Position numbers and translations under genes: made by a program
NCBI GenBank assembly: GCA_029194535.1
Contig: JARFXR010000001.1
Coordinates: 682,001 to 746,000 of the forward strand
Reading direction: 5' to 3'
Source: Nitrospira sp.
GTDB lineage: Bacteria > Nitrospirota > Nitrospiria > Nitrospirales > Nitrospiraceae
DNA: 64,000 bases
In this document: in pieces, positions 1 through 64,000 of the stretch
How the letters are laid out: each line of letters starts with the position of its first letter
How positions within the stretch are numbered: the stretch's first letter is position 1
The notes under the pieces: generated by a model
What the model was told of the DNA's origin: nothing
Database searches by the model: none
The model's input: the letters and a program-made list of their open reading frames with translations, nothing else

Positions 1-230
1 TCGATAAACTGACTGATCTGCGACTTTGTCGTCTTGTCCCGGCCCTGCATGAGCGCGATCTTGGCGCTGCCTCGCTGCACGACGACCGTATCCATCGAAG
101 AGTTTTCAGTACCTACGTCCCGAGCCGACCAGATCGCCTCAAAACCGAGGACCTTGGTGAAGAGAAACTCCGCCGCATTGAGGTCCTCCACGCAGAGCGT
201 GATGTGATCAATTCCAGTTGAATGGTCCAT
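1..230 (-). CDS. 4-hydroxyphenylpyruvate dioxygenase-like VOC protein (N-terminal part, cut by window edge)
   Basis: Only the first 76 residues are visible; the gene runs off the left edge. They form the first beta-alpha-beta unit of a vicinal-oxygen-chelate domain: GIDHITLCVEDL supplies the first metal His (about residue 9), followed by an LGF turn. The later stretch ALMQGRDKTTKSQISQFI matches the place where HPPD-type enzymes read 'VLTSPL...EISEFL'. HPPD and its relative hydroxymandelate synthase act on 4-hydroxyphenylpyruvate. The start ATG at 230 has a strong GGAGGAGGG Shine-Dalgarno. The gene diverges from the CADD-like gene. The VOC fold is secure; the HPPD assignment rests on a short stretch, and the second VOC half and remaining ligands are outside the window. 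Confidence 0.6.
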   Translation of the reverse strand, partial: MDHSTGIDHITLCVEDLNAAEFLFTKVLGFEAIWSARDVGTENSSMDTVVVQRGSAKIALMQGRDKTTKSQISQFI

Positions 231-530
231 GATGACCCTCCTCCGGTGGAGCAGACTTCCGCCTCCGGTCGCCTCTCTCCGTTCTTGGCTCGTGAGAAGA
301 TCATAACACGGAAGATAAATCGAATGATAGAAATATTATATTAAAAGGTAGAAATAAAATTCATTCGTGATGCTGCTCTATTGGGATGTATAAACATATA
401 GAACATTATATCCATGAGTTAGGATATCTTGTGGCAGTTGATCTGGTGATTAAGAAAGTATATCATGTGGTGTGGGCATCATCTCAAGCGTCATGTCGTG
501 TCCCGTCCTTTTGCCGTCTGGAGGTGACCG
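231..530. promoter_or_regulatory. AT-rich divergent control region
   Basis: This 300-base gap lies between the HPPD-like gene (minus) and the CADD-like gene (plus). About 300-470 is much richer in A/T than the rest of the window. A possible plus-strand promoter is TTGGGA (381-386), 17 nt, CATTAT (404-409); an alternative is TTGATC (438-443), 15 nt, TATATC (459-464). An inverted repeat ATATCC (408-413) / GGATAT (422-427) with 8 nt between arms is a candidate operator, perhaps for the XRE-type regulator two genes downstream. The CADD-like gene has a good Shine-Dalgarno (GGAGGTGA) just before 531. No convincing small gene is seen here. Confidence 0.45.
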
Positions 531-1262
531 ATGACGTTCTATCAAGAAATGAGAGGAATCGTGCTGAAACACAGGGCGATCAACAATCCGTATCTCGATC
601 GTTTTCAATCGGGCCATCTCACCGTCGCCGATCTGAAAGATTTTGCAATCGAGTTCTACAACTTTGCTCGGTTCTTTCCTCGGATCTTGATGTCCCAGCT
701 TGTCAACACGGCGGACGAGAAGGTTGCCGAGGAGCTGACCAAGGTTCTGTACTCCGAATTGGGCAATGGACAGACTCAATATCGCCACGAGCTGCTGTAT
801 CGGAACTTTTTGCGGTCCATTGGTATCGATGTGCAGGAAGCCATGTCGCGCCCCATGCTGCCTTCGACCCGCTGTTACATCGACGGGATGGAACAGTTGT
901 ACAGCGACGGCAATCACGCCAAGGCTTTGGGCGCATCCTTCGGCCTGGAGAACATGGCCATTACGATGTGGGATCATCTCATTCCAGGGCTCGCCTATGT
1001 GAAATCTACTCGACATCCCCACATGGACCTCACGTATTTCACCTTTCATCGAGAACTCGAACTCTCCCACGAGGAGGCGATGGCGCATGCGGTGGAAGCC
1101 ATTGAAGGCGCGAACAACACCAGTATGTCCGATCAGGAAAGGGACGATTTCCGGTCAGGGGTCAACGCCGTCCTCGGATACCTCGAGGGGTTTTGGATCG
1201 GATTGACACACGGGGGATCTCCTGACCGTGAACCGCGGGAAGCCCGCTTTCACGCGGCATGA
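531..1262 (+). CDS. CADD-like diiron protein (TenA/PqqC fold), candidate p-aminobenzoate-forming enzyme
   Basis: The 243-residue protein has the all-helical TenA/PqqC fold and the ligand pattern of CADD, the chlamydial protein that makes p-aminobenzoate by sacrificing its own tyrosine and lysine. Candidate metal ligands are E76, H86, E140, H173, E177 and H180; the last four have the spacing of CADD's Glu, His, acid, His set. The gap between E76 and H86 is three residues longer than in CADD. Tyr21 lies close to the expected position of CADD's N-terminal sacrificial tyrosine; Tyr156 and Lys158 are nearby but cannot be aligned with certainty. A CADD homologue in Nitrosomonas is known to support p-aminobenzoate synthesis. 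It is the first gene of a plus-strand cluster. The genome also carries pabB/pabC-like genes (39964-42314), so the role here is open. Confidence 0.7.
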   Translation: MTFYQEMRGIVLKHRAINNPYLDRFQSGHLTVADLKDFAIEFYNFARFFPRILMSQLVNTADEKVAEELTKVLYSELGNGQTQYRHELLYRNFLRSIGIDVQEAMSRPMLPSTRCYIDGMEQLYSDGNHAKALGASFGLENMAITMWDHLIPGLAYVKSTRHPHMDLTYFTFHRELELSHEEAMAHAVEAIEGANNTSMSDQERDDFRSGVNAVLGYLEGFWIGLTHGGSPDREPREARFHAA

Positions 1263-1312
1263 TCGTTTCCGGGACCGCTCAGGCTTAGACCGATCCGTGA
1301 GAGGAGTGATGC

Positions 1313-2275
1313 ATGTCGGAAGTCTCGAAGTATCTCGAAGCCATGAAGGAGCGGTTCGGTCTCAGCAGCGACTATGCGGTGGCGAAAAAGCTGGGTATCG
1401 CCCAGCCTGAAGCCAATTTGATCCGACGCGGTCTCAAGATTCCCAAGCCTGAGCTCTGCATCAAGATCGCCAAACTCCTCGACAAGAACCCGGTCGAACT
1501 CCTGTTGATCGCGCAGAAGGACAAGGCTCCGTCCACAGCCAAAGAATATTGGACCCTGGCGCTGACTGCCGTCGACGTCATGCTTCATGTTCCCAAGACT
1601 CCCAAATACATTCCGCGCAAGGTGGAGGCGATCGGGCGGGAGCTCCGTCAGCTTGAAATGCAAACGCTCACGTATGAAGGGGCGGAAGCAAACGCCGAGG
1701 CCGTCCGACTTGTTCAGACGGCCGAACGGTCCATCGATGCGATCATGGAACGCTGGAACATCTGGAAGAAAGGCGAAGCCCTCTATCCGAACTATCTGCT
1801 GGCCAACCAAGAGGCGGCCAAGCGGGGAGTGCGCATCCGCCGACTGTTGGTTCTGACACGCGAGCAAATGCGGCAGGAGTCGGTGGTGCGCGACGCCGTT
1901 CAGGTCATGGACGACCAGCAACGGGCCGGCATCGACATTTTCTTCGCGTTTCGCGAAGAACTCGAACGTGCGCCCGCATTTCAGCGATTCGAAGAGGATT
2001 ATGGGAGCCAGGGGGCCGCGAGCGATCTCAACGCGGCTATGTTCGACGGGGAGATCCTCATTTTCTCTCAGTCCTACGGCCAAGTGCAGCTCGGCGTGGT
2101 CGGGCCTCCGACCCCTATCACGATGATCAATCAGTTGGAGATTACGTGGAAGCCGGACCTGCTGCGCGATCTCGACCCTGCACCGCTCTTCGATATGACT
2201 CGGTATGTTTTCGAATATGGAGGCGCGCAGGCATTTCGGGGAGAATTGTCCCGATTTGAGAGGTCAATCGTATGA
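1313..2275 (+). CDS. XRE-type HTH regulator with phospholipase-D-like C-terminal domain
   Basis: Residues about 1-65 form a helix-turn-helix of the XRE/Cro type (DYAVAKKLGIAQPEANLIRRG). After a linker of about 75 residues comes a domain starting near AERSIDAI and ending near residue 300 that reads like a phospholipase-D-like fold without HKD catalytic motifs. Such domains usually act as sensors in regulators. The ATG at 1313 has a GAGGAG Shine-Dalgarno. Its stop overlaps the ATG of the next gene (ATGA), so the two are translationally coupled. The placement suggests it controls this cluster, possibly through the AT-rich region at 231-530; that is inference. Confidence 0.6.
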   Translation: MSEVSKYLEAMKERFGLSSDYAVAKKLGIAQPEANLIRRGLKIPKPELCIKIAKLLDKNPVELLLIAQKDKAPSTAKEYWTLALTAVDVMLHVPKTPKYIPRKVEAIGRELRQLEMQTLTYEGAEANAEAVRLVQTAERSIDAIMERWNIWKKGEALYPNYLLANQEAAKRGVRIRRLLVLTREQMRQESVVRDAVQVMDDQQRAGIDIFFAFREELERAPAFQRFEEDYGSQGAASDLNAAMFDGEILIFSQSYGQVQLGVVGPPTPITMINQLEITWKPDLLRDLDPAPLFDMTRYVFEYGGAQAFRGELSRFERSIV

Positions 2276-3678
2276 AGTTCCCCTCCGAGCCGTTCAAGAT
2301 CAAAGTCGTGGAACCGATTCGGCGCACGACGCGCGAGGAGCGGGATCGTCTGCTGCGCAATGCGGGGTACAACCTGTTCCAGGTTCCAGCCGAGAGTGTG
2401 TATGTCGATCTGCTGACCGACAGCGGGACATCCGCCATGAGCGACCATCAGTGGGCGGGCCTGATGTTGGGGGACGAGTCCTATGCCGGAAGCAGGAACT
2501 ATTACCACTTCGAGCAAACCGTCCGCGCCATCTTCGGGTACAAGCATGTGATTCCCACTCATCAAGGGCGCATGGCTGAAAATCTGCTGTTCTCCACGGT
2601 GGTGAAGCCGGGCATGTGCGTCCCGAACAATATTCATTTCGATACCACACGAGCCAACGTTGAGCATCAAGGCGCCCAGGCTCTCGACGTCGTGATCAAA
2701 GAAGCCTACGACCCGCATTGCGAATCGCCGTTCAAAGGCAATATGGACGTGATTCGGCTGGAAGAGGCGATCAATCGGATCGGCCCGGAGCGCATTCCGC
2801 TCGTCATGCTCACGATCACAAACAACAGCGGAGGCGGGCAACCTGTCTCGATGGACAACATCCGGCAGACCCGTGCGCTGGTGGACCGCTACGGCATCCC
2901 GCTGTTCTTTGATGCCTGCCGTTTCGCCGAGAATTGCTTCTTCATCAAGGAACGGGAGCCGGGGTTCTCCGGCAAGTCGATTCTCGACATCGCACAGGAG
3001 CTTTTCCGGTACGGAGACGGCTGTACAATGTCAGCCAAGAAGGACGGCCTCGTGAACATAGGGGGATTTCTGGGCCTGAATGACGATCGGTGGGCGCAGG
3101 ATATTACCAATATGCTCATCCTGGTCGAAGGCTTTCCCACCTATGGCGGATTGGCCGGTCGCGATCTCGAGGCGATGGCGAGAGGACTCCGAGAAGTATT
3201 GGACGAAGACTATCTCGCCTTTCGGGTCGGCCAGGTACGGTATCTTGGAGAATTGCTGGATCAGGCCGGTGTACCCATTCTCAAACCGATCGGGGGACAT
3301 GCCGTGTATCTGAATGCCAAGGAATTTCTGCCGCACATTCCGCGGGCACAGTTCCCCGCCCAATCCCTGGCCACCGCTCTCTATCGGGAGTACGGGATTC
3401 GAGGTGTGGAAATCGGCACGGTGATGTTCGGCAAGAAGGATCAGGCGACCGGGCGGACCATTCACCCTGAACTCGAGATGGTGAGGCTGGCTATCCCACG
3501 CAGAGTCTATACGAACATGCAGGTCACCTACGTCGCGGAGTCGATCATTGAGCTGTTCCAGCGTCGCGAGAAGATTCGCGGTCTCCGCTTGACCTATGAA
3601 GCGCCGGTGCTGCGCCACTTCACGGCGCGATTTGAGGAGATTCTGAGTCGTTCTCCATTGGAGCAGCCTGCACCCTGA
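2272..3678 (+). CDS. tnaA: Tryptophanase / tyrosine phenol-lyase family enzyme, tryptophanase-type active site
   Basis: A full-length 468-residue PLP-dependent beta-eliminating lyase. The numbering coincides with tyrosine phenol-lyase for much of its length. PLP lysine is K257 in MSAKKDG; Y71, R100, N185, D214 and R217 are the conserved cofactor and substrate contacts. The residues that separate the two activities look tryptophanase-like: D124 (Thr in tyrosine phenol-lyase), I381 (Arg in tyrosine phenol-lyase) and H449 (Phe there). By contrast VNIGGFL after the PLP lysine is lyase-like. Tryptophanase splits L-tryptophan to indole, pyruvate and ammonia. The family call is secure; substrate is inferred from three residues. 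It is coupled to the upstream regulator by a 4-nt overlap. Confidence 0.82.
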   Translation: MKFPSEPFKIKVVEPIRRTTREERDRLLRNAGYNLFQVPAESVYVDLLTDSGTSAMSDHQWAGLMLGDESYAGSRNYYHFEQTVRAIFGYKHVIPTHQGRMAENLLFSTVVKPGMCVPNNIHFDTTRANVEHQGAQALDVVIKEAYDPHCESPFKGNMDVIRLEEAINRIGPERIPLVMLTITNNSGGGQPVSMDNIRQTRALVDRYGIPLFFDACRFAENCFFIKEREPGFSGKSILDIAQELFRYGDGCTMSAKKDGLVNIGGFLGLNDDRWAQDITNMLILVEGFPTYGGLAGRDLEAMARGLREVLDEDYLAFRVGQVRYLGELLDQAGVPILKPIGGHAVYLNAKEFLPHIPRAQFPAQSLATALYREYGIRGVEIGTVMFGKKDQATGRTIHPELEMVRLAIPRRVYTNMQVTYVAESIIELFQRREKIRGLRLTYEAPVLRHFTARFEEILSRSPLEQPAP

Positions 3679-3690
3679 ATCGGAGCAACC

Positions 3691-5637
3691 ATGGGATCGC
3701 TGTTTACAGGCCTTGAACGAATCGAAGAAGCTCGAGATCGGTTGTCGGGCAACAGTTTCATGGCGGGGCTTTTCGTCGGGAGGCCGGATTTCTCACTGCT
3801 GCTTCCTCCTGAGGAATCACAGGAGCAGCAGGAAGCCTGGGAGAGCTATCGCCCCCAGCTGCAGACATTCCTCACGACGCAGGTCGATCCCGATGAGATC
3901 GAACGGACCGCCAAGATCCCTGATTCCGTGCTGAAGGGATTGTTTGCGCTCGGCGCATTCGGCATGAAGCTGCCCAAGGAATATGGAGGACTCGGATTCT
4001 CGTATACGAACTACGGCCGGGCCCTCATGCTCATAGCGAGTTGGAGCAACATTCTGGCCTTGACCGTCGCCGTGCCGCAGTCAATCGGCATTGCTATGCC
4101 AATCCTGCTTTTCGGGAGTGAAGAGCAAAAGCGGAAATATCTGCCGATTGTCGCTCGGGAAGCCATTTCGGCCTTCGCGCTAACCGAACCCGTCACCGGG
4201 TCCGATGCCGCCCATATCAAGACCGAGGCAGTGCTGGATTCCACTGGCACGGAGTTTGTCGTGAACGGGGAGAAGCTGTGGTGCACGAACGGAACGATTG
4301 CGCAGTATTTGACGTTGATCGCACGGGTGCCGGCCAGGAAGGAATTGCGTGACGGGCGAACCGTGTGGGTTCCCGTCCCTGAAGGTCAAGATGCGGACGA
4401 GCGGGTTCACACCGCATTCATCCTCGAGATGGATCTTCCGGGAGTGAAAGTGCGCCAACGGTGCCAGTTCGAAGGGTGCAGAGGCATTGAAAATGCCCAC
4501 ATGACCTTCACGGATGTCCGCATACCGGCGGCGAACGTCATCGGTGAAGTCGGCCGTGGATTGAAATATGCCCTCACGATTCTCAATGTCGGTCGGGCGA
4601 TCAGCATCCCCGCCATTTGCCTGGGCATGGCCAAACAGGCGTGGCAGCCGACGCTTGATAGGGCCAATACCCGGTGGACTTTTCAGAAACCGCTCGGCGA
4701 GCGGCAGACACAGCGCATGAGGCTGGGTCGTATGGCCGCCGACCTCTTTGCGATGGAGGCGCTCGCCTTCTCTGCGTGGCGAATGGCTGACCAGCACGAC
4801 TACGACGTTCGAATTGAATCGGCGATCACGAAAATATTCTGTTCGGAGCACACGATCCGGTTTCTGAAAGATGCTCAGATCATTTTCGGAGGGATGGGAT
4901 ACGAAACGGCTGATTCCAAGCGGATTCGCGGAGAACCGGCATTCGGCATCGAACAACTCGTTCGCGATGCCGAGATGTACCGGCTCGGGGAAGGCGCGAC
5001 AGACATCCTACGCCCCTTTGTGGCGCGCGAGGGCCTCAATGCGCATCTCGAGCGCGCTCGGAATTACCTCGAGGAGGACGTGACAAGCTGGCGGCGGCTC
5101 CTGGAGTTTGGACGCCTCGTGGGTTTCTACATACCCTGGTATTTGAAGCAATGGATGTCGAGACGGCTGCCCTCTTGGCCCGAATTCCGGCATCCCGAAG
5201 TCCGCCCGAAGCTGCGGTTTGTGGAACGCGCGAGCCGGCGCCTCGCGCGCGCGATGCTGTACTCCGTGGCATGGCATCGGCGGACACTACGAGACGACCA
5301 AGGACGCCAGAATCGCATCGAAAGCATTGGAGAAGACCTTGCCGTGATTGCGGCCACCGCGCTCTATGCAGAAGCGCATAAGGGGACGGCAGAACACTCA
5401 GAGGTGTGGGATCTTGCAAATGAAGTCTTCCGCGAAGCGAAAGGTCGCGTGAAGCACCAGATTCGCGCGCTTATTGCCAACAGAGACACGCGCTTCACGA
5501 GAATCGGGATAAAGGCACTCCTGGGCACGTATCCGACGCTCTCTGAGGGCGTCATTCCGCGCAACCTTCAGGACTACGGTCGGTCAGAGGCGCCTGCTGT
5601 TGGTGCCGGCAAGGGAAGGAAGCAGGCTGCAGTCTGA
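3691..5637 (+). CDS. Acyl-CoA dehydrogenase
   Basis: A 648-residue FAD flavoprotein with the three acyl-CoA dehydrogenase domains: N-terminal helices to about residue 150, the middle beta domain with LTEPVTGSDAAH, and the C-terminal helical bundle. The segment RDAEMYRLGEGATDIL carries the glutamate at the position of the catalytic base of MCAD (the YEGT region). There are about 190 residues after that, an extension like the long FadE/very-long-chain group. It oxidises acyl-CoA to enoyl-CoA and passes electrons to ETF. It begins 12 nt after the tryptophanase-type gene with a GGAG Shine-Dalgarno. Chain-length preference cannot be read from sequence. Why it sits with aromatic amino-acid genes is not clear. 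Confidence 0.85.
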   Translation: MGSLFTGLERIEEARDRLSGNSFMAGLFVGRPDFSLLLPPEESQEQQEAWESYRPQLQTFLTTQVDPDEIERTAKIPDSVLKGLFALGAFGMKLPKEYGGLGFSYTNYGRALMLIASWSNILALTVAVPQSIGIAMPILLFGSEEQKRKYLPIVAREAISAFALTEPVTGSDAAHIKTEAVLDSTGTEFVVNGEKLWCTNGTIAQYLTLIARVPARKELRDGRTVWVPVPEGQDADERVHTAFILEMDLPGVKVRQRCQFEGCRGIENAHMTFTDVRIPAANVIGEVGRGLKYALTILNVGRAISIPAICLGMAKQAWQPTLDRANTRWTFQKPLGERQTQRMRLGRMAADLFAMEALAFSAWRMADQHDYDVRIESAITKIFCSEHTIRFLKDAQIIFGGMGYETADSKRIRGEPAFGIEQLVRDAEMYRLGEGATDILRPFVAREGLNAHLERARNYLEEDVTSWRRLLEFGRLVGFYIPWYLKQWMSRRLPSWPEFRHPEVRPKLRFVERASRRLARAMLYSVAWHRRTLRDDQGRQNRIESIGEDLAVIAATALYAEAHKGTAEHSEVWDLANEVFREAKGRVKHQIRALIANRDTRFTRIGIKALLGTYPTLSEGVIPRNLQDYGRSEAPAVGAGKGRKQAAV

Positions 5638-5642
5638 GCGAG

Positions 5643-6467
5643 ATGACGTTGGACGCCAACCGTTCCAAGGAAAAACCGCTCAAGTACCGGGGGGTAGGCG
5701 ATCGTGTCGCGCGCCCGGTTCGTCTGCTCGATGTAACCCTGCCTTCTCCGGTTGAGAATCTCGCCCTCGACGAAGTCTTACTGGATGAGATGGAGGAGCA
5801 CGGCGGCCACCCTGTGCTGCGCTTTTGGGAAAGCGATCGGCACTTTGCCGTGCTGGGCCGTGCCTCGATTCTTGCAGAGGACATAAATCTCACCGCCTGT
5901 GAACAGGACGGCATACCTATACTGCGGCGGGCGAGCGGCGGCGGGACCGTCTTACAGGGACCCGGATGTCTTTCCTACGCCTTCGTGCTTCCCCTGTCCT
6001 TTCATCCCGATTTGAGAGACATTCGTTCCACCAATCGATTTGTCTTGCAGCGCATAGCCGATGCGCTCCAACGTTGGGAGCCGGCGATCGCGTTCCACGG
6101 CATCAGCGATCTGGGCGTCGCCGGACTCAAGATTTCCGGGAATGCGCAGCGGAGGAATCGGAAGGGACTCCTCTTTCACGGCACCGTCCTTTGCGACATG
6201 CGGGCCGACCTCATTGCACGGTACCTGAAGGAACCTCGGAGAAGGCCGGACTATCGTGGCGACCGGCTCCATGGCGAATTTCTCGGCAGAATCGACGCGT
6301 CGCCGCAGGAAGTGAAGCAGGCGATTGCGGCGGCCTGGTGTGCCCAGGTCCATTTAGAGGATTGGCCGAGAAGCCGGATGCCGAGCACCATTGCAAAAGT
6401 AGTCGAGCGAAGTTTCCCGCAGCGTGCGGACCTGTCATCCTCTTCCGAGGGTGGTCGCGGCTCGTGA
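5643..6467 (+). CDS. Lipoate-protein ligase / octanoyltransferase family protein
   Basis: The 274-residue protein belongs to the BPL/LPL (LplA/LipM/LipL) fold. It shows the lipoyl-binding motif RRASGGGTVLQGPGCLSYAF near residue 100 and GLKISGNAQRRNRKGLLFHG near residue 160, where the Lys of LKISGNA is the expected lipoyl/octanoyl contact. Such proteins attach lipoate or octanoate to E2 and GcvH domains. Without biochemical data it could be a salvage ligase or an octanoyl-amidotransferase. It follows the acyl-CoA dehydrogenase by 5 nt, so it is probably co-transcribed. Length and motifs are normal. Confidence 0.75.
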   Translation: MTLDANRSKEKPLKYRGVGDRVARPVRLLDVTLPSPVENLALDEVLLDEMEEHGGHPVLRFWESDRHFAVLGRASILAEDINLTACEQDGIPILRRASGGGTVLQGPGCLSYAFVLPLSFHPDLRDIRSTNRFVLQRIADALQRWEPAIAFHGISDLGVAGLKISGNAQRRNRKGLLFHGTVLCDMRADLIARYLKEPRRRPDYRGDRLHGEFLGRIDASPQEVKQAIAAAWCAQVHLEDWPRSRMPSTIAKVVERSFPQRADLSSSSEGGRGS

Positions 6468-6482
6468 GCAACCGACCTTCAA

Positions 6483-6512
6483 TTGACGCCTCCGGCGTCG
6501 GTTGTGTATAAC
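6483..6512 (+). promoter_or_regulatory. Sigma-70-like promoter of the polyamine operon
   Basis: TTGACG (6483-6488), an 18-nt spacer, and TATAAC (6507-6512) match the bacterial housekeeping promoter at ten of twelve positions. The expected start point is near 6519, giving a leader of about 45 nt before the ATG at 6564. It separates the polyamine genes from the CADD cluster upstream. Confidence 0.65.
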
Positions 6513-6563
6513 GGATGCGCTTCCCTCTGCTTCCACATCCGGTACGGGACGACGCTTACCATT

Positions 6564-7673
6564 ATGGGCGCTAGAGAATTTCGAGACGGGGCGAAGGATG
6601 GACTTGAAGCGCTGGAGCCTCTCGATCCCGAAGCCATCACCTCATTCGACGACCTGTTGACCGCGATGCGCAAGACCGCCTTCGGGGGGCGCCGGCTGGG
6701 CGAAGCCTACGAAGTCTTGTCGGCGATGATCGACGATCCGGACTGCTCCGTCGTGATGACCCTGTCCGGTGCCATGACCATTGCGAAGATGGGCAAGATC
6801 ATCAGCACCATGATCGACCACGGGATGGTGCAGTGCGTCGTCTCGACCGGGGCCTTGATCGCCCACGGGCTCAGCGAGTCGGTCGGGAAAACACATTATC
6901 GCCATCATCCGTCGATGAGCGACGAGGAGCTGTTCCGCAAAGGATACAACCGGGTTTACGACACGCTCGAGATGGAATCGAATCTGAACTATGTCGAGCA
7001 TGTGGTCGGCCAGACGATGAAGCGGATCGATCCGAACCAGCCGTTGTCGTCGGAATTGCTGACCCGTGAGCTCGGCCGGACGCTGGCGGAGGAATTTGAC
7101 GGATCCGGCATTCTGAAGAGCGCCTATCTCAAGAAGGTTCCGGTCTATATTCCCGCCTTTACCGATTCCGAAATGGGCCTGGATGTCGGAACCTGGGCGA
7201 TGGGCCGCATGGTGGATCAGGCGCGTGCTCAAACCAAAGGTGGGAGCGATCTGGATATTCTCCGGACGATCAACAAGTCCTGCCCGTCCTTCAATCCCTA
7301 TCAGGATCTCAACAGCTACACGACGCACATCACTTCGGCCAAGCGCCTGGGAATTTTTACGATCGGCGGAGGAGTGCCTCGCAACTGGTCTCAGCAAGTG
7401 GGACCGTATATCGAAATCAGCAACATGCGACTGGGACTCAACGTCAAGCCTCCTCGCTTTCACTATGGAGTGCGAATCTGTCCGGAGCCGGATTACTGGG
7501 GAGGCCTGAGCGGGTGCACCTATCAGGAGGGCATCTCGTGGGGCAAGTTCGTCTCCCCTGAGGAAGGCGGGCGTTTCGCCGAGGTCTTGAGCGACGCCAC
7601 GGTCGTCTGGCCGTTGCTGATGGTCGGTTTGCTGGAACGAATGAAACTCAAACGGGCGACCTGCGGGACATGA
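6564..7673 (+). CDS. Deoxyhypusine-synthase-like enzyme (probable homospermidine synthase)
   Basis: The 369-residue protein has the deoxyhypusine synthase fold. The catalytic block QEGISWGKF holds K328 (the lysine that forms the enzyme-aminobutyl intermediate), W326 and E322, in the same spacing as the eukaryotic enzyme. NAD-binding glycines are seen in TIGGGVP. The His-His pair that follows this glycine motif in eukaryotic enzymes is replaced by R273-N274-W275, as is common in bacterial homologues. Bacteria have no eIF5A, and several bacterial members make homospermidine from putrescine. Arginine decarboxylase and agmatinase in the same operon would supply putrescine. ATG 6564 is chosen because it lies downstream of the promoter at 6483-6512. 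Substrate is inferred. Confidence 0.72.
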   Translation: MGAREFRDGAKDGLEALEPLDPEAITSFDDLLTAMRKTAFGGRRLGEAYEVLSAMIDDPDCSVVMTLSGAMTIAKMGKIISTMIDHGMVQCVVSTGALIAHGLSESVGKTHYRHHPSMSDEELFRKGYNRVYDTLEMESNLNYVEHVVGQTMKRIDPNQPLSSELLTRELGRTLAEEFDGSGILKSAYLKKVPVYIPAFTDSEMGLDVGTWAMGRMVDQARAQTKGGSDLDILRTINKSCPSFNPYQDLNSYTTHITSAKRLGIFTIGGGVPRNWSQQVGPYIEISNMRLGLNVKPPRFHYGVRICPEPDYWGGLSGCTYQEGISWGKFVSPEEGGRFAEVLSDATVVWPLLMVGLLERMKLKRATCGT

Positions 7674-8314
7674 TGCTGCCGCCGGTTCGAAGAATCGTGA
7701 TGTTCTTGCTGATGGGCCTTGCCGTTGCGTGGGCGGCGGGAATCGAGGCCGGGACGATCACTGATGACGGACGGATCAGGGGGCGGGCGGATGCCCCGAT
7801 TACGCTGGTCGAGTATTCCGACTTTACCTGTGGCTACTGCCTCAAGTTCTTCCGCGAGACGTTGCCGAGGCTGCAAGCCAAGTACATCGATACCGGAAAA
7901 GTGAAATTTGTGTATCGGGATTATCCGCGCGCCGATCGCGGCGTCGGCGTCGACGCGGCTGTGGCGGCGCGCTGTGCCGGCGCCCAGGGGCGGTATTGGG
8001 CGATGCATGATCGTTTGTTCACGGAAGGCGGGCGATTGGAATCCGGCGCTATGAAGGGATTTGCCAAAGCGATCGGGCTGGATCCGGCTACGTTCGGACA
8101 GTGTTTTGACGAACGGCGCCATTTGGAGTCGATTTTCCAGGACCGCCAGGAGGCAAACCGCTGGGGATTCCACGGGACTCCAGGGTTCATCCTGATGTAC
8201 ACCGCCGCCGGTCCGACGGAAAAAGATCCGGCCGTCGCCATTCCCGGCGCTTTTCCGTTCGAAGCCTTCGCGGAGGAGATCGATCGCATGCTCAGCAAGA
8301 CGCCGCCGTCGTAA
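7670..8314 (+). CDS. DsbA-like periplasmic thioredoxin-fold protein
   Basis: The 214-residue protein starts with a signal peptide (hydrophobic run FLLMGLAVAWAAG) and has the DsbA/DSBA-oxidoreductase pattern: DAPITLVEYSDFTCGYCLKF with redox cysteines C54 and C57 (CGYC), and later GTPGFIL containing the cis-proline loop. It would act outside the cytoplasm on disulfides. Its ATG overlaps the stop of the deoxyhypusine-synthase-like gene (ATGATG), so the two are translationally coupled. There is no obvious reason for an exported thiol oxidoreductase in a polyamine operon; see findings. Confidence 0.78.
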   Translation: MMLPPVRRIVMFLLMGLAVAWAAGIEAGTITDDGRIRGRADAPITLVEYSDFTCGYCLKFFRETLPRLQAKYIDTGKVKFVYRDYPRADRGVGVDAAVAARCAGAQGRYWAMHDRLFTEGGRLESGAMKGFAKAIGLDPATFGQCFDERRHLESIFQDRQEANRWGFHGTPGFILMYTAAGPTEKDPAVAIPGAFPFEAFAEEIDRMLSKTPPS

Positions 8315-8361
8315 GACCATGAGGGCTCAACCGGCGAGACACACGTAAAGAAGGATAACCT

Positions 8362-8649
8362 ATGTCGATCACACAATCGTTCTGGTCCGTTCCTCACCGC
8401 GATAGCGAGCCTCCGTTCTGGGTTTGCATGTCCTGCCTGTCGGAGGTGTTTTACCGCAAGGTCCCGATGCCGGATTGTCCGTCCTGCCACGGCGTCTCGA
8501 CCTACGAAGCCTTTTCTCTCGAAGCGATTCGTGATTGGGGCACGGAAGATCTGATCGGCAAGGCGGTCGCCGGAGAGCAGGCTGCAGCGGCGGCCCCCGC
8601 CGCGACGGCCGAAGCGGCTTCCACCTCCTCGATCGAGTCTGCGATCTAG
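8362..8649 (+). CDS. Small zinc-ribbon protein of unknown function
   Basis: This 95-residue protein has two CxxC knuckles (CMSC near residue 29 and CPSC near residue 44), the pattern of a zinc ribbon. An acidic stretch and then an Ala-rich low-complexity tail follow. No signal peptide is seen. A Shine-Dalgarno-like AAGGATAA precedes ATG 8362. It lies between the DsbA-like gene and the aldehyde dehydrogenase on the same strand and is probably co-transcribed. I do not recognise a named family. Confidence 0.6.
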   Translation: MSITQSFWSVPHRDSEPPFWVCMSCLSEVFYRKVPMPDCPSCHGVSTYEAFSLEAIRDWGTEDLIGKAVAGEQAAAAAPAATAEAASTSSIESAI

Positions 8650-8735
8650 TCGGCGGATGTCGTGGGGAGCTGAGGCGACGGCTGCGCGCGAACACAGCAT
8701 CTGCGCACGTTCCCTTCCATCTGTGGAGCGTCTCG

Positions 8736-10166
8736 TTGCAGGGACCACGTCCATTTCTTATCGGCGGCAATTGGCGACAGGGCAAGACGGTCCTCCCTGT
8801 GCACGATCCCTTTACGGGAAAAGTGTTGGCGGAGGCGGCGCAGGCCAGTCTCGCCGATGCGGCTGACGCGGCTCAGTCGACTAGTGAAGCCGCCCGGCAG
8901 ATGGAGGCGCTTCCCTCGCACGCCCGGTATCACCTGTTACAGAAGATCGCCGGAGCCCTCTATGACCGGCGGGATGAATTCGCCCAGCTGATGACCGGCG
9001 AGGCGGGCAAGCCGATCACCGACGCCAAGCGCGAAGTCAGTCGAGCCGTGCAGACTTTCACGGTGGCGGCGGAAGAGGCGAGGAGGATCCCGGGGGACGT
9101 GATTCCTCTCGACTGGACGCCGGGGACCGACTCGCACCTCGGCATTCTTCGACGCGTTCCCATCGGACCCGTGCTCGGCATTACGCCGTTCAATTTTCCG
9201 CTCAATCTGGTGGCCCACAAGGTGGCTCCGGCATTGGCTGCCGGCAACTCCATCCTGATCAAACCGGCTCCCCAGACCCCGCTCACCGCGCTCTTGCTGG
9301 GAGAGGTGGCGATGGAGGCGGGGGTGCCCCCCGGCGGCCTGAACATCCTGCCTTGCGACAACACCGTGGCGGAGCAACTCGTGACGGATGAGCGGTTCAA
9401 GCTGCTCAGCTTTACCGGCAGCGCCGCGGTCGGCTGGAAACTGAAGGCTCTTTGCGGGAAGAAAAAGGTCGTGCTGGAACTCGGTGGCAACGCGGGTGTG
9501 ATCATCGAGCCTGACGCCGATCTGGAATTGGCGACTCAACGTTGCGCCGCCGGAGGGTTTTCGTATGCCGGCCAAACCTGCATCTCGGTCCAGCGGATTT
9601 TTGTTCATCACTCCATTGCCGATCTCTTTACGACCAAGCTGCTGCTGCAAGTGGCGCGTTTGAAGGCCGGAGACCCCGGCGACAGCGGGACGGTCGTCGG
9701 CCCTTTGATCGATCAAGGCGCTGCGAACCGCGTCGAGGCGTGGATTACCGAGGCCGTGTCGCAAGGAGCCCGCGTACTTCTCGGGGGGAAGCGGCTCGGC
9801 TCCGTCGTCGAAGCCACCGTCTTGGGTAACGTCACGGCCGCCATGAAGGTGTCCTGTCAGGAAGTCTTCGGGCCGGTCGTCACGGTGACGCCCTACCGGG
9901 AATTTGAAGAAGCCGTCGACGCCCTGAACCGGTCGGACTATGGGCTGCAGGCGGGTGTCTTCACCCAGAACGTGGATCGGGTCTTTCAGGCCTTCCGACG
10001 GCTGAAAGTGGGAGCGGTATTGGCGAACGAGATTCCCACGTTCCGGGCGGAGCACATGCCCTACGGCGGTGTGAAGGATTCCGGCTTGGGCCGCGAAGGC
10101 GTCGCTTCCACGATCGAGGAGATGACCGAACCGCGTCTGCTGGTCTTGAATCTGAGAGTATCCTGA
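8736..10166 (+). CDS. NAD(P)-dependent aldehyde dehydrogenase
   Basis: The protein is 476 residues if it starts at TTG 8736, which has GGAG seven bases upstream; no ATG fits better and a longer reading would overlap the zinc-ribbon gene. It has the aldehyde dehydrogenase catalytic pair E248 (LELGG) and C282 (AGQTC) 34 residues apart, the substrate-entry ITPFNFPLNL segment and the C-terminal PYGGVKDSGLGREG motif. The family oxidises aldehydes to acids. In this operon a sensible substrate would be 4-aminobutanal or another amino-aldehyde shed by polyamine chemistry, but the sequence looks closer to the general lactaldehyde/semialdehyde group than to a specialised one. Substrate is inference. 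Confidence 0.85.
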   Translation: MQGPRPFLIGGNWRQGKTVLPVHDPFTGKVLAEAAQASLADAADAAQSTSEAARQMEALPSHARYHLLQKIAGALYDRRDEFAQLMTGEAGKPITDAKREVSRAVQTFTVAAEEARRIPGDVIPLDWTPGTDSHLGILRRVPIGPVLGITPFNFPLNLVAHKVAPALAAGNSILIKPAPQTPLTALLLGEVAMEAGVPPGGLNILPCDNTVAEQLVTDERFKLLSFTGSAAVGWKLKALCGKKKVVLELGGNAGVIIEPDADLELATQRCAAGGFSYAGQTCISVQRIFVHHSIADLFTTKLLLQVARLKAGDPGDSGTVVGPLIDQGAANRVEAWITEAVSQGARVLLGGKRLGSVVEATVLGNVTAAMKVSCQEVFGPVVTVTPYREFEEAVDALNRSDYGLQAGVFTQNVDRVFQAFRRLKVGAVLANEIPTFRAEHMPYGGVKDSGLGREGVASTIEEMTEPRLLVLNLRVS

Positions 10167-10321
10167 GCCGGATTCTGGGTCGAGAAGGCCTCCTGGATAT
10201 TGCGAACAGGCCACATTCTTGATACAACAGCGGCCCTGTGCGCCGGTTCGTGCGGCGCGAGGCTTGCCGGTGGGCGAGGACGGGTCCGCGAGAGGGCGGC
10301 CGAAGCAAAGGGGATGAGACG

Positions 10322-10891
10322 ATGGTACCTACGCACATGTTTCTCACGAGAGGAGTCGGCGTCCATCGAGAGAAGCTGGCTTCCTTCGAGCAAGCGTTGC
10401 GGAGCGCCGGCGTGGCCTATTGCAATCTTGTCAGCGTGTCCTCGATTCTTCCTCCGAACTGCAAAATCATTCCCAGAAAACGCGGCGAAAAACTCCTCAA
10501 TCCCGGTGAGATCACCCATTGCGTCATGGCGCGGTCAGAGACCAACGAGCGGAACCGGTTGGTCTCGGCTTCGATCGGCTTGGCCATTCCCACCGATCGG
10601 CGCACCTACGGGTACCTTTCCGAACATCATGCTCACGGAGAAACCGACGAAGAGACCGGAGAATATACCGAGGATCTGGCGGCGCAAATGTTGGCGACGA
10701 CACTGGGCGTGGAGTTCGATCCGAACATCGCCTGGAAGGAACGCGAGCAGGTCTTCAAGATGGGCGGCAAGATCGTGAGAACCTTGAATATCACGCAGTC
10801 GGCCATCGGCAAGCCGGGAAAATGGACCACCGTCGTCGCACTGGCGGTCTTTATCCCGCTGGAAAATCTTCCGAAACGATCCCGTCGCTGA
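10322..10891 (+). CDS. pdaD: Pyruvoyl-dependent arginine decarboxylase
   Basis: The 189-residue proenzyme contains the self-cleavage site in [10 protein letters not shown]: cleavage between S40 and S41 would release a small beta chain and leave a pyruvoyl group on the alpha chain. The surrounding GEITHCVMA and length match the archaeal/chlamydial PvlArgDC family. It decarboxylates arginine to agmatine in the cytoplasm. ATG 10322 is used rather than longer readings because the family starts just before FLTRGVG. It is followed after 64 nt by agmatinase, giving arginine to putrescine in two steps. Confidence 0.88.
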
Positions 10892-10955
10892 CCCTCGGCG
10901 AGGATCATCACATGGAATCGACGCGGGTCGACTCCCGCCCTGTGAGCGCACATTC

Positions 10956-11888
10956 ATGACACTTCCCGCCGGCTGGGAGGACTGCGATCGCAATTTCCTC
11001 GGACTTGAAGAGCCCTGGTGTCATCCGGACCAGGCCGGTATCTACATTCTGCCTGCTCCCTACGAGCATACCTCAAGCTATATCCCCGGATCCGACAAAG
11101 GACCTTCCGCCATCATCGAAGCATCCCGTCAGGTCGAATTTTACGATGAAGTGCTCCGGTGCGAGCCGTACCGGGAATGGGGCGGCATCGCCACCACACA
11201 ATCGTTGGATCTGGCCGGCAGGGTCGACCAAGCGGCGGTTGATGCGATCGAGGCATTTGTGCGTCCGCACGTTGGAACAGGGCGGTTCCTCATCACCCTG
11301 ACAGGCGAGCATACCGGCGCGCTGGGAGCGATCAGGGCGCATGCGAAAAAGTATCCTCACCTCTGCGTCGTGCAAATTGACGCACACGGGGATCTCCGCA
11401 ACGCCTATCAAGGGAATCTGTACAGCCATGCCAGCGTCATGGCGCGCGTCGTCGACGACGGTCTGCCCTTGGTCCAAGTCGGTATCCGCTCGATCTGCCC
11501 CGAAGAGATCGAACGGATCAGGCACGCCAAGTCGATCGCGACGTTTTTTGCCGCTTCGTTGCTCGATCCATCGGGCCCCTACGAAGGGAAAGCATTGCGA
11601 TGGATTCCAGACATCGTGAAAGCCTGCACCGGCCCGGTCTATTTGACGTTTGACTGCGATGGACTGGACGCCTCGTTGGTGCCGGCTCTCGGAACACCTG
11701 AGCCGGGCGGGCTGGGTTGGTACGATACGCTCAATCTGGTGACGGCCTTGGCCAACGGCCCCGGGATTCTCGGGATGGACATCAGCGAAATCGCGCCGAT
11801 CGAAGGCTTCGTGGCTCCTCAGTTTTGCGTCGCCCGACTGATCTATCGCATGCTGGGACGCATCAGGGCCGGCCGGCGCGTCCACTGA
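10956..11888 (+). CDS. speB: Agmatinase (arginase/ureohydrolase family)
   Basis: The 310-residue protein shows the dimanganese ligands of the ureohydrolase family: GEHTGA (first His), IDAHGDLR (Asp-His-Asp) and TFDCDGLD (Asp-Asp). SYIPGSDKGP is the N-terminal family motif. Agmatinase hydrolyses agmatine to putrescine and urea. The neighbouring arginine decarboxylase makes agmatine the natural substrate, although arginase or an archaeal-type agmatinyl-protein hydrolase cannot be excluded from motifs alone. It appears to close the polyamine operon; a repeat-rich 122-nt gap follows. Confidence 0.85.
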   Translation: MTLPAGWEDCDRNFLGLEEPWCHPDQAGIYILPAPYEHTSSYIPGSDKGPSAIIEASRQVEFYDEVLRCEPYREWGGIATTQSLDLAGRVDQAAVDAIEAFVRPHVGTGRFLITLTGEHTGALGAIRAHAKKYPHLCVVQIDAHGDLRNAYQGNLYSHASVMARVVDDGLPLVQVGIRSICPEEIERIRHAKSIATFFAASLLDPSGPYEGKALRWIPDIVKACTGPVYLTFDCDGLDASLVPALGTPEPGGLGWYDTLNLVTALANGPGILGMDISEIAPIEGFVAPQFCVARLIYRMLGRIRAGRRVH

Positions 11889-11902
11889 CAGGGGATAGTT
11901 CC

Positions 11903-11990
11903 GAGTTCTAGGTTTTGAGTTGTGAGTTTCCGGTTCACCTACCGAATCCATAATCCAGAATTTAGAACTCATAACTCACAACTCATAACT
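11903..11990. repeat. Intergenic inverted repeat built from GAGTTNTGAGTT units
   Basis: GAGTTGTGAGTT (11917-11928) and its exact complement AACTCACAACTC (11973-11984) form a 12-bp perfect stem around a 44-nt loop. Flanking partial copies of the same short unit (GAGTTCTAGG on the left, GAACTCATAACTC on the right) extend the pattern. It lies between the agmatinase and rluF genes. No T-run follows, so it is not a plain terminator. Confidence 0.6.
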
Positions 11991-12010
11991 GTCTTCTCCC
12001 GCGCCGTCTT

Positions 12011-12733
12011 GTGACCAACACGATCCGCATCAACAAGTTTTTTACCCACCACGGGATCTGCTCACGCCGTGAAGCCGATCGCCTGATCGAGACAGGGCAC
12101 GTGACCATCAATCAGAAGGTGGCGAAGCTGGGGGACCGCGTTTGCTTCGGCGACGTCATCGCGCGGGACGGCCAAGTCATCCCATGGGGACAGGAATCGA
12201 TCTATATCAAGTACCACAAGCCTGTGGGAGTCACCACGACGAGTGAATCCCATGTAACGAGGAATATCATCGCGGAGATCGGACATCCGGAACGCGTCTT
12301 TCCGATCGGGCGTTTGGACAAGGACTCGTCCGGTCTGATTCTCTTGACCAACGACGGCGACATCGTCAATGCCATTCTCCGAACGGAGCACGGACATGAG
12401 CGCGAATACGAGGTGACCGTTGATCACCCATTCGACCGCAGCTTTCTGGACGGCATGGCGTCGGGCGTGGTGATTCTCGGCAGCCGCACGAAGCCCTGCC
12501 GGCTGGAACGGTTGGGACCCAGGCGGTTTCGGATCATTCTGACCGAGGGACGCAACCGGCAGATCAGAAGGATGTGCCGCGCACTCGGCTTTCGGGTCAC
12601 CGATCTCCATCGTGTCCGCATCATGCATATCACCATCGCGGGTTTGGCGAAGGGGCGATGGATGCCCTTGACGCCGAAGGAACGCAGCGAGCTGTTCCGT
12701 GCCGTGGGGCGAGGCAGTGATTCCGGAGGATGA
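12011..12733 (+). CDS. rluF: 23S rRNA pseudouridine synthase of the RluF type
   Basis: The protein has 240 residues. Residues 1-60 form an S4 RNA-binding domain (RINKFFTHHGICSRREAD). The RsuA-type catalytic domain follows with IGRLDKDSSGL, where D103 is the nucleophile, and the EGRNRQIRRM motif. HEREYEVTVDHPFD, GVVILG and RVRIMHITIAGL align well with RluF, which modifies U2604 of 23S rRNA, better than with RluB or RsuA. The start is GTG at 12011. It is a single gene between the polyamine operon and the convergent export operon. Confidence 0.82.
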   Translation: MTNTIRINKFFTHHGICSRREADRLIETGHVTINQKVAKLGDRVCFGDVIARDGQVIPWGQESIYIKYHKPVGVTTTSESHVTRNIIAEIGHPERVFPIGRLDKDSSGLILLTNDGDIVNAILRTEHGHEREYEVTVDHPFDRSFLDGMASGVVILGSRTKPCRLERLGPRRFRIILTEGRNRQIRRMCRALGFRVTDLHRVRIMHITIAGLAKGRWMPLTPKERSELFRAVGRGSDSGG

Positions 12734-12747
12734 CTCGAACGCCGAGT

Positions 12748-13533
12748 CTATTCGGATCGTAAGAGAGGATTCGGGTGATCGCCTGAACGGAGAACCGGGG
12801 AGGAGGAAGACGAGGTGTGGGAGGATTCCACCAAGTCATCCAGTGTGTCCGTGTGGCGTCGTCTCGCCAAGAACAGATTCAGAAATGCGATAAAGAAACT
12901 GCCCACCACGAGCAGCAGACTGGTATCTTGGATCGCTCTGGTGCCTTCCTCCCGCATGTCTTTCGCCACATCGGCGACCGTGTCCAGCAAACGGTCCAGC
13001 GCCAGACTGACCTGAATCATTTTGGGGCCGCCGTTGTCTGCGGCATGTTCTTCCGCTTTACGCCGCAGGACCTCTCGCTCGGACTGGGACCCCGCCGTCC
13101 ACTCTTGAGTCAGCAGTTGAACGGTCGTGCTGGCGACGGAAAAGTACTGATCGAGGCTTCTCCGTACCGCTTCGATGTCCTCCGGCTCGCTCCGCCCGCT
13201 CCGCGAAACTCGCAGTCCTGCCGCGGCATAGCGGTCGACCGCCTGCTGAATCCGCGCACGCTGAGTCGGCAACGATTCGGTGATGCGCTCGAACTCCTTC
13301 TGACTGTCCGCTTCCAAGGCCCGGATGATCGTATTGCGATAGCGCATCACGTCGGCCGAGATATGCGCGAGATCGGCTGCGCCGAGCGTGTATTCCGTGT
13401 ACATGATGCGGAGATCCTGGTCGACGCGGCTCAATGCCTGCCCGCTGAGCCAGCCCAGCCCGGCGATCAAGATGCTGACGACCACCTGCGCGACGCGAGG
13501 TTTGAACGAGAAAATCCATTGAACAGGATGCAC
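12748..13533 (-). CDS. Membrane four-helix-bundle sensor-like protein, no output domain
   Basis: The 261-residue protein has one membrane segment near residues 15-35, an extracytoplasmic helical region of about 150 residues with heptad character like the four-helix bundle of chemoreceptors, and a second membrane segment near residues 205-222 (LLLVVGSFFIAFLNLFLA). The short Ser-rich cytoplasmic tail has no HAMP, kinase or methyl-accepting domain. It is the last gene of the minus-strand export operon, 12 nt after the ABC gene. Its role may be structural or sensory within the exporter; I do not recognise a named family beyond the helical bundle. Confidence 0.55.
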   Translation of the reverse strand: MHPVQWIFSFKPRVAQVVVSILIAGLGWLSGQALSRVDQDLRIMYTEYTLGAADLAHISADVMRYRNTIIRALEADSQKEFERITESLPTQRARIQQAVDRYAAAGLRVSRSGRSEPEDIEAVRRSLDQYFSVASTTVQLLTQEWTAGSQSEREVLRRKAEEHAADNGGPKMIQVSLALDRLLDTVADVAKDMREEGTRAIQDTSLLLVVGSFFIAFLNLFLARRRHTDTLDDLVESSHTSSSSSPVLRSGDHPNPLLRSE

Positions 13534-13545
13534 GACGTTCCTCTG

Positions 13546-15237
13546 TCAGTCCAGGATCAATCGCCGATCGACATGCGATGTCAAATTGGGGTCATTGGAG
13601 ACGAACACGACCGACCAGGGCTCGTCCTTGGAGCAGATGCGGCGGAGGACGGTTTCGCGCAGAGCCGGCTGCAGATTGTGAAGAATGCCGTCGAAGATCA
13701 GGATTTGAGGCCGGCTCAGGATGGCCCTGGCAAGCAGGATACGGATGATATGGGTCGGGGCGAGGATCTTTCCAGGGGCGCGTACGTTCGTCTTCAACCC
13801 CTGCGGCAGGGCGTCCACGTCCTCTTCCAGCTCCACGAAGCGCAACGCCCATCGGACGTCGGTGTATGGGATATAGGAGCGCCCCAGGACGATATTGTCT
13901 TCGATCGTGCCTTCGAAGAGCGACAACTGAGAGTCGATCATAAAGCCGCGGCAACGGTTGATGGTGATCAGGTTGATATGGCGGAGATCGATGCCGTTGT
14001 AACGGATGACGCCCGAGGTGGGCGTTTCGATGCCGCCCAGGACACGAGCCAGCGCCGTCTTGGCGATGGTCGTGCTGGCATAGACTCCAATCTTTTCACC
14101 CGGCATCACCTCAAGATCGAACTTGCTGAAAATCGGAGGCAACTCCGGGTGTTGAACAGTCAAATCTTTGCAGGTCACGCGAATACCGTGAATAGTCGGG
14201 TCCGGGAGCGGGACCGAAAGCGTGGTCGCGGTCTTGTCCTTGGCCAATGAGAACACGAAATCCAACTCCGCCAGTCCGGTCAGGAAATAGTAAATGTGGC
14301 CCATACGCTTTACTACACCGTCAAAACTCGCGATAAGGCCGCTGACGACGACCTCCGCTGCGACCAATTGTCCGAGCGTCAGCTGGCCGATCGAAACCAG
14401 CCACCCCGCGGTGGCAATGAGACCGCCCTGAGCCACCGCTTGCCAACCCACCGATCCCAGGTATTGCCGGATCAGGATGCCGAAGCGGGTCTGACGGGAC
14501 TCCAGATATCGGTCGACGAGGTCGTCGGTTCGCTGCATGAGCAGGGCTTGGCTGTCCGTGGACTTGAAGTGCAGCAGGTTGTACGAAATCTCCTGCATCC
14601 AATGGAGGGTTTCGTACTTGGCGTGGGACATCTCGAGGGTGGCCGTGAGACCTCCGTGCGCCAAGAGAAAGAAGACCACGTTGAATCCGGCCAGCAGGAG
14701 TCCCGCATAGAGCAGGAAATAGGGATGGTAAAACACGAGAATGGTCAGTCCCACCGCGCCTCCCACCACTACGTCGATCAGATCAACCAGGAGCACGGAC
14801 ATCGCCCGCTGCATAAACACGGTTTCCATGAAGTAGTTGGCGTAGCGCGGTTTGAAACCCAGGAATTGCAGGCGGGGCAGTTGCTGGGCCATGCCGATGG
14901 CGACACGGGCAAAAAACCGCCGTTCCAGCATCTCCACGGCATAGTACTGGAGGGCCTTGAACGCGCCGACGAACAGGAGGGCCGCGACCATGACGCCGGC
15001 GAGGGTGACGATCGTGACTGGCTGAATCGCGAACGCAAAGGTGTTGACCAGTTCCTGCACGGTCAACGGGACGATCAAGGAGAAGAGTCCGATCGCGAGC
15101 GAGTAGGAGAAGACCAGCGCCAGAAGCCGCCGCTCGAGACGGAAGATGATGCCGATGTAGCCGAGGACTGCTTGAATCAGGTTCGGTCGGCTGGCTGCGG
15201 CTGTGTGCACAGAATCCCGCCTCTCCGTCAGAAACAC
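13546..15237 (-). CDS. ABC exporter (permease-ATPase fusion) with degenerate nucleotide-binding domain
   Basis: The 563-residue protein has six predicted membrane helices in residues about 30-330 and an ABC domain from about 350. The ATPase motifs are broken. Walker A reads ASTTIAKT at 387-394 (both glycines of GxxxxGK[ST] are Ala; Lys and Thr kept). The signature LSGGQ is LAPTH (492-496). Walker B ILIFDG lacks the catalytic Glu (G517 after D516). The H-loop His is N548. The Q-loop region SQLSLFEGTIEDN is intact. The reading frame is uninterrupted, so this is not simple decay. It sits with a TolC-like channel and HlyD-like adaptor. It starts with GTG at 15237. Confidence 0.8.
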   Translation of the reverse strand: MFLTERRDSVHTAAASRPNLIQAVLGYIGIIFRLERRLLALVFSYSLAIGLFSLIVPLTVQELVNTFAFAIQPVTIVTLAGVMVAALLFVGAFKALQYYAVEMLERRFFARVAIGMAQQLPRLQFLGFKPRYANYFMETVFMQRAMSVLLVDLIDVVVGGAVGLTILVFYHPYFLLYAGLLLAGFNVVFFLLAHGGLTATLEMSHAKYETLHWMQEISYNLLHFKSTDSQALLMQRTDDLVDRYLESRQTRFGILIRQYLGSVGWQAVAQGGLIATAGWLVSIGQLTLGQLVAAEVVVSGLIASFDGVVKRMGHIYYFLTGLAELDFVFSLAKDKTATTLSVPLPDPTIHGIRVTCKDLTVQHPELPPIFSKFDLEVMPGEKIGVYASTTIAKTALARVLGGIETPTSGVIRYNGIDLRHINLITINRCRGFMIDSQLSLFEGTIEDNIVLGRSYIPYTDVRWALRFVELEEDVDALPQGLKTNVRAPGKILAPTHIIRILLARAILSRPQILIFDGILHNLQPALRETVLRRICSKDEPWSVVFVSNDPNLTSHVDRRLILD

Positions 15238-15341
15238 GTACCGCCGTCGAAACCACGGTCGGATTCGACGCCGGCGTAGAGGTGACGAGACAACAGGCTA
15301 AAACTATCAAACCACAAGGGAAAAAACCACTTCTTCCAGGA

Positions 15342-16829
15342 TCAGTCCCTGGCTCGATAGTTGACCGGAATGGCCGAAGGATCGGACTTACCCCATGCGC
15401 CGATCGCCCATTGGTACAGCGCCAGAGCCTTCTGGTAGTCGGCTTTCGCGCGGATGACTTGAGCCTCCGAGTCCACGGAATTCCGCTCCCTTAGATTGAC
15501 AAACAAGACGCTCGTCGCACCGAGGCTGAATCGGAACCGCTCCCCCTCCTCGACGGCCTTTGCGAGACGAAGCGACTCGACTGCGGTGGAGATCCGCTCC
15601 TTTGCCCGCTCGATCGCCGACAAGGCGTTGTCCACGTCGATGACCACTTGCTGCTCGCGGAACCGCTGGGTCAGGACGAAGCGATCGGCCTTCCCCTGCG
15701 CCTCCAGCACTTCACCTCGGCCTTTTCGTTGAAGAATCGGCATCCTCAGCTCAATGCCGAAGCGATAGCCGAGGCCCAGCACGAACTTTTCCGGCTGCCG
15801 CGCCGGGGCGGCTTCCGCATCGAGGCTGGGCAACAGATTGTTCTTCGCCAGTTCGAGATCGATATTGTTCAATCGCGCCTCAATGCCGATCTCCTTGACT
15901 TCCGGGCGCTCGGTCTTGGCCTGCAGCTTATGAGCCTTGACGTCCTCGGGGTTGGGAATGAGCGTCTGCGAGGGAAATCCCGGAGCTCGGTCCAAGGCAG
16001 GCACCGACGGAGCGCCGTTCTCCCAGAGAAACATGGAGAGCTTCAGTTGCTCCTGCTCCACCAGTCGCTGCGTGCCGATGGCCACTTCGCGCCGGCGCTG
16101 GACTTCTTGGTTTGCCTCCACGACATCGAGGGGAGCCGCTGCTCCGGCCTTTGCCCGCCCTTCGATCTGTTTGAATCTCCCTTCGGCCACGGTCACGGCT
16201 TTCCGCTGCATCTCGGCAAACCGAACGGCGGCCACCCAATCCCAGAACTGGGTGGCTGCAGCAAGGAACAAGTCCTGCCTCGTCTGAGCGATCCTGATGT
16301 CGGCGCGCGGATCCGCCAATTCCGAACGCTGCAACTCGGCGCTATCCGGATTGATCAGCAGCCCTTTGAGGAGCGGGAAGAATCCACCGAGAATGACTTG
16401 ACCGGTTCCTCCGCCGAAGCCCAGATCCGGAATATTGGCCGGCCCGTTGATCACCTCTCTGATGCCGGCGGTTCCGCGGAATCCCCAGGGGTGCCGCGCT
16501 TCGATCAATGTATCGTTGTATCCCTTGGACTGGGTGCCCAGCTGGGGGCTGGAACTGGAGATGAACCGTTCGAGTTCCGTGTCGTTCACGAGGACGGGCT
16601 CGAAGGCTCCCAGCGCTTTCAGCATCTTTCCTCGGGCCATGACCTTCTCGGTTCCGGCTCCCTTCAGGAGCGGGTGGGTGCGATCGATCCAGGCGTGGAC
16701 TTCATCCACGCTCAATGGAATGGGAGGGAGAGTCTTGTCGGACACGGCGGGTTCTGACGCAGCGAGAGCCGAGAGCAGGCTGAAGAAGACGAAGGTCGGG
16801 ATCAGCGCGAGCAGGCATCGAACAGACAT
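15342..16829 (-). CDS. TolC-family outer-membrane channel protein
   Basis: The 495-residue protein has a signal peptide (LLALIPTFVFFSLLSALA) and two long helical repeats with the alternating Ala/Gln/Glu coiled-coil character of the TolC family, including AAATQFWDWVAA and the AEVQRRREVAIGTQRLVEQEQLKLS hairpin region (written in part). It would form the outer-membrane duct for the HlyD-like adaptor and ABC protein of this operon. ATG 16829 has an AAAGGAG Shine-Dalgarno. It is longer than E. coli TolC before processing by little; no truncation is seen. Confidence 0.82.
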   Translation of the reverse strand: MSVRCLLALIPTFVFFSLLSALAASEPAVSDKTLPPIPLSVDEVHAWIDRTHPLLKGAGTEKVMARGKMLKALGAFEPVLVNDTELERFISSSSPQLGTQSKGYNDTLIEARHPWGFRGTAGIREVINGPANIPDLGFGGGTGQVILGGFFPLLKGLLINPDSAELQRSELADPRADIRIAQTRQDLFLAAATQFWDWVAAVRFAEMQRKAVTVAEGRFKQIEGRAKAGAAAPLDVVEANQEVQRRREVAIGTQRLVEQEQLKLSMFLWENGAPSVPALDRAPGFPSQTLIPNPEDVKAHKLQAKTERPEVKEIGIEARLNNIDLELAKNNLLPSLDAEAAPARQPEKFVLGLGYRFGIELRMPILQRKGRGEVLEAQGKADRFVLTQRFREQQVVIDVDNALSAIERAKERISTAVESLRLAKAVEEGERFRFSLGATSVLFVNLRERNSVDSEAQVIRAKADYQKALALYQWAIGAWGKSDPSAIPVNYRARD

Positions 16830-16942
16830 GGAGAACTCCTTTCCTCAAGTAAATGACCTAAGGCCGACGAACCCGGAGCGGCGCAGCGCCACCGACGCCG
16901 CATGCACATGAACGGAACGAGATCGAATCGTCTGCGCAATCT

Positions 16943-18427
16943 TTACTTGGCACCCCGTCCTGCCTTGGGCAAGAGGGTGTCGATGAGGCTTGGAGGACGT
17001 TCCTGATAGTCCGGCGGGAACAGGTTGAAGCGGCGCCAGAGTTCGTACCACAGTGGGACACGGTTGAGAATCACCCAGCCCATGGCCTTCGTGCCCTGAC
17101 GCACGTGTTCTTGAGGAGGCCACGCACGGTCGTCGGGATCCGGCACGACCCAGAAACGGAAATTGCCCTTACCGTCGTCGACTTGGTCAATCACCTTGAC
17201 TAGCCCTCCGAAGGTTCCGGCCATCAGGTCCGGCCAGGCCGGCAGGGGAATAGCCGGAATACCATAGAACAGGATCCTGACCTTTCTGCCCACGTTCAAA
17301 AGCGGGGCGTCGAGCCCATCGGCCGTCATCTCAATGGCTTTGTCGGCGCTGGTCGGAGAAATGCGGACGATCTTGTCCCCCTGCCGGACGGTTTCGCCGG
17401 CGCCGGCCTGCATCATCTTGACGACGGTGCCGTCGATGGGAGCGAGGATGCGGCTCGCGTTCCGGCGTTGTTCGGCATTCGACATACGGAGGGACACTTC
17501 GGCAAGTTGATCGGCCGCTTTTGCGGCTTCCGCGATCGATGCGTCTCTGGCCGCTTCGGCGTCGAGCAACCGCTGGAGGACTTCCGCATTGACTTGGTCC
17601 CGGCCGAAGCTCAGCGCCTTCATTCCTTGCTCGGCCGCCTTGACGTTGGCTTGCGCGCCGGTGAGGTCCGCCTTCGACGCAATGGCCGAGAGGATGGCGA
17701 CTTCCAGTTCCCGTTGGGAGACGAGTCCCTGTTCGGCCAGTTGCTTATGCCGATCGACGTTCAACTCTGCGGTCGAGACCGCGATCTTGGCGGCCTCGAC
17801 CTTCTGGTACGCTTCCCGCACTTTGTTTTCCGCCTCGATCACACGCGCTTGAGCCGACGGGACGGCGGCTTTCACGATGTTCTGCATCTCCCCGATCCGC
17901 TTGTCCAATTGTCCGGCGCGTGCGAGGGCCGCCTTGCGGGTTTCGGTCAGGGCAACCCGGCGTTGCTCCAAGAGCACCAGGAGATCGGGGGACATGAAGT
18001 TCGGATCGTAATCGTCCAGCTCAAGGATGAGGTCTCCTTGCCTGACGCGGACCCCCTCGAAGATGTGCCATTTCCTGATGCGGCCCGTAATCTGCGCTTC
18101 GATATCCTGCGGTCGCTCAAACGGAGTGTAGGCGGATAACTGGCCCGTGACGGTAATGGTCTGAGTCCACGGCAAAAACGCGATGATCAGCATGAAAAGC
18201 AGAATGAGCGTCAGAGCGAGTTTCGAGGAGAACTTCAACCGTTCGGGAATCTGCACTGCTTCCCAGGCTCGCAGCTTGTTGGATGCCGCGAGGTCATCGA
18301 CCGCTATTTCATCGAGACCGGACGGCTGATTGACGATCGAGCGGACCTTACGCCGAAGGGTTTGTGCGATACCTGCCACGGAGGCCTCGCGAGGACTCGG
18401 ATAGGTCGGAGAATACGTATCTATCAT
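16943..18427 (-). CDS. HlyD-family membrane-fusion (periplasmic adaptor) protein
   Basis: The 494-residue protein has a cytoplasmic N-terminal segment of about 70 residues, one membrane helix (residues about 70-90, LALTLILLFMLIIAFLPW), a lipoyl/barrel segment (ITGRIRKWHIFEGVRVRQGD), a long coiled-coil hairpin rich in Ala, Glu and Gln, and a second lipoyl half (RILAPIDGTVVKM). This is the HlyD/EmrA layout. It is the first gene of the minus-strand operon and diverges from purE. It should bridge the inner-membrane ABC protein to the TolC-like channel. Confidence 0.82.
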   Translation of the reverse strand: MIDTYSPTYPSPREASVAGIAQTLRRKVRSIVNQPSGLDEIAVDDLAASNKLRAWEAVQIPERLKFSSKLALTLILLFMLIIAFLPWTQTITVTGQLSAYTPFERPQDIEAQITGRIRKWHIFEGVRVRQGDLILELDDYDPNFMSPDLLVLLEQRRVALTETRKAALARAGQLDKRIGEMQNIVKAAVPSAQARVIEAENKVREAYQKVEAAKIAVSTAELNVDRHKQLAEQGLVSQRELEVAILSAIASKADLTGAQANVKAAEQGMKALSFGRDQVNAEVLQRLLDAEAARDASIAEAAKAADQLAEVSLRMSNAEQRRNASRILAPIDGTVVKMMQAGAGETVRQGDKIVRISPTSADKAIEMTADGLDAPLLNVGRKVRILFYGIPAIPLPAWPDLMAGTFGGLVKVIDQVDDGKGNFRFWVVPDPDDRAWPPQEHVRQGTKAMGWVILNRVPLWYELWRRFNLFPPDYQERPPSLIDTLLPKAGRGAK

Positions 18428-18522
18428 AGAGGAAACCGGCTCAAGTGGTCAATTTCTCGACGAAGACGCGCTTGCGCCGCGAGTGTCCTTGACCACCGGG
18501 GGGAGAATCGCTAAGGTGAGGC

Positions 18523-19128
18523 GTGAAGCTCAAGACCTCGTTACGGCCCAGGAGAGCACCAGGCCAGCGCCGCACCGGTCCGCGCGCCGCGCAACCGCTC
18601 GTAGGGGTGCTGGGAGGCAGCAAGTCCGATTTTCCGATCTTGGAGAAGACGACGGCCCTGCTCGGTGAACTTGGTGTGCCCCATGAGCTGCTGGTCGTAT
18701 CCGCGCACCGGACGCCGGATCGCTTGTTTGCCTATGCGGAACAGGCCGCGGCGCGTGGAATCGAGGTGATCGTCGCCGGGGCCGGCGGCGCCGCGCATTT
18801 GCCCGGGATGCTCGCCGCCAAGACCCATCTGCCGGTCATCGGGGTTCCCATTCCCACCGAACATCTTCGGGGGCTGGATTCCCTCCTGTCGATCGTCCAA
18901 ATGCCTCGCGGAATTCCGGTGGCCACGGTGGCCATCGGAGGAGCCGAAAACGCCGGCTTGCTGGCGGCGCAGATTCTTGCCGGCCGCTACCCGGACGTTG
19001 CCGCCCGGGTCAAGGATTTCCGCAGAACCCAGACGGAGAGTGTGCTCAATAGTCCGGAAGCGCAGGGCCTGGTGGACGGCGTCTCATGGGGCAGCCGCCC
19101 TCATCGGCGGTCGAGAAACGGGCGGTGA
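18523..19128 (+). CDS. purE: N5-carboxyaminoimidazole ribonucleotide mutase
   Basis: A 201-residue class I PurE. It contains [27 protein letters not shown] (active-site His) and [12 protein letters not shown], all diagnostic. It converts N5-CAIR to CAIR in purine synthesis, acting on the product of PurK encoded next. The first 25 residues are basic and absent from most PurE, so the true start may be internal; the GTG at 18523 follows AAGGTGAGG. purK starts 43 nt before the purE stop, indicating tight coupling. Confidence 0.9.
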
Positions 19129-20282
19129 TTGCGGCGGGGGCAGTCCTCGGAGTGTTGGGCGGCGGACAGCTGGGTTCCATGTTTGCCGAGGCAGCTCAGC
19201 GGCTCGGGTACGAGACGGCCGTGTGGGACCCGGATCCTGACGCGCCAGCCCACCGCATAGTTCGACATTCCTTCGCACAATCGTTCACCGACCGCCGCGC
19301 GTTTGAAGCCTTCACCGACCTCGTCAGCGTCGTCACCTACGAATGGGAAAACGTTCCCTGGACCCTCTGTCGGGAGATCGAGAAGCGGAAGCCGCTTCGT
19401 CCATCGAGTGCCGTCCTGAAGATCATTCAGGATCGCATCGTTCAAAAGGGCTACCTGCGCGCGCGCGATTTTCCTGTCCCACGCTATGCGGCGGTTTCGT
19501 CGCGGGAGCAGTTGTTCGAGGCCGTCGCAACCATCGGTTTGCCGGCGGTTTGCAAGACGGCGACGGCCGGCTATGACGGCAAAGGACAATGGAGAATCCG
19601 GAGCCAATCCGACCTGTCGGAGGTTGGCGAGGCCGTTCGTGCCGTATGCCAGCAGGGGACACGGTGGATCGTCGAATCCTTCGTTCCGTTCAAACGCGAA
19701 TTGTCCGTGTTGGCGGCCCGAGGGATGGACGGCACGACCGTGGTGTATCCGATCGCGGAGAACGAGCATGATGACGGCATTCTCAGAACGACCGTCGTCC
19801 CGGCCCGGATTTCGTCGTCGCTTGCAATGCGTATCGGAGAGTTGGCCAGACGGACTGTCGAACAGCTGGACGGAATCGGGGTCTTTTGTCTCGAGCTGTT
19901 TGAATTGCCGGGCGAGCAGATTCTCATCAACGAAATCGCTCCTCGACCGCACAATTCGGGCCATTACACGTTGGATGCCTGCAGTGTGTCGCAATTCGAG
20001 CAGCAGGTTCGTTCGATCTGCGGCCTCCCCTTAGGCGAGGCTCGCCTCACCGGCCCCGCCGTCATGGTGAATCTCATCGGAGACGAGGTGACTTGTGTCA
20101 CGCAAGGCGACTGTCCCGTGCTGTTGGCGGTGCCGGGATCCGTGCTCCATCTGTACGGCAAGCGAAACGTGCGTCCACGCCGCAAGATGGGGCACGTGAC
20201 GTTTCTGGCGTCCCAGCAAGAGGTCGCGATCGAGCGGGCCCTCCACCTACAGGCCTGTCTGGCCAAAGCCGCAATCACCTAG
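19086..20282 (+). CDS. purK: N5-carboxyaminoimidazole ribonucleotide synthase
   Basis: A 398-residue ATP-grasp enzyme. It begins with the preATP-grasp motif [12 protein letters not shown], followed by the ATP-grasp segment [13 protein letters not shown] and the metal-binding region [14 protein letters not shown]. It makes N5-CAIR from AIR, bicarbonate and ATP. It overlaps the 3' end of purE by 43 nt; the first 15 residues before GVLGGG are not conserved in the family and the start could be later, e.g. near VIAAGAV. Confidence 0.9.
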
Positions 20283-20340
20283 CGGATCGCTCCACATCTA
20301 GAGACATTTTTCGGCTGCCCTTTCCTCGTTCGTTTTTGTG

Positions 20341-20353
20341 ACCTAACTTAGGT
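20341..20353. promoter_or_regulatory. Short palindrome upstream of the hybrid kinase gene
   Basis: ACCTAA-C-TTAGGT is a 6-bp inverted repeat around one base, 54 nt before the kinase start, followed at 20361-20371 by a second palindrome CCTCG-T-CGAGG. Both could be operators. I see no convincing -35/-10 pair to anchor them. Confidence 0.3.
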
Positions 20354-20406
20354 GATTCCCCTCGTCGAGGACGGTTGCATCTTTCGGGGAGTCAGAGAAA
20401 ACAGCC

Positions 20407-22317
20407 ATGTACCGAACGGGTCCGTCGGTACGGGACTTGCTGGAGCGTTATGCCTTTGGCGATCCGGAGGCCTTTCTCATGGCAGGTGATCCGTTGGACG
20501 GTGTCGACGAACCCCCTCTCAAGACGGCTGACCATCCCCAGATCTCTCGAAACAGGTACCTCGTTCTCCAAACCCTCGTCGGAATCATGTTGACCTATGA
20601 GCTGCTGTTCGGTCCGGAACCAGCCGCCGCACCGGCGGCCAGTATGTTCGTCATGGCCTGCTTGGCCGGTCTGCTCGGAGGGCTGTTCATTGTGCCACGG
20701 TCTGTGCTCCATGTCGCATGGTTCAGCGGCCTTCTGGTTGGAATCGACACGGCCCTGGTCACGACTACGATCTATCTCTCCGGAAACGCCAGGTCGGATT
20801 TGTATCTGTCGTATTTTGTGTTGATGCTGATTGCTGCATCGGTCAGGAAGTTCTCACTCGTCATGGCCTTCTCATCGCTACTCTGTGCTGGCTACGGCTT
20901 CCTGCTCTATCAAGGAATCGCACAAACAGGGACCATCTCCGTCGGGCATCTGCTCGGGGTGCCGGTGCTGTTGGTGATGGCCACGTTCTATGGCATGGCG
21001 ATGGAGACAATCGGCAAGGAGCAGCAGCAGAAGGCGCACTTGTTGGAGAACATCGAACAGCTGCAGCGGACGGAAAGCACGCTGCAGGCTTCGCTGGCCC
21101 AGCTGGAAACCAGGATCGCGGGCCTCAAGGAGGACTTGTCCAAAGCCAACGCCCATGTCCGGCAGGGCCATGTCGAGCGACAGGAGCTTGAACGGCAACT
21201 GACGGACGCGCAGAAAATGGAAGCGGTCGGACGGCTGACCAGGGGGATCGCCAACGAGTTCAGTCATCTGTTTTCAGTGATCGGAAAGCAGACGGGTATC
21301 GTCCTGTCGCGTCTTCGGTCGGACGATCCGCTGTACGCGCCCGTCGACGAGATTTTTCGGCGCGGGGAGCAGGCAGCTGCGTTGACCGCCCAGCTGGCAT
21401 CGCTCGACATCGAAAACAGACATGTCCGCCATGTCCTGTCAATTGAGACCGTGGTTGAGCAGCTTTCCGGCGTGATCCGCGATCTGTTGCCGAATCGGAT
21501 CGAGTGCCAGATTGCGATTGCCGCCGATGCTCCGCATGTGGAGATTGACCGGGAGGGGTTTGAACAGGCGTTGCTCAACGTGGTGGTGAATGCCCGGGAT
21601 GCCATGACGGGCACCGGTCGTCTGAGGATCGACGTGATGCGGGGGCAGGCGGCGAAAGAACAGAACGGCCGCGAGACGAAACGGGGAGGCGGCCTTGCCG
21701 TGATTCAGGTCAGCGACAGCGGCAGCGGCATGACCCGCGATACGCAATCCCGGATGTTCGAGCCGCTCTTTTCGACGAAGGAGACGAACGTAGGATTGGG
21801 GCTCACTGCAGTGTACGGGATCATCAAACAACACGGCGGACAGGTCGACGTGGTGAGCCAGCCGGGTCATGGGACCACGGTGTGTATCTCGATGCCTGAG
21901 GTCGAGGCCGCCGGATCTCGCACGGAGGCTCTAGCCACGGCGCTATCCGCCCGGGGCGAAGAAACAGTTCTCTTGGTCGAACCTCACGAAATCGAGCGAA
22001 AGCTCGCCCTATCGACCTTGCTCCGCCACCGGTACCGCGTCCTGGAGGCCAGCTCGCCGGTCGAAGCGTTAATGCTGGCACATCAGCACCGGGGCAGCCT
22101 GCACGTCGCCGTGAGCGATCTCATCATGCCTGAGATCTCCGGCAGAGAGCTGGCCAGACGGTTGCTGAGACAGTTTCCGACCATGAAAGCGCTCTTCGTC
22201 TCCGGCTACGACGACGAGGCGATCCTGTCACATCGAATCAACCGGCGCTTTCTGTTACGGCGACCGTATCGGCAAGCCGGTCTGGTCGAAAAAGTTCGAG
22301 AACTGATCGACACGTAG
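20407..22317 (+). CDS. Hybrid histidine kinase with Asn at the phospho-acceptor position
   Basis: The 636-residue protein has about five or six membrane helices (residues 50-200), a coiled coil (200-265), a DHp helix, a HATPase domain with intact N box (LLNVVVNARDAM), G1 (DSGSGM), F (FEPLFSTK) and G2 (VGLGL) motifs, and a receiver domain from about 518. The DHp H-box reads GIANEFSHLF where relatives read GIAHDFNNLL, so the His is N283. The receiver keeps D571 and S599, but the acidic pocket reads VEPHE and the conserved Lys is Arg (R619). The ATP site looks functional while autophosphorylation at the usual His is impossible. It may be a phosphatase or allosteric partner. No cognate gene is adjacent. 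Confidence 0.75.
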   Translation: MYRTGPSVRDLLERYAFGDPEAFLMAGDPLDGVDEPPLKTADHPQISRNRYLVLQTLVGIMLTYELLFGPEPAAAPAASMFVMACLAGLLGGLFIVPRSVLHVAWFSGLLVGIDTALVTTTIYLSGNARSDLYLSYFVLMLIAASVRKFSLVMAFSSLLCAGYGFLLYQGIAQTGTISVGHLLGVPVLLVMATFYGMAMETIGKEQQQKAHLLENIEQLQRTESTLQASLAQLETRIAGLKEDLSKANAHVRQGHVERQELERQLTDAQKMEAVGRLTRGIANEFSHLFSVIGKQTGIVLSRLRSDDPLYAPVDEIFRRGEQAAALTAQLASLDIENRHVRHVLSIETVVEQLSGVIRDLLPNRIECQIAIAADAPHVEIDREGFEQALLNVVVNARDAMTGTGRLRIDVMRGQAAKEQNGRETKRGGGLAVIQVSDSGSGMTRDTQSRMFEPLFSTKETNVGLGLTAVYGIIKQHGGQVDVVSQPGHGTTVCISMPEVEAAGSRTEALATALSARGEETVLLVEPHEIERKLALSTLLRHRYRVLEASSPVEALMLAHQHRGSLHVAVSDLIMPEISGRELARRLLRQFPTMKALFVSGYDDEAILSHRINRRFLLRRPYRQAGLVEKVRELIDT

Positions 22318-22344
22318 CCGGTGGCTGAGGCGACGCGATGTTCC

Positions 22345-23043
22345 TTACAGGTCCCAACGACGTGGCCGTGCCGGTGCGAAAAAGGGAACGTCGGCGCGTT
22401 TGAACAGACCGATCAGTAGCATTCCCGCTACGAAACCTCCGATATGAGCGAAAAACGCGACGCCCCCGCCCGGTGAGCCTGCGCTCATTCCTCCGCTCAA
22501 CAGCTGTGTGGCGAACCACATGCCCAGGACGACTCCGGCTGCCACCCGCGCAGTTCCGATACCGGGAATGAACACCAGTACGTGGGCGCGGGGAAAGAGC
22601 AGCACATAGGCTCCCAGCACTCCCGAAATGGCGCCGCTCGCTCCGACCATTGGGACGGTGGAGGATGGATCGGTGAGGGCATGGCTGAGTGCGGCCAATA
22701 CGCCGCATATGAGATAGAACAGGATGAATCGGATATGCCCCATGACGTCCTCAACGTTGTTGCCGAAGATCCAAAGGTAGAGCATGTTTCCGATGAGATG
22801 CATCCATCCGCCGTGCAGAAACATGCTGGTCACGAGGGTGGCGTAGGGAGGAATGACGACAGCGGAGACCGGGCCTGTTCCAAAGACTATTGCCGGAATG
22901 GCGCCGAACTCAAAGACGAACCGTTCCCCTGGTTCGCCGGGGAGGCTGGTCTGATAGAGGAAGACGAGCATGCAGGAGACGATCAGGACGACGGTGATGA
23001 TCGGAGTGCTGTCGATCGGGTTATCGTCGTGCAGCGGAATCAT
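22345..23043 (-). CDS. Rhomboid-family intramembrane serine protease
   Basis: The 232-residue protein has about six membrane helices. The catalytic dyad is S136 in GASGAISG and H200 in AHIGGFVAG. H82 and N86 in HLIGN sit where the rhomboid oxyanion residues lie. FLHGGWMHLIGNMLYLW is characteristic of the bacterial GlpG/YqgP group. It cleaves membrane-anchored substrates near the membrane surface. It is followed on the same strand by the DHH phosphoesterase gene 12 nt upstream, so it is likely co-transcribed. Confidence 0.88.
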   Translation of the reverse strand: MIPLHDDNPIDSTPIITVVLIVSCMLVFLYQTSLPGEPGERFVFEFGAIPAIVFGTGPVSAVVIPPYATLVTSMFLHGGWMHLIGNMLYLWIFGNNVEDVMGHIRFILFYLICGVLAALSHALTDPSSTVPMVGASGAISGVLGAYVLLFPRAHVLVFIPGIGTARVAAGVVLGMWFATQLLSGGMSAGSPGGGVAFFAHIGGFVAGMLLIGLFKRADVPFFAPARPRRWDL

Positions 23044-23055
23044 CGCAAGGAGGCA

Positions 23056-23946
23056 TTACGACGCCCCGCGCCGGCGATTCGAGACCGGCCGAGGCAGGGG
23101 TGAGTTGTCCGGCAGAGACCCGTCAGCCCCCAGAGGAACGGAAAATCCTGCGGCATGGGTATGGCCTCCGCCGCCGAACGAGGCGGCGATCGATCCCACG
23201 TCCGTCCCGTCTTCCCTCGACCGCATGCTGTAATAGCGGCGGCCGTCCCGATCATGCCAGATCAGGCAGAAGGCATGGTCTGCCGACAATCGTTCCCCGA
23301 TTTGGCTCGTCAGCACGGCGCTGTGGACGGATGGGACCGTCTCGCCGAGAAACTCGACCATTACGGCTTGCGCTGAGAGTTTGCCGACGATCTCGCCCTC
23401 GTATCGCAGGATGGCGCGGCCCTCATGCTCCAGGTCCTTACGAGAGAAACGATTCCATGTCTCGAAGTCGAACGGATGGGAGGCGATTGCGGCGTTGATT
23501 TCACGGCTGCCGGGCAGAGTCCAGGTCCACAGGTCCTTGTCCTGGATGTACTCCAATAGCCAAGGAACCGGGTTCGGGCTGGCCCATTCCCAGGCGAGCA
23601 CCGCTCCGGACTTCTTGAGATCAAAATATGCATACGGCAAGCCCTCAAGAGCCTTCTCCGCTGTCACATGATGGTCCAGGACGAGAAGGGAGTCGGTCGT
23701 GTCGGCCACGGTCTCAAGCTGGTTACGGCCGTAGCTGAAATCGACGATGACAACGCGCTGGCCGGTCAGGCCGTCCGGGGGAGGATTCCCGTGTTTGACC
23801 GGAAGATAGCGGGCTGACGGAAACTCGCGCCACAGCGCCCATGCGGCGCCAAAGCCGTCGGCGCATTCAGCGTGATAGAGGACGATGGTGGGAACGAAGG
23901 AGGCGCGAGGTGTCGAGATCGATCCGGCCATGGCGAGGCGGAGCAT
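23056..23946 (-). CDS. DHH-family phosphoesterase
   Basis: The protein is about 296 residues. It has the DHH metal motifs HAECADGFGAAWA, LVLDHHVTA and, in the C-terminal DHHA1 part, FGGGGHTHAAGF. The family includes nanoRNases, RecJ-like nucleases and cyclic-dinucleotide phosphodiesterases; the short length and single DHH-DHHA1 module favour an oligonucleotide or small-molecule phosphodiesterase over RecJ. ATG 23946 is chosen because GGAG stands nine bases upstream; a longer reading to 23976 is possible. It lies between rhomboid and LOG-family genes on the same strand. Confidence 0.78.
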   Translation of the reverse strand: MLRLAMAGSISTPRASFVPTIVLYHAECADGFGAAWALWREFPSARYLPVKHGNPPPDGLTGQRVVIVDFSYGRNQLETVADTTDSLLVLDHHVTAEKALEGLPYAYFDLKKSGAVLAWEWASPNPVPWLLEYIQDKDLWTWTLPGSREINAAIASHPFDFETWNRFSRKDLEHEGRAILRYEGEIVGKLSAQAVMVEFLGETVPSVHSAVLTSQIGERLSADHAFCLIWHDRDGRRYYSMRSREDGTDVGSIAASFGGGGHTHAAGFSVPLGADGSLPDNSPLPRPVSNRRRGAS

Positions 23947-23989
23947 ACCACGGCGCTCCACGGGACTAAAGCGCAATTCACACGTCGGG

Positions 23990-25045
23990 CTACAGGCGGT
24001 TCAGATGGTCGATCAGCTGGCGCAGCCTGCTTGCGCTCTTACGGTTCGAGATGAATATCAAGCGAGGGAGGCTGGTCAATTCCGGTTCATCGATCTCCTC
24101 CGGAAGGTGTCCGTGCAGCTCGAATGTGCCTTCCGACAACAAATCGCTGAACCGGTCGTGCAGCGCTTCAACCTGCTCCTGAGAGAGCGGGCTGGTCATC
24201 CGGATCACCAGTTGCCGGCCGACGTAGCGGATGGAATGGAATCGCCGATAAAAAGCCCTGATCTCCTCGACCGCCGCCTCGGCCGAGGTGACGATCTTGT
24301 AGAGGCACAGATCCTCCGGGTTGATGAGCTGGCGCGACAACAGCTGTCTGGTGATGAACCCCTGCCATTCGTCCCAGTAGTCGCATCCGGGAGCCTGAAG
24401 GCAGACGATCGGTTGCGGATTGCTCTTGCCTGTTTGCGCGAGCGTCAGGATCTCAAATCCTTCGTCGTGCGTGCCGAATCCACCGGGGAACAGGGCGATC
24501 GCGTTGGCTTCTTTTTGAAAGATCAGCTTTCGGGTGAAGAAATACTTGAAGGTGACCAGTTTGGGATCGTCGGCGATGGTGGCGTTCGGGCCTTGCTCGA
24601 ACGGCAGCATGATATTGACGCCGAAACTGTTTTCCCGGCCGGCTCCCTCCTGGGCCGCGCGCATGATGCCGTCCGCGCCGCCGGTGATGACCATGAATCC
24701 TTCCCGGACGATTCGCGCGGCGAATTCAGCCGCAAGGCCGTAGTTCGGATCGTCCGGAAGGGTACGAGCCGATCCAAAGACGCTGATTTTTCGTCGATCG
24801 CGATAGTCGTGGAACACCCGAAATGCGTGACGCAGTTCCTTGATGGTGCGGTTGACGATCTTGAGGTCCAGGGCTTCCAGATGGGAATCGTGCAACCGAA
24901 GCACGCCGCTCAGCAGTTCCTTGACGAGGCCGGCCTGGAGATCGTCCTCCGGACTCTCCAGGATGGTCCGAACCTGACGCAGCATCTCGTCGTTCGAGAG
25001 AATCGTGCGGGAACGGCTGGTAGTGGTTTTCACGGGCTTCTCCAT
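23990..25045 (-). CDS. LOG/TIGR00730-like Rossmann-fold nucleotide-binding protein
   Basis: The 351-residue protein carries the LOG-family signatures GGADGIMRAAQEGA (equivalent of GGGxGxM) and FPGGFGTHDEGFE (equivalent of PGGxGTxxE). A preceding helical region and a C-terminal domain of about 110 residues extend it beyond the roughly 190-residue cytokinin-type LOG enzymes. Related long forms are annotated as PpnN-like nucleotide 5'-monophosphate nucleosidases. ATG 25045 is preferred over a TTG at 25090, because a good promoter (25081-25109) would put the transcription start after the TTG. Exact substrate is not visible. Confidence 0.75.
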   Translation of the reverse strand: MEKPVKTTTSRSRTILSNDEMLRQVRTILESPEDDLQAGLVKELLSGVLRLHDSHLEALDLKIVNRTIKELRHAFRVFHDYRDRRKISVFGSARTLPDDPNYGLAAEFAARIVREGFMVITGGADGIMRAAQEGAGRENSFGVNIMLPFEQGPNATIADDPKLVTFKYFFTRKLIFQKEANAIALFPGGFGTHDEGFEILTLAQTGKSNPQPIVCLQAPGCDYWDEWQGFITRQLLSRQLINPEDLCLYKIVTSAEAAVEEIRAFYRRFHSIRYVGRQLVIRMTSPLSQEQVEALHDRFSDLLSEGTFELHGHLPEEIDEPELTSLPRLIFISNRKSASRLRQLIDHLNRL

Positions 25046-25080
25046 TTCTTGGAGTACGATGCGTGACCGTTCAGTGCAAA

Positions 25081-25109
25081 ATTCTATCAACTGATCGGTG
25101 ATTGGTCAA
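25081..25109 (-). promoter_or_regulatory. Sigma-70-like promoter of the LOG-family gene
   Basis: Reading the minus strand: TTGACC (25109-25104), a 17-nt spacer, TAGAAT (25086-25081). The start point would be near 25074, leaving a leader of about 30 nt before ATG 25045 and excluding the upstream TTG as a start. Confidence 0.6.
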
Positions 25110-25130
25110 AGCAGAGAGGTTTTCGCGATG

Positions 25131-25904
25131 CTACTCGGATTCGGAGGAGGCGGGCAATGCTTGGAGTGCCCACGCTTTCAGGCGGGCGAGGTTGGCGTCT
25201 GAAGGATCGACGAACTGGATCTCGGAGGTATTCATACCTTCCTCGGAAGGCTGAGCCGACCCGACGGGACCCACGCCGCTGCTCAGCACCTTTCCGTGAA
25301 TGGTCAGCGGAGTGTTCTGACCCGGCAAGGAAAACGCGAGCACCACTCGGCTCTTTGCCGCGATGTGCGTCTTCGAGCGCACCGATGAGCCGAGATGGCT
25401 CAATTGCGAAATGACGGCATTGTGCGCGTGCTGGACGGTGGGATCGTCTCCCATTATGGTGATGACCGTCGGGATCTGCGTCGCTCGGCGGGGGGGCGTG
25501 AGCATCAAGTTGTGAGCGGTCAGCACTCCCACCGGCTGGTTCTGCTTCGTCACGATGAGCACCGACGCTCCGGTTGCGACCATGATGGTTGCGGCCTCAT
25601 CGAGCGCCTCGTCATATTCAATGAACTGAACCGGACGGGTCATGATGGTTCGCACTTCGATCTCATGCGGCTCGAGCCCTTGGGCCACGACTTTCTTGAC
25701 GATGTCGTGCGGCGTCATGACGCCGAATCGGGCATCCGTATCCTTGACGAGGAGACAGGGAGCCTGCTCCCGTTCCAGCATCAATGCCGCCTCGCTCACG
25801 GACACATCGCCTGGAACTTGCACGACTCCTGGTGTCATCATATGCGCGACCACGATTGGTTGGGTTGATAGTTGTTTCGGAGGTTGTTCTTCGGGGCCGG
25901 GCAT
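25131..25904 (-). CDS. CBS-pair protein with PilZ-like C-terminal domain
   Basis: The protein is about 257 residues. Residues about 20-145 hold two CBS motifs (MMTPGVVQVPGDVSVSEA, then MTRPVQFIEYDEALDEA), which usually bind adenosyl nucleotides. Residues about 165-250 resemble a PilZ domain (SKTHIAAKSRVVLAFSLPG), but the Arg-x-x-x-Arg c-di-GMP motif is not clear, so nucleotide binding there is doubtful. ATG 25904 has the GAGAGGGTGG Shine-Dalgarno and lies downstream of a likely -10 box TATACT (25977-25972), which makes a start at 26021 unlikely. It probably links a nucleotide signal to motility or surface behaviour; partner unknown. Confidence 0.6.
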   Translation of the reverse strand: MPGPEEQPPKQLSTQPIVVAHMMTPGVVQVPGDVSVSEAALMLEREQAPCLLVKDTDARFGVMTPHDIVKKVVAQGLEPHEIEVRTIMTRPVQFIEYDEALDEAATIMVATGASVLIVTKQNQPVGVLTAHNLMLTPPRRATQIPTVITIMGDDPTVQHAHNAVISQLSHLGSSVRSKTHIAAKSRVVLAFSLPGQNTPLTIHGKVLSSGVGPVGSAQPSEEGMNTSEIQFVDPSDANLARLKAWALQALPASSESE

Positions 25905-26014
25905 CGCCCACCACCCTCTCTTGAGCCGTCCTGCGCGATTCGTGAGGGCGTCTACCCGTCGGCGTAGGCCAAGTATAGCAGACGGGTTCTCCCCATCGGA
26001 TCCATGGACTTGCC

Positions 26015-26044
26015 TTGTCAAACCATCGCTTCAGAGACTAGACT
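26015..26044 (+). promoter_or_regulatory. Promoter of the MNIO operon
   Basis: TTGTCA (26015-26020), an 18-nt spacer and TAGACT (26039-26044). The -10 ends directly at the palindromic operator candidate that follows, so the start point falls inside that palindrome. Confidence 0.55.
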
Positions 26045-26061
26045 AGGACAAAATTTGTCCT
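26045..26061. promoter_or_regulatory. Perfect 17-nt palindrome, candidate operator of the MNIO gene
   Basis: AGGACAAA-A-TTTGTCCT: two perfect 8-bp arms around one base, starting right after the -10 box and covering about +1 to +11 of the predicted transcript, 18 nt before the DUF692/MNIO start codon. A repressor bound here would block initiation. The cognate factor is not identified. Confidence 0.6.
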
Positions 26062-26079
26062 GCTGGCAAGACCGCCCCG

Positions 26080-27576
26080 ATGGTTTCCACGTATTTCCCA
26101 CAGAGAGAATTCGAACGCCGCGTCGATCGGATTCCGGGTCTGGGTCTCGGTTTGTCGGTGGATTGCTACAGCCCCGATCTCTTTGCGCTTCTTGATGCCC
26201 TGGCCTGTTGTGATCTCCGGCCGGCCTACCTCGAACTGTTCCAGGCCACGACCGGCAGGCTCGAATCGGTTCGACGCCGGTTGCCGGCCATGCCGTTGGC
26301 CTATCACGGTGAAGGGCTCTGGGTCACGCAACCGGATTTTCCCGAATCTCCGCATCTCGGGGCAAGACTGGACGAGACCGTCCGGCAACTCCGCAGCATT
26401 CGGAGCCACTGGCTGAACCACGAATGTGCCGCCAAGGAGATGGGAGGGGTCGCCTTCGGGACCTATCTCCCACCTCTATATACGGCGACGAGCGCCGACG
26501 TGGTGGCGGACAACATCACCCTGGTACAGCGCGAGCTGGATCTGAATTGGCAGACGTCCTCGGAAGACCCCCCTATGTTTCTGCTGGAGATGGCTCCCCT
26601 GACCTACTTTTGTGCCGGCGACCTGGGAGTTCCACAATTCTTTCGGAGGGTGACGGACAGTGTCGCATGCGGTCTCGTGCTCGACATCGGGCATCTCTGG
26701 ACGGTGTACCACTATGGAAGAGACGGGCGGCATCTGTCGCTGGAACAATTCGTCCAACAATTTCTCAACGAGTTTCCACTCGAGCGGGTGGTGGAAATCC
26801 ATGTAGCCGGATTGGCGGAACAGGACGCGGATACCCTCGGCAACGCGGCCGTGGCGCATCCTGCGTGGATCGATGCCCACGACGCGCCGATCCCGCCAGT
26901 GCTGTGGGACCTGCTCGAACAGACACTGGCCCATCCTAAGCTCCGCCACCTTCGAGCTGTCGCCTTGGAAGTGGACAACAAGGCCGTGGCCGTAATTGCG
27001 GACGAGTTTCGCCGGGCCGATCGTCGATTCCATCATGAGATCGCGCGTCTGACGGCTCAGGGCCCTCGCTCGCCGGGGCAGGTCGGCAGACCGGCGGATC
27101 GGACCGTTTCTCCACCCGGCGTGACGCAACAGGAACGAGATGGATTGCAGACGCAATATGTTCGCTACGCGAAAATCGCTTCTGGCCAGGTGAGCCCCTC
27201 CGGGGCGGAGTGGCAGGCGGTGCAGGAGGACGGCACCGGATTGGCGCGATACGTAACCAGCTATCTGCCAAATGAAATTCTTCGATGGGGCGGTGAACTG
27301 ACGGCCATGTTCCCGGACACTTGCCGGAAACTTGCGCAGCGCGGCACCGCGCTTGACGAATTCGTGCCCTGGTGGTTTCGCGACGTCCGGGTCGTCGCTG
27401 AGCCGTACGATTTCTTTCTCCTCAAGATCGCGCGGTTCCTCGAATTCGTGCGCGAGCGCGCTCCGCAGCTGTGGCCGCTCGCCGATCGGGAAGCCAAGGA
27501 GCTGCGGTCGGCCTATGCAGATGCGAACGAACATCGGTCGCCGTCCGTCGAGACGAATGGGGAGATGAGTCGATGA
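26080..27576 (+). CDS. DUF692 (MNIO, multinuclear non-haem iron oxidase family) protein with fused C-terminal helical domain
   Basis: Residues about 15-310 form the TIM-barrel of DUF692/MNIO enzymes such as MbnB and TglH, which oxidise cysteine residues in peptides. Candidate iron ligands in family order are H76 (YHGEGL), H114/E115, E170 (LLEM), D202 and H205 (LDIGH), H241 (EIHVAG), D265/H267 (WIDAHDAPIP) and E297 (ALEVD). After a Pro/Gln linker (320-355), residues about 358-480 form a helical domain with FPDTCRKLAQ and an aromatic FVPWWFR segment that resembles the separate partner proteins (DUF2063 type) of these enzymes. No precursor-peptide gene is seen nearby. Its stop overlaps the dus start (ATGA). 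Family is clear; the partner-like reading of the tail is inference. Confidence 0.75.
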   Translation: MVSTYFPQREFERRVDRIPGLGLGLSVDCYSPDLFALLDALACCDLRPAYLELFQATTGRLESVRRRLPAMPLAYHGEGLWVTQPDFPESPHLGARLDETVRQLRSIRSHWLNHECAAKEMGGVAFGTYLPPLYTATSADVVADNITLVQRELDLNWQTSSEDPPMFLLEMAPLTYFCAGDLGVPQFFRRVTDSVACGLVLDIGHLWTVYHYGRDGRHLSLEQFVQQFLNEFPLERVVEIHVAGLAEQDADTLGNAAVAHPAWIDAHDAPIPPVLWDLLEQTLAHPKLRHLRAVALEVDNKAVAVIADEFRRADRRFHHEIARLTAQGPRSPGQVGRPADRTVSPPGVTQQERDGLQTQYVRYAKIASGQVSPSGAEWQAVQEDGTGLARYVTSYLPNEILRWGGELTAMFPDTCRKLAQRGTALDEFVPWWFRDVRVVAEPYDFFLLKIARFLEFVRERAPQLWPLADREAKELRSAYADANEHRSPSVETNGEMSR

Positions 27577-28766
27577 GTTTTTGGCGGGCCTTGCCGCGCC
27601 CGATTCTGGGACTTTCTCCGATGGACGGCGTGACCGATGCTGTCTTTCGTCACGTGGTCGCGGCACATGGGAGGCCGGATGTCTTCTATACCGAGTTTAC
27701 GCACATCCATGACGTCTGCCGAGGGCCGGAATTCCTGCTCGATTCGTTGATATACGGCGAGCTGGAACGGCCGATTGTGGCGCAACTCTACGGCAAGGAT
27801 CCGGACCTGTTCTATCAGGCGGCCCATGTCGTCTGCGAGCTGGGGTTCGACGGATTGGACATCAACATGGGGTGCCCGTCGCGCAATGTCGCGTCGTCCG
27901 GTTCCGGCGCCGGGCTGATCAAGACTCCTGATCTCGCCCACAGCGTGATGCGCGCGGCCCGCCGAGGCATCGAGGATTGGGCGGCCGGTCAGTCCTTGGA
28001 ATCTGCCGGGATCAGGCTGGCGCGGGCCGAGGCCATTCATCGACTAAACGACCGGCGTCGGACCGCTTCCACAATCGAACGCCGACCCATTCCCTTATCC
28101 GTCAAGACACGACTCGGCTATGACGCCGTCATTGTGGACAGTTGGATCGAGCATCTGCTGCTCGAGCGTCCGGCCGTGATCTCGCTGCACGGACGGACGT
28201 TGCAACAGATGTATCGGGGAGAGGCCGACTGGCATGCCATTGCACGGGCTGCCGACGTGGTGCGGGGCACCGATACGCTGCTGTTCGGAAACGGCGATGT
28301 GCAGAGTCTCGCGGAGGCGGTACGTCGGATTCGGGAGACGGGAGTGGACGGGGTGCTGATCGGCCGGGCCGCCTTGGGAGCGCCGTGGTTCTTCTGCGAG
28401 AAGGAGGCGGCCCGTCGCGCAAGCCGCGCGATCGACGCCGATCCTGAGTCCGCGCAGCAGCCGTGGACTCCCGCTCTCCCTGTGCGGTTCGACATCATGC
28501 TCGAGCATGCCAGATGCTTCGAACGGCGGTGGGGCACAGATCGCTTCCGACGAATGCGCAAACATCTCGGGTGGTATTGTAAGGGGTTTCCCCGCGCCGC
28601 CGCGCTCAGAGCCGCCATGTTCCAAGTCTCTTCCGTCGCCGATGTCGAAGCTGCCCTCGCGGCCTATCACGCTCGAACCCTTGCCGCTCGGTCCTGCAGT
28701 CTTGACGTTCTCGCCGACGAGACCGCGGTCGAAGACCCGGCTTCTCTGGCTTCCCGATGCGGGTAG
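27573..28766 (+). CDS. dus: tRNA-dihydrouridine synthase
   Basis: The 397-residue flavoprotein starts SPMDGVTDAVFR (family SPMxGxTD), then DGLDINMGCPSRNV with the catalytic-loop cysteine region, SVKTRLGYD, SLHGRTLQQMYRGEADW, and GNGDVQSL plus GVLIGRAALGAPW for FMN phosphate. All are Dus hallmarks. An insertion of about 30 residues (SLESAGIRLARAEAIHRLNDR region, written in part) is unusual for the family. ATG 27573 overlaps the stop of the MNIO gene by four bases, so translation is coupled. It reduces uridine to dihydrouridine in tRNA D-loops. Confidence 0.88.
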   Translation: MSFWRALPRPILGLSPMDGVTDAVFRHVVAAHGRPDVFYTEFTHIHDVCRGPEFLLDSLIYGELERPIVAQLYGKDPDLFYQAAHVVCELGFDGLDINMGCPSRNVASSGSGAGLIKTPDLAHSVMRAARRGIEDWAAGQSLESAGIRLARAEAIHRLNDRRRTASTIERRPIPLSVKTRLGYDAVIVDSWIEHLLLERPAVISLHGRTLQQMYRGEADWHAIARAADVVRGTDTLLFGNGDVQSLAEAVRRIRETGVDGVLIGRAALGAPWFFCEKEAARRASRAIDADPESAQQPWTPALPVRFDIMLEHARCFERRWGTDRFRRMRKHLGWYCKGFPRAAALRAAMFQVSSVADVEAALAAYHARTLAARSCSLDVLADETAVEDPASLASRCG

Positions 28767-29392
28767 TCCTCGCATCCACCTCACCCAGACGCCGCACGTT
28801 GCTTGCCGTGTTGGGCCTGACCTTCGAGGTTCGACATCCCGTCTGCGACGAGCGAATCATCGCCGGCCGAACGGCGCAGGAGCTGGCCTCCTCCTTCGCG
28901 CAGCAGAAGGCGCACTCCGTTGCCGCGGTCGATCCGGAAGCCGTCGTCATCGGGAGCGATACGCTGATCGAGTTGGAGGGGACGGTACTCGGCAAGCCGG
29001 TAGACTTGGACGATGCGCGCCGCACACTGCGTACTTTGGCGGGACGCAGGCATCAGGTGCACACCGCCGTGGCGGTCGTAGCTCTGAGGCGAGCGTTCGA
29101 CAAGACGCGGCTCGCCACAGCACAGATCCACATGAAACCATACGATGCGCGGGCGCATGACCGGTATCTGGCCACAGGCGACAGTTTGGGCAAGGCCGGC
29201 GCCTATTCCATTCAGGGCGCGGGCAGAGATCTGATCGAATCGCTCAACGGCGATTTCACTACGGTGGTTGGGCTTCCGCTGCGCCTGCTCCACCGTCTAT
29301 TGACGCAGGCCGGCGTGTTTGTCCCAGCGGAGATCGAGCAAGTGTATCGGCAGAAGCCTTACGAAAACTGGGCGAAGATGTCGCCCGAGTAG
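28757..29392 (+). CDS. maf: Maf-like nucleoside triphosphate pyrophosphatase
   Basis: The 211-residue protein has the Maf signature at the N-terminus (LASTSPRRRTLL), then VIGSDTLIELEG with the catalytic Asp region and GKPVDLDDARRTLRTLAGRRHQVHT in part. AYSIQGAGRDLIESLNGDFTTVVGLPL is the C-terminal Maf block. The family hydrolyses dTTP/UTP or modified nucleotides. The gene overlaps dus by 10 nt. Three genes, MNIO-dus-maf, therefore form one operon. Confidence 0.88.
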   Translation: MRVVLASTSPRRRTLLAVLGLTFEVRHPVCDERIIAGRTAQELASSFAQQKAHSVAAVDPEAVVIGSDTLIELEGTVLGKPVDLDDARRTLRTLAGRRHQVHTAVAVVALRRAFDKTRLATAQIHMKPYDARAHDRYLATGDSLGKAGAYSIQGAGRDLIESLNGDFTTVVGLPLRLLHRLLTQAGVFVPAEIEQVYRQKPYENWAKMSPE

Positions 29393-29424
29393 GTGGACGA
29401 CTGCGCCTATGTGTTGCGCCCGGA

Positions 29425-29453
29425 TTGCAAAGGCAGAAGGCTTTCCGTACAAT
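29425..29453 (+). promoter_or_regulatory. Sigma-70-like promoter of the exported-protein gene
   Basis: TTGCAA (29425-29430), a 17-nt spacer, TACAAT (29448-29453). The start point would be near 29460, about 30 nt before ATG 29490. Confidence 0.6.
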
Positions 29454-29489
29454 GCCGGCTCTTATTCGCTATAGTTTGTGGAGGGTCTC

Positions 29490-30146
29490 ATGGCAGCTCG
29501 AGGATGGGGAGAGGGACTGAAACTGACCGCTTTCGCCTGCATGATCCTGGTCGGCGCCGCACCGGCCTGGTCCATCGACGTGAAACTCTCGATGGAGGAG
29601 GCTCAAAGGGCTCTCGAAGCGGGCCGCACACCCATGGACAAGGCGAACTCCCCTGAGGAAGTCAAGAAAGTACTCCAGCAGGCGTCAACAGCGACACGGG
29701 TCGGGGCCGATCCGGAAAAGGACCCCTGCGGGGCAAGCGCGGTGCTTCGGACGAAGCGGTATCGGCTGGAAGCGTTCGGCCGCCAAGAGGCATCGGAATC
29801 GAAGAAGCGAAAAACGGAGATCCGCATGCCGGAGGAGTTCATCAAGAAGGTCGTCGACATGCCGAATATGGAAGTCGAAGTGCAGCTATGCGGCGATGAC
29901 GAGTACTTCGCCGAAGACGCGACCATTGAACTTCAGCAGGGCTCCAAACGGATTAAGCCCGTTCTTCCGGTCGGCAAGGCCGATCGCGGGAGAAAGAACG
30001 AAGGCAACGGGCCGGCCTATCGGGCACGGTTCACCGCGGTGTTTTCTTACGAGAGTTTTGATCCCACTGCCGCTTCGGTGTTCGTCGTCAATCTTCAAGA
30101 CGGCAAAGAAGCGAAAATCAACGCGGACTTCTCCAAGGTCAAGTAG
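29490..30146 (+). CDS. Exported protein of unknown function
   Basis: The protein is about 218 residues. A signal peptide (LTAFACMILVGAAPAWS) is followed by a helical segment rich in Glu/Ala/Lys and then a beta-rich C-terminal part ending FVVNLQDGKEAKINADFSKVK (written in part here as FVVNLQDGKEA). Two cysteines in the mature part (KDPCGAS and VQLCGDD) could pair. ATG 29490 has GTGGAGGG just upstream and lies behind a good promoter. No family is recognised. It stands alone between maf and a convergent CBS gene. Confidence 0.6.
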   Translation: MAARGWGEGLKLTAFACMILVGAAPAWSIDVKLSMEEAQRALEAGRTPMDKANSPEEVKKVLQQASTATRVGADPEKDPCGASAVLRTKRYRLEAFGRQEASESKKRKTEIRMPEEFIKKVVDMPNMEVEVQLCGDDEYFAEDATIELQQGSKRIKPVLPVGKADRGRKNEGNGPAYRARFTAVFSYESFDPTAASVFVVNLQDGKEAKINADFSKVK

Positions 30147-30405
30147 TTCGGGCCTGCCGGTTCAGCCGGGTACTTCAGATCCATCGCAAGCCCCCTCGGC
30201 GTCCGATGCTTTCCTGCGATGCCCCGGGGTACTACCTACTTCTCGGACCACATCGAGTCCGATAGGACTCCGAGAACGATCGCTTTCGACTCTTCGTCTC
30301 GCTAGCCCAGACGCGGCGGGGTTTCCATTGATCCCCGATGCGCAGGGGTTCTGAAACCAATCAACGAGAAGCATCCCAGATCAAGACCGGCCGGCCGGAA
30401 TGGAT

Positions 30406-30789
30406 TCAGAAGACGTCGATGGCCACCGGCTGAAGGAAATCTCGTACGGACACCACACCGACGATGGCACCTGCCTTCGTCAGGCCCAGATGGCGGGTGC
30501 GGTGCTTGTTCATCACCTCCGCTGCCTCCGTAATCGGCTGGCGCGCCTCAATGCCCAGCACAGGACTGCTCACGATCGATTCGACCGGAGTGAAGTATGC
30601 AATCCGCTCGGACCCGAGGAACTTCCTTACGATGTCCGATTCGGTCACGATGCCGACGATCCGAACTCTGTGAGAGACGAGAACGCTACCCGCGTTGCAG
30701 GCCTTTATCAGCTTGGCCGATTCAACGACAGAGGTGCCCGTGTCAACGGTGGCGAGATCCTGTTTCATCAACTGTCCGACGGGCACCAT
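30406..30789 (-). CDS. CBS-domain protein
   Basis: The protein is about 127 residues and consists of one CBS pair: MKQDLATVDTGTSVVESAK, GIVTESDIVRKFLG, then SSPVLGIEARQPITEAAEVM and GVVSVRDFL. Such small proteins often sense adenosyl nucleotides and regulate a partner. ATG 30789 has an excellent AAGGAGG nine bases upstream; upstream codons rich in His/Ser are not part of the protein. The next gene on the left is convergent, separated by 259 nt with no recognisable gene. Confidence 0.75.
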   Translation of the reverse strand: MVPVGQLMKQDLATVDTGTSVVESAKLIKACNAGSVLVSHRVRIVGIVTESDIVRKFLGSERIAYFTPVESIVSSPVLGIEARQPITEAAEVMNKHRTRHLGLTKAGAIVGVVSVRDFLQPVAIDVF

Positions 30790-31133
30790 CGTTGAGTGCC
30801 TCCTTGGTGACCATGATGATTGATCATGTGATTGGCCTGAGGTATAGCTCGAGACTGTTGCCGCGTGATGGTGCGTCAATTACGCAAGCGTATATCATCG
30901 AGGGTCAATCTGTTATCTGGAGGTCCTGGAGCCGGATCCTGAACCGTAGGCATCCTGCGTGAGGAAAGTACTCAGGTTTCTGGGTGGAACTGCAATTAGG
31001 ACGCCCATCGCTACGGATCAATTAACCTTCCGTTGGCCCAGGCTTTACTCGGATGTAACCCTCGTGTGCGACGCTTGTCATATACGAACGGTGAACTACC
31101 TCGGCCAGACTCGGTGGGACAAGAAGGAGGAGA
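30790..31133. other. Divergent intergenic region, 344 bases, no gene seen
   Basis: It separates the minus-strand CBS gene from the plus-strand membrane protein. The left end holds the CBS gene's AAGGAGG; the right end holds AAGGAGGAG before 31134. TGATTGATCATGTGATTG near 30818-30835 contains short inverted TGATCA/CAT elements. I find no convincing -35/-10 pair on either strand and no coding pattern. Confidence 0.4.
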
Positions 31134-32063
31134 ATGGAGAACGGACTGATCTCGAAACTGAAAGTTTTAGGGCGGGAGGCGGGCCTGCTGGGGCTTCACG
31201 GGCTGGTCGTGGTACTGAGTGCCGGCATTGCTTGGTCGCTGCCGAACATTGCGCGGCAGTTCTTGACGTTCTGGTCGCGCGTCGAACACGAGCAGGTGCT
31301 GCTGTTGATTGTCGAGGTCGGCGTGGCGCTGTTCCTGATCGCCGTGTCCAGCTATCTTTGGCAGGCTGTTCAAGACCGGCGTCAGGCGGTGATGGCCAGG
31401 GGAGCGGGTCTCGTCTCGTTCTTTCCGCTGCACGATCCCGCTGCCGCCCGCGCGATCTGGAAGCTCAAGAGGCAGCAGAGCTTGGGAAGAACCGCGTTGG
31501 CGATCGGCGTGACCGGCCACGGTACGGTGATCGACGACAAGGCGGAGATTCACGCCGTGCTCGAGACCTGTCTGGAAGCAAAACTGATTCTGCTGAATCC
31601 GTTTTCCGAGGAGGCCTCGCGTCGCGCCCGGTCACTCCCGCATCTGGACGTTACGCCGGTGCGATTTCGGGATGAACTGACGGAAACAATCGCGCTGATC
31701 AAGCGATTTCGCGCGAACGGGAAAGTCATCCGTCTGAAGCTCTATTCGGATCGGCCGCACCTTCGGATGATCATTCTCGGCGATTACTTGTGGCTCCAGC
31801 ACTATCACACAGGACTCGACGTCCGATGGATGCCCGAATACGTGTTCCAGCACAAGATGGATCACCATGGACTCTATACGCTGTTTTATCAATACTTTAC
31901 CAAGCGGTGGGAAAATCAGGATATCCCCGAGTATGATTTTCAGACGGACGAATTGGTCCATCGCGCGCGCAACGGCAGGGAATTGCGCCGCGAGACTTTT
32001 GACCTGGGGCGACGTGAGCTGGACGAAGTTCGGGAGTTGGTCGCTGCAGAGCCCTGCCCATAA
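31134..32063 (+). CDS. Membrane protein with C-terminal phospholipase-D-like (non-HKD) domain
   Basis: The 309-residue protein has two membrane helices (residues about 20-45 and 57-80) and a cytoplasmic domain from about residue 100. That domain contains GVTGHGTVIDDK, LILLNPFSEEAS, IRLKLYSDRPHLRMIILGDYLW and a conserved aromatic stretch, a pattern like catalytically inactive phospholipase-D-like sensor domains and reminiscent of the C-terminal part of the XRE regulator at 1313-2275. No HKD motif is present. ATG 31134 has AAGGAGGAG. Function unknown; a membrane-linked sensor is the most cautious reading. Confidence 0.5.
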   Translation: MENGLISKLKVLGREAGLLGLHGLVVVLSAGIAWSLPNIARQFLTFWSRVEHEQVLLLIVEVGVALFLIAVSSYLWQAVQDRRQAVMARGAGLVSFFPLHDPAAARAIWKLKRQQSLGRTALAIGVTGHGTVIDDKAEIHAVLETCLEAKLILLNPFSEEASRRARSLPHLDVTPVRFRDELTETIALIKRFRANGKVIRLKLYSDRPHLRMIILGDYLWLQHYHTGLDVRWMPEYVFQHKMDHHGLYTLFYQYFTKRWENQDIPEYDFQTDELVHRARNGRELRRETFDLGRRELDEVRELVAAEPCP

Positions 32064-32227
32064 TTGGCTTGCCTGCTTCCTCCTCGTTCCAATGCATCGA
32101 TCGGCATGACATTCCGGACGGCGGGACAATCGCGCAATTCCGTGGAAGCCTCGCCGCGAGGTCGGCCGATCGGAGCGGGCCGGAAGCTGCTTGACTGAGT
32201 CGCGCCCGGGAAGTGTATAAGGGGCGT

Positions 32228-32953
32228 ATGACCCGGATCGAGTCGATCGTCATCGGACTCCTGCTGTGTTGGGTATTGGTGGCTGCCGGACAGGCGGGCG
32301 CGCAACGGAATGAAATGCCGGCTGGTTATCCGCAGACGCTTGAGCGGGATCTTCAGGTGCTGCTCGAACGGGTGCGCGAAGGCAAGCCGTCCCCCTCGTT
32401 GCTTGTGAAGCTGGCGGAAGCATATTTCGATCTCGCGGACGATTTGCTGACGGATGAGGCAAAGCGTCTGGCGGCCTATGACGCCGGTGCCGATGCGGCC
32501 AAGCAGGCCTTTGAGATGGACGATCGACTCGCGGATGCACATTTTTTTCATGCCTTGAACATCGGGAGCGCTGCACGTCTCCGAGGCGTGACGAACGCGG
32601 CCTTTGCCGTGAAAGAGATCAAGTATTGCGCGCAGCGCGCCATTGAGCTCGAGCCTCAGCATTCTCAAGCGTTACAGATGATGGGCGGGCTGTTGATGGA
32701 AATTCCTTGGGTACTGGGGGGAAGCGACAAGAAGGCCCAAGACTATCTGGAACGGTCGGTGGCGGCCGACGGGAATTTCGCCAATGCGCGCATCATGCTG
32801 GCGAAATTGTACCTCAAGCAGGGTCGGCGGGAAGAGGCGAAAAAGCAGCTGGAGACCGTCGTACACTTCGACCGGCCGCACTACCGCTATACTTGGGAGC
32901 GCAAGTACAAGCCTGACGCGGAACGGATGCTCAGAGAACTGGGAAGCTCATGA
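32228..32953 (+). CDS. Exported TPR-repeat protein
   Basis: The protein is about 241 residues with an N-terminal signal/anchor (VIGLLLCWVLVAAGQAGA) and about five tetratricopeptide-like helical pairs, including LLVKLAEAYFDLADDLL, AADAHFFHALNIGSAARLRG region and NARIMLAKLYLKQGRREEAKKQ (in part). The arrangement recalls the TatT-type TPR proteins of TRAP systems, but no transporter genes are nearby. ATG 32228 follows AAGGGG; a GTG at 32213 is an alternative start. It probably scaffolds proteins in the periplasm. Confidence 0.65.
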   Translation: MTRIESIVIGLLLCWVLVAAGQAGAQRNEMPAGYPQTLERDLQVLLERVREGKPSPSLLVKLAEAYFDLADDLLTDEAKRLAAYDAGADAAKQAFEMDDRLADAHFFHALNIGSAARLRGVTNAAFAVKEIKYCAQRAIELEPQHSQALQMMGGLLMEIPWVLGGSDKKAQDYLERSVAADGNFANARIMLAKLYLKQGRREEAKKQLETVVHFDRPHYRYTWERKYKPDAERMLRELGSS

Positions 32954-32986
32954 GGAGCGGGGTTGGCTCATGCCGCGGCCCAATCG

Positions 32987-33385
32987 TCATTGGATCAGCT
33001 CCCGCACGATGCCTTGTTGGTCGTATCGGATCTGCAATTCCGTTTGCGGACGATGGTGTGGGCCGGTGCCTTTGCCGAACCTCGGATCGACCGTCTGACT
33101 CTGAGTCGTCATCGTCTCCAGCGGTCCGGTTTGAACGGTCGGCACACTGACCGTCGGTTTCGGCGGAGGCGAAGCGCTCGGTCGATACGTCGCGATTTCT
33201 CCGTCGGGCAATAGTTGCTCAAAATCCGGTCCTCCGTACCGTTTGAGCACGTCGGCTTTGGTGGTCGTGCCGATCTCGATGTCGCTTGTCTGCTTGTGTC
33301 GCCCGGAAGAGTCTCCCGCACATCCTCCAACAAGGAGCAGGCAGGCGATTGCGATGCGCGGCAGTGCATGACGGAGCGGGGGCAT
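32987..33385 (-). CDS. Putative lipoprotein with SmpA/BamE-like start
   Basis: The protein is about 132 residues. Hydrophobic IAIACLLLVGGC ends in a lipobox, so Cys is the likely lipidated residue. The mature part has SDIEIGTTTKADVLKRYGGPD, the 'G-x-T-K-x-D-V' turn typical of the SmpA/OmlA-BamE fold, then a Pro/Thr-rich loop and a last strand LQIRYDQQGIVRELI. The Met chosen is the first that gives a sound signal peptide; a longer reading to 33442 exists but adds a non-conserved basic tail. Role in outer-membrane assembly is possible, not shown. Confidence 0.6.
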   Translation of the reverse strand: MPPLRHALPRIAIACLLLVGGCAGDSSGRHKQTSDIEIGTTTKADVLKRYGGPDFEQLLPDGEIATYRPSASPPPKPTVSVPTVQTGPLETMTTQSQTVDPRFGKGTGPHHRPQTELQIRYDQQGIVRELIQ

Positions 33386-33443
33386 ATCTGAGAGATGGTC
33401 ATCGATTAGTCTTCTTGTGGAGCGGACAAAGATCAGGTGCACA

Positions 33444-34559
33444 TCAAGGTTTGCTGATGGGAACGAACGACACCGCGATGGAAACGGCGATCAGCACGAT
33501 GATGATCCATTCCAGCAATTCCATTCGCCGCGTGCCGGCTCGATCCGACATCTTGCCGTAGATGCTTTCCAGCGTGTCCAGTTTCCGCAGGATGCTCTTG
33601 TCCCAGTCTTCCAAGTGGAAGCGCTGAGAGGCCAGGCGATAGACCCGCGCGAGATACTGGTCCCCCAGCAACTTCAGGGTATTGGTGACGCGCTCGAAGA
33701 GGAGGGCCCCGTCGACCTGAAGCTGGGCGATGAGGGTGGTGTCCTTGTCGTAGGATCCCGGGAGGGACAAGATTCTCGGCTTGCGGGAAAGCGCCTCGTA
33801 CCCCTGATCGAGAGACTGGTCGAGCTGTTCGTCCAGTATCCGCATCTCCAGCAACTCGACATTCGCGAACTCCAACACGGCTCGCACGTCGTCCATATCC
33901 TTTCCGAACAGCACGGCCGCATGCCAATCGATCAGCGCGGCGTCGTCGGTTCCGAATGAGATGCAGCAGGACACGGCATCGCGAATCTCCTGATCCGACA
34001 GAGGGGTGCGCTCTCCGCGAAGGATGTGGGCCAATTCAGCTTCCCCGCGCACCCATAAGGGAATGTCCTGGCAAGGGGTGCACGAATTGATTTCGAAGAT
34101 AAGATAGTCTTCCACTTCGGCGGCGATCTTCGGCCGTTCGACGGATGCGTGAATGGTCTGAATGAGTTGTTCGACCCGCGCTCGGGACTCCATCAACAGT
34201 TGCTCATGCTCGTAGAGCGTCTCGCTCAGTTCGAGCAAGTTGTCGAGCGGCCCGTCCAAGGCGAATCGATAGGTAATCGTGACGGCTCCGAAATCGTAGG
34301 CCATGACTTCGACCGTCGGGCTCGATGAATAGGTGGCGACGGTCAAGGAACCGGCTTCCTGCATCAGCCGCAAAGGAGCCGGACGATATTCAAAGTATTG
34401 CGGCGCTCTGGCCTTGTGGCGCAGGCGCCCGCGCTCGGTGCTGGCTGTAATGCGACGATCGGCTTCCTCTAGGTTGATGGAAGCGCCGATGTCGTAGGCA
34501 AAGATGGCGTAGCAGGTCCCCTTGGTCACGACGAGTGTCGATACATCCATGGTTCCCAT
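33444..34559 (-). CDS. RMD1/YagE (DUF155) family protein
   Basis: The 371-residue protein has the DUF155 layout: an N-terminal alpha/beta region (YAIFAYDIGASINLEEA), a helical region with LLELSETLYEHEQLL, and the C-terminal block KLDTLESIYGKMSDRAGTRR followed by one membrane helix (LLEWIIIVLIAVSIAVSF). Mitochondrial relatives organise membrane-associated translation; bacterial roles are unclear. ATG 34559 has AGGAG at good spacing. It is upstream of the lipoprotein gene on the same strand. Confidence 0.75.
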   Translation of the reverse strand: MGTMDVSTLVVTKGTCYAIFAYDIGASINLEEADRRITASTERGRLRHKARAPQYFEYRPAPLRLMQEAGSLTVATYSSSPTVEVMAYDFGAVTITYRFALDGPLDNLLELSETLYEHEQLLMESRARVEQLIQTIHASVERPKIAAEVEDYLIFEINSCTPCQDIPLWVRGEAELAHILRGERTPLSDQEIRDAVSCCISFGTDDAALIDWHAAVLFGKDMDDVRAVLEFANVELLEMRILDEQLDQSLDQGYEALSRKPRILSLPGSYDKDTTLIAQLQVDGALLFERVTNTLKLLGDQYLARVYRLASQRFHLEDWDKSILRKLDTLESIYGKMSDRAGTRRMELLEWIIIVLIAVSIAVSFVPISKP

Positions 34560-34779
34560 TCACGTTGCTCCTCGGCAGGCAACTCATTATATCAAAGGTT
34601 CTCGACACGATCGCGTGAATGGACGACGTAAGATCAACAGGCCGAGACATTGTTGTGTCAAGATCTGCCCGCTCAACCTGGATTCGCACGCCTCGGTTCC
34701 TCACACGACGTTCCCGGCTTTTGTACATCGGCCGCCGGTAATCCGCATGAAGCTGACGGCTTTCTGGATATTTACGAGA

Positions 34780-36510
34780 CTAGAGGGGAACTTCGGTCAG
34801 ACGCAGCGAATAGAGGTATTGATAGAGTCCCTTGCGCTCCATCAATTCGTGATGGGTGCCGGTTTCGACCAGGGCCCCTTTGTTGAGCACCACAATACGA
34901 TCAGCCCGTTGGACCGTGGTCAGGCGGTGCGCGACGACGAACGTCGTGCGGCCCGTCATCAGCCGTTCCAGCGCTTCCTGGACCAAGCGTTCGGATTCGC
35001 TGTCGAGGGATGATGTCGCTTCATCCAGCAGCAGTACACGAGGGTTTTTGAGAATCGCCCTCGCGATGGCGATCCGCTGCCGTTGCCCGCCTGATAGGTT
35101 GACGCCTTTCTCGCCGACCTGGGTCTGATACGAGTCCGGAAGGCCGACGATGAAATCATGGGCATGGGCGGCGCGACTGGCGGCCTGGACGGACTCGTCG
35201 TCGGCTTGCGGATTGCCATAGCGGATATTGTCGAGGATCGTCCCTCCGAACAGGACCGTTTCCTGCGGGACTAAGGACACCTGCCGATACCAGCTCTCCA
35301 ATGTGATGTCCCGGAGGTCCTGTCCATCGACTGTGATCCGACCTTCGGCCGGATCGTAGAACCGATGGATCAGGTTGATGAGGGTGGTCTTTCCCGCCCC
35401 TGTGGGTCCGACGATCGCAATCAATTGTCCGGGCTGGGCCTCGAAGGACAAATCTGTTAATACCGGCTGCCGAACATCATAAGAAAATCCAACCTGCTCG
35501 ATACGGAGATGTCCTGAGACGGAATCGATGGGACGTGCGGCCGGTGCATCGTCAATGTCCGGACGCGCATCCAGAATTTCAAAGACGCGTTGCGTGGCGC
35601 CCTGCGCTTCACGAATTTGTCCGAAGACTCTGGCGGCCGAGCTGAACGGGCCGATCAGGATACCTGCGAACAGGACGAAGGCAAACAGTTCACCCGGAGA
35701 CACCGATCCGTCGATCACCTGTCTGCCTCCGTACCACAGCACGGCGGCCGCTGCGGAGAAGGTAAGGAGGCTGATGACCGGAATGAAGACGGCCATGATG
35801 CCCGCGCGCCGCATACCAAGGGACAGATTTCGTTCAATTTGCGCAGAGAATCGTCGCTCCTCCCTGTCGGTCTGTACGAAGGACTTCACGATGCGGATGC
35901 CGGAGATGACTTCTTCCGTCAGCGTACTCAAGGCCGCGGTATGATCTTGGATCGACATAGAAAGCGATTTGAGCTTGCGGCCGAAGAACCGTGCCGCGAA
36001 GACCAGCAGCGGCAGGAGGATCAAGATCAACAAACACAGTCGCCAGTTCATCACGAGGAGGAAGACGATGCCACCCACAAAGGTGACGAACTGTTTGGCG
36101 GTGTCGATGGGCGTTTCTGTGGCGATGGATTGCATGAGCGTGACGTCGTTCATGAGCCGCGACAAGAGTTCGCCGGTTCGGCGACGGGCGAAGAACGCAA
36201 CGGAAAGCGTCTGAAGGTGTGCGAAGACATGGATCCGAAAGTCGGCTACGATCCGTTGAGACACCCACGCAGTCAAATAGCTGTGCCCCATTGAACAGAA
36301 CCCTTGGATGAGCACAAGCCCCAGAAACGCCCCGATCAATTCCGTCATGCGCGAAGAGTCGTGGCGGACGGTAATCACGTCCCAGAGGTTTCCGGCCAGC
36401 CGGAGCAAGGCCAGATTGATCGCGGCTACGACCATGACCAGCAGGCCTGCGGCGATCATGCGAGAGATGTACGGTTTGAGGAAGGGGAACAGTCTGCCGA
36501 ACGTAGGCAT
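34780..36510 (-). CDS. ABC transporter, permease-ATPase fusion (MsbA-like)
   Basis: The protein is about 576 residues. Six membrane helices (to about residue 310) are followed by a complete ATPase domain: Walker A GPTGAGKTT, Q-loop VPQETVLFGGTILDNI, signature NLSGGQRQRIAIARA, Walker B VLLLDEATSSLDSE and H-loop VVAHRLTT. It resembles lipid A or multidrug exporters of the MsbA type. In contrast to the exporter at 13546-15237, every catalytic residue is intact. ATG 36510 is preferred; a TTG 54 nt upstream is in frame. Substrate unknown. Confidence 0.82.
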   Translation of the reverse strand: MPTFGRLFPFLKPYISRMIAAGLLVMVVAAINLALLRLAGNLWDVITVRHDSSRMTELIGAFLGLVLIQGFCSMGHSYLTAWVSQRIVADFRIHVFAHLQTLSVAFFARRRTGELLSRLMNDVTLMQSIATETPIDTAKQFVTFVGGIVFLLVMNWRLCLLILILLPLLVFAARFFGRKLKSLSMSIQDHTAALSTLTEEVISGIRIVKSFVQTDREERRFSAQIERNLSLGMRRAGIMAVFIPVISLLTFSAAAAVLWYGGRQVIDGSVSPGELFAFVLFAGILIGPFSSAARVFGQIREAQGATQRVFEILDARPDIDDAPAARPIDSVSGHLRIEQVGFSYDVRQPVLTDLSFEAQPGQLIAIVGPTGAGKTTLINLIHRFYDPAEGRITVDGQDLRDITLESWYRQVSLVPQETVLFGGTILDNIRYGNPQADDESVQAASRAAHAHDFIVGLPDSYQTQVGEKGVNLSGGQRQRIAIARAILKNPRVLLLDEATSSLDSESERLVQEALERLMTGRTTFVVAHRLTTVQRADRIVVLNKGALVETGTHHELMERKGLYQYLYSLRLTEVPL

Positions 36511-36606
36511 GGCGTCGCCGGGTCTCAGTGACGGGACACTACGGGTGTGGAGCGTCCGCCGCAATGGGCGGACATGGACGTGCCGACGAATACGAGAAGC
36601 TGAACG

Positions 36607-36825
36607 TCAGATTTGTGCGATGGATTCGATGAGATTCTTATTGACGGCCACAAATTCAGAGCGATCCTTGTCGTTGATGACGACATCGGTGAGATTGATA
36701 AAGAGGCGCTGCTCTTCGTTGATCGCATCGGAAACCCGATGCCGCATCGGGGGAATGAGAAAGTCCCCGACGTACACACAGGTGACCGTGCGAACGCGGA
36801 TGCGAACTTTCTTGCCTTCCGGCAC
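36607..36825 (-). CDS. Conserved small beta-rich protein, unknown function
   Basis: The 72-residue protein starts with GTG at 36825, five bases after GGAGGAGG. It reads as beta strands (VRIRVRTVTCVYVGDFLIP) then RHRVSDAINEEQRLFINLTDVVI, a pattern seen in small DUF6812-like proteins. It lies between the MsbA-like gene and the bS22-like gene on the same strand with a 30-nt gap, so the three are probably one transcript. Confidence 0.6.
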   Translation of the reverse strand: MPEGKKVRIRVRTVTCVYVGDFLIPPMRHRVSDAINEEQRLFINLTDVVINDKDRSEFVAVNKNLIESIAQI

Positions 36826-36855
36826 GCCGTCCTCCTCCCGGCCCGTTGGGTGGGG

Positions 36856-36951
36856 TTAGCTCTTGCGACGAAGGAATTTTTGACGCCGGCGCAGTTTCTT
36901 GTACTTGTGCTTGCGCATTTTCTTTCGGCGTTTCTTGAGCACACTAGCCAT
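36856..36951 (-). CDS. 31-residue bS22/AURKAIP1-COX24-type ribosomal peptide
   Basis: This tiny, extremely basic protein begins MASVLKKRRKKMRKHKYKK and ends RRRQKFLRRKS. It closely follows the mycobacterial small-subunit peptide bS22 ([20 protein letters not shown] start) and the COX24/mS38 domain of mitochondrial ribosomes. It should bind the 30S subunit near the decoding side. GGAGGAG stands at good spacing before ATG 36951, and a promoter lies at 36975-37003. It is too short for usual gene finders and easily missed. Confidence 0.8.
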   Translation of the reverse strand: MASVLKKRRKKMRKHKYKKLRRRQKFLRRKS

Positions 36952-36974
36952 GCGGTTCCTCTCCTCCGCGGCGG

Positions 36975-37003
36975 AGTCTAAGGGCTTTGGTCCGAAAATG
37001 CAA
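36975..37003 (-). promoter_or_regulatory. Promoter of the bS22-like operon
   Basis: On the minus strand: TTGCAT (37003-36998), a 17-nt spacer, TAGACT (36980-36975). The start point would be near 36968, about 17 nt before ATG 36951. Confidence 0.55.
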
Positions 37004-37020
37004 GCTGTTGAGTCATCGGC

Positions 37021-37050
37021 TTGACCGCTTGTGCGACCGATTTCTATACT
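37021..37050 (+). promoter_or_regulatory. Promoter abutting the putative lipoprotein gene
   Basis: TTGACC (37021-37026), an 18-nt spacer, TATACT (37045-37050). The predicted start point is about 37057, only some three bases before ATG 37060, so the transcript would be leaderless or nearly so. Confidence 0.55.
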
Positions 37051-37059
37051 GCATGCACG

Positions 37060-37560
37060 ATGACGGTGGCTCGAAACATTCGACGTGTGGCGGTATTTGC
37101 TCTGGCATCGGTTCTTGTGGGGGGCGGATGCGGCGGCAAATCGATGCAATATCCGGAGGACCATGAGCGGTACCTTCGCATTGACAAAGCTATAGAATCG
37201 CTTCGCGTGGCCTACGTGAAAAAGGACAGCTCGGCGATGGCCTCGTTGATGGTGCCGACCGATCAATTGGAGCTGCTCCAACGGGAAGCAGAGAATGATT
37301 TTGAAACGTTTCACAGTATCTTCCTGGAGTTCAGAGTGGAGCGGATCATGATCGAAGGAGATGATATCGACGTCCATGTCCATTGGCAGGGGGTGTGGAA
37401 AAGAAATGCCGAAGATCCCGGACAGCGACAGCGGGGTCACACTCGTCTGCAATGGGTCGGGACGAAAGCCGTGCTTCTTCGGGGCGTTCAGGGCGATTCT
37501 CCGTTCGGCATGAGCCAGCGTCAAGCCGGCGCAGAATCCGCCGTACCATCGAAGAAGTGA
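37060..37560 (+). CDS. Putative lipoprotein, unknown function
   Basis: The protein is about 166 residues. The N-terminal run VAVFALASVLVGGGCGG looks like a lipoprotein signal with a weak lipobox (GGGC). The mature part is helical at first (RIDKAIESLRVAYVKKDSSAMASLM) and then beta-rich (VERIMIEGDDIDVHVHWQGVW), a layout like NTF2-fold periplasmic proteins. It precedes nadB by 3 nt, so nadB may be read from the same promoter. No family is recognised. Confidence 0.55.
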   Translation: MTVARNIRRVAVFALASVLVGGGCGGKSMQYPEDHERYLRIDKAIESLRVAYVKKDSSAMASLMVPTDQLELLQREAENDFETFHSIFLEFRVERIMIEGDDIDVHVHWQGVWKRNAEDPGQRQRGHTRLQWVGTKAVLLRGVQGDSPFGMSQRQAGAESAVPSKK

Positions 37561-37563
37561 CGC

Positions 37564-39222
37564 ATGCGACGCCCGGCGCCCACTCCATCACCATCAGCTG
37601 ATTTTCTCGTCATTGGCAGCGGAGTCGCCGGCCTTCGCGCGGCCTTGGAATTGAGCCGAGCCGGTCGTGTTCTGATGCTGACGAAAGGCCATCCCCTCCA
37701 AAGCAGCTCGATCCACGCACAAGGAGGGGTGGCTGTCGCCATGAGCGAGGAGGACGATGTCTCCATCCATCTGACCGACACGCTGAAGGCCGGCCACGGT
37801 CTCTGCCGAAAAGAGGCGGTGCGCGTGCTGGTTGAGGAAGGCCCGCATCGAATTCAGGAACTCATCGAATGGGGGGCGAACTTCGATAAGACGGGAGAGA
37901 AGTTCGCATTTGCCCGGGAAGCGGCTCACAGCCGGAATCGGATTCTACGCGCTCAGGGGGACGCGACCGGCAACGAAATGGTGCGGGTCCTGATGGCCGA
38001 GTCCGTCAGGCATCCGCGGATTTGTCGGCTGGACTATCACTTTACCGTGGATCTGGTGATCGAAGACGGTCGGTGTTGCGGTGCGCTGGTGCTGGACGAG
38101 CATTCGGGGCGTCGGCTCCTCATGCCGGCTAGGGCGGTTGTGTTGACGACCGGCGGGGCCGGTCAGGTCTATGCCCGTACGACCAATCCGCCCAATGCAA
38201 CCGGTGACGGGATGGCCATGGCCCTGCGTGCGGGTGCAGTCCTACAGGACATGGAATTTGTGCAATTCCATCCGACGGCCCTGTACCTTCCTTCCAGCCC
38301 TCCGTTCTTGCTGTCGGAAGCCATGCGCGGAGAAGGCGGCCTGCTGCGCAACACGAAGGGTGAACTCTTCATGCATCGCTATCATCCAATGGGAGCATTG
38401 GCGCCCAGGGACATCGTGTCCCGCGCTATTTGGGCGGAGATGGCTGCGACAAAGGCCCGGCATGTCTATCTGGACGTCACCCAGTTGGGCGCGGACTTTA
38501 TCCGGCGTCGTTTCCCCACGATATACGCGACCTGTCTTCGGCATGACATCGACATCACCGAGGAATGGATACCCGTCTCTCCAAGCGCGCACTATATGAT
38601 GGGAGGGGTTTGGACCGATGCGAACGGCGCCACTTCGGTGCCGGGACTTTTTGCCGCGGGTGAAGTCGCCTGCAGCGGAGTTCACGGGGCCAATCGCCTA
38701 GCCAGTAATTCATTGCTTGAGGGGTTGGTATTCGGCGCACGTGCCGCAACGGCCGCCGTGAGTTACGGCGATCGGCACAACATCCCGTCTCTGAGCGCCC
38801 ATGACACCGCACTGAAAACTGAGCACTACGGATCGGTCGAGGACGCCGAGAAGCTTCGCAGTTCGCTCAGGAGAACAATGTGGGGACAAGTCGGGGTGAT
38901 CCGCTCGGGAGAATCTCTCATCCGAGCTTGTGCCCAACTGTCGCGATGGGCCCAGATGATGGGACAACCGTTGGGGAGCCGGGCTTCATTGGAAGTGAAA
39001 AATATGGTCCAGGTCGCCCAGTGTATCGCCGAAGCGGCGCTGTGGAGGGAAAACAGCATCGGAGCCCACTACCGGTCAGATTTTTCCCAGGCGAGGCGAG
39101 CCGGCTGGCAACAGCACAGCTGCCTGTCGATTACTGAGGGAATCAGCGGGAAGCAGGCTCGAAAGTCGCGGGGTCTGCTGCTGAGCTCAGTGGGGAGGAC
39201 CGGTGGATCGGGCGTTCCGTGA
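37564..39222 (+). CDS. nadB: L-aspartate oxidase
   Basis: A full-length 552-residue flavoprotein. FAD binds at FLVIGSGVAGLRAALEL; SSSIHAQGGVAVAM, the catalytic block SPSAHYMMGGVWTD and AAGEVACSGVHGANRLASNS are typical of the succinate dehydrogenase/NadB group, and the helical C-terminal domain with RRTMWGQVGVIR is present. It oxidises aspartate to iminoaspartate for NAD synthesis. No nadA or nadC lies in the window. Its 3' end overlaps the convergent transglycosylase gene by 80 nt. Confidence 0.9.
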   Translation: MRRPAPTPSPSADFLVIGSGVAGLRAALELSRAGRVLMLTKGHPLQSSSIHAQGGVAVAMSEEDDVSIHLTDTLKAGHGLCRKEAVRVLVEEGPHRIQELIEWGANFDKTGEKFAFAREAAHSRNRILRAQGDATGNEMVRVLMAESVRHPRICRLDYHFTVDLVIEDGRCCGALVLDEHSGRRLLMPARAVVLTTGGAGQVYARTTNPPNATGDGMAMALRAGAVLQDMEFVQFHPTALYLPSSPPFLLSEAMRGEGGLLRNTKGELFMHRYHPMGALAPRDIVSRAIWAEMAATKARHVYLDVTQLGADFIRRRFPTIYATCLRHDIDITEEWIPVSPSAHYMMGGVWTDANGATSVPGLFAAGEVACSGVHGANRLASNSLLEGLVFGARAATAAVSYGDRHNIPSLSAHDTALKTEHYGSVEDAEKLRSSLRRTMWGQVGVIRSGESLIRACAQLSRWAQMMGQPLGSRASLEVKNMVQVAQCIAEAALWRENSIGAHYRSDFSQARRAGWQQHSCLSITEGISGKQARKSRGLLLSSVGRTGGSGVP

Positions 39223-39847
39223 TGACGCCGTCGCGCACAAGAAACGTTCGATAATACCTCAGCACCTTTCGAACATATTGTCTGGTTTCGTCGATCGGGG
39301 GCAGTGCCTGATACCGTTCCACGACGCTCTCGCCCGCATTGTAGGCGGCTAGCGCAAGGGGAAGGTCTCCGTGAAACCGGTCGAGTAGTTGCCGAAGATA
39401 CTTGGTGCCTCCTGCGACATTCTCTTCAGGATCGTAGAGGTCTCGGACGTCCAGCCGTACGGCGGTTTGAGGCATCAATTGCATGAGCCCGACGGCTCCC
39501 GCCCGAGACACTGCCCGGGGATCGAAATTCGACTCCGCCTTGATGACCGCCCGGATCAGTGCAGGATGTAGGTGATGCTGAGATGAGTGGCGCCGAATGA
39601 GCGGTTCCAGATCGCGTTCAGAGAGCGCGGTGTGAAACTGTGCCGAATCGATCTCCACCCGACGGTAGCGGGAGTCCGATGGGACGTTGGTGAGCGAGAT
39701 GGACCCATTGGGACTGACGTATTGATAGATTTCGGCGGAGGCGTGGCTTGGAGCCAGCAGTGCCACCGAAGCGCAGCCGGCCAGTACCGTCCCGGCGATC
39801 CGGAACCGCCTGGGGTTTCTGGACTGTTCGTGATCGGAGTGATTCAT
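39143..39847 (-). CDS. Lytic transglycosylase (SLT domain)
   Basis: The protein is about 234 residues. A signal peptide (IAGTVLAGCASVALLAPSHASA) and a short DUF4124-like strand (IYQYVSPNGSISLTNVP) are followed by the SLT domain: LIRAVIKAESNFDPRAVSRAG with the catalytic Glu of KAESN, GLMQLMPQTA and ALAAYNAGESVV. It cleaves peptidoglycan glycan strands in the periplasm. Met 39847 is preferred because it gives the signal peptide. The last 80 nt overlap the 3' end of nadB on the other strand. Confidence 0.85.
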   Translation of the reverse strand: MNHSDHEQSRNPRRFRIAGTVLAGCASVALLAPSHASAEIYQYVSPNGSISLTNVPSDSRYRRVEIDSAQFHTALSERDLEPLIRRHSSQHHLHPALIRAVIKAESNFDPRAVSRAGAVGLMQLMPQTAVRLDVRDLYDPEENVAGGTKYLRQLLDRFHGDLPLALAAYNAGESVVERYQALPPIDETRQYVRKVLRYYRTFLVRDGVITERPIHRSSPLSSAADPATFEPASR

Positions 39848-39963
39848 GGTATGCCCATAAACGATAGCAGCCTCGACTTGTCTGTCAAGAAAATGCAGAA
39901 CGCATGCCTGGGAATGTCGGCCGGTTCGGCAGACGGAACAAGAGGATAGGGCATGACCCGCGA

Positions 39964-40842
39964 TTACGCTTCCAAGAATCGCGGTCGATTGGCGACAAAA
40001 AGTTGATGCAGTCGGTGGGTGAGGAGACCCGGTTTTCCCGTTCCCAGCGGGCGTCGATTCAAGCTGGTGACCGGCATCACTTCCATGGTGGTATTGGTCA
40101 GGAAACATTCATCGGATTGAAACAGCTGATCGACGGCATAGGTTCCTTCCTCAACCTGAATCCCCTCCTCTTGCGCCAAGGACAGAACAATGCGACGTGT
40201 AATGCCGTCAAGGATGCCGCACGCGAGCGACGGCGTGCGGAGACGGCCGTTCGTGACGAAAAAGAGGTTGCTCACCGTACATTCTGCAATCTGGGATTCC
40301 CAGTTCAGCAAGAGGCTGTCGAACGCCCCTGCAGCGATGGCTTCACGCTTGGCCAGAATGTTGTTAAGAAAGCTTGTGGATTTGATCTGTGGGTCGAGCG
40401 CGCCCGGGTAGTTGCGCCGGGTCTTGGCCACGATCAAATCGACACCCTCTTGATATTTGTGAGGAGGGGGGGGTGAGAGCGGCTTGGTCATGACGATGAC
40501 GGTTGGCGCAGGACAAAGGGCTGGATCCAATCCGATATCCCCCACGCCGCGCGAGATCGTGATCCGAATATAGGCATCGGTTTTCTCGTTTCCGACGCCA
40601 TTGCGTTGCATTGCCTCGTTCAACAGCGAGGGCCAATCGCTCTCGGGCACCGGTACGCGCAATCCGATTGCGTCGGCAGAACGTCGCAATCGAGCGAGGT
40701 GCTGATCGCGCATGAAGATCTTGTGTTTGTATGACCGGATGGTTTCGTATACACCGTCACCATACAACAGTCCGTGATCGAAGACCGAGATCACCGCATT
40801 CGCAGCTTCGACGAATCGATCATTCAAATAGATCCACATCAC
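39964..40842 (-). CDS. pabC: Class IV aminotransferase: aminodeoxychorismate lyase-like (or branched-chain aminotransferase)
   Basis: The 292-residue fold-type IV PLP protein has the PLP lysine in KSTSFLNNILAK, YGDGVYETIR at the N-terminus, and the AECTVSNLFFV and CGILDGITRR blocks. The family covers aminodeoxychorismate lyase, branched-chain and D-amino-acid aminotransferases, which are hard to separate by eye. The start overlaps the stop of the pabB-like gene by four bases, which favours PabC: removal of pyruvate from aminodeoxychorismate to give p-aminobenzoate for folate. Confidence 0.7.
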   Translation of the reverse strand: MMWIYLNDRFVEAANAVISVFDHGLLYGDGVYETIRSYKHKIFMRDQHLARLRRSADAIGLRVPVPESDWPSLLNEAMQRNGVGNEKTDAYIRITISRGVGDIGLDPALCPAPTVIVMTKPLSPPPPHKYQEGVDLIVAKTRRNYPGALDPQIKSTSFLNNILAKREAIAAGAFDSLLLNWESQIAECTVSNLFFVTNGRLRTPSLACGILDGITRRIVLSLAQEEGIQVEEGTYAVDQLFQSDECFLTNTTMEVMPVTSLNRRPLGTGKPGLLTHRLHQLFVANRPRFLEA

Positions 40843-42314
40843 TGTCCCCGTTCCAATGCAGCAAAAAAGGCTTCCGCTTTGTGCAATGTTTCATCATATT
40901 CCAGCGCGGGATTCGAATCCGCGACGATGCCGGCGCCGACCTGCAGATATCCCATGTCTTTGGACAGGACCAACGTGCGGATGATAATGTTGAGGTCCAC
41001 GGCTCCGTCCCAACCAATGTAGCCGAACGACCCGGTGTACGGCCCGCGGCGGACGGGTTCCAGCTCGTCGATTATTTCCATGCAGCGGATTTTCGGGACA
41101 CCGGTGATGGTACCGCCAGGGAAGACGGCCCTGATCACGTCGAACGGCGAGACATCCTGTCGAATCCGGCCGCTGATGTTCGACACAATATGACTCACAT
41201 GGGAATATTGCTCCACTCCCATGAACTCGTCCACGTGGACGCTCCCGAATTCGCAGACGCGACCGAGATCGTTTCGCTCAAGATCGACGAGCATCACATG
41301 CTCAGCCCGTTCTTTCTCGGTGCGGAGCAGCTCGTCGACGAGCCGGCGATCTTCCTCCGGATCCCGCCCGCGAGGTCTTGTGCCGGCGATAGGCCTGGTG
41401 TCGGCCCGCCCGTCGCGGATTCGAACGAGACGTTCGGGTGAGGCGCTGATCAAGGCCAGGTCCTCGAAACGCAGTAGGCCTGAGAAGGGAGAGGGGTTCA
41501 CGAGCGAGAGCCGTCGATACAAGGCTTGCTCATACCGGAGCCGCTCCAATGGTGCCCGGTGGCGATCAGGAATGTGAAAGTTGAACCGATGGGATAGATT
41601 GGCCTGGTAGATGTCTCCTGCGGCGATGTAACGCTGGCAGCGTTCCACGCGGTCAAGATAGGCATCCCGGGGTTGCTCGGGGACGAAGGAGATGGTCGCA
41701 ATGACCGGATCCGGCAGCGTCTCCGGCTGCGGTGCGGTGTAATCCGCTTCGCAAGCCGCGATCCTGTCCAATCCTTCGCGAAGGAGCTTGCTCCGGTCCT
41801 CGCCGAGAAACCGCTCCGCCGACGGGCAGAATATGATGTGGATTTGGTTCTCGTCATGATCGAGCGCGGTCACCAAGTCATACAGGGCGAACTGCAGGTC
41901 GGGGATGAGGAGGCCGGACGGAGCCGTGCCCGGCAACCGCTCCAGACGGCGGGCAAAGTCATAGCTCAGATACCCGACCGCGCCGCCAAAAAATGGAGGC
42001 AGTTGCGGCGTCCTCGCGACGTGTGCTCCGGCGAGTTCCTGCCGCAAGAGATGAAAAGGATCCTCCTGTGGGGCGCAACCCCCGGTCTGGTGACTGGAGA
42101 AGACGGTCACAGGACTGCTTCCAAGATAGGAGAACCGTCCGGAACCGTGCGGCGGGTCTCCGCTGTCGAGCAGGAACGAAGGCCCGGTCGTCGCGGCCAG
42201 GCGGGCGTAGAGGTCTACCGGCTGAACCGGCCGGGACGGCGCGAGTGTCAGCACCAACGGCTGTGGATGGCCGTCCAGGAACGCGGATTTTGAGGGCAGG
42301 GAAAGTCTGATCAT
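40839..42314 (-). CDS. pabB: Aminodeoxychorismate/anthranilate synthase component I
   Basis: The 491-residue chorismate-binding enzyme has an N-terminal domain with SFLLDSGDP and GRFSYLG, and the C-terminal catalytic domain with DIYQANLSHRF, RPIAGTRPRGRDPEEDRRL, MLVDLERNDLGRV and PGGTITGVPKIRCMEIIDELE. At the position where E. coli PabB has its reactive Lys (PIKGT) this protein has A310 (PIAGT), as in TrpE and some other PabB. Coupling to the pabC-like gene supports PabB. No glutamine amidotransferase (PabA/TrpG) gene is seen in the window. Confidence 0.78.
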   Translation of the reverse strand: MIRLSLPSKSAFLDGHPQPLVLTLAPSRPVQPVDLYARLAATTGPSFLLDSGDPPHGSGRFSYLGSSPVTVFSSHQTGGCAPQEDPFHLLRQELAGAHVARTPQLPPFFGGAVGYLSYDFARRLERLPGTAPSGLLIPDLQFALYDLVTALDHDENQIHIIFCPSAERFLGEDRSKLLREGLDRIAACEADYTAPQPETLPDPVIATISFVPEQPRDAYLDRVERCQRYIAAGDIYQANLSHRFNFHIPDRHRAPLERLRYEQALYRRLSLVNPSPFSGLLRFEDLALISASPERLVRIRDGRADTRPIAGTRPRGRDPEEDRRLVDELLRTEKERAEHVMLVDLERNDLGRVCEFGSVHVDEFMGVEQYSHVSHIVSNISGRIRQDVSPFDVIRAVFPGGTITGVPKIRCMEIIDELEPVRRGPYTGSFGYIGWDGAVDLNIIIRTLVLSKDMGYLQVGAGIVADSNPALEYDETLHKAEAFFAALERGQ

Positions 42315-42349
42315 CGTGCTGGCGGTCTGGCGATCGGGTCAGCGTCCTC

Positions 42350-42378
42350 ACTATACCTCAGCCATCCGGGGCTTTCAC
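42350..42378 (-). promoter_or_regulatory. Candidate promoter of pabB-pabC
   Basis: On the minus strand: GTGAAA (42378-42373), a 17-nt spacer, TATAGT (42355-42350). The start would be near 42343, about 30 nt before ATG 42314. The -35 is weak. Confidence 0.4.
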
Positions 42379-42499
42379 AGCACCGGTCGGCTTGACAAGT
42401 TCACGGATATTCTGCTTGAATTGCGCGCCCGCCATCGGGAGAGTCCTTACTCAGACAGCTGGTTGAGTACTCGCCTCAGTGGGTCAGCCTAGGCGAACC

Positions 42500-42721
42500 A
42501 TGCCCCCTTCACAGGATCCGTTTTATGCGGGGCTCGGCCAGGCCGTTCGTATCGGAACGGAACTGCTCGCTGCGCTGATCGTCGGAGGAGGGCTTGGGTG
42601 GGCGGCCGATACCTATCTATGGGGGGCGAGCCCCTGGGGTGTGGTGTGTGGGTTGATTCTGGGCGTCATCGGCGGAATTCGAAATGCCTATCGCTCCGCG
42701 CAGCGATGGCCCAAGACATGA
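42500..42721 (+). CDS. atpI: ATP synthase accessory protein AtpI/AtpZ-like
   Basis: The protein has 73 residues and two membrane helices (TELLAALIVGGGLGWAA and WGVVCGLILGVIGGIRN), the layout of the small 'gene 1' protein that precedes F0 genes and helps assemble the c-ring or carry Mg. ATG 42500 is used; a GTG at 42479 is in frame. It is followed by atpB after 31 nt. Confidence 0.75.
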   Translation: MPPSQDPFYAGLGQAVRIGTELLAALIVGGGLGWAADTYLWGASPWGVVCGLILGVIGGIRNAYRSAQRWPKT

Positions 42722-42752
42722 ACGTTTCATAGGAGAGGTACAAGTAGATTCC

Positions 42753-43505
42753 ATGGAAGAAAGTCCGCTGCATCCTTTCGAGCTCCACAATTTCATTCCG
42801 GTCCAGTTTGGGGGGATGGATATTTCGATCAACAAGGCCGTCATCATGATGTGGATGGTGGTGGGCCTGGTTTCCATCTTGATGATCTTGGCCGGTTCCG
42901 CCAGGCAACTCGTGCCGGGCAAGTTGCAGAGTCTTGGAGAAATGCTCGTGGATTTTATCCGCGGCATCATTCTCGATACGATGGGAAAAGAGGGGATGAA
43001 GTTCTTCCCCCTCATCGCCACCTTGTTTCTGTTCATCCTGTTCTGCAATCTGCTCGGGCTGATTCCGGGCACCTATACCGTCACCAGCCAGATCGTCGTC
43101 ACGGCGGTGTTCGCCATCACCGTGTACGTTCTCAGCATCTTGATGGGATTGCTCATTCACGGCGTCAAGTTCATTCCCGCAATTCTCGTCCCTCCAGGAA
43201 CGCCATGGTGGCTCATCCCTTTGATGGTTCCCATCGAGTTCGTCAGCCAGGTCGCAAGGCCGGTGTCTCTGGCCGTGCGGTTGTTTGCCAACATGACGGC
43301 GGGCCACACGATTCTCGGGGTCTTGTTCGGGTTGGCGATCAGCGGAGGATTGCTCATCGGTTGGCTGCCCTTTGCGTTTACCATCGCGATGAATGGGTTG
43401 GAGGTCGGCATTGCGTTCATCCAGGCCTACATTTTCACCGTATTGACCTGCGTCTACCTGGGGGATGCGTTTCATTTGCACGGAAGTGAGGATCATGCGC
43501 ACTGA
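42753..43505 (+). CDS. atpB: F0F1 ATP synthase subunit a
   Basis: The 250-residue membrane protein has five to six helices. The essential arginine lies in QVARPVSLAVRLFANMTAGH (RLFANM), and PLMVPIEFVSQVARP and FIQAYIFTVLTCVYLGDAFHLH are conserved subunit a blocks. It forms the proton half-channels facing the c-ring. ATG 42753 follows AGGAGAGG, although the spacing of 14 nt is long. It lies in the order atpI-B-E-F. Confidence 0.92.
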   Translation: MEESPLHPFELHNFIPVQFGGMDISINKAVIMMWMVVGLVSILMILAGSARQLVPGKLQSLGEMLVDFIRGIILDTMGKEGMKFFPLIATLFLFILFCNLLGLIPGTYTVTSQIVVTAVFAITVYVLSILMGLLIHGVKFIPAILVPPGTPWWLIPLMVPIEFVSQVARPVSLAVRLFANMTAGHTILGVLFGLAISGGLLIGWLPFAFTIAMNGLEVGIAFIQAYIFTVLTCVYLGDAFHLHGSEDHAH

Positions 43506-43541
43506 CGCGTGTGGCCACAGACAAGGGAGGATCGGGACACA

Positions 43542-43772
43542 ATGGATTCAGCAGCTGCAGCATTGTTGGGTATGGGACTCGCCGCCGCCGGGTTCGCCGG
43601 GGCGGGCGTGGGCATTGGGTACATTTTCGGCAAGATGATCGAAGCCGTCGCGCGCCAACCCGAAGCAGAAGGCCGCGTCGGAAAGTACATGTGGATCGGA
43701 TTCGCGTTGGTCGAGGCCATCGCCCTGTACGGCCTCGTCATCGCCTTCATCATAATGGGTCTGCGCAAATAA
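43542..43772 (+). CDS. atpE: F0F1 ATP synthase subunit c
   Basis: The 76-residue two-helix hairpin has GVGIGYIFGKMIEAVARQPEA as helix 1 and loop (written in part) and helix 2 with the ion-carrying Glu in GFALVEAIALYG. The residue after that Glu is Ala, and helix 1 has no Gln at the sodium-site position, so proton coupling is expected. ATG 43542 follows GGAGG. A hairpin-forming repeat lies between this gene and atpF. Confidence 0.92.
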   Translation: MDSAAAALLGMGLAAAGFAGAGVGIGYIFGKMIEAVARQPEAEGRVGKYMWIGFALVEAIALYGLVIAFIIMGLRK

Positions 43773-43830
43773 CAGTGCTGAGGAACGAGTGCTCAGTGCT
43801 GAGAAGCCTACTCAGCACTCAGGACTCAGC
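43773..43830. repeat. Hairpin-forming TGCTGAG repeat between atpE and atpF
   Basis: AGTGCTGAG (43795-43803) pairs perfectly with CTCAGCACT (43811-43819) around a 7-nt loop, and pairing continues with mismatches to about 43787 and 43827. A further direct copy, GTGCTGAG, stands at about 43775. No T-run follows. It lies inside an operon. Confidence 0.6.
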
Positions 43831-43851
43831 GCATAGCACGTGGGTTAGAAC

Positions 43852-44358
43852 ATGCCGCAGTTTGAGTCTCATTTCTTCTCGTCGCTGATTTTCTGGGAGG
43901 TCGTCTCTTTCGCGATCCTCTTCTTCATTTTGTACAAGTTCGCCTTTCCCGGCATCCTTGCGGTGTTGGAGGAACGAGAGAAGAAGATCCGTGACAGCCT
44001 GGACCAGGCGGAACGGCATCGCGCGGAGGCCGAGCGGAAGCTCAAGGACTATGAGGCTAAGCTCGGCGCGGCCTCCAAAGAAGCCGAAGGTATTCTCGCT
44101 ATGGCAAAGGAGCGGGCGCAGCGGTTGCTCGATGAAAACGAGCAGCGGCTGATGCAGGAGGCCGAGCGGATCAAGGGCGATGCGACTCGCGAAATCGAAC
44201 ACGAACGCCGAAAGGCGATTCAGGAGATCCGAACGCAAACGACCGATATCGCGTTAATGGTGGCTGAAAAGGTTGTCCAGCGAAGCCTCAATGACACCGA
44301 CCATCGGCGTCTGGCGGATGAAGCCTTGGACGCCCTTGCCAAGGCTGCTGCGAAATAG
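43852..44358 (+). CDS. atpF: F0F1 ATP synthase subunit b
   Basis: The 168-residue protein has an N-terminal membrane helix (FWEVVSFAILFFILYKFAFPGIL) and then a long charged right-handed coiled coil from about residue 40 onward, as in subunit b. It forms the peripheral stalk. It is the last F0 gene here; the next gene is convergent larE, so atpH and the F1 genes must lie elsewhere in the genome. Confidence 0.9.
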   Translation: MPQFESHFFSSLIFWEVVSFAILFFILYKFAFPGILAVLEEREKKIRDSLDQAERHRAEAERKLKDYEAKLGAASKEAEGILAMAKERAQRLLDENEQRLMQEAERIKGDATREIEHERRKAIQEIRTQTTDIALMVAEKVVQRSLNDTDHRRLADEALDALAKAAAK

Positions 44359-44370
44359 CTCGATCGGAGG

Positions 44371-45180
44371 TCAGCCGAGGCTCACTCCCCCCGATCGATA
44401 TCCTTCCACATCCAGACAGATAAACCGAAAGCCGGTCTCTCGCAAGCGGGCGCCGATACGCGTGCGAAGCTCCAGATCAAGGAATCTCGCGAATTCTTCC
44501 GCTCCCACTTCAAGACGGGCGATCTCGCCATGATCCCGGACGCGAACCTTCCGAAACCCCTCCGCTGAAAGAATGGCTTCGGCCCGCTCGACGCGGGCGA
44601 GTTTCTCGACCGTAATGTGAGTGCCGCGAGGAATTCTCGAGGAAAGGCAGGCCGCCGCCGGTTTATCCCAGGTCGAGAGCCCTAGACGTTGAGCGAGGGC
44701 TCGGACGTCGGCTTTGGAAAGTTCCGCCTCGACAAGCGGGCTGCGAACCTGCCATTGGCGGGCGGCTGTAAGCCCGGGTCGATCGTCTCCCAGGTCGTCG
44801 AGATTTGTTCCATCCGCGACCCAACGCGAGGCGCGCAGCTCCTTCAGGCCGTCCATCAGCCGGTACAAGTCGGTCTTGCAATGAAAGCAGCGGGCCGAGT
44901 CGTTCTGCACGAAAGCCGGAATGGTCAATTGGTCGGTGCGGACAATTTCGTGACGCGCTCCGATCTCTCGGGCCACCCGAGTGGCGGTTTCAAGTTCGAG
45001 AAGGGGAAAAGTCGGAGAGACAGCCGTGACGCCGAGCGCCCGACTCCCCAGTTCGTCGTTTCCGACTTTCAACACAAGCGTGCTGTCGATTCCTCCCGAG
45101 AATGCCACGAGAACGGACTGCATGTCCGACAGGACGCTGCGGAGGCGGGCAAGCTTGCTGGTAAGAGTATCCGGTGTCAT
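44371..45180 (-). CDS. larE: LarE-like ATP-dependent sacrificial sulfur transferase
   Basis: The 269-residue protein has the PP-loop SGGIDSTLV and the LarE blocks RCFHCKTDLY, DGTNLDDLGDDRPG and KPAAACLSSRIPRGT; C178 in AAACLSS matches the sacrificial cysteine of LarE. LarE builds the nickel-pincer cofactor of lactate racemase with LarB and LarC, which are not in this window. It is downstream of the M16 genes on the same strand by 45 nt. Confidence 0.82.
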   Translation of the reverse strand: MTPDTLTSKLARLRSVLSDMQSVLVAFSGGIDSTLVLKVGNDELGSRALGVTAVSPTFPLLELETATRVAREIGARHEIVRTDQLTIPAFVQNDSARCFHCKTDLYRLMDGLKELRASRWVADGTNLDDLGDDRPGLTAARQWQVRSPLVEAELSKADVRALAQRLGLSTWDKPAAACLSSRIPRGTHITVEKLARVERAEAILSAEGFRKVRVRDHGEIARLEVGAEEFARFLDLELRTRIGARLRETGFRFICLDVEGYRSGGVSLG

Positions 45181-45225
45181 GGTCGTTCACGTTGGGGATC
45201 GCCGGGCAACCGTGGCCGGGTCGAA

Positions 45226-46590
45226 TCAATGTTTCACTTTGGACTTGGCGAGATTGCCGACGACCACCAGGGCATATCGTTGCGGATCCAAGTACTGTTT
45301 GGCGACCCGCTGGACGTCCTCCTTGGTCACGCGCTCGATCCACCTGGGATACTGCGAGAAATACTCGAAGCCCAAACCGTAGAATTCCACCTGCGCCAGC
45401 ACCTGCGCCAGCTTGGCGGTGGAATCCAGGCGAAGAGGGAAGCTGCCGGCGAGAAACGATTTAGCCTCGGCCAGCTCTTGATCGGAGACAGGAGCGTCAC
45501 GAATGCCCCTCATTTCCGCAAGGACTCCTGTGATGGCCTGGTTGGTGGTTTCACTTCGCGTCTGGAGGCTGATCCAGAAGGAGCCCGGCATGAGCCGCGC
45601 ATCGAAATGGCTCATGATTCCGTAGGCCAATCCCTGCTTGTCCCGGATCGAATCCATCAGGCGGGAGGAGAAGCCCCCGGCTCCGAGGATGTAGTTCATG
45701 ACGCTGACGGCATAGAAGTCCGGATTCGTACGGTTGATCCCGCTGTGTCCCAACACGATGCTCGACTGTGTGAGATCCTTCTCAATCAGCTGCACGGTTT
45801 TTTTATCAAGGACACCGGGCTTTCGGATGTTCCGAGCAGGCCCCGGCGACTTTTTCCAACCTCCGAAATAGGTTTGCACCAGTCCCGTGACCTGGTCGAC
45901 GGTGACATCTCCAACGACGGTGAGGATGACTTGTCCCGGAACATACTCTTTGGCATAGAAGGCGGCGACATCCGCAACGGTGATCTTGCCGAGAGTCTCC
46001 TCCGTTCCGTTCAGCGGCCAACGGTACGGATGTCCGTGGAAGACCAATTGGTTGAACGCTTTCATCGCGACATGGCCGGGGTCGTCGTTGTCGCTGGCCA
46101 TCTCCCCGAGAATCTGGGTGCGAATGCGTTCGAACTCCTGCTTATGGAACGCCGGATGTTGGAGCATGTCGGCGAGCAAGGTGAACCCTAGATCCACGTC
46201 CTTCTTCAGGATCCTTGCTGAGGCCGTCGTGAAATCCTCGGAGGCCCTCACCTCCAACGATCCGCCGACGAAGTCGATCTGTTCGGCGATCTGTTTCGAG
46301 GTACGGCTGGTCGTGCCCTCGTCGAGCAGACTTGCCACGAGATTGGCCAGCCCCGCTTTGTCCGGCGGATCCTGCGCCGATCCGGTCTTGATCAGCGAAT
46401 GGATTTCAACGATCGGCAGAAAATGTTGTTCGAGGACCAGCACGGTCATGCCGTTCGGTGCGACAAATCTCATCGGAACGATGTCGGCCGCCGATAGGGA
46501 GGAAGGAGCGAAGACGACCAGGCAACCCCAAAGTCCGAGCCCGATCCAATGCTTCATCCCCATCGGTAGTGCTCCGCCCGCTGTGCTCAA
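45226..46590 (-). CDS. M16-family peptidase subunit lacking the zinc motif
   Basis: The 454-residue protein has a signal peptide (WIGLGLWGCLVVFAPSSLSA) and two M16 halves. The usual HxxEH metal motif is replaced by LANLVASLL (GLANLVASLLDEGT instead of GLxHxxEHxxFKGT), so it cannot bind zinc. The R/Y motif GGFSSRLMDSIRDKQGLAYG is kept. It is the non-catalytic partner of the next upstream gene, as in other bacterial M16 pairs, and overlaps it by four bases. Confidence 0.85.
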   Translation of the reverse strand: MSTAGGALPMGMKHWIGLGLWGCLVVFAPSSLSAADIVPMRFVAPNGMTVLVLEQHFLPIVEIHSLIKTGSAQDPPDKAGLANLVASLLDEGTTSRTSKQIAEQIDFVGGSLEVRASEDFTTASARILKKDVDLGFTLLADMLQHPAFHKQEFERIRTQILGEMASDNDDPGHVAMKAFNQLVFHGHPYRWPLNGTEETLGKITVADVAAFYAKEYVPGQVILTVVGDVTVDQVTGLVQTYFGGWKKSPGPARNIRKPGVLDKKTVQLIEKDLTQSSIVLGHSGINRTNPDFYAVSVMNYILGAGGFSSRLMDSIRDKQGLAYGIMSHFDARLMPGSFWISLQTRSETTNQAITGVLAEMRGIRDAPVSDQELAEAKSFLAGSFPLRLDSTAKLAQVLAQVEFYGLGFEYFSQYPRWIERVTKEDVQRVAKQYLDPQRYALVVVGNLAKSKVKH

Positions 46591-47963
46591 GATTTTCCCG
46601 GCTGCGCGGCAGCTGGGGCCGGTTCAGGTTGTTTCGGAGGCACGGGAATCAGTGTGCCGACGGTTCGGGCATCGTCTATCAAATACTGCCGAGCGACTCG
46701 CTGCACATCCTTGGCCGTGACGGCGGCGATGCGCTCCAGGAATTGATCGACTCGTTTCCACCCTGCGCCTATCGATTCGGACTGGCCCAACAGCATCGCG
46801 TGACGGAAGTTCGAATCCTGTTCGAATACGTGCATCGCTTCAACCTGGTTCTTGGCCCGTTGTAGTTCCTGGTCGGTGGGAGGCTCGTTCTGGAGTCGGC
46901 GAATTTCCCTGTTCAGCGCGTCCTCAGCCTGTTCCACTTTCTGCCCGGGACTGACCAGCGAATAAAAATAGAAGAGACCAGGATCCGTCTGCATCAAACT
47001 GTATTCCGCTCCGACGGCAATCGCGAGTTTTTGGTCGTATACGAGGCTTTGGTAGAGTCGCGAACTCTTCCCGCGGGAGAGAATCGATTCCAGGATGTCC
47101 AACGCGTACGAATCCTCACTGGCGAAATTCGGAACGCGGAACCCCATCATGACGAAAGGCACCTGCGCCTCGCGCTTGAGCAGAAACCGGCGCTCGCCGC
47201 GCTGCTCTCCTTCCATGGTCAGAACCGGCTTGGGCTCGGGCCCACGGGGAATAGGCTCAAACAATTGCTTGATCGTGGGGAGGAGGCTTTCGGCTTTCAC
47301 GTCGCCGACCACCAGCAACGTGGCGTTGTTGGGCGAGTAATAGGTGTCATAATGTCGCTGTAGATCTTCGAGGGTCATGGCATCCAGATCACCGAACCAG
47401 CCGATCACCGGCCAGTGGTAGGGATGACTCATATAAGCTTGGGCGAAGAGGGCTTCAACCAGCGCGCCCTGCGGGTCGTCTTCGGTACGGAGCCGGCGCT
47501 CTTCTTTTACGACCTCGCGTTCGGTTTTCAATTCGTTCTGATCCAGAACAAGGCCCTGCATCCGGTCCGCTTCCAGCTCTAGCGCAAGGCCCACACGGTC
47601 GGCTGCGAGATTTTCGAAGTAGGCGGTAAAGTCTTGGCTGGTGAAGGCGTTGTCCATTCCGCCATTCTTTCGGATCAGACGGGAAAACGATCCGTTGGGG
47701 TACTTGTTGGTGCCCTTGAACATCATGTGTTCGAGCATGTGAGACAATCCCGCCCGTCCCATGACCTCGTTGCGTGAGCCGACCTTGTACCAGACCTGCA
47801 CGGTCGCGACCGGAGCTTTGGGAACTTCGACGATCAGGACTTTCATCCCGTTCGAGAGGAGAAATTCAAGGGGATCGCTGGCCTGAGCAGGCGGCACCGC
47901 CACGAAGGCAACCACCACGAGCAGCAACCATGTTGTGAGATGCTGGGAAAGTTGGACGATCAT
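46587..47963 (-). CDS. M16-family zinc metallopeptidase, catalytic subunit
   Basis: The 458-residue protein has a signal peptide (TTWLLLVVVAFVAVPPAQA) and the inverted zinc motif in GLSHMLEHMMFKGT (H-x-x-E-H), with the third ligand in LALELEADRM. The C-terminal half is the inactive M16 repeat. It should work in the periplasm with the zinc-less partner encoded next. It follows rlmN by 30 nt on the same strand. Confidence 0.88.
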   Translation of the reverse strand: MIVQLSQHLTTWLLLVVVAFVAVPPAQASDPLEFLLSNGMKVLIVEVPKAPVATVQVWYKVGSRNEVMGRAGLSHMLEHMMFKGTNKYPNGSFSRLIRKNGGMDNAFTSQDFTAYFENLAADRVGLALELEADRMQGLVLDQNELKTEREVVKEERRLRTEDDPQGALVEALFAQAYMSHPYHWPVIGWFGDLDAMTLEDLQRHYDTYYSPNNATLLVVGDVKAESLLPTIKQLFEPIPRGPEPKPVLTMEGEQRGERRFLLKREAQVPFVMMGFRVPNFASEDSYALDILESILSRGKSSRLYQSLVYDQKLAIAVGAEYSLMQTDPGLFYFYSLVSPGQKVEQAEDALNREIRRLQNEPPTDQELQRAKNQVEAMHVFEQDSNFRHAMLLGQSESIGAGWKRVDQFLERIAAVTAKDVQRVARQYLIDDARTVGTLIPVPPKQPEPAPAAAQPGKS

Positions 47964-47993
47964 GATTTGGCGAGCGGAACGAACCTCTGCATG

Positions 47994-49085
47994 CTAACAA
48001 CGCGATTCAATTTGTGTCAAGGCGGGCTCCCTGTCAGGGGGCCAGACATTGCCGAGTTGGCCGCATGCGCCGAGCACGTCGCGGCCTCGACTCTTGCGGA
48101 TGAAGACGTCGACTCCTCCCTGCTTCAGGACGGACTGAAATTCCAGCACCGCGCCGTCGACCGGTCGGCGGAATGCGCTCCCAGGAAATTCGTTGAACGG
48201 GATCAGGTTGATCTTGTGGCGCAGGCCGCGGAGCAGCTTCGTGAGTCGCCGGGCATCCTCAATCTGGTCATTGACCCCGGCCAGCAGCACATACTCAAAC
48301 GTCAGTACGCGGCCAGGACGTAATGGATAGCGGCGACAGGCCGCCAGGAGTGACCGAAGGGACGCGATACCATTTGCTGCGGGCATCAACCGGTTGCGTT
48401 GCCCCTCCGTGCTGGCATTCAAGGATATGGCCAGGTTGACGCCGAGGGGCGCCATGTCTTTGAGGCGCGAGGCGAGTCCGGCGGTCGAAACCGTAATCCG
48501 TCTTGGCGAAAATCCCAATCCCCATGTTCGATTGGTCAGTCGCGCAAGGGCATCGGCCAGACTGTCGAAGTTCGCCAGGGGTTCTCCCATGCCCATGAAG
48601 ACGAGATTCGTGATTCGTTCGCTCGCTCCAAGCTGATCCTGCGCCGTCAGAACTTGGTCGAGTATCTCGTCGACCTTCAGGTTTCGTTGCAGGCCCATCG
48701 TTCCCGTCAGGCAGAAACCGCAATCCAGCGTGCATCCCACCTGGGTCGAGACGCAGAGGGTCAGTCGAGCTTCATCGGGTATCAACACCGTCTCGACCTG
48801 GAGTCCGTCCTCCAGCGTCAGCACCAGTTTTCTGGTGTCATCGACGGAGCGAAATGACGTACAGGCAGCGGCCCGTCGGATGGTCGTTGCCGATTTCAGG
48901 ATGGACCGATCCGCCCGGCTGAGATCGGTCATCTGGTCCACCGACGTCGCCCGCCGCTGGTACAGCCAACGCAGGATTTGTCCGGCACGGTATTCAGGCC
49001 AGGTCAATTTCCCGACCAGTCGTGTCATGCCCTGCTCGTCCAAGGACAGGAGATTCGTCGGGATGAGGTTCGATTCGCGAGTCAT
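47994..49085 (-). CDS. rlmN: 23S rRNA/tRNA adenine-C2 methyltransferase RlmN
   Basis: The 363-residue radical SAM enzyme has the cluster motif CTLDCGFCLTG and the RlmN blocks NLVFMGMGEPLANFD, LAISLNAS and the C-terminal cysteine in DVLGACGQL that acts as methyl carrier. It methylates A2503 of 23S rRNA and A37 of some tRNAs. It heads the rlmN-M16-M16-larE run on the minus strand and diverges from the Slt gene. Confidence 0.92.
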   Translation of the reverse strand: MTRESNLIPTNLLSLDEQGMTRLVGKLTWPEYRAGQILRWLYQRRATSVDQMTDLSRADRSILKSATTIRRAAACTSFRSVDDTRKLVLTLEDGLQVETVLIPDEARLTLCVSTQVGCTLDCGFCLTGTMGLQRNLKVDEILDQVLTAQDQLGASERITNLVFMGMGEPLANFDSLADALARLTNRTWGLGFSPRRITVSTAGLASRLKDMAPLGVNLAISLNASTEGQRNRLMPAANGIASLRSLLAACRRYPLRPGRVLTFEYVLLAGVNDQIEDARRLTKLLRGLRHKINLIPFNEFPGSAFRRPVDGAVLEFQSVLKQGGVDVFIRKSRGRDVLGACGQLGNVWPPDREPALTQIESRC

Positions 49086-49214
49086 GGCTCAGGCTAACAT
49101 AGGGGGAAAAACCGGAACAAGGCTAAGGCTGTCCGCTCCCAAGGCCCCATTGCTGGTAAGACGGTGAGGACGCTGATATATAGTACAAGCACCGTGAGAT
49201 GCGGGGATTGCAAC

Positions 49215-51506
49215 GTGTACGATTGTATTCGACCGGATGTGCGCCTCTGTCTCATTCTGCCTGCGATCTGCACCATCCTTGTAGGGTTAGCCCTCGCCCC
49301 ACAGATTCGTGCGGACGGTGGCTCCCTTGCCGATTCAGGACAGAACGAGGCCTGCGACACCCCGGAAGCCTGTTTTCTATCCGGTGCCCTGCCTAAGGAG
49401 CGTCTTGGGAAAAACTTCACGAGAGAACAGGTATTGTCGCTCAAGCTCGAACGGTTGCGTCGATTGATGGAGCGATTTCCGTCGACGATATGGGCCAAGC
49501 GCGCCGGGCTGCTGTCCGGAGTGCTGCTCGTCGAACGGAATCCGGCCGTGTCGATCCAGTTTTTGCGCGGGGGACAGCGAGACTTCGCCGTGCTCGACGA
49601 TTACATTCGGCTTTGGCTGGGGGAGGCCTCGTTGAATCTGGGCGATAGCACGGCTGCGGCCACCATGTTCGAAAGCATTCCCCTTGCGGCTCCCGACTCG
49701 AACATCCTGTCGAAGGCGGCCTATCGATCCGGAGAAGCCTGGTATCAGGCATCCGATTGTCAGAGAGCCGCTGAATGGTTTGCCAAGGCCGTCGCCCTTA
49801 GCGACAAGGAACCGAATGCTCCGCTTGCGTTTCTTCGCCGCGCAGCCTGTCAAATGCGGGATGGTAATGTGACGGAAGGTCGAGAAACTCTCAGGCAGTT
49901 ATGGGTGCGCTATCCGGCAAGTCCAGAAGCCAAGGAAGCTGGCGGGCTGCTGGCGACCAATCCCGGCGGGGAACTGTGGGTGCCGCAGTCCGCGGATCGG
50001 TTTGCCCGGGCGCAGGCGTTCCTTGCCCAGGCCTTTCATGTCGAGGCCATCGAAGAACTCAAGAAGTTTCTTGCACTGGATCCTCAATCGTCTCGGCGAA
50101 CCGAAGCGAAGCTCAAGATCGGCATCGCGCAGGTGCGACTCAAACAATATGATCAGGCCCGAGAAAGTTTCCGCGCTTTGCTGAAAGAGGGTGGGCCGGA
50201 AACCCAGGAGGCGACCGTCTGGCTGGCCCGTGTATACCTACGCCAAGGTTTGGGAGACAAACTGCAGGAATTGGCCAGGGCGGTTCAGGGGAGTTCCCTG
50301 TCCTCGGAACAGAAGGGTCAGGTCGGATTGTTGGTCGGAATCTGGCTGGAGGACCAAAAGCAGTTCGAAGAAGCAATCGCCCGATATCGCGCGGTTGCAA
50401 AAGCCGGAGAGCCGGCGACACAACGGGCCGAAGCCCGCTGGCGAATCGGATGGGTTCATTACAGGACTGGTCAGTATCGTGAAGCCTCAGAGACCCTACA
50501 GTCCATCGTGGAGCGGCATGACGGGGAGTTCGAACCACAGGCCCTCTATTGGATGGCGCGTGCGGCGGAACAGGGCGGCCCGTCCCAAGCGGCTGAGCTG
50601 TACCGGCAGCTGTGCCAGCGGTATGTCTACACGTACTATTGCCAGCTGGCTCGACAGCGTGTAGCCGTTCCTACTACAGATCCGATCGTGCCGGCGGAGG
50701 TCGGAGACAATACCCCGCCGGCGAACAGCGAAGAGTCTCCCTCGTCGCCGCCGAACCGGGGCGAGATCGGGCAGCAGAACGCCTATCGACGTGCCCTTGA
50801 GCTCAAGACATTGGGACTCGACGCGGATGCTGCCCGAGAAGTCGCTGCATTGACGGACCGGTACGGCAAGGACCCGGATGCGCTCGTTCTGCTGTCTACC
50901 ATGTTGAACGAGGTCGGCGCCTACCACCATGCTCTACGGTTGGCTCGCGGCCGCTTTCGGGACAAGCTGGAGCGGACAGGCGGCGTACTCTCCCCCGCAC
51001 TCTGGAGCGTGGCCTATCCCACCGGATTGCTCCCAATGATAAAACTCCAAGGTGCAAAAGGGGTCGATCCCTTTCTAATCGCGGCCATCATTCGCGAGGA
51101 AAGTCAATACGATTTGAAAGCTGTATCGCGGGTCGGTGCGATCGGTCTCATGCAGGTGATGCCGGCCACCGCCAACACCGTGGCCCAACGGATCGGTCTT
51201 CCTCCGGTCGGACGTGAAGACCTGTTCGATCAAGAAACGAACATTCGAATCGGCGTTCGGTACGTCGAACAGCTGCTTGATCAATTTTCCGGCAATCTGG
51301 TCTATACAATTGCCGCCTACAATGCCGGACCGGTGGTCGTCAATTCCTGGCGCGATCAACATGGAACTCACAGTCAAGACGAATTTGTCGAAATGATTCC
51401 TTACCAGGAGACCAGGCAGTATGTGAAGCGCGTGCTGCGGAGTTATCGGGAATACATTCGCCTGGCCAGCATCACTGAGGCTCCGGACCTGGAGCGGGTT
51501 TCTTGA
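49215..51506 (+). CDS. slt: Soluble lytic transglycosylase with TPR region (Slt-like)
   Basis: The protein is about 763 residues: a signal peptide (LCLILPAICTILVGLALA), a long alpha-superhelical/TPR region to about residue 590, then the SLT domain with IAAIIREESQYDLKAVSRVG (catalytic Glu), AIGLMQVMPATA and TIAAYNAGPVVVN. It degrades peptidoglycan. The start is uncertain: GTG 49215 has GCGGGGA eight bases upstream and a TATAGT (49179-49184) that could be its -10, whereas GTG 49164 would lie before that box. Confidence 0.82.
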   Translation: MYDCIRPDVRLCLILPAICTILVGLALAPQIRADGGSLADSGQNEACDTPEACFLSGALPKERLGKNFTREQVLSLKLERLRRLMERFPSTIWAKRAGLLSGVLLVERNPAVSIQFLRGGQRDFAVLDDYIRLWLGEASLNLGDSTAAATMFESIPLAAPDSNILSKAAYRSGEAWYQASDCQRAAEWFAKAVALSDKEPNAPLAFLRRAACQMRDGNVTEGRETLRQLWVRYPASPEAKEAGGLLATNPGGELWVPQSADRFARAQAFLAQAFHVEAIEELKKFLALDPQSSRRTEAKLKIGIAQVRLKQYDQARESFRALLKEGGPETQEATVWLARVYLRQGLGDKLQELARAVQGSSLSSEQKGQVGLLVGIWLEDQKQFEEAIARYRAVAKAGEPATQRAEARWRIGWVHYRTGQYREASETLQSIVERHDGEFEPQALYWMARAAEQGGPSQAAELYRQLCQRYVYTYYCQLARQRVAVPTTDPIVPAEVGDNTPPANSEESPSSPPNRGEIGQQNAYRRALELKTLGLDADAAREVAALTDRYGKDPDALVLLSTMLNEVGAYHHALRLARGRFRDKLERTGGVLSPALWSVAYPTGLLPMIKLQGAKGVDPFLIAAIIREESQYDLKAVSRVGAIGLMQVMPATANTVAQRIGLPPVGREDLFDQETNIRIGVRYVEQLLDQFSGNLVYTIAAYNAGPVVVNSWRDQHGTHSQDEFVEMIPYQETRQYVKRVLRSYREYIRLASITEAPDLERVS

Positions 51507-51531
51507 CAAGATCTAGACAAGTTTCTATAGT
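51503..51531 (+). promoter_or_regulatory. Strong sigma-70-like promoter of the zapB-like/zapA genes
   Basis: TTGACA (51503-51508), 17 nt, TATAGT (51526-51531): eleven of twelve consensus positions. The -35 overlaps the stop codon of the slt gene. The start would be near 51538, about 33 nt before ATG 51571. Confidence 0.75.
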
Positions 51532-51570
51532 GCCCCGCAACCTATTGTGGTTTCAGGGGGTACTAAACCG

Positions 51571-51825
51571 ATGGCACTGGATCGACTCGATGCGCTTGAG
51601 ACTCGCGTCAAGGATCTCGTCAGACTCGTTCATGAATTAAAGAGAAAGAACACATCTCTCGAAGATGAACTCAAATCTCTGCGTGAACGACTGGCCGAAC
51701 AAAGCGATTCAAATAAGCGGTGGGAACGCGAACGCTTGGACATCAAAGCACGAGTGGAGAAGGTATTAGGGGAAATCGAGTTGCTGGAATGCATGGAAGA
51801 CCGCAAGGAGGTGGCCCTTGACTAA
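51571..51825 (+). CDS. ZapB-like coiled-coil cell-division protein
   Basis: The 84-residue protein is almost entirely coiled coil with heptads of Leu/Val (LDALETRVKDLVRLVHELKR and following). Size, coiled coil and position directly before zapA match ZapB-type proteins that help order FtsZ. The sequence is too simple for a firm family call. Its stop overlaps the zapA start. Confidence 0.6.
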   Translation: MALDRLDALETRVKDLVRLVHELKRKNTSLEDELKSLRERLAEQSDSNKRWERERLDIKARVEKVLGEIELLECMEDRKEVALD

Positions 51826-52114
51826 GACCACGTATGTCGAGATCTATGGCCAGCGGTATGCGATACGAGGAGAGGCCGATGAAGACTACATTCGTCGTTT
51901 GGCAAGCTTCGTCGACGGACAAATGCGTCATTTGGCCGAGGGGTTAAATACGACCACCCCCTCGAAATTGGCCGTGTTGACCGCGGTGAATCTCGCCCAC
52001 CAACTGTTCGAGGCGGAGAAGAAGCGGACGGAAGGAGAGGCGGTCGTGGAGCGGCGCATGATGTCGCTGATGGAGTCGATTGAAGAGCAGGTTCCTTCAT
52101 CGCTGTTCCGATGA
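51818..52114 (+). CDS. zapA: Cell-division protein ZapA
   Basis: The 98-residue protein has the ZapA head (TKTTYVEIYGQRYAIRGEAD, then DEDYIRRLASFVDGQM) and a helical tail with KLAVLTAVNLAHQLF. It cross-links FtsZ filaments. The start is TTG 51818, chosen because AAGGAGG stands six bases upstream; it overlaps the zapB-like gene. A 575-nt gap follows before rny. Confidence 0.88.
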   Translation: MTKTTYVEIYGQRYAIRGEADEDYIRRLASFVDGQMRHLAEGLNTTTPSKLAVLTAVNLAHQLFEAEKKRTEGEAVVERRMMSLMESIEEQVPSSLFR

Positions 52115-52689
52115 ATCAGCTTGCAAAAATGCGTAACCCTTTGTTATCGTGAGGTTGACTGTTGGGAGGCAATAGAGGGCTAGGAGTATTGACTGAGGCG
52201 AACTTCGAACCGGTGGAGTACTCGGGGATACGAATCGATACTGCAGGAATGGACGTCAGAATTGTCATGCTGGCGGAGTTGAGGAAGAGTCTTAGTGTGC
52301 GGGGCCTCGTTCCTTTTTTGGCCGATGTTCTGGCCATACTCGCTCGAATCATAGAGTTCGTCGTGTCGGTTGGTGCGGTCAGCCATGGGGTCAATTTGAT
52401 TCCCCTGCCGCTTCGGGAGCGCGCCGCGCGCCCGGTCAGGAAGACCATCCGATATGATGGTAGTGCGAGGGGATTCCCTCTCGGGAACGAGGTGTCCGAA
52501 TCAACCCAGCAACGCGTCCATCCTTATGGTATCCATTCCTCGAATGATTAAGCAACCCATCGTTTCGTTCGCGCTCATTCTCTGCTCGTAGGCACCTCTT
52601 AGTTACGACCTCCTTCAGTTCCGGCCGTGATCTACGTACGATGCGAGGCAGCGACCGCGCTTGCCCTCGACTGGAAAGGGGCTAGTCCC
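52115..52689. other. 575-base gap after zapA, possible structured RNA
   Basis: No convincing protein gene is seen; a weak reading from TTG 52162 has no ribosome-binding site and a low-quality composition. Several stems can be drawn: ACCATC/GATGGT, TTCCC/GGGAA, GCGCG/CGCGC, and a long-range TTGATTC (about 52396) with GAATCAA (about 52498). The zapA downstream gap is where 6S RNA sits in many bacteria, but I do not recognise 6S, SRP or tmRNA signatures. AAAGGGG near 52676 is the rny Shine-Dalgarno. Confidence 0.35.
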
Positions 52690-54258
52690 ATGTCTACGTC
52701 ACTGGTCATGTACATCCTGATAGCTGTGGTGGGCGCAGGAGCAGGAATCGGGGTCTATGGGCTGATTCGCAGAATGTCTGATGGAGCCAAGAGAGCCCAG
52801 CAGGAGGACCAAGCTCGTCATCTGACGCAGAATGCGCAGCGCGAGGCTGAGAACATCGTCCGTGAAGCCAAGCTTGAAGCCAAGGACTTGATTTTTCAGT
52901 CAAAGGCCGAGCTCGAAAAGGAGCAAAAAGCTCGATTGGCCGAGCTCTCTGCGACAGAAAGGCGCCTGGTCCAGCGAGAAGAGACGATCGACAAACGGAG
53001 CGCCGCGATCGATAAGCGGGACAGCGAGGCGCAGAAGCGCGAGCTGGATCTCGCGAGACGCGAAGAAAAGCTCGGCGCCAAGGAGGTAGCCTGTGCTCAA
53101 GCAGAAAAAGATCACCGAGAGGCGCTGGAGCGGGTGGCTGGTCTGACGGCCGATGAGGCCAGGAAGCAATTGTTCCTTGAGATGGAAAGCCAGGTCAGAC
53201 TGGAGGCGGCCGGCACAGCCAAGAGGACGCTCGAGGAAGCCAGGGAAAATGCGGAACGGGAGGCCCGCGAGATCATCACGGGTTCAATCCAGCGGGTCGT
53301 TCGCGACTACGTGTCGGAATCTACGATTTCCGTCGTGCCGATTCCCAACGATGCCATGAAGGGGCGGATCATCGGGCGTGAAGGCCGGAACATTCGGGCG
53401 ATCGAGGCCGCGACGGGGATTGATCTGATCATCGACGAAACCCCCGAAGCGGTGATCATCTCAGGGTTCGATCCGTTGCGCCGAGAAATCGCTAAGGTGT
53501 CGTTGGAACGTTTGATGCAGGACGGGAGAATCCATCCGACGAGGATCGAGGAGATCGTCGAAAAGGTCAAGGTCGAGATCGACAAGTTGATGTACGAGGA
53601 AGCCGAAAAAATCATCTTCGAACTTGGCCTGGCGGACTTTCATCCCGAGCTGATCAAAGTCCTTGGACGACTCAAATACCGCACCAGCTACGGGCAGAAC
53701 AATTTATACCACGCGCGCGAGGCGGCGTACATTTGCGGCATGATGGCCTCTGAACTCGGCTTGGACGTCCGTTTGGCGAGGCGGGGGGCGCTGCTCCACG
53801 ACATCGGCAAAGCGGTCAGTCACGAGGAAGAAGGACCGCATGCCATGTTGGGGGCGGAAATCGCGAAGAAGTACGGCGAGAGCGAGAAGATCGTCAATGC
53901 GATCGCCGCTCACCACGAGCAGGTGGAGCCGATTTGTCCGGAATCGGTCCTGGTGGCGGCCGCCGAGGCGCTTTCCGCGGCAAGACCTGGGGCGAGACGC
54001 GAAGCGCTGGAGTCTTATGTCAAGCGACTGGAGAAGCTGGAATCCTTGGCTCATGCTCAGAAAGGTGTGCAAAAGGCCTATGCCATACAGGCAGGTCGAG
54101 AGATCCGAGTGATCGTTCGCCAAGAGGATGTCACCGATAATGAGTCGTTCCAGTTGTCGCGCGATCTGGCGAAAAAGATTGAGCAAGAGCTGACCTATCC
54201 CGGTCAGATCAAGGTGACCGTGATCCGAGAAAGCCGGTACATCGAGTACGCCAAGTGA
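52690..54258 (+). CDS. rny: Ribonuclease Y
   Basis: The 522-residue protein has an N-terminal membrane helix ([21 protein letters not shown]), a long coiled coil, a KH domain ([19 protein letters not shown]) and an HD domain with [12 protein letters not shown]. It is the membrane-bound endoribonuclease that starts mRNA decay in many bacteria. Length is normal. ATG 52690 has AAAGGGG at eight bases. ymdB follows with a 4-nt overlap. Confidence 0.95.
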
Positions 54259-55034
54259 AGATCCTGTACATCGGCGACATCATGGGAGAGCCTGGACGCC
54301 GCGCCGTCGCCCGTCTCACGCCTCGGCTCGTCGCGCAGCGACAGATCGACGTGGTCATCGGTAATGGAGAAAACGCGGCGGGCGGATTTGGGATTACCCC
54401 TGAGTTGGCGGAAGAGCTGTTTAAAGCGGGCCTTTCCGCCATCACCACGGGGAATCATGCGTGGGATAAGCGGGAGATTCTTGACTATTTCCCGCGGGAG
54501 CGGCGTCTCTTGCGCCCGGCCAACTATCCCGATGGTGTGCCGGGGCAGGGCAGCGTGGTCGTCCAAACGTCAGGTGGTGAGGAGTTGGGCATATTGCAGC
54601 TGATGGGGCGCGCGTACATGCCGACGTTGGATTGTCCGTTTCAGGTAGCCAGGCGAGAGATGACCAAGCTCAGGAAACGAGTTGCGGCTGTCGTTGTGGA
54701 TATGCATGCCGAGGCCACGTCCGAGAAGATGGCCATGGGACATTTCCTGGACGGTGAGGCGACGGCCGTGGTCGGGACCCACACGCATGTGCAGACTGCC
54801 GATGAGCAGATCTTACCTCGGGGTACGGCCTATCTCACCGATATCGGCATGACGGGGCCGCTTCACGGAGTCATCGGAGTGAAGAAAGAACTCGCGATCG
54901 AGAAGTTTTTGACCGGCATGCCGCGGCGCTTTGAGGTGGCCGCCGGACCTGTTGTCTTCTGTGCCGCACTGATCGACGTGGACGCGCGTATCGGAAAGGC
55001 GCTTTCGATTGAACGGATTCGAATCCTCGATTGA
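54255..55034 (+). CDS. ymdB: YmdB/TIGR00282 metallophosphoesterase
   Basis: The 259-residue protein has the dimetal motifs [32 protein letters not shown] and [14 protein letters not shown]. The family hydrolyses 2',3'-cyclic AMP and is usually next to rny, as here. The GTG start at 54255 overlaps the rny stop (GTGA). Confidence 0.92.
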
Positions 55035-55040
55035 CGGATA

Positions 55041-56414
55041 GTGACGACGATACTCTACAAATCAAGCATCCTTTCTTCGGGATCCATCCTCACCGTTTCG
55101 GAGTTTACGAGCCTCATCCGCGCTTCGCTCGAGGGCGTCTATCAAGATGTGTGCCTGGAGGGTGAAATCTCGAACTTGCGTACGCCTGCATCGGGTCATG
55201 TGTATTGTACTCTGAAGGATGGGAGGAGTCAGATACGCGCGGTATTGTTTCGCTCAAGTGCGGTGCGCATGCGCTTTGCTCTCCAAAACGGGATGCACGT
55301 CATTGTGCGAGGTCGTCTGACCGTCTACGAACCGAGAGGGGAGTACCAGATACTCATCGAGGCGGTCGAGCCTAAGGGTGTCGGTGCACTTCGGCTGGCG
55401 TTCGATCAATTGAGGACACGCCTATCCGCTGAAGGTCTCTTCGATCCTCTGCGGAAGAAACCGCTTCCAAGATTCCCGCGAACGGTAGGTGTCGTCACCT
55501 CGCTCGGTGGGGCGGCGCTCCAGGATATCTTGTCCGTGCTCAGCCGACGGTGGCCGACTCTACATATCGTCATCGCTCCAGTACAGGTTCAGGGTGAACC
55601 GGCGGCCCGGCAGATCGCCGAAGCCTTGGATCTGCTGAACGCCCAGGGCGCGGTAGAGGTCATTATCCTGGGACGAGGCGGAGGGGGGCTGGAGGATCTG
55701 TGGACGTTCAATGAGGAAGTCGTAGTACGAGCCGTCGCCGCCTCCAGAATCCCCGTTGTCTCGGCGGTTGGTCATGAAATCGATATGACGCTGACGGATG
55801 CCGCCGCAGATCTCCGCGCTCCGACCCCTTCTGTTGCGGCAGAAATGGTCGTACCGGTCTTCTCTGAGGTGTTAGAAAATCTCGGGGGCCTTTCGGTAAG
55901 GCTTGAGAGGGCCATGGGTAGGCACTGTTCGTCGGAGCATCGGCGGTTGGACTCCAGCTCCAAAGGATTGTCCTGTATTCAGTTTCGTATCCGAGAAAAG
56001 ACTCAGCAGATGGACGACATGACGGACTGTCTCATCGAGAAGGTTCGATCTAGAGTCTTGGCGGAAGGTGCTCGGGTGCGCCAAATGGATCGTGAGTTGG
56101 GCAAGCTGAGCCCGTTCCTCACCGTGAAGCGCAACCTTGCCATGATGCCGCTTCTGGTCAAGCGACTGGAACGTCAGCTGTGCGTGTTGGCGGCGCAAAG
56201 AAGGCGACGCATCGAATCGACGGTCGCGCGGCTGAACAGTTTGAGCCCCTTGGCCGTTCTCGGACGCGGGTACGGCCTGCTGACGAGAATGTCGGATGGA
56301 TCTATACTGAAACGGACTCAGGACGCACGAGTTGGCGAGGGCATCGTGGTCCGTTTGGTGGACGGGAAGTTGAACTGTTTGGTCAAGGACGTGCTGACGA
56401 ACGGAACAGTTTGA
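55041..56414 (+). CDS. xseA: Exodeoxyribonuclease VII large subunit
   Basis: The 457-residue protein has the N-terminal OB fold (LEGEISNLRTPASGHVYCTLKD in part), then the catalytic region with GVVTSLGGAALQDILSVLSRRWP, VIILGRGGGGLEDLW and AVGHEIDMTLTDAAADLRAPTPS. It degrades single-stranded DNA with XseB. It begins 6 nt after ymdB with GTG 55041. The C-terminal coiled coil is present. Confidence 0.93.
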   Translation: MTTILYKSSILSSGSILTVSEFTSLIRASLEGVYQDVCLEGEISNLRTPASGHVYCTLKDGRSQIRAVLFRSSAVRMRFALQNGMHVIVRGRLTVYEPRGEYQILIEAVEPKGVGALRLAFDQLRTRLSAEGLFDPLRKKPLPRFPRTVGVVTSLGGAALQDILSVLSRRWPTLHIVIAPVQVQGEPAARQIAEALDLLNAQGAVEVIILGRGGGGLEDLWTFNEEVVVRAVAASRIPVVSAVGHEIDMTLTDAAADLRAPTPSVAAEMVVPVFSEVLENLGGLSVRLERAMGRHCSSEHRRLDSSSKGLSCIQFRIREKTQQMDDMTDCLIEKVRSRVLAEGARVRQMDRELGKLSPFLTVKRNLAMMPLLVKRLERQLCVLAAQRRRRIESTVARLNSLSPLAVLGRGYGLLTRMSDGSILKRTQDARVGEGIVVRLVDGKLNCLVKDVLTNGTV

Positions 56415-56472
56415 AATCTTGAGGGGAGTGCTATAATGGCGGCATCGTGTGGTGAACAAGGGGGTTGAGAGT

Positions 56473-56727
56473 GTGAAGTTTGAACAGGCAATCGCTCGTT
56501 TGGAAGCGATCGTCGGGGAACTGGAGAAAGGCGAGCTTCCTCTTGACGAATCTCTGAAAATTTTCGAAGAAGGGATCCGTCTCTCCAAGAACTGTCTCAA
56601 GATTCTTGAGGATGCGGAGCGCAAGGTTGAGGTGTTGGTCCAGGAGCAGAATGGAAAGAAACGACTTCATGCCTTTGTCCAAGACGTCGAGGATAGTTCG
56701 TCGTCTTTAAGATCCAAAGGTCAATAG
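56473..56727 (+). CDS. xseB: Exodeoxyribonuclease VII small subunit
   Basis: The 84-residue helical protein contains the XseB signature KFEQAIARLEAIVGELEKGE, then LPLDESLKIFEEGIRL and a charged tail. GTG 56473 is chosen because AAGGGGG lies eight bases upstream; GTG 56449 is in frame. It partners XseA encoded 58 nt upstream. Confidence 0.9.
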   Translation: MKFEQAIARLEAIVGELEKGELPLDESLKIFEEGIRLSKNCLKILEDAERKVEVLVQEQNGKKRLHAFVQDVEDSSSSLRSKGQ

Positions 56728-56762
56728 CGGCTTCAGGTCTTTCTGTGTGTGCCCGCCGTTCA

Positions 56763-57566
56763 ATGGCTTCTTCTACGCATTCTCCTCGCGAACGGTTAGA
56801 CACCTTGCTGGTTTCCCAGGGATTGGCTCCCAGTCGCGAAAATGCGGTCAGGACCGTGCTGGCCGGAGGCGTTCTTGTCGACGGAAGCGTCGTTGACAAG
56901 CCAGCGAAGCTGATCGCTCGTGACGCCCGCATCGAAGTCTGCAAGCAGGCCCCCTTCGTCAGCCGTGCCGGAGAAAAGTTGGCTCCTGCCTTGGAGGCGT
57001 TTTCGATCGATCCAGGTGGGGCGATCTGCCTCGACGTCGGCTGTTCGACCGGAGGGTTTACCGACTGTCTGTTACAAAATGGCGCCGCCAAAGTCTACGC
57101 GGTAGACGTCGGATATGGGCAGCTCGCTTGGAAGTTGAGACAGGACACGCGACTTGTTCTCCTGGAGCGGACCAACATCAGATACCTCGACCCATTGCTG
57201 GTACCGGAGGTGATCCAACTGGCGGTGATCGACGTTTCCTTCATCTCCCTGAATCTCGTGCTTCCGAGCGTCGTGCGATTTCTTCAAGACGGGGCACGCG
57301 TCGTCGCCCTGGTCAAACCGCAGTTTGAGGTAGGGAAGGGCAAGGTCGGATCCGGAGGAATTGTTCGGGACGATGGGCAGCGCGCAGACGTGATGAGAAA
57401 AGTGATCGACTGTGCGGCAGGCCTGGGACTTCTCGCTCTTGGCGTGCAGGAGTCGACGGTGAAAGGCCGCAAAGGAAATCGAGAAATTCTTGTGGCCTTT
57501 GAGTATCGTAGTAAGATGAGCGCTCGATCGGACGATCATGCGCGTGGACGAGGGGAGGATGCATGA
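56763..57566 (+). CDS. tlyA: TlyA-family rRNA 2'-O-methyltransferase
   Basis: The protein is about 267 residues: an S4 RNA-binding domain (RERLDTLLVSQGLAPSREN) followed by an FtsJ-type methyltransferase with the SAM motif CLDVGCSTGGFTDCLL, then VIDVSFISLN and VALVKPQFEVGKGKVG. Actinobacterial TlyA 2'-O-methylates 16S C1409 and 23S C1920. ATG 56763 or GTG 56745 is the start. The epimerase gene overlaps its stop by four bases. Confidence 0.88.
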   Translation: MASSTHSPRERLDTLLVSQGLAPSRENAVRTVLAGGVLVDGSVVDKPAKLIARDARIEVCKQAPFVSRAGEKLAPALEAFSIDPGGAICLDVGCSTGGFTDCLLQNGAAKVYAVDVGYGQLAWKLRQDTRLVLLERTNIRYLDPLLVPEVIQLAVIDVSFISLNLVLPSVVRFLQDGARVVALVKPQFEVGKGKVGSGGIVRDDGQRADVMRKVIDCAAGLGLLALGVQESTVKGRKGNREILVAFEYRSKMSARSDDHARGRGEDA

Positions 57567-58486
57567 AGGTGCTGGTGACCGGAGGGGCGGGTTTTATCGG
57601 GTCTCACATAGTCGATCGACTCGTTCAGGAGGGTCATGAAGTGGTTGTCGTCGACAATTTGTCGACCGGGAAGCGGCGCAACCTCAACCGGGCGGCACGA
57701 TTTTTCAAGACCGACATCCAGGGGTGGCGTCTGGAGCGTGTGTTCCGGAACGAGCGTCCCAATGTCGTTATGCATTTGGCTGCGCAAATGGATGTCCGTA
57801 AGTCCGTCGAGGATCCCGTTTTTGACGCACAAGTCAATGTGCTGGGAACGCTCAACATTCTCCAGCAGGCGATAAAGCACGGGGTGAGGAAGGTTGTCTT
57901 TTCGTCATCAGGGGGAGCCATCTACGGGGAGCAAGATGTTTTCCCTGCGCCGGAGTCGCATGCGACCAAGCCGTTATCACCATACGGCCTCAGCAAACTC
58001 TGCGGGGAGCAATACTTGTCGTACTACGAACGTGTGGGCGGGGTCCAAGTGGTGAACCTTCGCTATGCCAATGTGTATGGGCCTCGACAGGATCCTGAAG
58101 GAGAAGCGGGGGTCGTAGCCATCTTTATCCAGAAACTCTTGAATAATGAGCAGCCTGTGATCAACGGGAATGGGCGACAAACAAGGGACTTCGTCTTTGT
58201 GGAGGACGTCGTGGAGGCCAATTTGGCGGTAATGGGTCAGGAAACGGCGGGTACCTACAATGTGGGGACCGGTGTCGAAACGTCCATCAACGACCTATTC
58301 CGGATTCTGGTGCAGCACACAGGCTCCACCTGTAAAGAACTGCACGGGCCCGCCAAAAAAGGAGAACAGGCGCGGAGCGTCATCGATGCGTCAAAGCTTC
58401 GTCATGAACTCTCGTGGGAACCGAGGATGAGCTTGAGTGACGGCCTCAAGCGAACGGTTGGCTATTTCAGGGAGCGAATGGGTTGA
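57563..58486 (+). CDS. NAD-dependent sugar-nucleotide epimerase (GalE-like)
   Basis: The 307-residue short-chain dehydrogenase-like protein has TGGAGFIGSHIVDRLV, NLSTGKRRNL, SSSGGAIYG and the catalytic YGLSKLCGEQ (Tyr and Lys). NLRYANVYGPRQDPEGEAGV and DFVFVEDVVEAN are typical of UDP-glucose/UDP-galacturonate 4-epimerases. The exact sugar cannot be told. It overlaps tlyA (ATGA) and ends 35 nt before the convergent rhodanese gene. Confidence 0.85.
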   Translation: MKVLVTGGAGFIGSHIVDRLVQEGHEVVVVDNLSTGKRRNLNRAARFFKTDIQGWRLERVFRNERPNVVMHLAAQMDVRKSVEDPVFDAQVNVLGTLNILQQAIKHGVRKVVFSSSGGAIYGEQDVFPAPESHATKPLSPYGLSKLCGEQYLSYYERVGGVQVVNLRYANVYGPRQDPEGEAGVVAIFIQKLLNNEQPVINGNGRQTRDFVFVEDVVEANLAVMGQETAGTYNVGTGVETSINDLFRILVQHTGSTCKELHGPAKKGEQARSVIDASKLRHELSWEPRMSLSDGLKRTVGYFRERMG

Positions 58487-58521
58487 GATAGAATGGATCA
58501 TTCCATCGGCGACGGTACGGT

Positions 58522-58842
58522 TCAGTAGCGAGGAACGGTTCCATCGACTTGCGCCGACCACGCATCGATGCCTCCGACGAGATTCTTGACCTTGGTGAAT
58601 CCCTGCTGCGCAAGAAAACCTGTCGCATCGGCGCTTCGCATTCCATGATGGCAGATTGCAACGATTTCCGAGTCTTGATTCAGCCGTGACAGGGAATGGG
58701 GCAGAGCGGAGAGCGGAATCAGCATTGAACCGTCGATTTTGGCCAGATCATACTCCCACTGCTCACGTACATCCAGCAACACCAACGGATCCTTCTTTTC
58801 CAGGCGAGACTTCAATTCTTGTGGTGTGATTGTGAAATTCAT
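58522..58842 (-). CDS. Rhodanese-like sulfurtransferase
   Basis: The single rhodanese domain of about 106 residues has the entry strand PLVLLDVREQWEYDLA and active-site loop AICHHGMRS with the catalytic Cys, then GFTKVKNLVGGIDAW. It transfers sulfur or serves as a redox tag. ATG 58842 has GAGGAGG upstream. Confidence 0.88.
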   Translation of the reverse strand: MNFTITPQELKSRLEKKDPLVLLDVREQWEYDLAKIDGSMLIPLSALPHSLSRLNQDSEIVAICHHGMRSADATGFLAQQGFTKVKNLVGGIDAWSAQVDGTVPRY

Positions 58843-59183
58843 TGATGTGACGACCTCCTCGTCATGCTGAGTAATGGGATCATATGGAATGTATAAATCG
58901 TCTGTCAATCCAGTGCAGCGCTAGATCGTCAGAATTCACACTGTGAGGGAGAGAATTGGAACTACGACGTAGAGTACCCCATACTCACGGACGGCGCACG
59001 ATTACCCCTCTGTATGTTGAGGCTTGATAAACACACGTGTCCTATAGATCTAGAGCTGGATGTATCTTGTAAGCATATGTATTAACTAATGTAATAATAG
59101 ATCATCGTTTCATCGGTCCGATTGACATCCATTGCATCCCCTTATGGATTCCATTTGAAACATCGCGGAAGTTCAAATTTTTC
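58843..59183. other. AT-rich intergenic region before cutA
   Basis: This 341-nt gap between the divergent rhodanese and cutA genes is markedly richer in A/T than its surroundings. A candidate plus-strand promoter is TTGTAA (59067-59072), 17 nt, TGTAAT (59090-59095), giving a leader of about 80 nt to cutA. The left end holds the rhodanese Shine-Dalgarno. No gene seen. Confidence 0.45.
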
Positions 59184-59528
59184 ATGACCAAACGATCTAT
59201 AGCCTATCTGCTTGTTTTAACGACAGTTCCAGATCGTAAGCTTGCAGCCAAAATGGCCAAAGTTCTGGTAAGGAAGAAGCTTGTGGCCTGTGCAACCATC
59301 GTAGACAAGGCCAAGTCCTTTTACGAGTGGAAGGGGAAAATGATTCAAGACAGCGAAGTGCTGATTATCATGAAGACTACGGCTTCTCGGTATCGGATGT
59401 TGGAAAGGACAGTCAAGACGCTTCATACATATGAAGTGCCTGAAATTATTGGCCTTCCTTTGAAAAATGGATTTCCTCCGTATCTGGCATGGATTTTTGC
59501 TCAGGTGAATCGATTGAAACAAAATTGA
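59184..59528 (+). CDS. cutA: CutA divalent-ion tolerance family protein
   Basis: The 114-residue protein has the CutA blocks LLVLTTVPDRKLAAKMAKVLV, KLVACATIVDKAKSFYEWKGK and HTYEVPEIIGLPLKNGFPPYLAW (each in part). It forms trimers and has been linked to copper tolerance, but its true role is unsettled. Base composition is more A/T-rich than the neighbours, in line with the region before it. Confidence 0.85.
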   Translation: MTKRSIAYLLVLTTVPDRKLAAKMAKVLVRKKLVACATIVDKAKSFYEWKGKMIQDSEVLIIMKTTASRYRMLERTVKTLHTYEVPEIIGLPLKNGFPPYLAWIFAQVNRLKQN

Positions 59529-59612
59529 TGGTTGACCGAAGCGGCTCGCATGGGTACACTCGAACACAGTTATTAAGGTTCAGGGACGACCCCCGAAACA
59601 GGGGTGATGCTT

Positions 59613-60638
59613 ATGGCACAAACGACTGGTGCAGAGAAGAGCGATTCCTATACGGTTGTGATCTTTCGAGGGTCTACAGCGAAGCCGTTGCGGTTCAGCT
59701 TTCCGCGGAAATTCGTTCGTAAGCTATTGATAGTGTGCGGCGTATTCATTATTGCCGACCTGTTGGTTCTATCGCACTACGTTATTAGAACAGGCGAGGT
59801 CTGGGAGCTTTCAGCCTTCCGTTCCGAGGCGATGAGTGCGCGTCAGCAAACCGCTGCCTTCTCCACCGCCATTGATGATTTAAAAAAGCGACTGAGTAGC
59901 ATGAAAGAGGTGAATCAGCGGCTCCGAGTCATGCTCGGCATTGAGATGCCGAAAACCGGAGATGTGGTGAACGGTCGAGGTGGTGAGGATGGACCGCTTC
60001 CGGACGGGGATTCGCTTTCCCCATCGGCTTCCCTCAAGGGTGATGCCGGTGTTCAGCTCTCGGATACGGACAAGAGTGGGGTGCTCAATCAAGCCAGAAG
60101 CCTTGCGGCCCAGTCCGAACTCGATGAACACGAACTCCTCGCGGTGGTAAGACAGGGCATCGATTGGTTGTCACGTGAGGCCACGGTCCAAGAGCACGCC
60201 CTTCAGGAGCTGTCGCTGGCCGCTGAGCAAAAATCATCTCGATGGGCCGCCACTCCCTCGATCTGGCCTGTCAGGGGGTGGGTTACATCCGGCTTCGGGC
60301 CTCGTGTTTCTCCATTTACCGAGAAGCCGGCTTGGCATGACGGTCTTGATATTGGGGCGGCAGCGAACGCGCCGGTCCAGGCCCCCGCTCAGGGACGAGT
60401 TACAACCGTCGCATTTGACTCGAAGCTTGGGAATCTTGTGAAGCTGGATCATGGGTTTGGAATCGAGACGCTCTATGGTCACCTTGCGAAGGCCCTCGTT
60501 AAGGAGGGACAACGTGTTAAACGAGGTGATGTGGTGGGTTTAGTCGGCAGCACGGGCTTAGCCACCGGCCCGCACCTCCATTATATGGTCAAAGTAAACG
60601 GTCAAACCTTCGATCCCACAAGATATATTCTCGACTAG
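59613..60638 (+). CDS. M23-family peptidoglycan peptidase
   Basis: The protein is about 341 residues. A membrane helix (KLLIVCGVFIIADLLVLSHYV) near residue 45 is followed by a coiled coil (about 75-110), a low-complexity linker, and the LytM/M23 domain with HDGLDIGAAANAPVQAPA (H-x-x-x-D) and GPHLHYMV (H-x-H). These are the zinc ligands, so it is likely active as a murein endopeptidase. Start could be ATG 59607 or 59613. A terminator follows 40 nt after the stop. Confidence 0.88.
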   Translation: MAQTTGAEKSDSYTVVIFRGSTAKPLRFSFPRKFVRKLLIVCGVFIIADLLVLSHYVIRTGEVWELSAFRSEAMSARQQTAAFSTAIDDLKKRLSSMKEVNQRLRVMLGIEMPKTGDVVNGRGGEDGPLPDGDSLSPSASLKGDAGVQLSDTDKSGVLNQARSLAAQSELDEHELLAVVRQGIDWLSREATVQEHALQELSLAAEQKSSRWAATPSIWPVRGWVTSGFGPRVSPFTEKPAWHDGLDIGAAANAPVQAPAQGRVTTVAFDSKLGNLVKLDHGFGIETLYGHLAKALVKEGQRVKRGDVVGLVGSTGLATGPHLHYMVKVNGQTFDPTRYILD

Positions 60639-60677
60639 GACGACCAGAGCAAAGGCTGCAGACTGCCCTGCTCTATA

Positions 60678-60719
60678 GCGCGCTACGAATTTCCAATATT
60701 CGTAGCGCGCTCATTTTTT
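60678..60719 (+). terminator. Rho-independent terminator
   Basis: GCGCGCTACGAAT (60678-60690) pairs perfectly with ATTCGTAGCGCGC (60698-60710), a 13-bp stem with a 7-nt loop, followed by TCATTTTTT. It ends the M23 gene transcript and insulates fhs downstream. Confidence 0.85.
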
Positions 60720-60784
60720 GGCAAAGGCGATCGAGTTCGAAGGAGTCAGGGTGTCGCGGTCCAAAGAACAGCGGATAGCATCTC

Positions 60785-62467
60785 ATGAGCGACAGTGATA
60801 TTGCCCGAGTGGCCAAACCTCGTCCCATTCAAGAAATCGGCAAACTTCTAGGTCTTTCTCCGGATGAGATCCATCCGCACGGACGACACATGGGGAAAGT
60901 TTCTCTCGCGGCTTTGGAACGGCTTAAACATCGACCTCAAGCTCGCTACGTGCTGGTCACAGCCATAAACCCCACACCTCTGGGGGAGGGAAAGACGACG
61001 ACTTCCATAGGATTGACGATGGGGCTGTGCCGTCTTGGGCGTCGCGCGGTTGTGACCCTTCGCGAGCCTTCTCTCGGTCCTGTGTTCGGGATTAAGGGAG
61101 GTGGGACGGGTGGCGGCCGTGCACAGGTCGTCCCCATGGAGCAGATCAATCTTCATTTTACCGGCGATGCTCATGCCGTATCTGCCGCGCACAATCTGCT
61201 CTCCGCGTTCGTCGATAATCACATCTTTCACGGCAATGCACTTCGTATCGATCCTGAGCGCATTTCATGGCCGCGCACGTCGGGAATCAGCGACCGCGCG
61301 CTACGAGAGTTGATATTGGGCACAGTGATTCGAGCCCCAAAGGGTCAGTTTGTAATCTCGGAAGCTTCTGAAGTCATGGCGATTCTTGCTCTTGCCACTG
61401 GTCGCGAGGATCTGCGGCATCGGCTCAGCCGAGTAACTGTGGGTCTGACGAAGGACGGGAAGTCTGTGACTTCGAAGGATCTGAATTGTGTGGGATCCAT
61501 GATGGCGCTGCTCAAGGACGCGTTGTTACCGAACGTGGTGCAAACGTTGGAGGGCACTCCTGCGTTCGTTCACACAGGACCCTTCGGAAACATCGCCCAT
61601 GGAAATTGCTCGATTCTCTCCGATGCGATCGCATTGCGTTGCGCCGAGTATGTGGTGACGGAAGCGGGATTCGGGAGCGAACTCGGCGCAGAAAAGTTCT
61701 TCAACATCAAATGTCGGGTCTCCGGTCACAAGCCGGCGGCGGCGGTCGTCGTGGCGACGTTACGGGCGCTCAAGCTGCATGGCACCGGCGAGAGCATCAA
61801 GTCTGGGCAGCCGTTACCATCGTCGTTGACCGGTCCCAATATGGAGGCGCTCGAAAAGGGGTTTGCCAACTTGGAGCAGCATATCGCCAACGTGAGAACG
61901 CACGGAGTTCCGGCCGTCGTGGCGGTGAATGCCTTCAGCGGCGATTCTCAAGAGGAGCTGGAATGGGTCCGAGAACGAGCCAAGAGCGTTGGAGCGACCA
62001 ACGCAGCCGTCTCAACCCACTGGTTTGACGGGGGAAAGGGGGCTGAAGCTCTGGCTCATGCAGTGATCGCTGCCGCAAATCAGCCCACATCGTTTGCACA
62101 CCTGTACGAACTCGCTTGGCCGATCAAGAAAAAGATCGAGAGAATCGCCGCTGCAATGTATGGGGCGGGTGCCGTGTCCTATGAGGCTGCGGCTGAGCAA
62201 CAGATTGAGCTCGCAGCCAGCCTCGGATACGGTCAGCTCCCCATCTGCATGGCCAAGACTCCGTTGTCCCTCTCTCATGATCCTGCGTTGAAAGGGCGAC
62301 CGACCGGCTTCACTCTGCCGATCAAGGAGCTGCGGTTACTCGCCGGCGCGGGGTTCTTGACGGCGGTCTGTTCGGGAATTCAGCTGATGCCGGGATTGCC
62401 CAAGAATCCCGCTGGAGAACGGATCGATGTCGACGATGGGAGCGGGGCGATCATCGGGCTTTCTTAG
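60785..62467 (+). CDS. fhs: Formate-tetrahydrofolate ligase
   Basis: The 560-residue enzyme has the ATP-binding loop TPLGEGKTTTSIGL, REPSLGPVFGIKGGGTGGG, NLHFTGDAHAVSAAHNL and TEAGFGSELGAEKFFNIKCR, all diagnostic. It makes 10-formyl-tetrahydrofolate from formate, linking C1 pools to purine synthesis (purE/purK at 18.5-20.3 kb) and folate supply (pabB/pabC). Length is normal. The Shine-Dalgarno is weak. Confidence 0.95.
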   Translation: MSDSDIARVAKPRPIQEIGKLLGLSPDEIHPHGRHMGKVSLAALERLKHRPQARYVLVTAINPTPLGEGKTTTSIGLTMGLCRLGRRAVVTLREPSLGPVFGIKGGGTGGGRAQVVPMEQINLHFTGDAHAVSAAHNLLSAFVDNHIFHGNALRIDPERISWPRTSGISDRALRELILGTVIRAPKGQFVISEASEVMAILALATGREDLRHRLSRVTVGLTKDGKSVTSKDLNCVGSMMALLKDALLPNVVQTLEGTPAFVHTGPFGNIAHGNCSILSDAIALRCAEYVVTEAGFGSELGAEKFFNIKCRVSGHKPAAAVVVATLRALKLHGTGESIKSGQPLPSSLTGPNMEALEKGFANLEQHIANVRTHGVPAVVAVNAFSGDSQEELEWVRERAKSVGATNAAVSTHWFDGGKGAEALAHAVIAAANQPTSFAHLYELAWPIKKKIERIAAAMYGAGAVSYEAAAEQQIELAASLGYGQLPICMAKTPLSLSHDPALKGRPTGFTLPIKELRLLAGAGFLTAVCSGIQLMPGLPKNPAGERIDVDDGSGAIIGLS

Positions 62468-62473
62468 TCGTCG

Positions 62474-63334
62474 TCAGCGTTGTTTGAGATAGTGGAAGAA
62501 CTCTGAGTCGGGGCTTAGAACCAAGGTGGTCTTGTCCTCCAAGGATTTCTTGTACGCTTCCATCGATCGGGTAAAATCAAAGAATTTCGGATCTTGTCGA
62601 TAGGCGTCCGCGTAGATGCGAAAGGCCTTGGCGTCTCCCTCTCCGCGCAGTTCTTCCGATTCTTTATACGCTTGGGCGAGTAGAATCTCCTTGTCCTTCT
62701 CCGCGTCGGACCGGATTTTTTGGGCCTCTTCGGCCCCTTCCGCCCGGTACTGCTTGGCCTGTTGTTCCCGTTCCGCTTGCATGCGCTGGAAGACGGTCTT
62801 TTCATTTTCCTGCGGAAGGTCCGCCCGTTTGATCCTCACATCCTGGATCGCAATGCCGTAGCCCGACGCCTTTTCGTTTGCCCGTTGCGTCACGACTCGC
62901 ATGAGCTCGGCGCGAGCGGTTGAGACGATCTCGAGTAGATCGTGCCTGCCCAACTCCACCCGAAGCTCCGAATAAATGATGTCATGCAGCCGTTGCAGCG
63001 CTCCGCGCTGACTTTGGAAATTCTGATACACCTTCAGGGGGTCGGTGATGTGCCATTTGGCGAAATTGTCCAAAAGCAACGTTTTCTTGTCTTGGGTGAT
63101 CACGTCTTGCGCGTCGGAATCATAATCCAGCAACCGTTTGTCAAAGTAGGTGACTTCCTGCGCGAAAGGCACCTTCACATATAAGCCTGGTTCCGTCACG
63201 GTACGGATGGGTTTCCCAAGCTGCACGACGATGGCAGTCTGGGTAACGTCGACTACGAACAAGGGGGAAGCGCCCAGCACAAACAACGCGAACAGCACGG
63301 CGAGCATCGCGATGGTTAAGCCTTGCTTGCTCAC
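62474..63334 (-). CDS. hflC: HflC (SPFH/band-7 membrane protein)
   Basis: The 286-residue protein has an N-terminal membrane helix (TIAMLAVLFALFVLGASPLFVV) and the band-7 domain (VVQLGKPIRTVTEPGLYVKVPF), with the coiled-coil region ending KKSLEDKTTLVLSPDSEFFHYL (in part). HflC and HflK form a ring that controls FtsH protease. It overlaps hflK by four bases. Confidence 0.92.
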   Translation of the reverse strand: MSKQGLTIAMLAVLFALFVLGASPLFVVDVTQTAIVVQLGKPIRTVTEPGLYVKVPFAQEVTYFDKRLLDYDSDAQDVITQDKKTLLLDNFAKWHITDPLKVYQNFQSQRGALQRLHDIIYSELRVELGRHDLLEIVSTARAELMRVVTQRANEKASGYGIAIQDVRIKRADLPQENEKTVFQRMQAEREQQAKQYRAEGAEEAQKIRSDAEKDKEILLAQAYKESEELRGEGDAKAFRIYADAYRQDPKFFDFTRSMEAYKKSLEDKTTLVLSPDSEFFHYLKQR

Positions 63335-64000
63335 GGTTTGACTCCTTCCGGCGAGGGCGAAGTCTTCTTGGATTGACGGTCGAGCGGCAGATAGGGAAGC
63401 ATCCGCTCCCCGGCTTTCCCATCGATGATGATTTTCTCGATTTTGGGAAGAATCTCTTCCATGGTCTCGATATAGATCCGCTTACTGATCGTGTCTTTGG
63501 CCTGGTTGTATTCCTTTAGCGTGGCGAGGAAACGGTTTGTCTCACCTTGAGCGCGGTTCAGGCGGGCCTGGGCGTAGCCTTTGGCTTGGTTGACTGTTTG
63601 GGCCGCTTCACCTTTTGCCCTGGGCAGAATATCGTTCCGATAGCCCACTGCCTGATTTATGAGTTTCTCCCGGTCTTCCTTGGCGTTTGTCACATCCTTG
63701 AAGGCCGCCGCCACCGCCTCTGGGGGGTCCACATCTTGGAGTTGGATTGCCGCAATCTGCACACCGGCTTGGTATTGGTCCAGAATCCGCTGCAACAGAT
63801 CTTGAGTGTCCTGCTGAATCTGAGCCTTGCCCGTTGTCAGGGCTTCGTCGATCTTGCTCTTGCCGATCACTTCGCGCATCGACGCTTCCGCTGCCTTGCC
63901 GATGGTGTCATGGATATCCGCCACGTTGAAAAGATAATTGGCGGCTTCCTTTATCTTGTACTGCACGATGAATTCGATGGCGAGGATGTTCATGTCTCCC
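63331..64000 (-). CDS. hflK: HflK, C-terminal part (cut by window edge)
   Basis: About 223 residues of the band-7 domain and coiled coil are visible (FIVQYKIKEAANYLFNV, QLQDVDPPEAVAAAFKDV, KGYAQARLNRAQGE and EMLP-type C-terminus). The N-terminal part lies beyond 64000. It partners HflC in regulating FtsH. The reading frame runs without a stop to the edge of the window. Confidence 0.9.
   Translation of the reverse strand, partial: GDMNILAIEFIVQYKIKEAANYLFNVADIHDTIGKAAEASMREVIGKSKIDEALTTGKAQIQQDTQDLLQRILDQYQAGVQIAAIQLQDVDPPEAVAAAFKDVTNAKEDREKLINQAVGYRNDILPRAKGEAAQTVNQAKGYAQARLNRAQGETNRFLATLKEYNQAKDTISKRIYIETMEEILPKIEKIIIDGKAGERMLPYLPLDRQSKKTSPSPEGVKP

Follow-up and report, generated by a model that had tools for sequence, protein, structure and literature searches.

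A widely kept Nitrospirales protein joins a divergent MNIO-superfamily barrel and a helical domain in one chain

Analysis of the window, i.e. the whole 64-kb stretch of Nitrospira sp. DNA under study, indicated that a gene coding for a fused MNIO-superfamily protein lies behind a predicted promoter and is followed by three genes of the same orientation. The features of the locus, in window positions, are the following:

26015..26044, plus strand: predicted sigma-70-type promoter found by scan, with -35 TTGTCA, a spacer of 18 and -10 TAGACT
26045..26061, no strand assigned: 17-nt palindrome AGGACAAA-A-TTTGTCCT, situated directly behind the promoter where transcription is predicted to start
26080..27576, plus strand: fused MNIO-superfamily protein of 498 aa plus stop, called from PF05114, full-length homologues and the AlphaFold2 model
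26140..27057, plus strand: MNIO TIM barrel, residues about 21-326, called from fold comparison and ligand columns
27058..27126, plus strand: variable linker, residues about 327-349, poorly conserved and of low pLDDT near 331-340
27127..27528, plus strand: all-helical C-terminal domain, residues 350-483, called from the AlphaFold2 model, with no Pfam match
27573..28766, plus strand: dus, tRNA-dihydrouridine synthase (PF01207, 7.9e-55, and synteny), which at its start shares 4 nt with the MNIO stop
28757..29392, plus strand: maf, nucleotide pyrophosphatase family (PF02545, 2e-51, and synteny), with a 10-nt overlap with dus
29478..30146, plus strand: putative secreted protein of 222 aa, with no Pfam match and with two invariant Cys

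Two CBS-domain proteins belonging to one family (blastp cluster) are encoded on the minus strand at 25131-26021 and 30406-30879 and flank the MNIO-dus-maf genes.

The open reading frame 26080-27576 encodes a divergent member of the MNIO superfamily. Its product matched PF05114, the MbnB/TglH/ChrH family, over residues 56-313 (4.7e-17; 62.5 bits against a cut-off of 25), and the MNIO-type enzyme that an earlier note had read in the N-terminal part was thereby recovered with a family profile. PF05114 was also matched by the other fused proteins tested, and the profile search of the 3.98-Mb genome identified this gene as its only member; the same genome yielded no further MNIO and no DUF2063, TIGR04222 or DUF2282 gene. 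The NCBIfam MNIO models matched 58/58 fused proteins scanned. The best NCBIfam matches of the 498-aa protein were BufB, ApyH and HvfB, all far under their equivalog cut-offs; the BufB model NF050167 gave 53 bits against a curated cut-off of 310, well outside the bufferin maturases. No paper that mentions Nitrospira along with MNIO or DUF692 came out of a literature search.

The AlphaFold2 model, for which the window protein was aligned with 57 homologues taken from contigs of named genomes, showed pLDDT 90 and pTM 0.90 for the whole chain, from which the two domains are predicted to hold a fixed relative position. In this model the N-terminal part is an MbnB/TglH-like TIM barrel. Comparison of the predicted barrel (residues 9-323) with known structures revealed that TglH 8hi7_B is the nearest (VIA-align Z 25.9, rmsd 2.9 over 267 residues), with MbnB 7dz9_A at Z 24.9 and rmsd 2.4 over 257 residues, the MbnB structures 7dz9, 7fc0 and 7tcr together at Z 23-25, and the DUF692 structure 3bww at Z 20.9. 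Isomerase-type enzymes, sugar isomerases and AP endonucleases followed below 3bww, at Z 16.6 and below. The rows of the whole-chain search were dominated by the barrel. A helical C-terminal domain, placed by the earlier note at about residues 358-480, is indeed present in the model as helices 350-483, with pLDDT mostly above 90, and the protein is a barrel with a built-in helical domain in one chain.

Metal-ligand residues were mapped by MAFFT alignment with canonical MNIOs and by HMM alignment of the proteins of f21, a second family of the phylum, to TglH, whose ligand positions were taken from PMC10880893. The six likely iron ligands already listed in the earlier note (H76, E170, D202, H205, H241 and E297) were invariant in all homologues and so were D265 and H267, which its list did not include. 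Alignment with the nine TglH ligands (H71, H107, E151, D184, N187, H216, D229, H231 and E258) indicated that seven are kept, His71 corresponding to H76, Glu151 to E170, Asp184 to D202, His216 to H241, Asp229 to D265, His231 to H267 and Glu258 to E297. The MAFFT column of E170 was shifted by one, and it is the TglH HMM alignment that pairs E170 with Glu151. The remaining two positions are occupied by other residues, E115 in place of the site-1 His (His107) and H205 in place of the site-3 Asn (Asn187). Both E115 and H205 were invariant in 97/97 fused sequences, while the canonical MNIOs carried His and Asn in 24/24 (17 Nitrospirota MNIOs and 7 plasmid MNIOs). H114, which adjoins E115, is Gln in four sequences, and this speaks for E115 rather than H114 at the His107 position. 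These two substitutions had been overlooked in the earlier note.

Judged by alignment, the lack of two canonical ligands marks the protein as a divergent MNIO member. In MbnB the substrate thiolate is bound at site 1, which has two His (PMC13419390), and loss of the site-3 Asn abolishes the activity of HvfB (PMC13419390). Given these roles, the aligned E115 and H205 substitutions suggest altered chemistry or metal use and, as both the site-1 His and the site-3 Asn are replaced, the Cys chemistry typical of MNIOs may not apply.

The C-terminal domain carries the motifs YLPxEILxWGGxLxxMFP and YDFFLLK, largely common to f21, and its Nitrospirales and f21 versions aligned with an hhalign probability of 99%. 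The earlier note had proposed a DUF2063/MbnC-type partner, an identity for which the profile comparisons gave no signal. Searches of Pfam with 57 members of the domain produced no convincing match (two single-member matches at 0.05-0.08), the profile search of the PDB produced zero matches, and hhalign against 24 DUF2063 domains, run in local, global and relaxed modes, gave probabilities of 0.2-1.5%, while DUF2063 subsets compared with each other as positive controls gave 97.6-99.6%. A PME-type 1 partner of the DUF2063 kind is therefore not supported by sequence. As the domain matches neither a Pfam family nor the DUF2063 profile, the term partner domain is used here as an analogy. The domain may nonetheless be a partner, because the published PME-type 2 partners resemble DUF2063 in structure only (PMC12452194). 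By this analogy the fused helical domain probably does the job of the separate partner found elsewhere.

Matches to the fused protein were found in 154/197 genomes of the order Nitrospirales, mostly full length and nearly all in single copy, and the full-length copies showed 41-76% identity. The best 80 loci in named genomes came from Nitrospira or Nitrospirae/Nitrospirota records, two of whose titles say Nitrosospira. The same two-domain protein was present in f21 (A1 profile about 1e-79; hhalign 100% over 423 columns). The fusion, found across the order and in f21, is thus widely kept and not peculiar to one genome. Outside Nitrospirales and f21, no copy of the C-terminal domain was detected in a sample of 246 genomes; in the plasmid collection no record covered 80% of the query, the best matches being unfused MNIOs. 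Near-complete genomes of the order that carry no fused enzyme were those of genus g22 (family f3) and G121, which are useful in the search for co-lost substrates. The matches in G018, G029, G014, G080, G126 and others cross one stop codon; here the alignment probably overran the genuine stop codon close to the C-terminus, and a few of the copies are possibly broken.

Synteny places dus, maf and the gene for the putative secreted protein downstream of the MNIO gene in its own family. At this locus the reading frames overlap, and MNIO, dus and maf stand in an operon-like order. The earlier note had supposed the arrangement to be new, but it is common to nearly the whole family. In family f3 the fused MNIO gene is located downstream of two genes that on sequence inspection read as putative gltB and gltD, and in f21 it lies among other neighbours, so that the neighbours vary by family while the enzyme persists. 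The putative secreted 222-aa protein adjoins the MNIO gene group in 13/14 sampled loci of the own family and its invariant Cys lie in EKDxCG and CGDDEYFAE; since it contains no RiPP-like core and is not adjacent to the enzyme in f3 or f21, this conserved protein was set aside as a weak substrate candidate.

We also searched open reading frames of at least 70 aa in 16-kb stretches flanking the enzyme at 21 loci, as well as its flanks in f21, and no conserved small Cys-rich gene was found beside it. The Cys precursor gene that adjoins the enzyme in MNIO RiPP clusters was thus absent from all sampled loci, in agreement with the earlier reading of the window. DUF2282 bufferin precursors were detected in 10/60 genomes of the own family. 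Canonical MNIOs are sporadic in the order and the class, other Nitrospira included, and a DUF2063-like gene accompanied them in 17/17 loci read; because it is the canonical MNIO that adjoins DUF2063, the DUF2282 precursors show no tie to the fused enzyme. The canonical Nitrospirota loci L152-L163 and L181-L186 carry the DUF2063 partner, some of them also DUF2282/DoxX-like genes, and are scattered among species. At another canonical locus (L164, family f3), a small protein with repeated Cys/Gly/Lys motifs (GQCHGVNDCKGNGECKGSGHACEGKNECKGKG) is encoded roughly 0.5 kb upstream of the MNIO gene and resembles an oxazolin-type precursor.

Comparison with the nearest known systems showed that the fused protein resembles the Pseudomonas syringae 3-thiaglutamate synthase pair TglH-TglI (8hi7) in its TIM-barrel fold (Z 25.9) and in 7/9 iron ligands at aligned positions, but TglI is a separate protein, TglH carries His107 and Asn187 where the fused protein has Glu115 and His205, and the precursor TglA is known (PMC10880893). 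The methanobactin pair MbnB-MbnC is likewise similar in the barrel fold (Z 23-25) and differs in its separate partner, its Cys precursor MbnA and the two His of site 1 (PMC13419390). BufB-BufC of the bufferin operon (DUF2282, DUF692, DUF2063, DoxX) belongs to the same superfamily and includes the best NCBIfam match, while it is unfused and has a linked precursor, a DUF2063 partner and the canonical ligands. MovX of Vibrio and ChrH are, like the fused protein, single-chain MNIOs with an added domain, but both work in RiPP biosynthesis, and the added domain of MovX is a winged-helix RRE (PMC12452194, PMC13419390), that of the fused protein being all-helical and without a family match.

Taken together, the reading we favour, with a probability of about 0.45, is that of a divergent MNIO-superfamily enzyme that stands alone as a single chain and would oxidise an unlinked substrate. 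The TIM barrel would bind a multinuclear cluster, presumably of iron, with a changed ligand set, in which site 1 would be formed by His76, Glu115 and Glu170, site 2 by Glu170, Asp202, His241 and Glu297, and site 3 by Asp202, His205, Asp265 and His267. By comparison with MbnB, TglH and HvfB, the cluster may drive an oxidation of the substrate by O2. The helical domain of its own, the two changed ligands and the lack of a precursor gene point to a substrate, most likely some conserved protein or peptide, whose gene probably lies at another place in the genome. The fused domain is predicted to pack on the barrel, where it would probably keep the substrate in position and modulate the cluster. That an MNIO can have its partner built in is plausible, because high activity has been found for an engineered HvfB-HvfC fusion and the active iron state depends on HvfC (PMC13419390). 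Somewhat more tentatively, short of even odds, the fused proteins of Nitrospira and the second family would constitute a separate MNIO class, with a rebuilt metal site and a new helical domain, which carries out a core, non-RiPP oxidation of an unlinked substrate.

The main rival to a protein or peptide substrate in trans is an MNIO-derived housekeeping enzyme for a small molecule or nucleotide, whose trinuclear site would be nearer to that of endonuclease IV and related isomerase-fold enzymes. The housekeeping-like distribution, the neighbours (dus, maf and gltBD-like genes) and the missing precursor gene are consistent with it, the fold is also akin to AP endonucleases and sugar isomerases, and His182 of endonuclease IV is presumably a site-3 His, as is H205 here. 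Both sequence and fold are nevertheless clearly nearest to the MNIOs, and the Pfam scan of the 498-aa protein matched no AP-endonuclease or isomerase family, which leaves this alternative unlikely, although not negligible. Less probable still is an ordinary RiPP maturase of bufferin or oxazolin type whose precursor is unlinked in the genome. BufB is the best NCBIfam match and sizeable proportions of bufferin precursors are unlinked to MNIO genes (PMC12452194), but the low BufB score, the lack of DUF2282 and TIGR04222 genes in the genome and the ligand changes throughout the fused sequences argue against it.

The palindrome itself is perfect and well positioned at the predicted start, with 8-bp arms. 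In shuffles of the intergenic region a palindrome with 8-bp arms and spacer 0-1 occurred in 0.6%; the window contains four palindromes of that class against about two expected, so that the palindrome alone is weak evidence. Alignment of 28 relatives revealed that the -35 hexamer was conserved at 100% and the -10 at 89-100%, while most positions of the right arm were conserved at 14-39%. Of the genus, seven genomes were compared; the 15-bp core was perfect in 2/7 (exact in G078) and changed at one position in a third (G098), and the rest failed the one-mismatch test; each of the three with a perfect or near-perfect core had a single site, at the MNIO promoter. The scan of the own genome at up to two mismatches found no stray site away from the promoter, but only this one site and no regulon. 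Neither conservation at orthologous promoters nor repetition in a regulon was observed, a conserved operator is not supported, and a lineage-specific site is conceivable. Tight control by one dimeric repressor bound at the transcription start, as proposed earlier, is improbable, given that the palindrome has a single genomic copy and has degenerated in sister genera whose promoter is intact, and that no regulator gene is conserved next to it.

To our knowledge, MNIO enzymes are found almost only within RiPP gene clusters that also encode a partner and a Cys precursor. An MNIO that is nearly universal, single-copy and cluster-free and has changed iron ligands suggests that the superfamily also takes part in core physiology. 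The fused protein is a natural variant in which the contributions of the partner and of two replaced residues, site-1 His and site-3 Asn, can be probed, and it would be one more conserved enzyme in Nitrospira, which is a main nitrite oxidiser.
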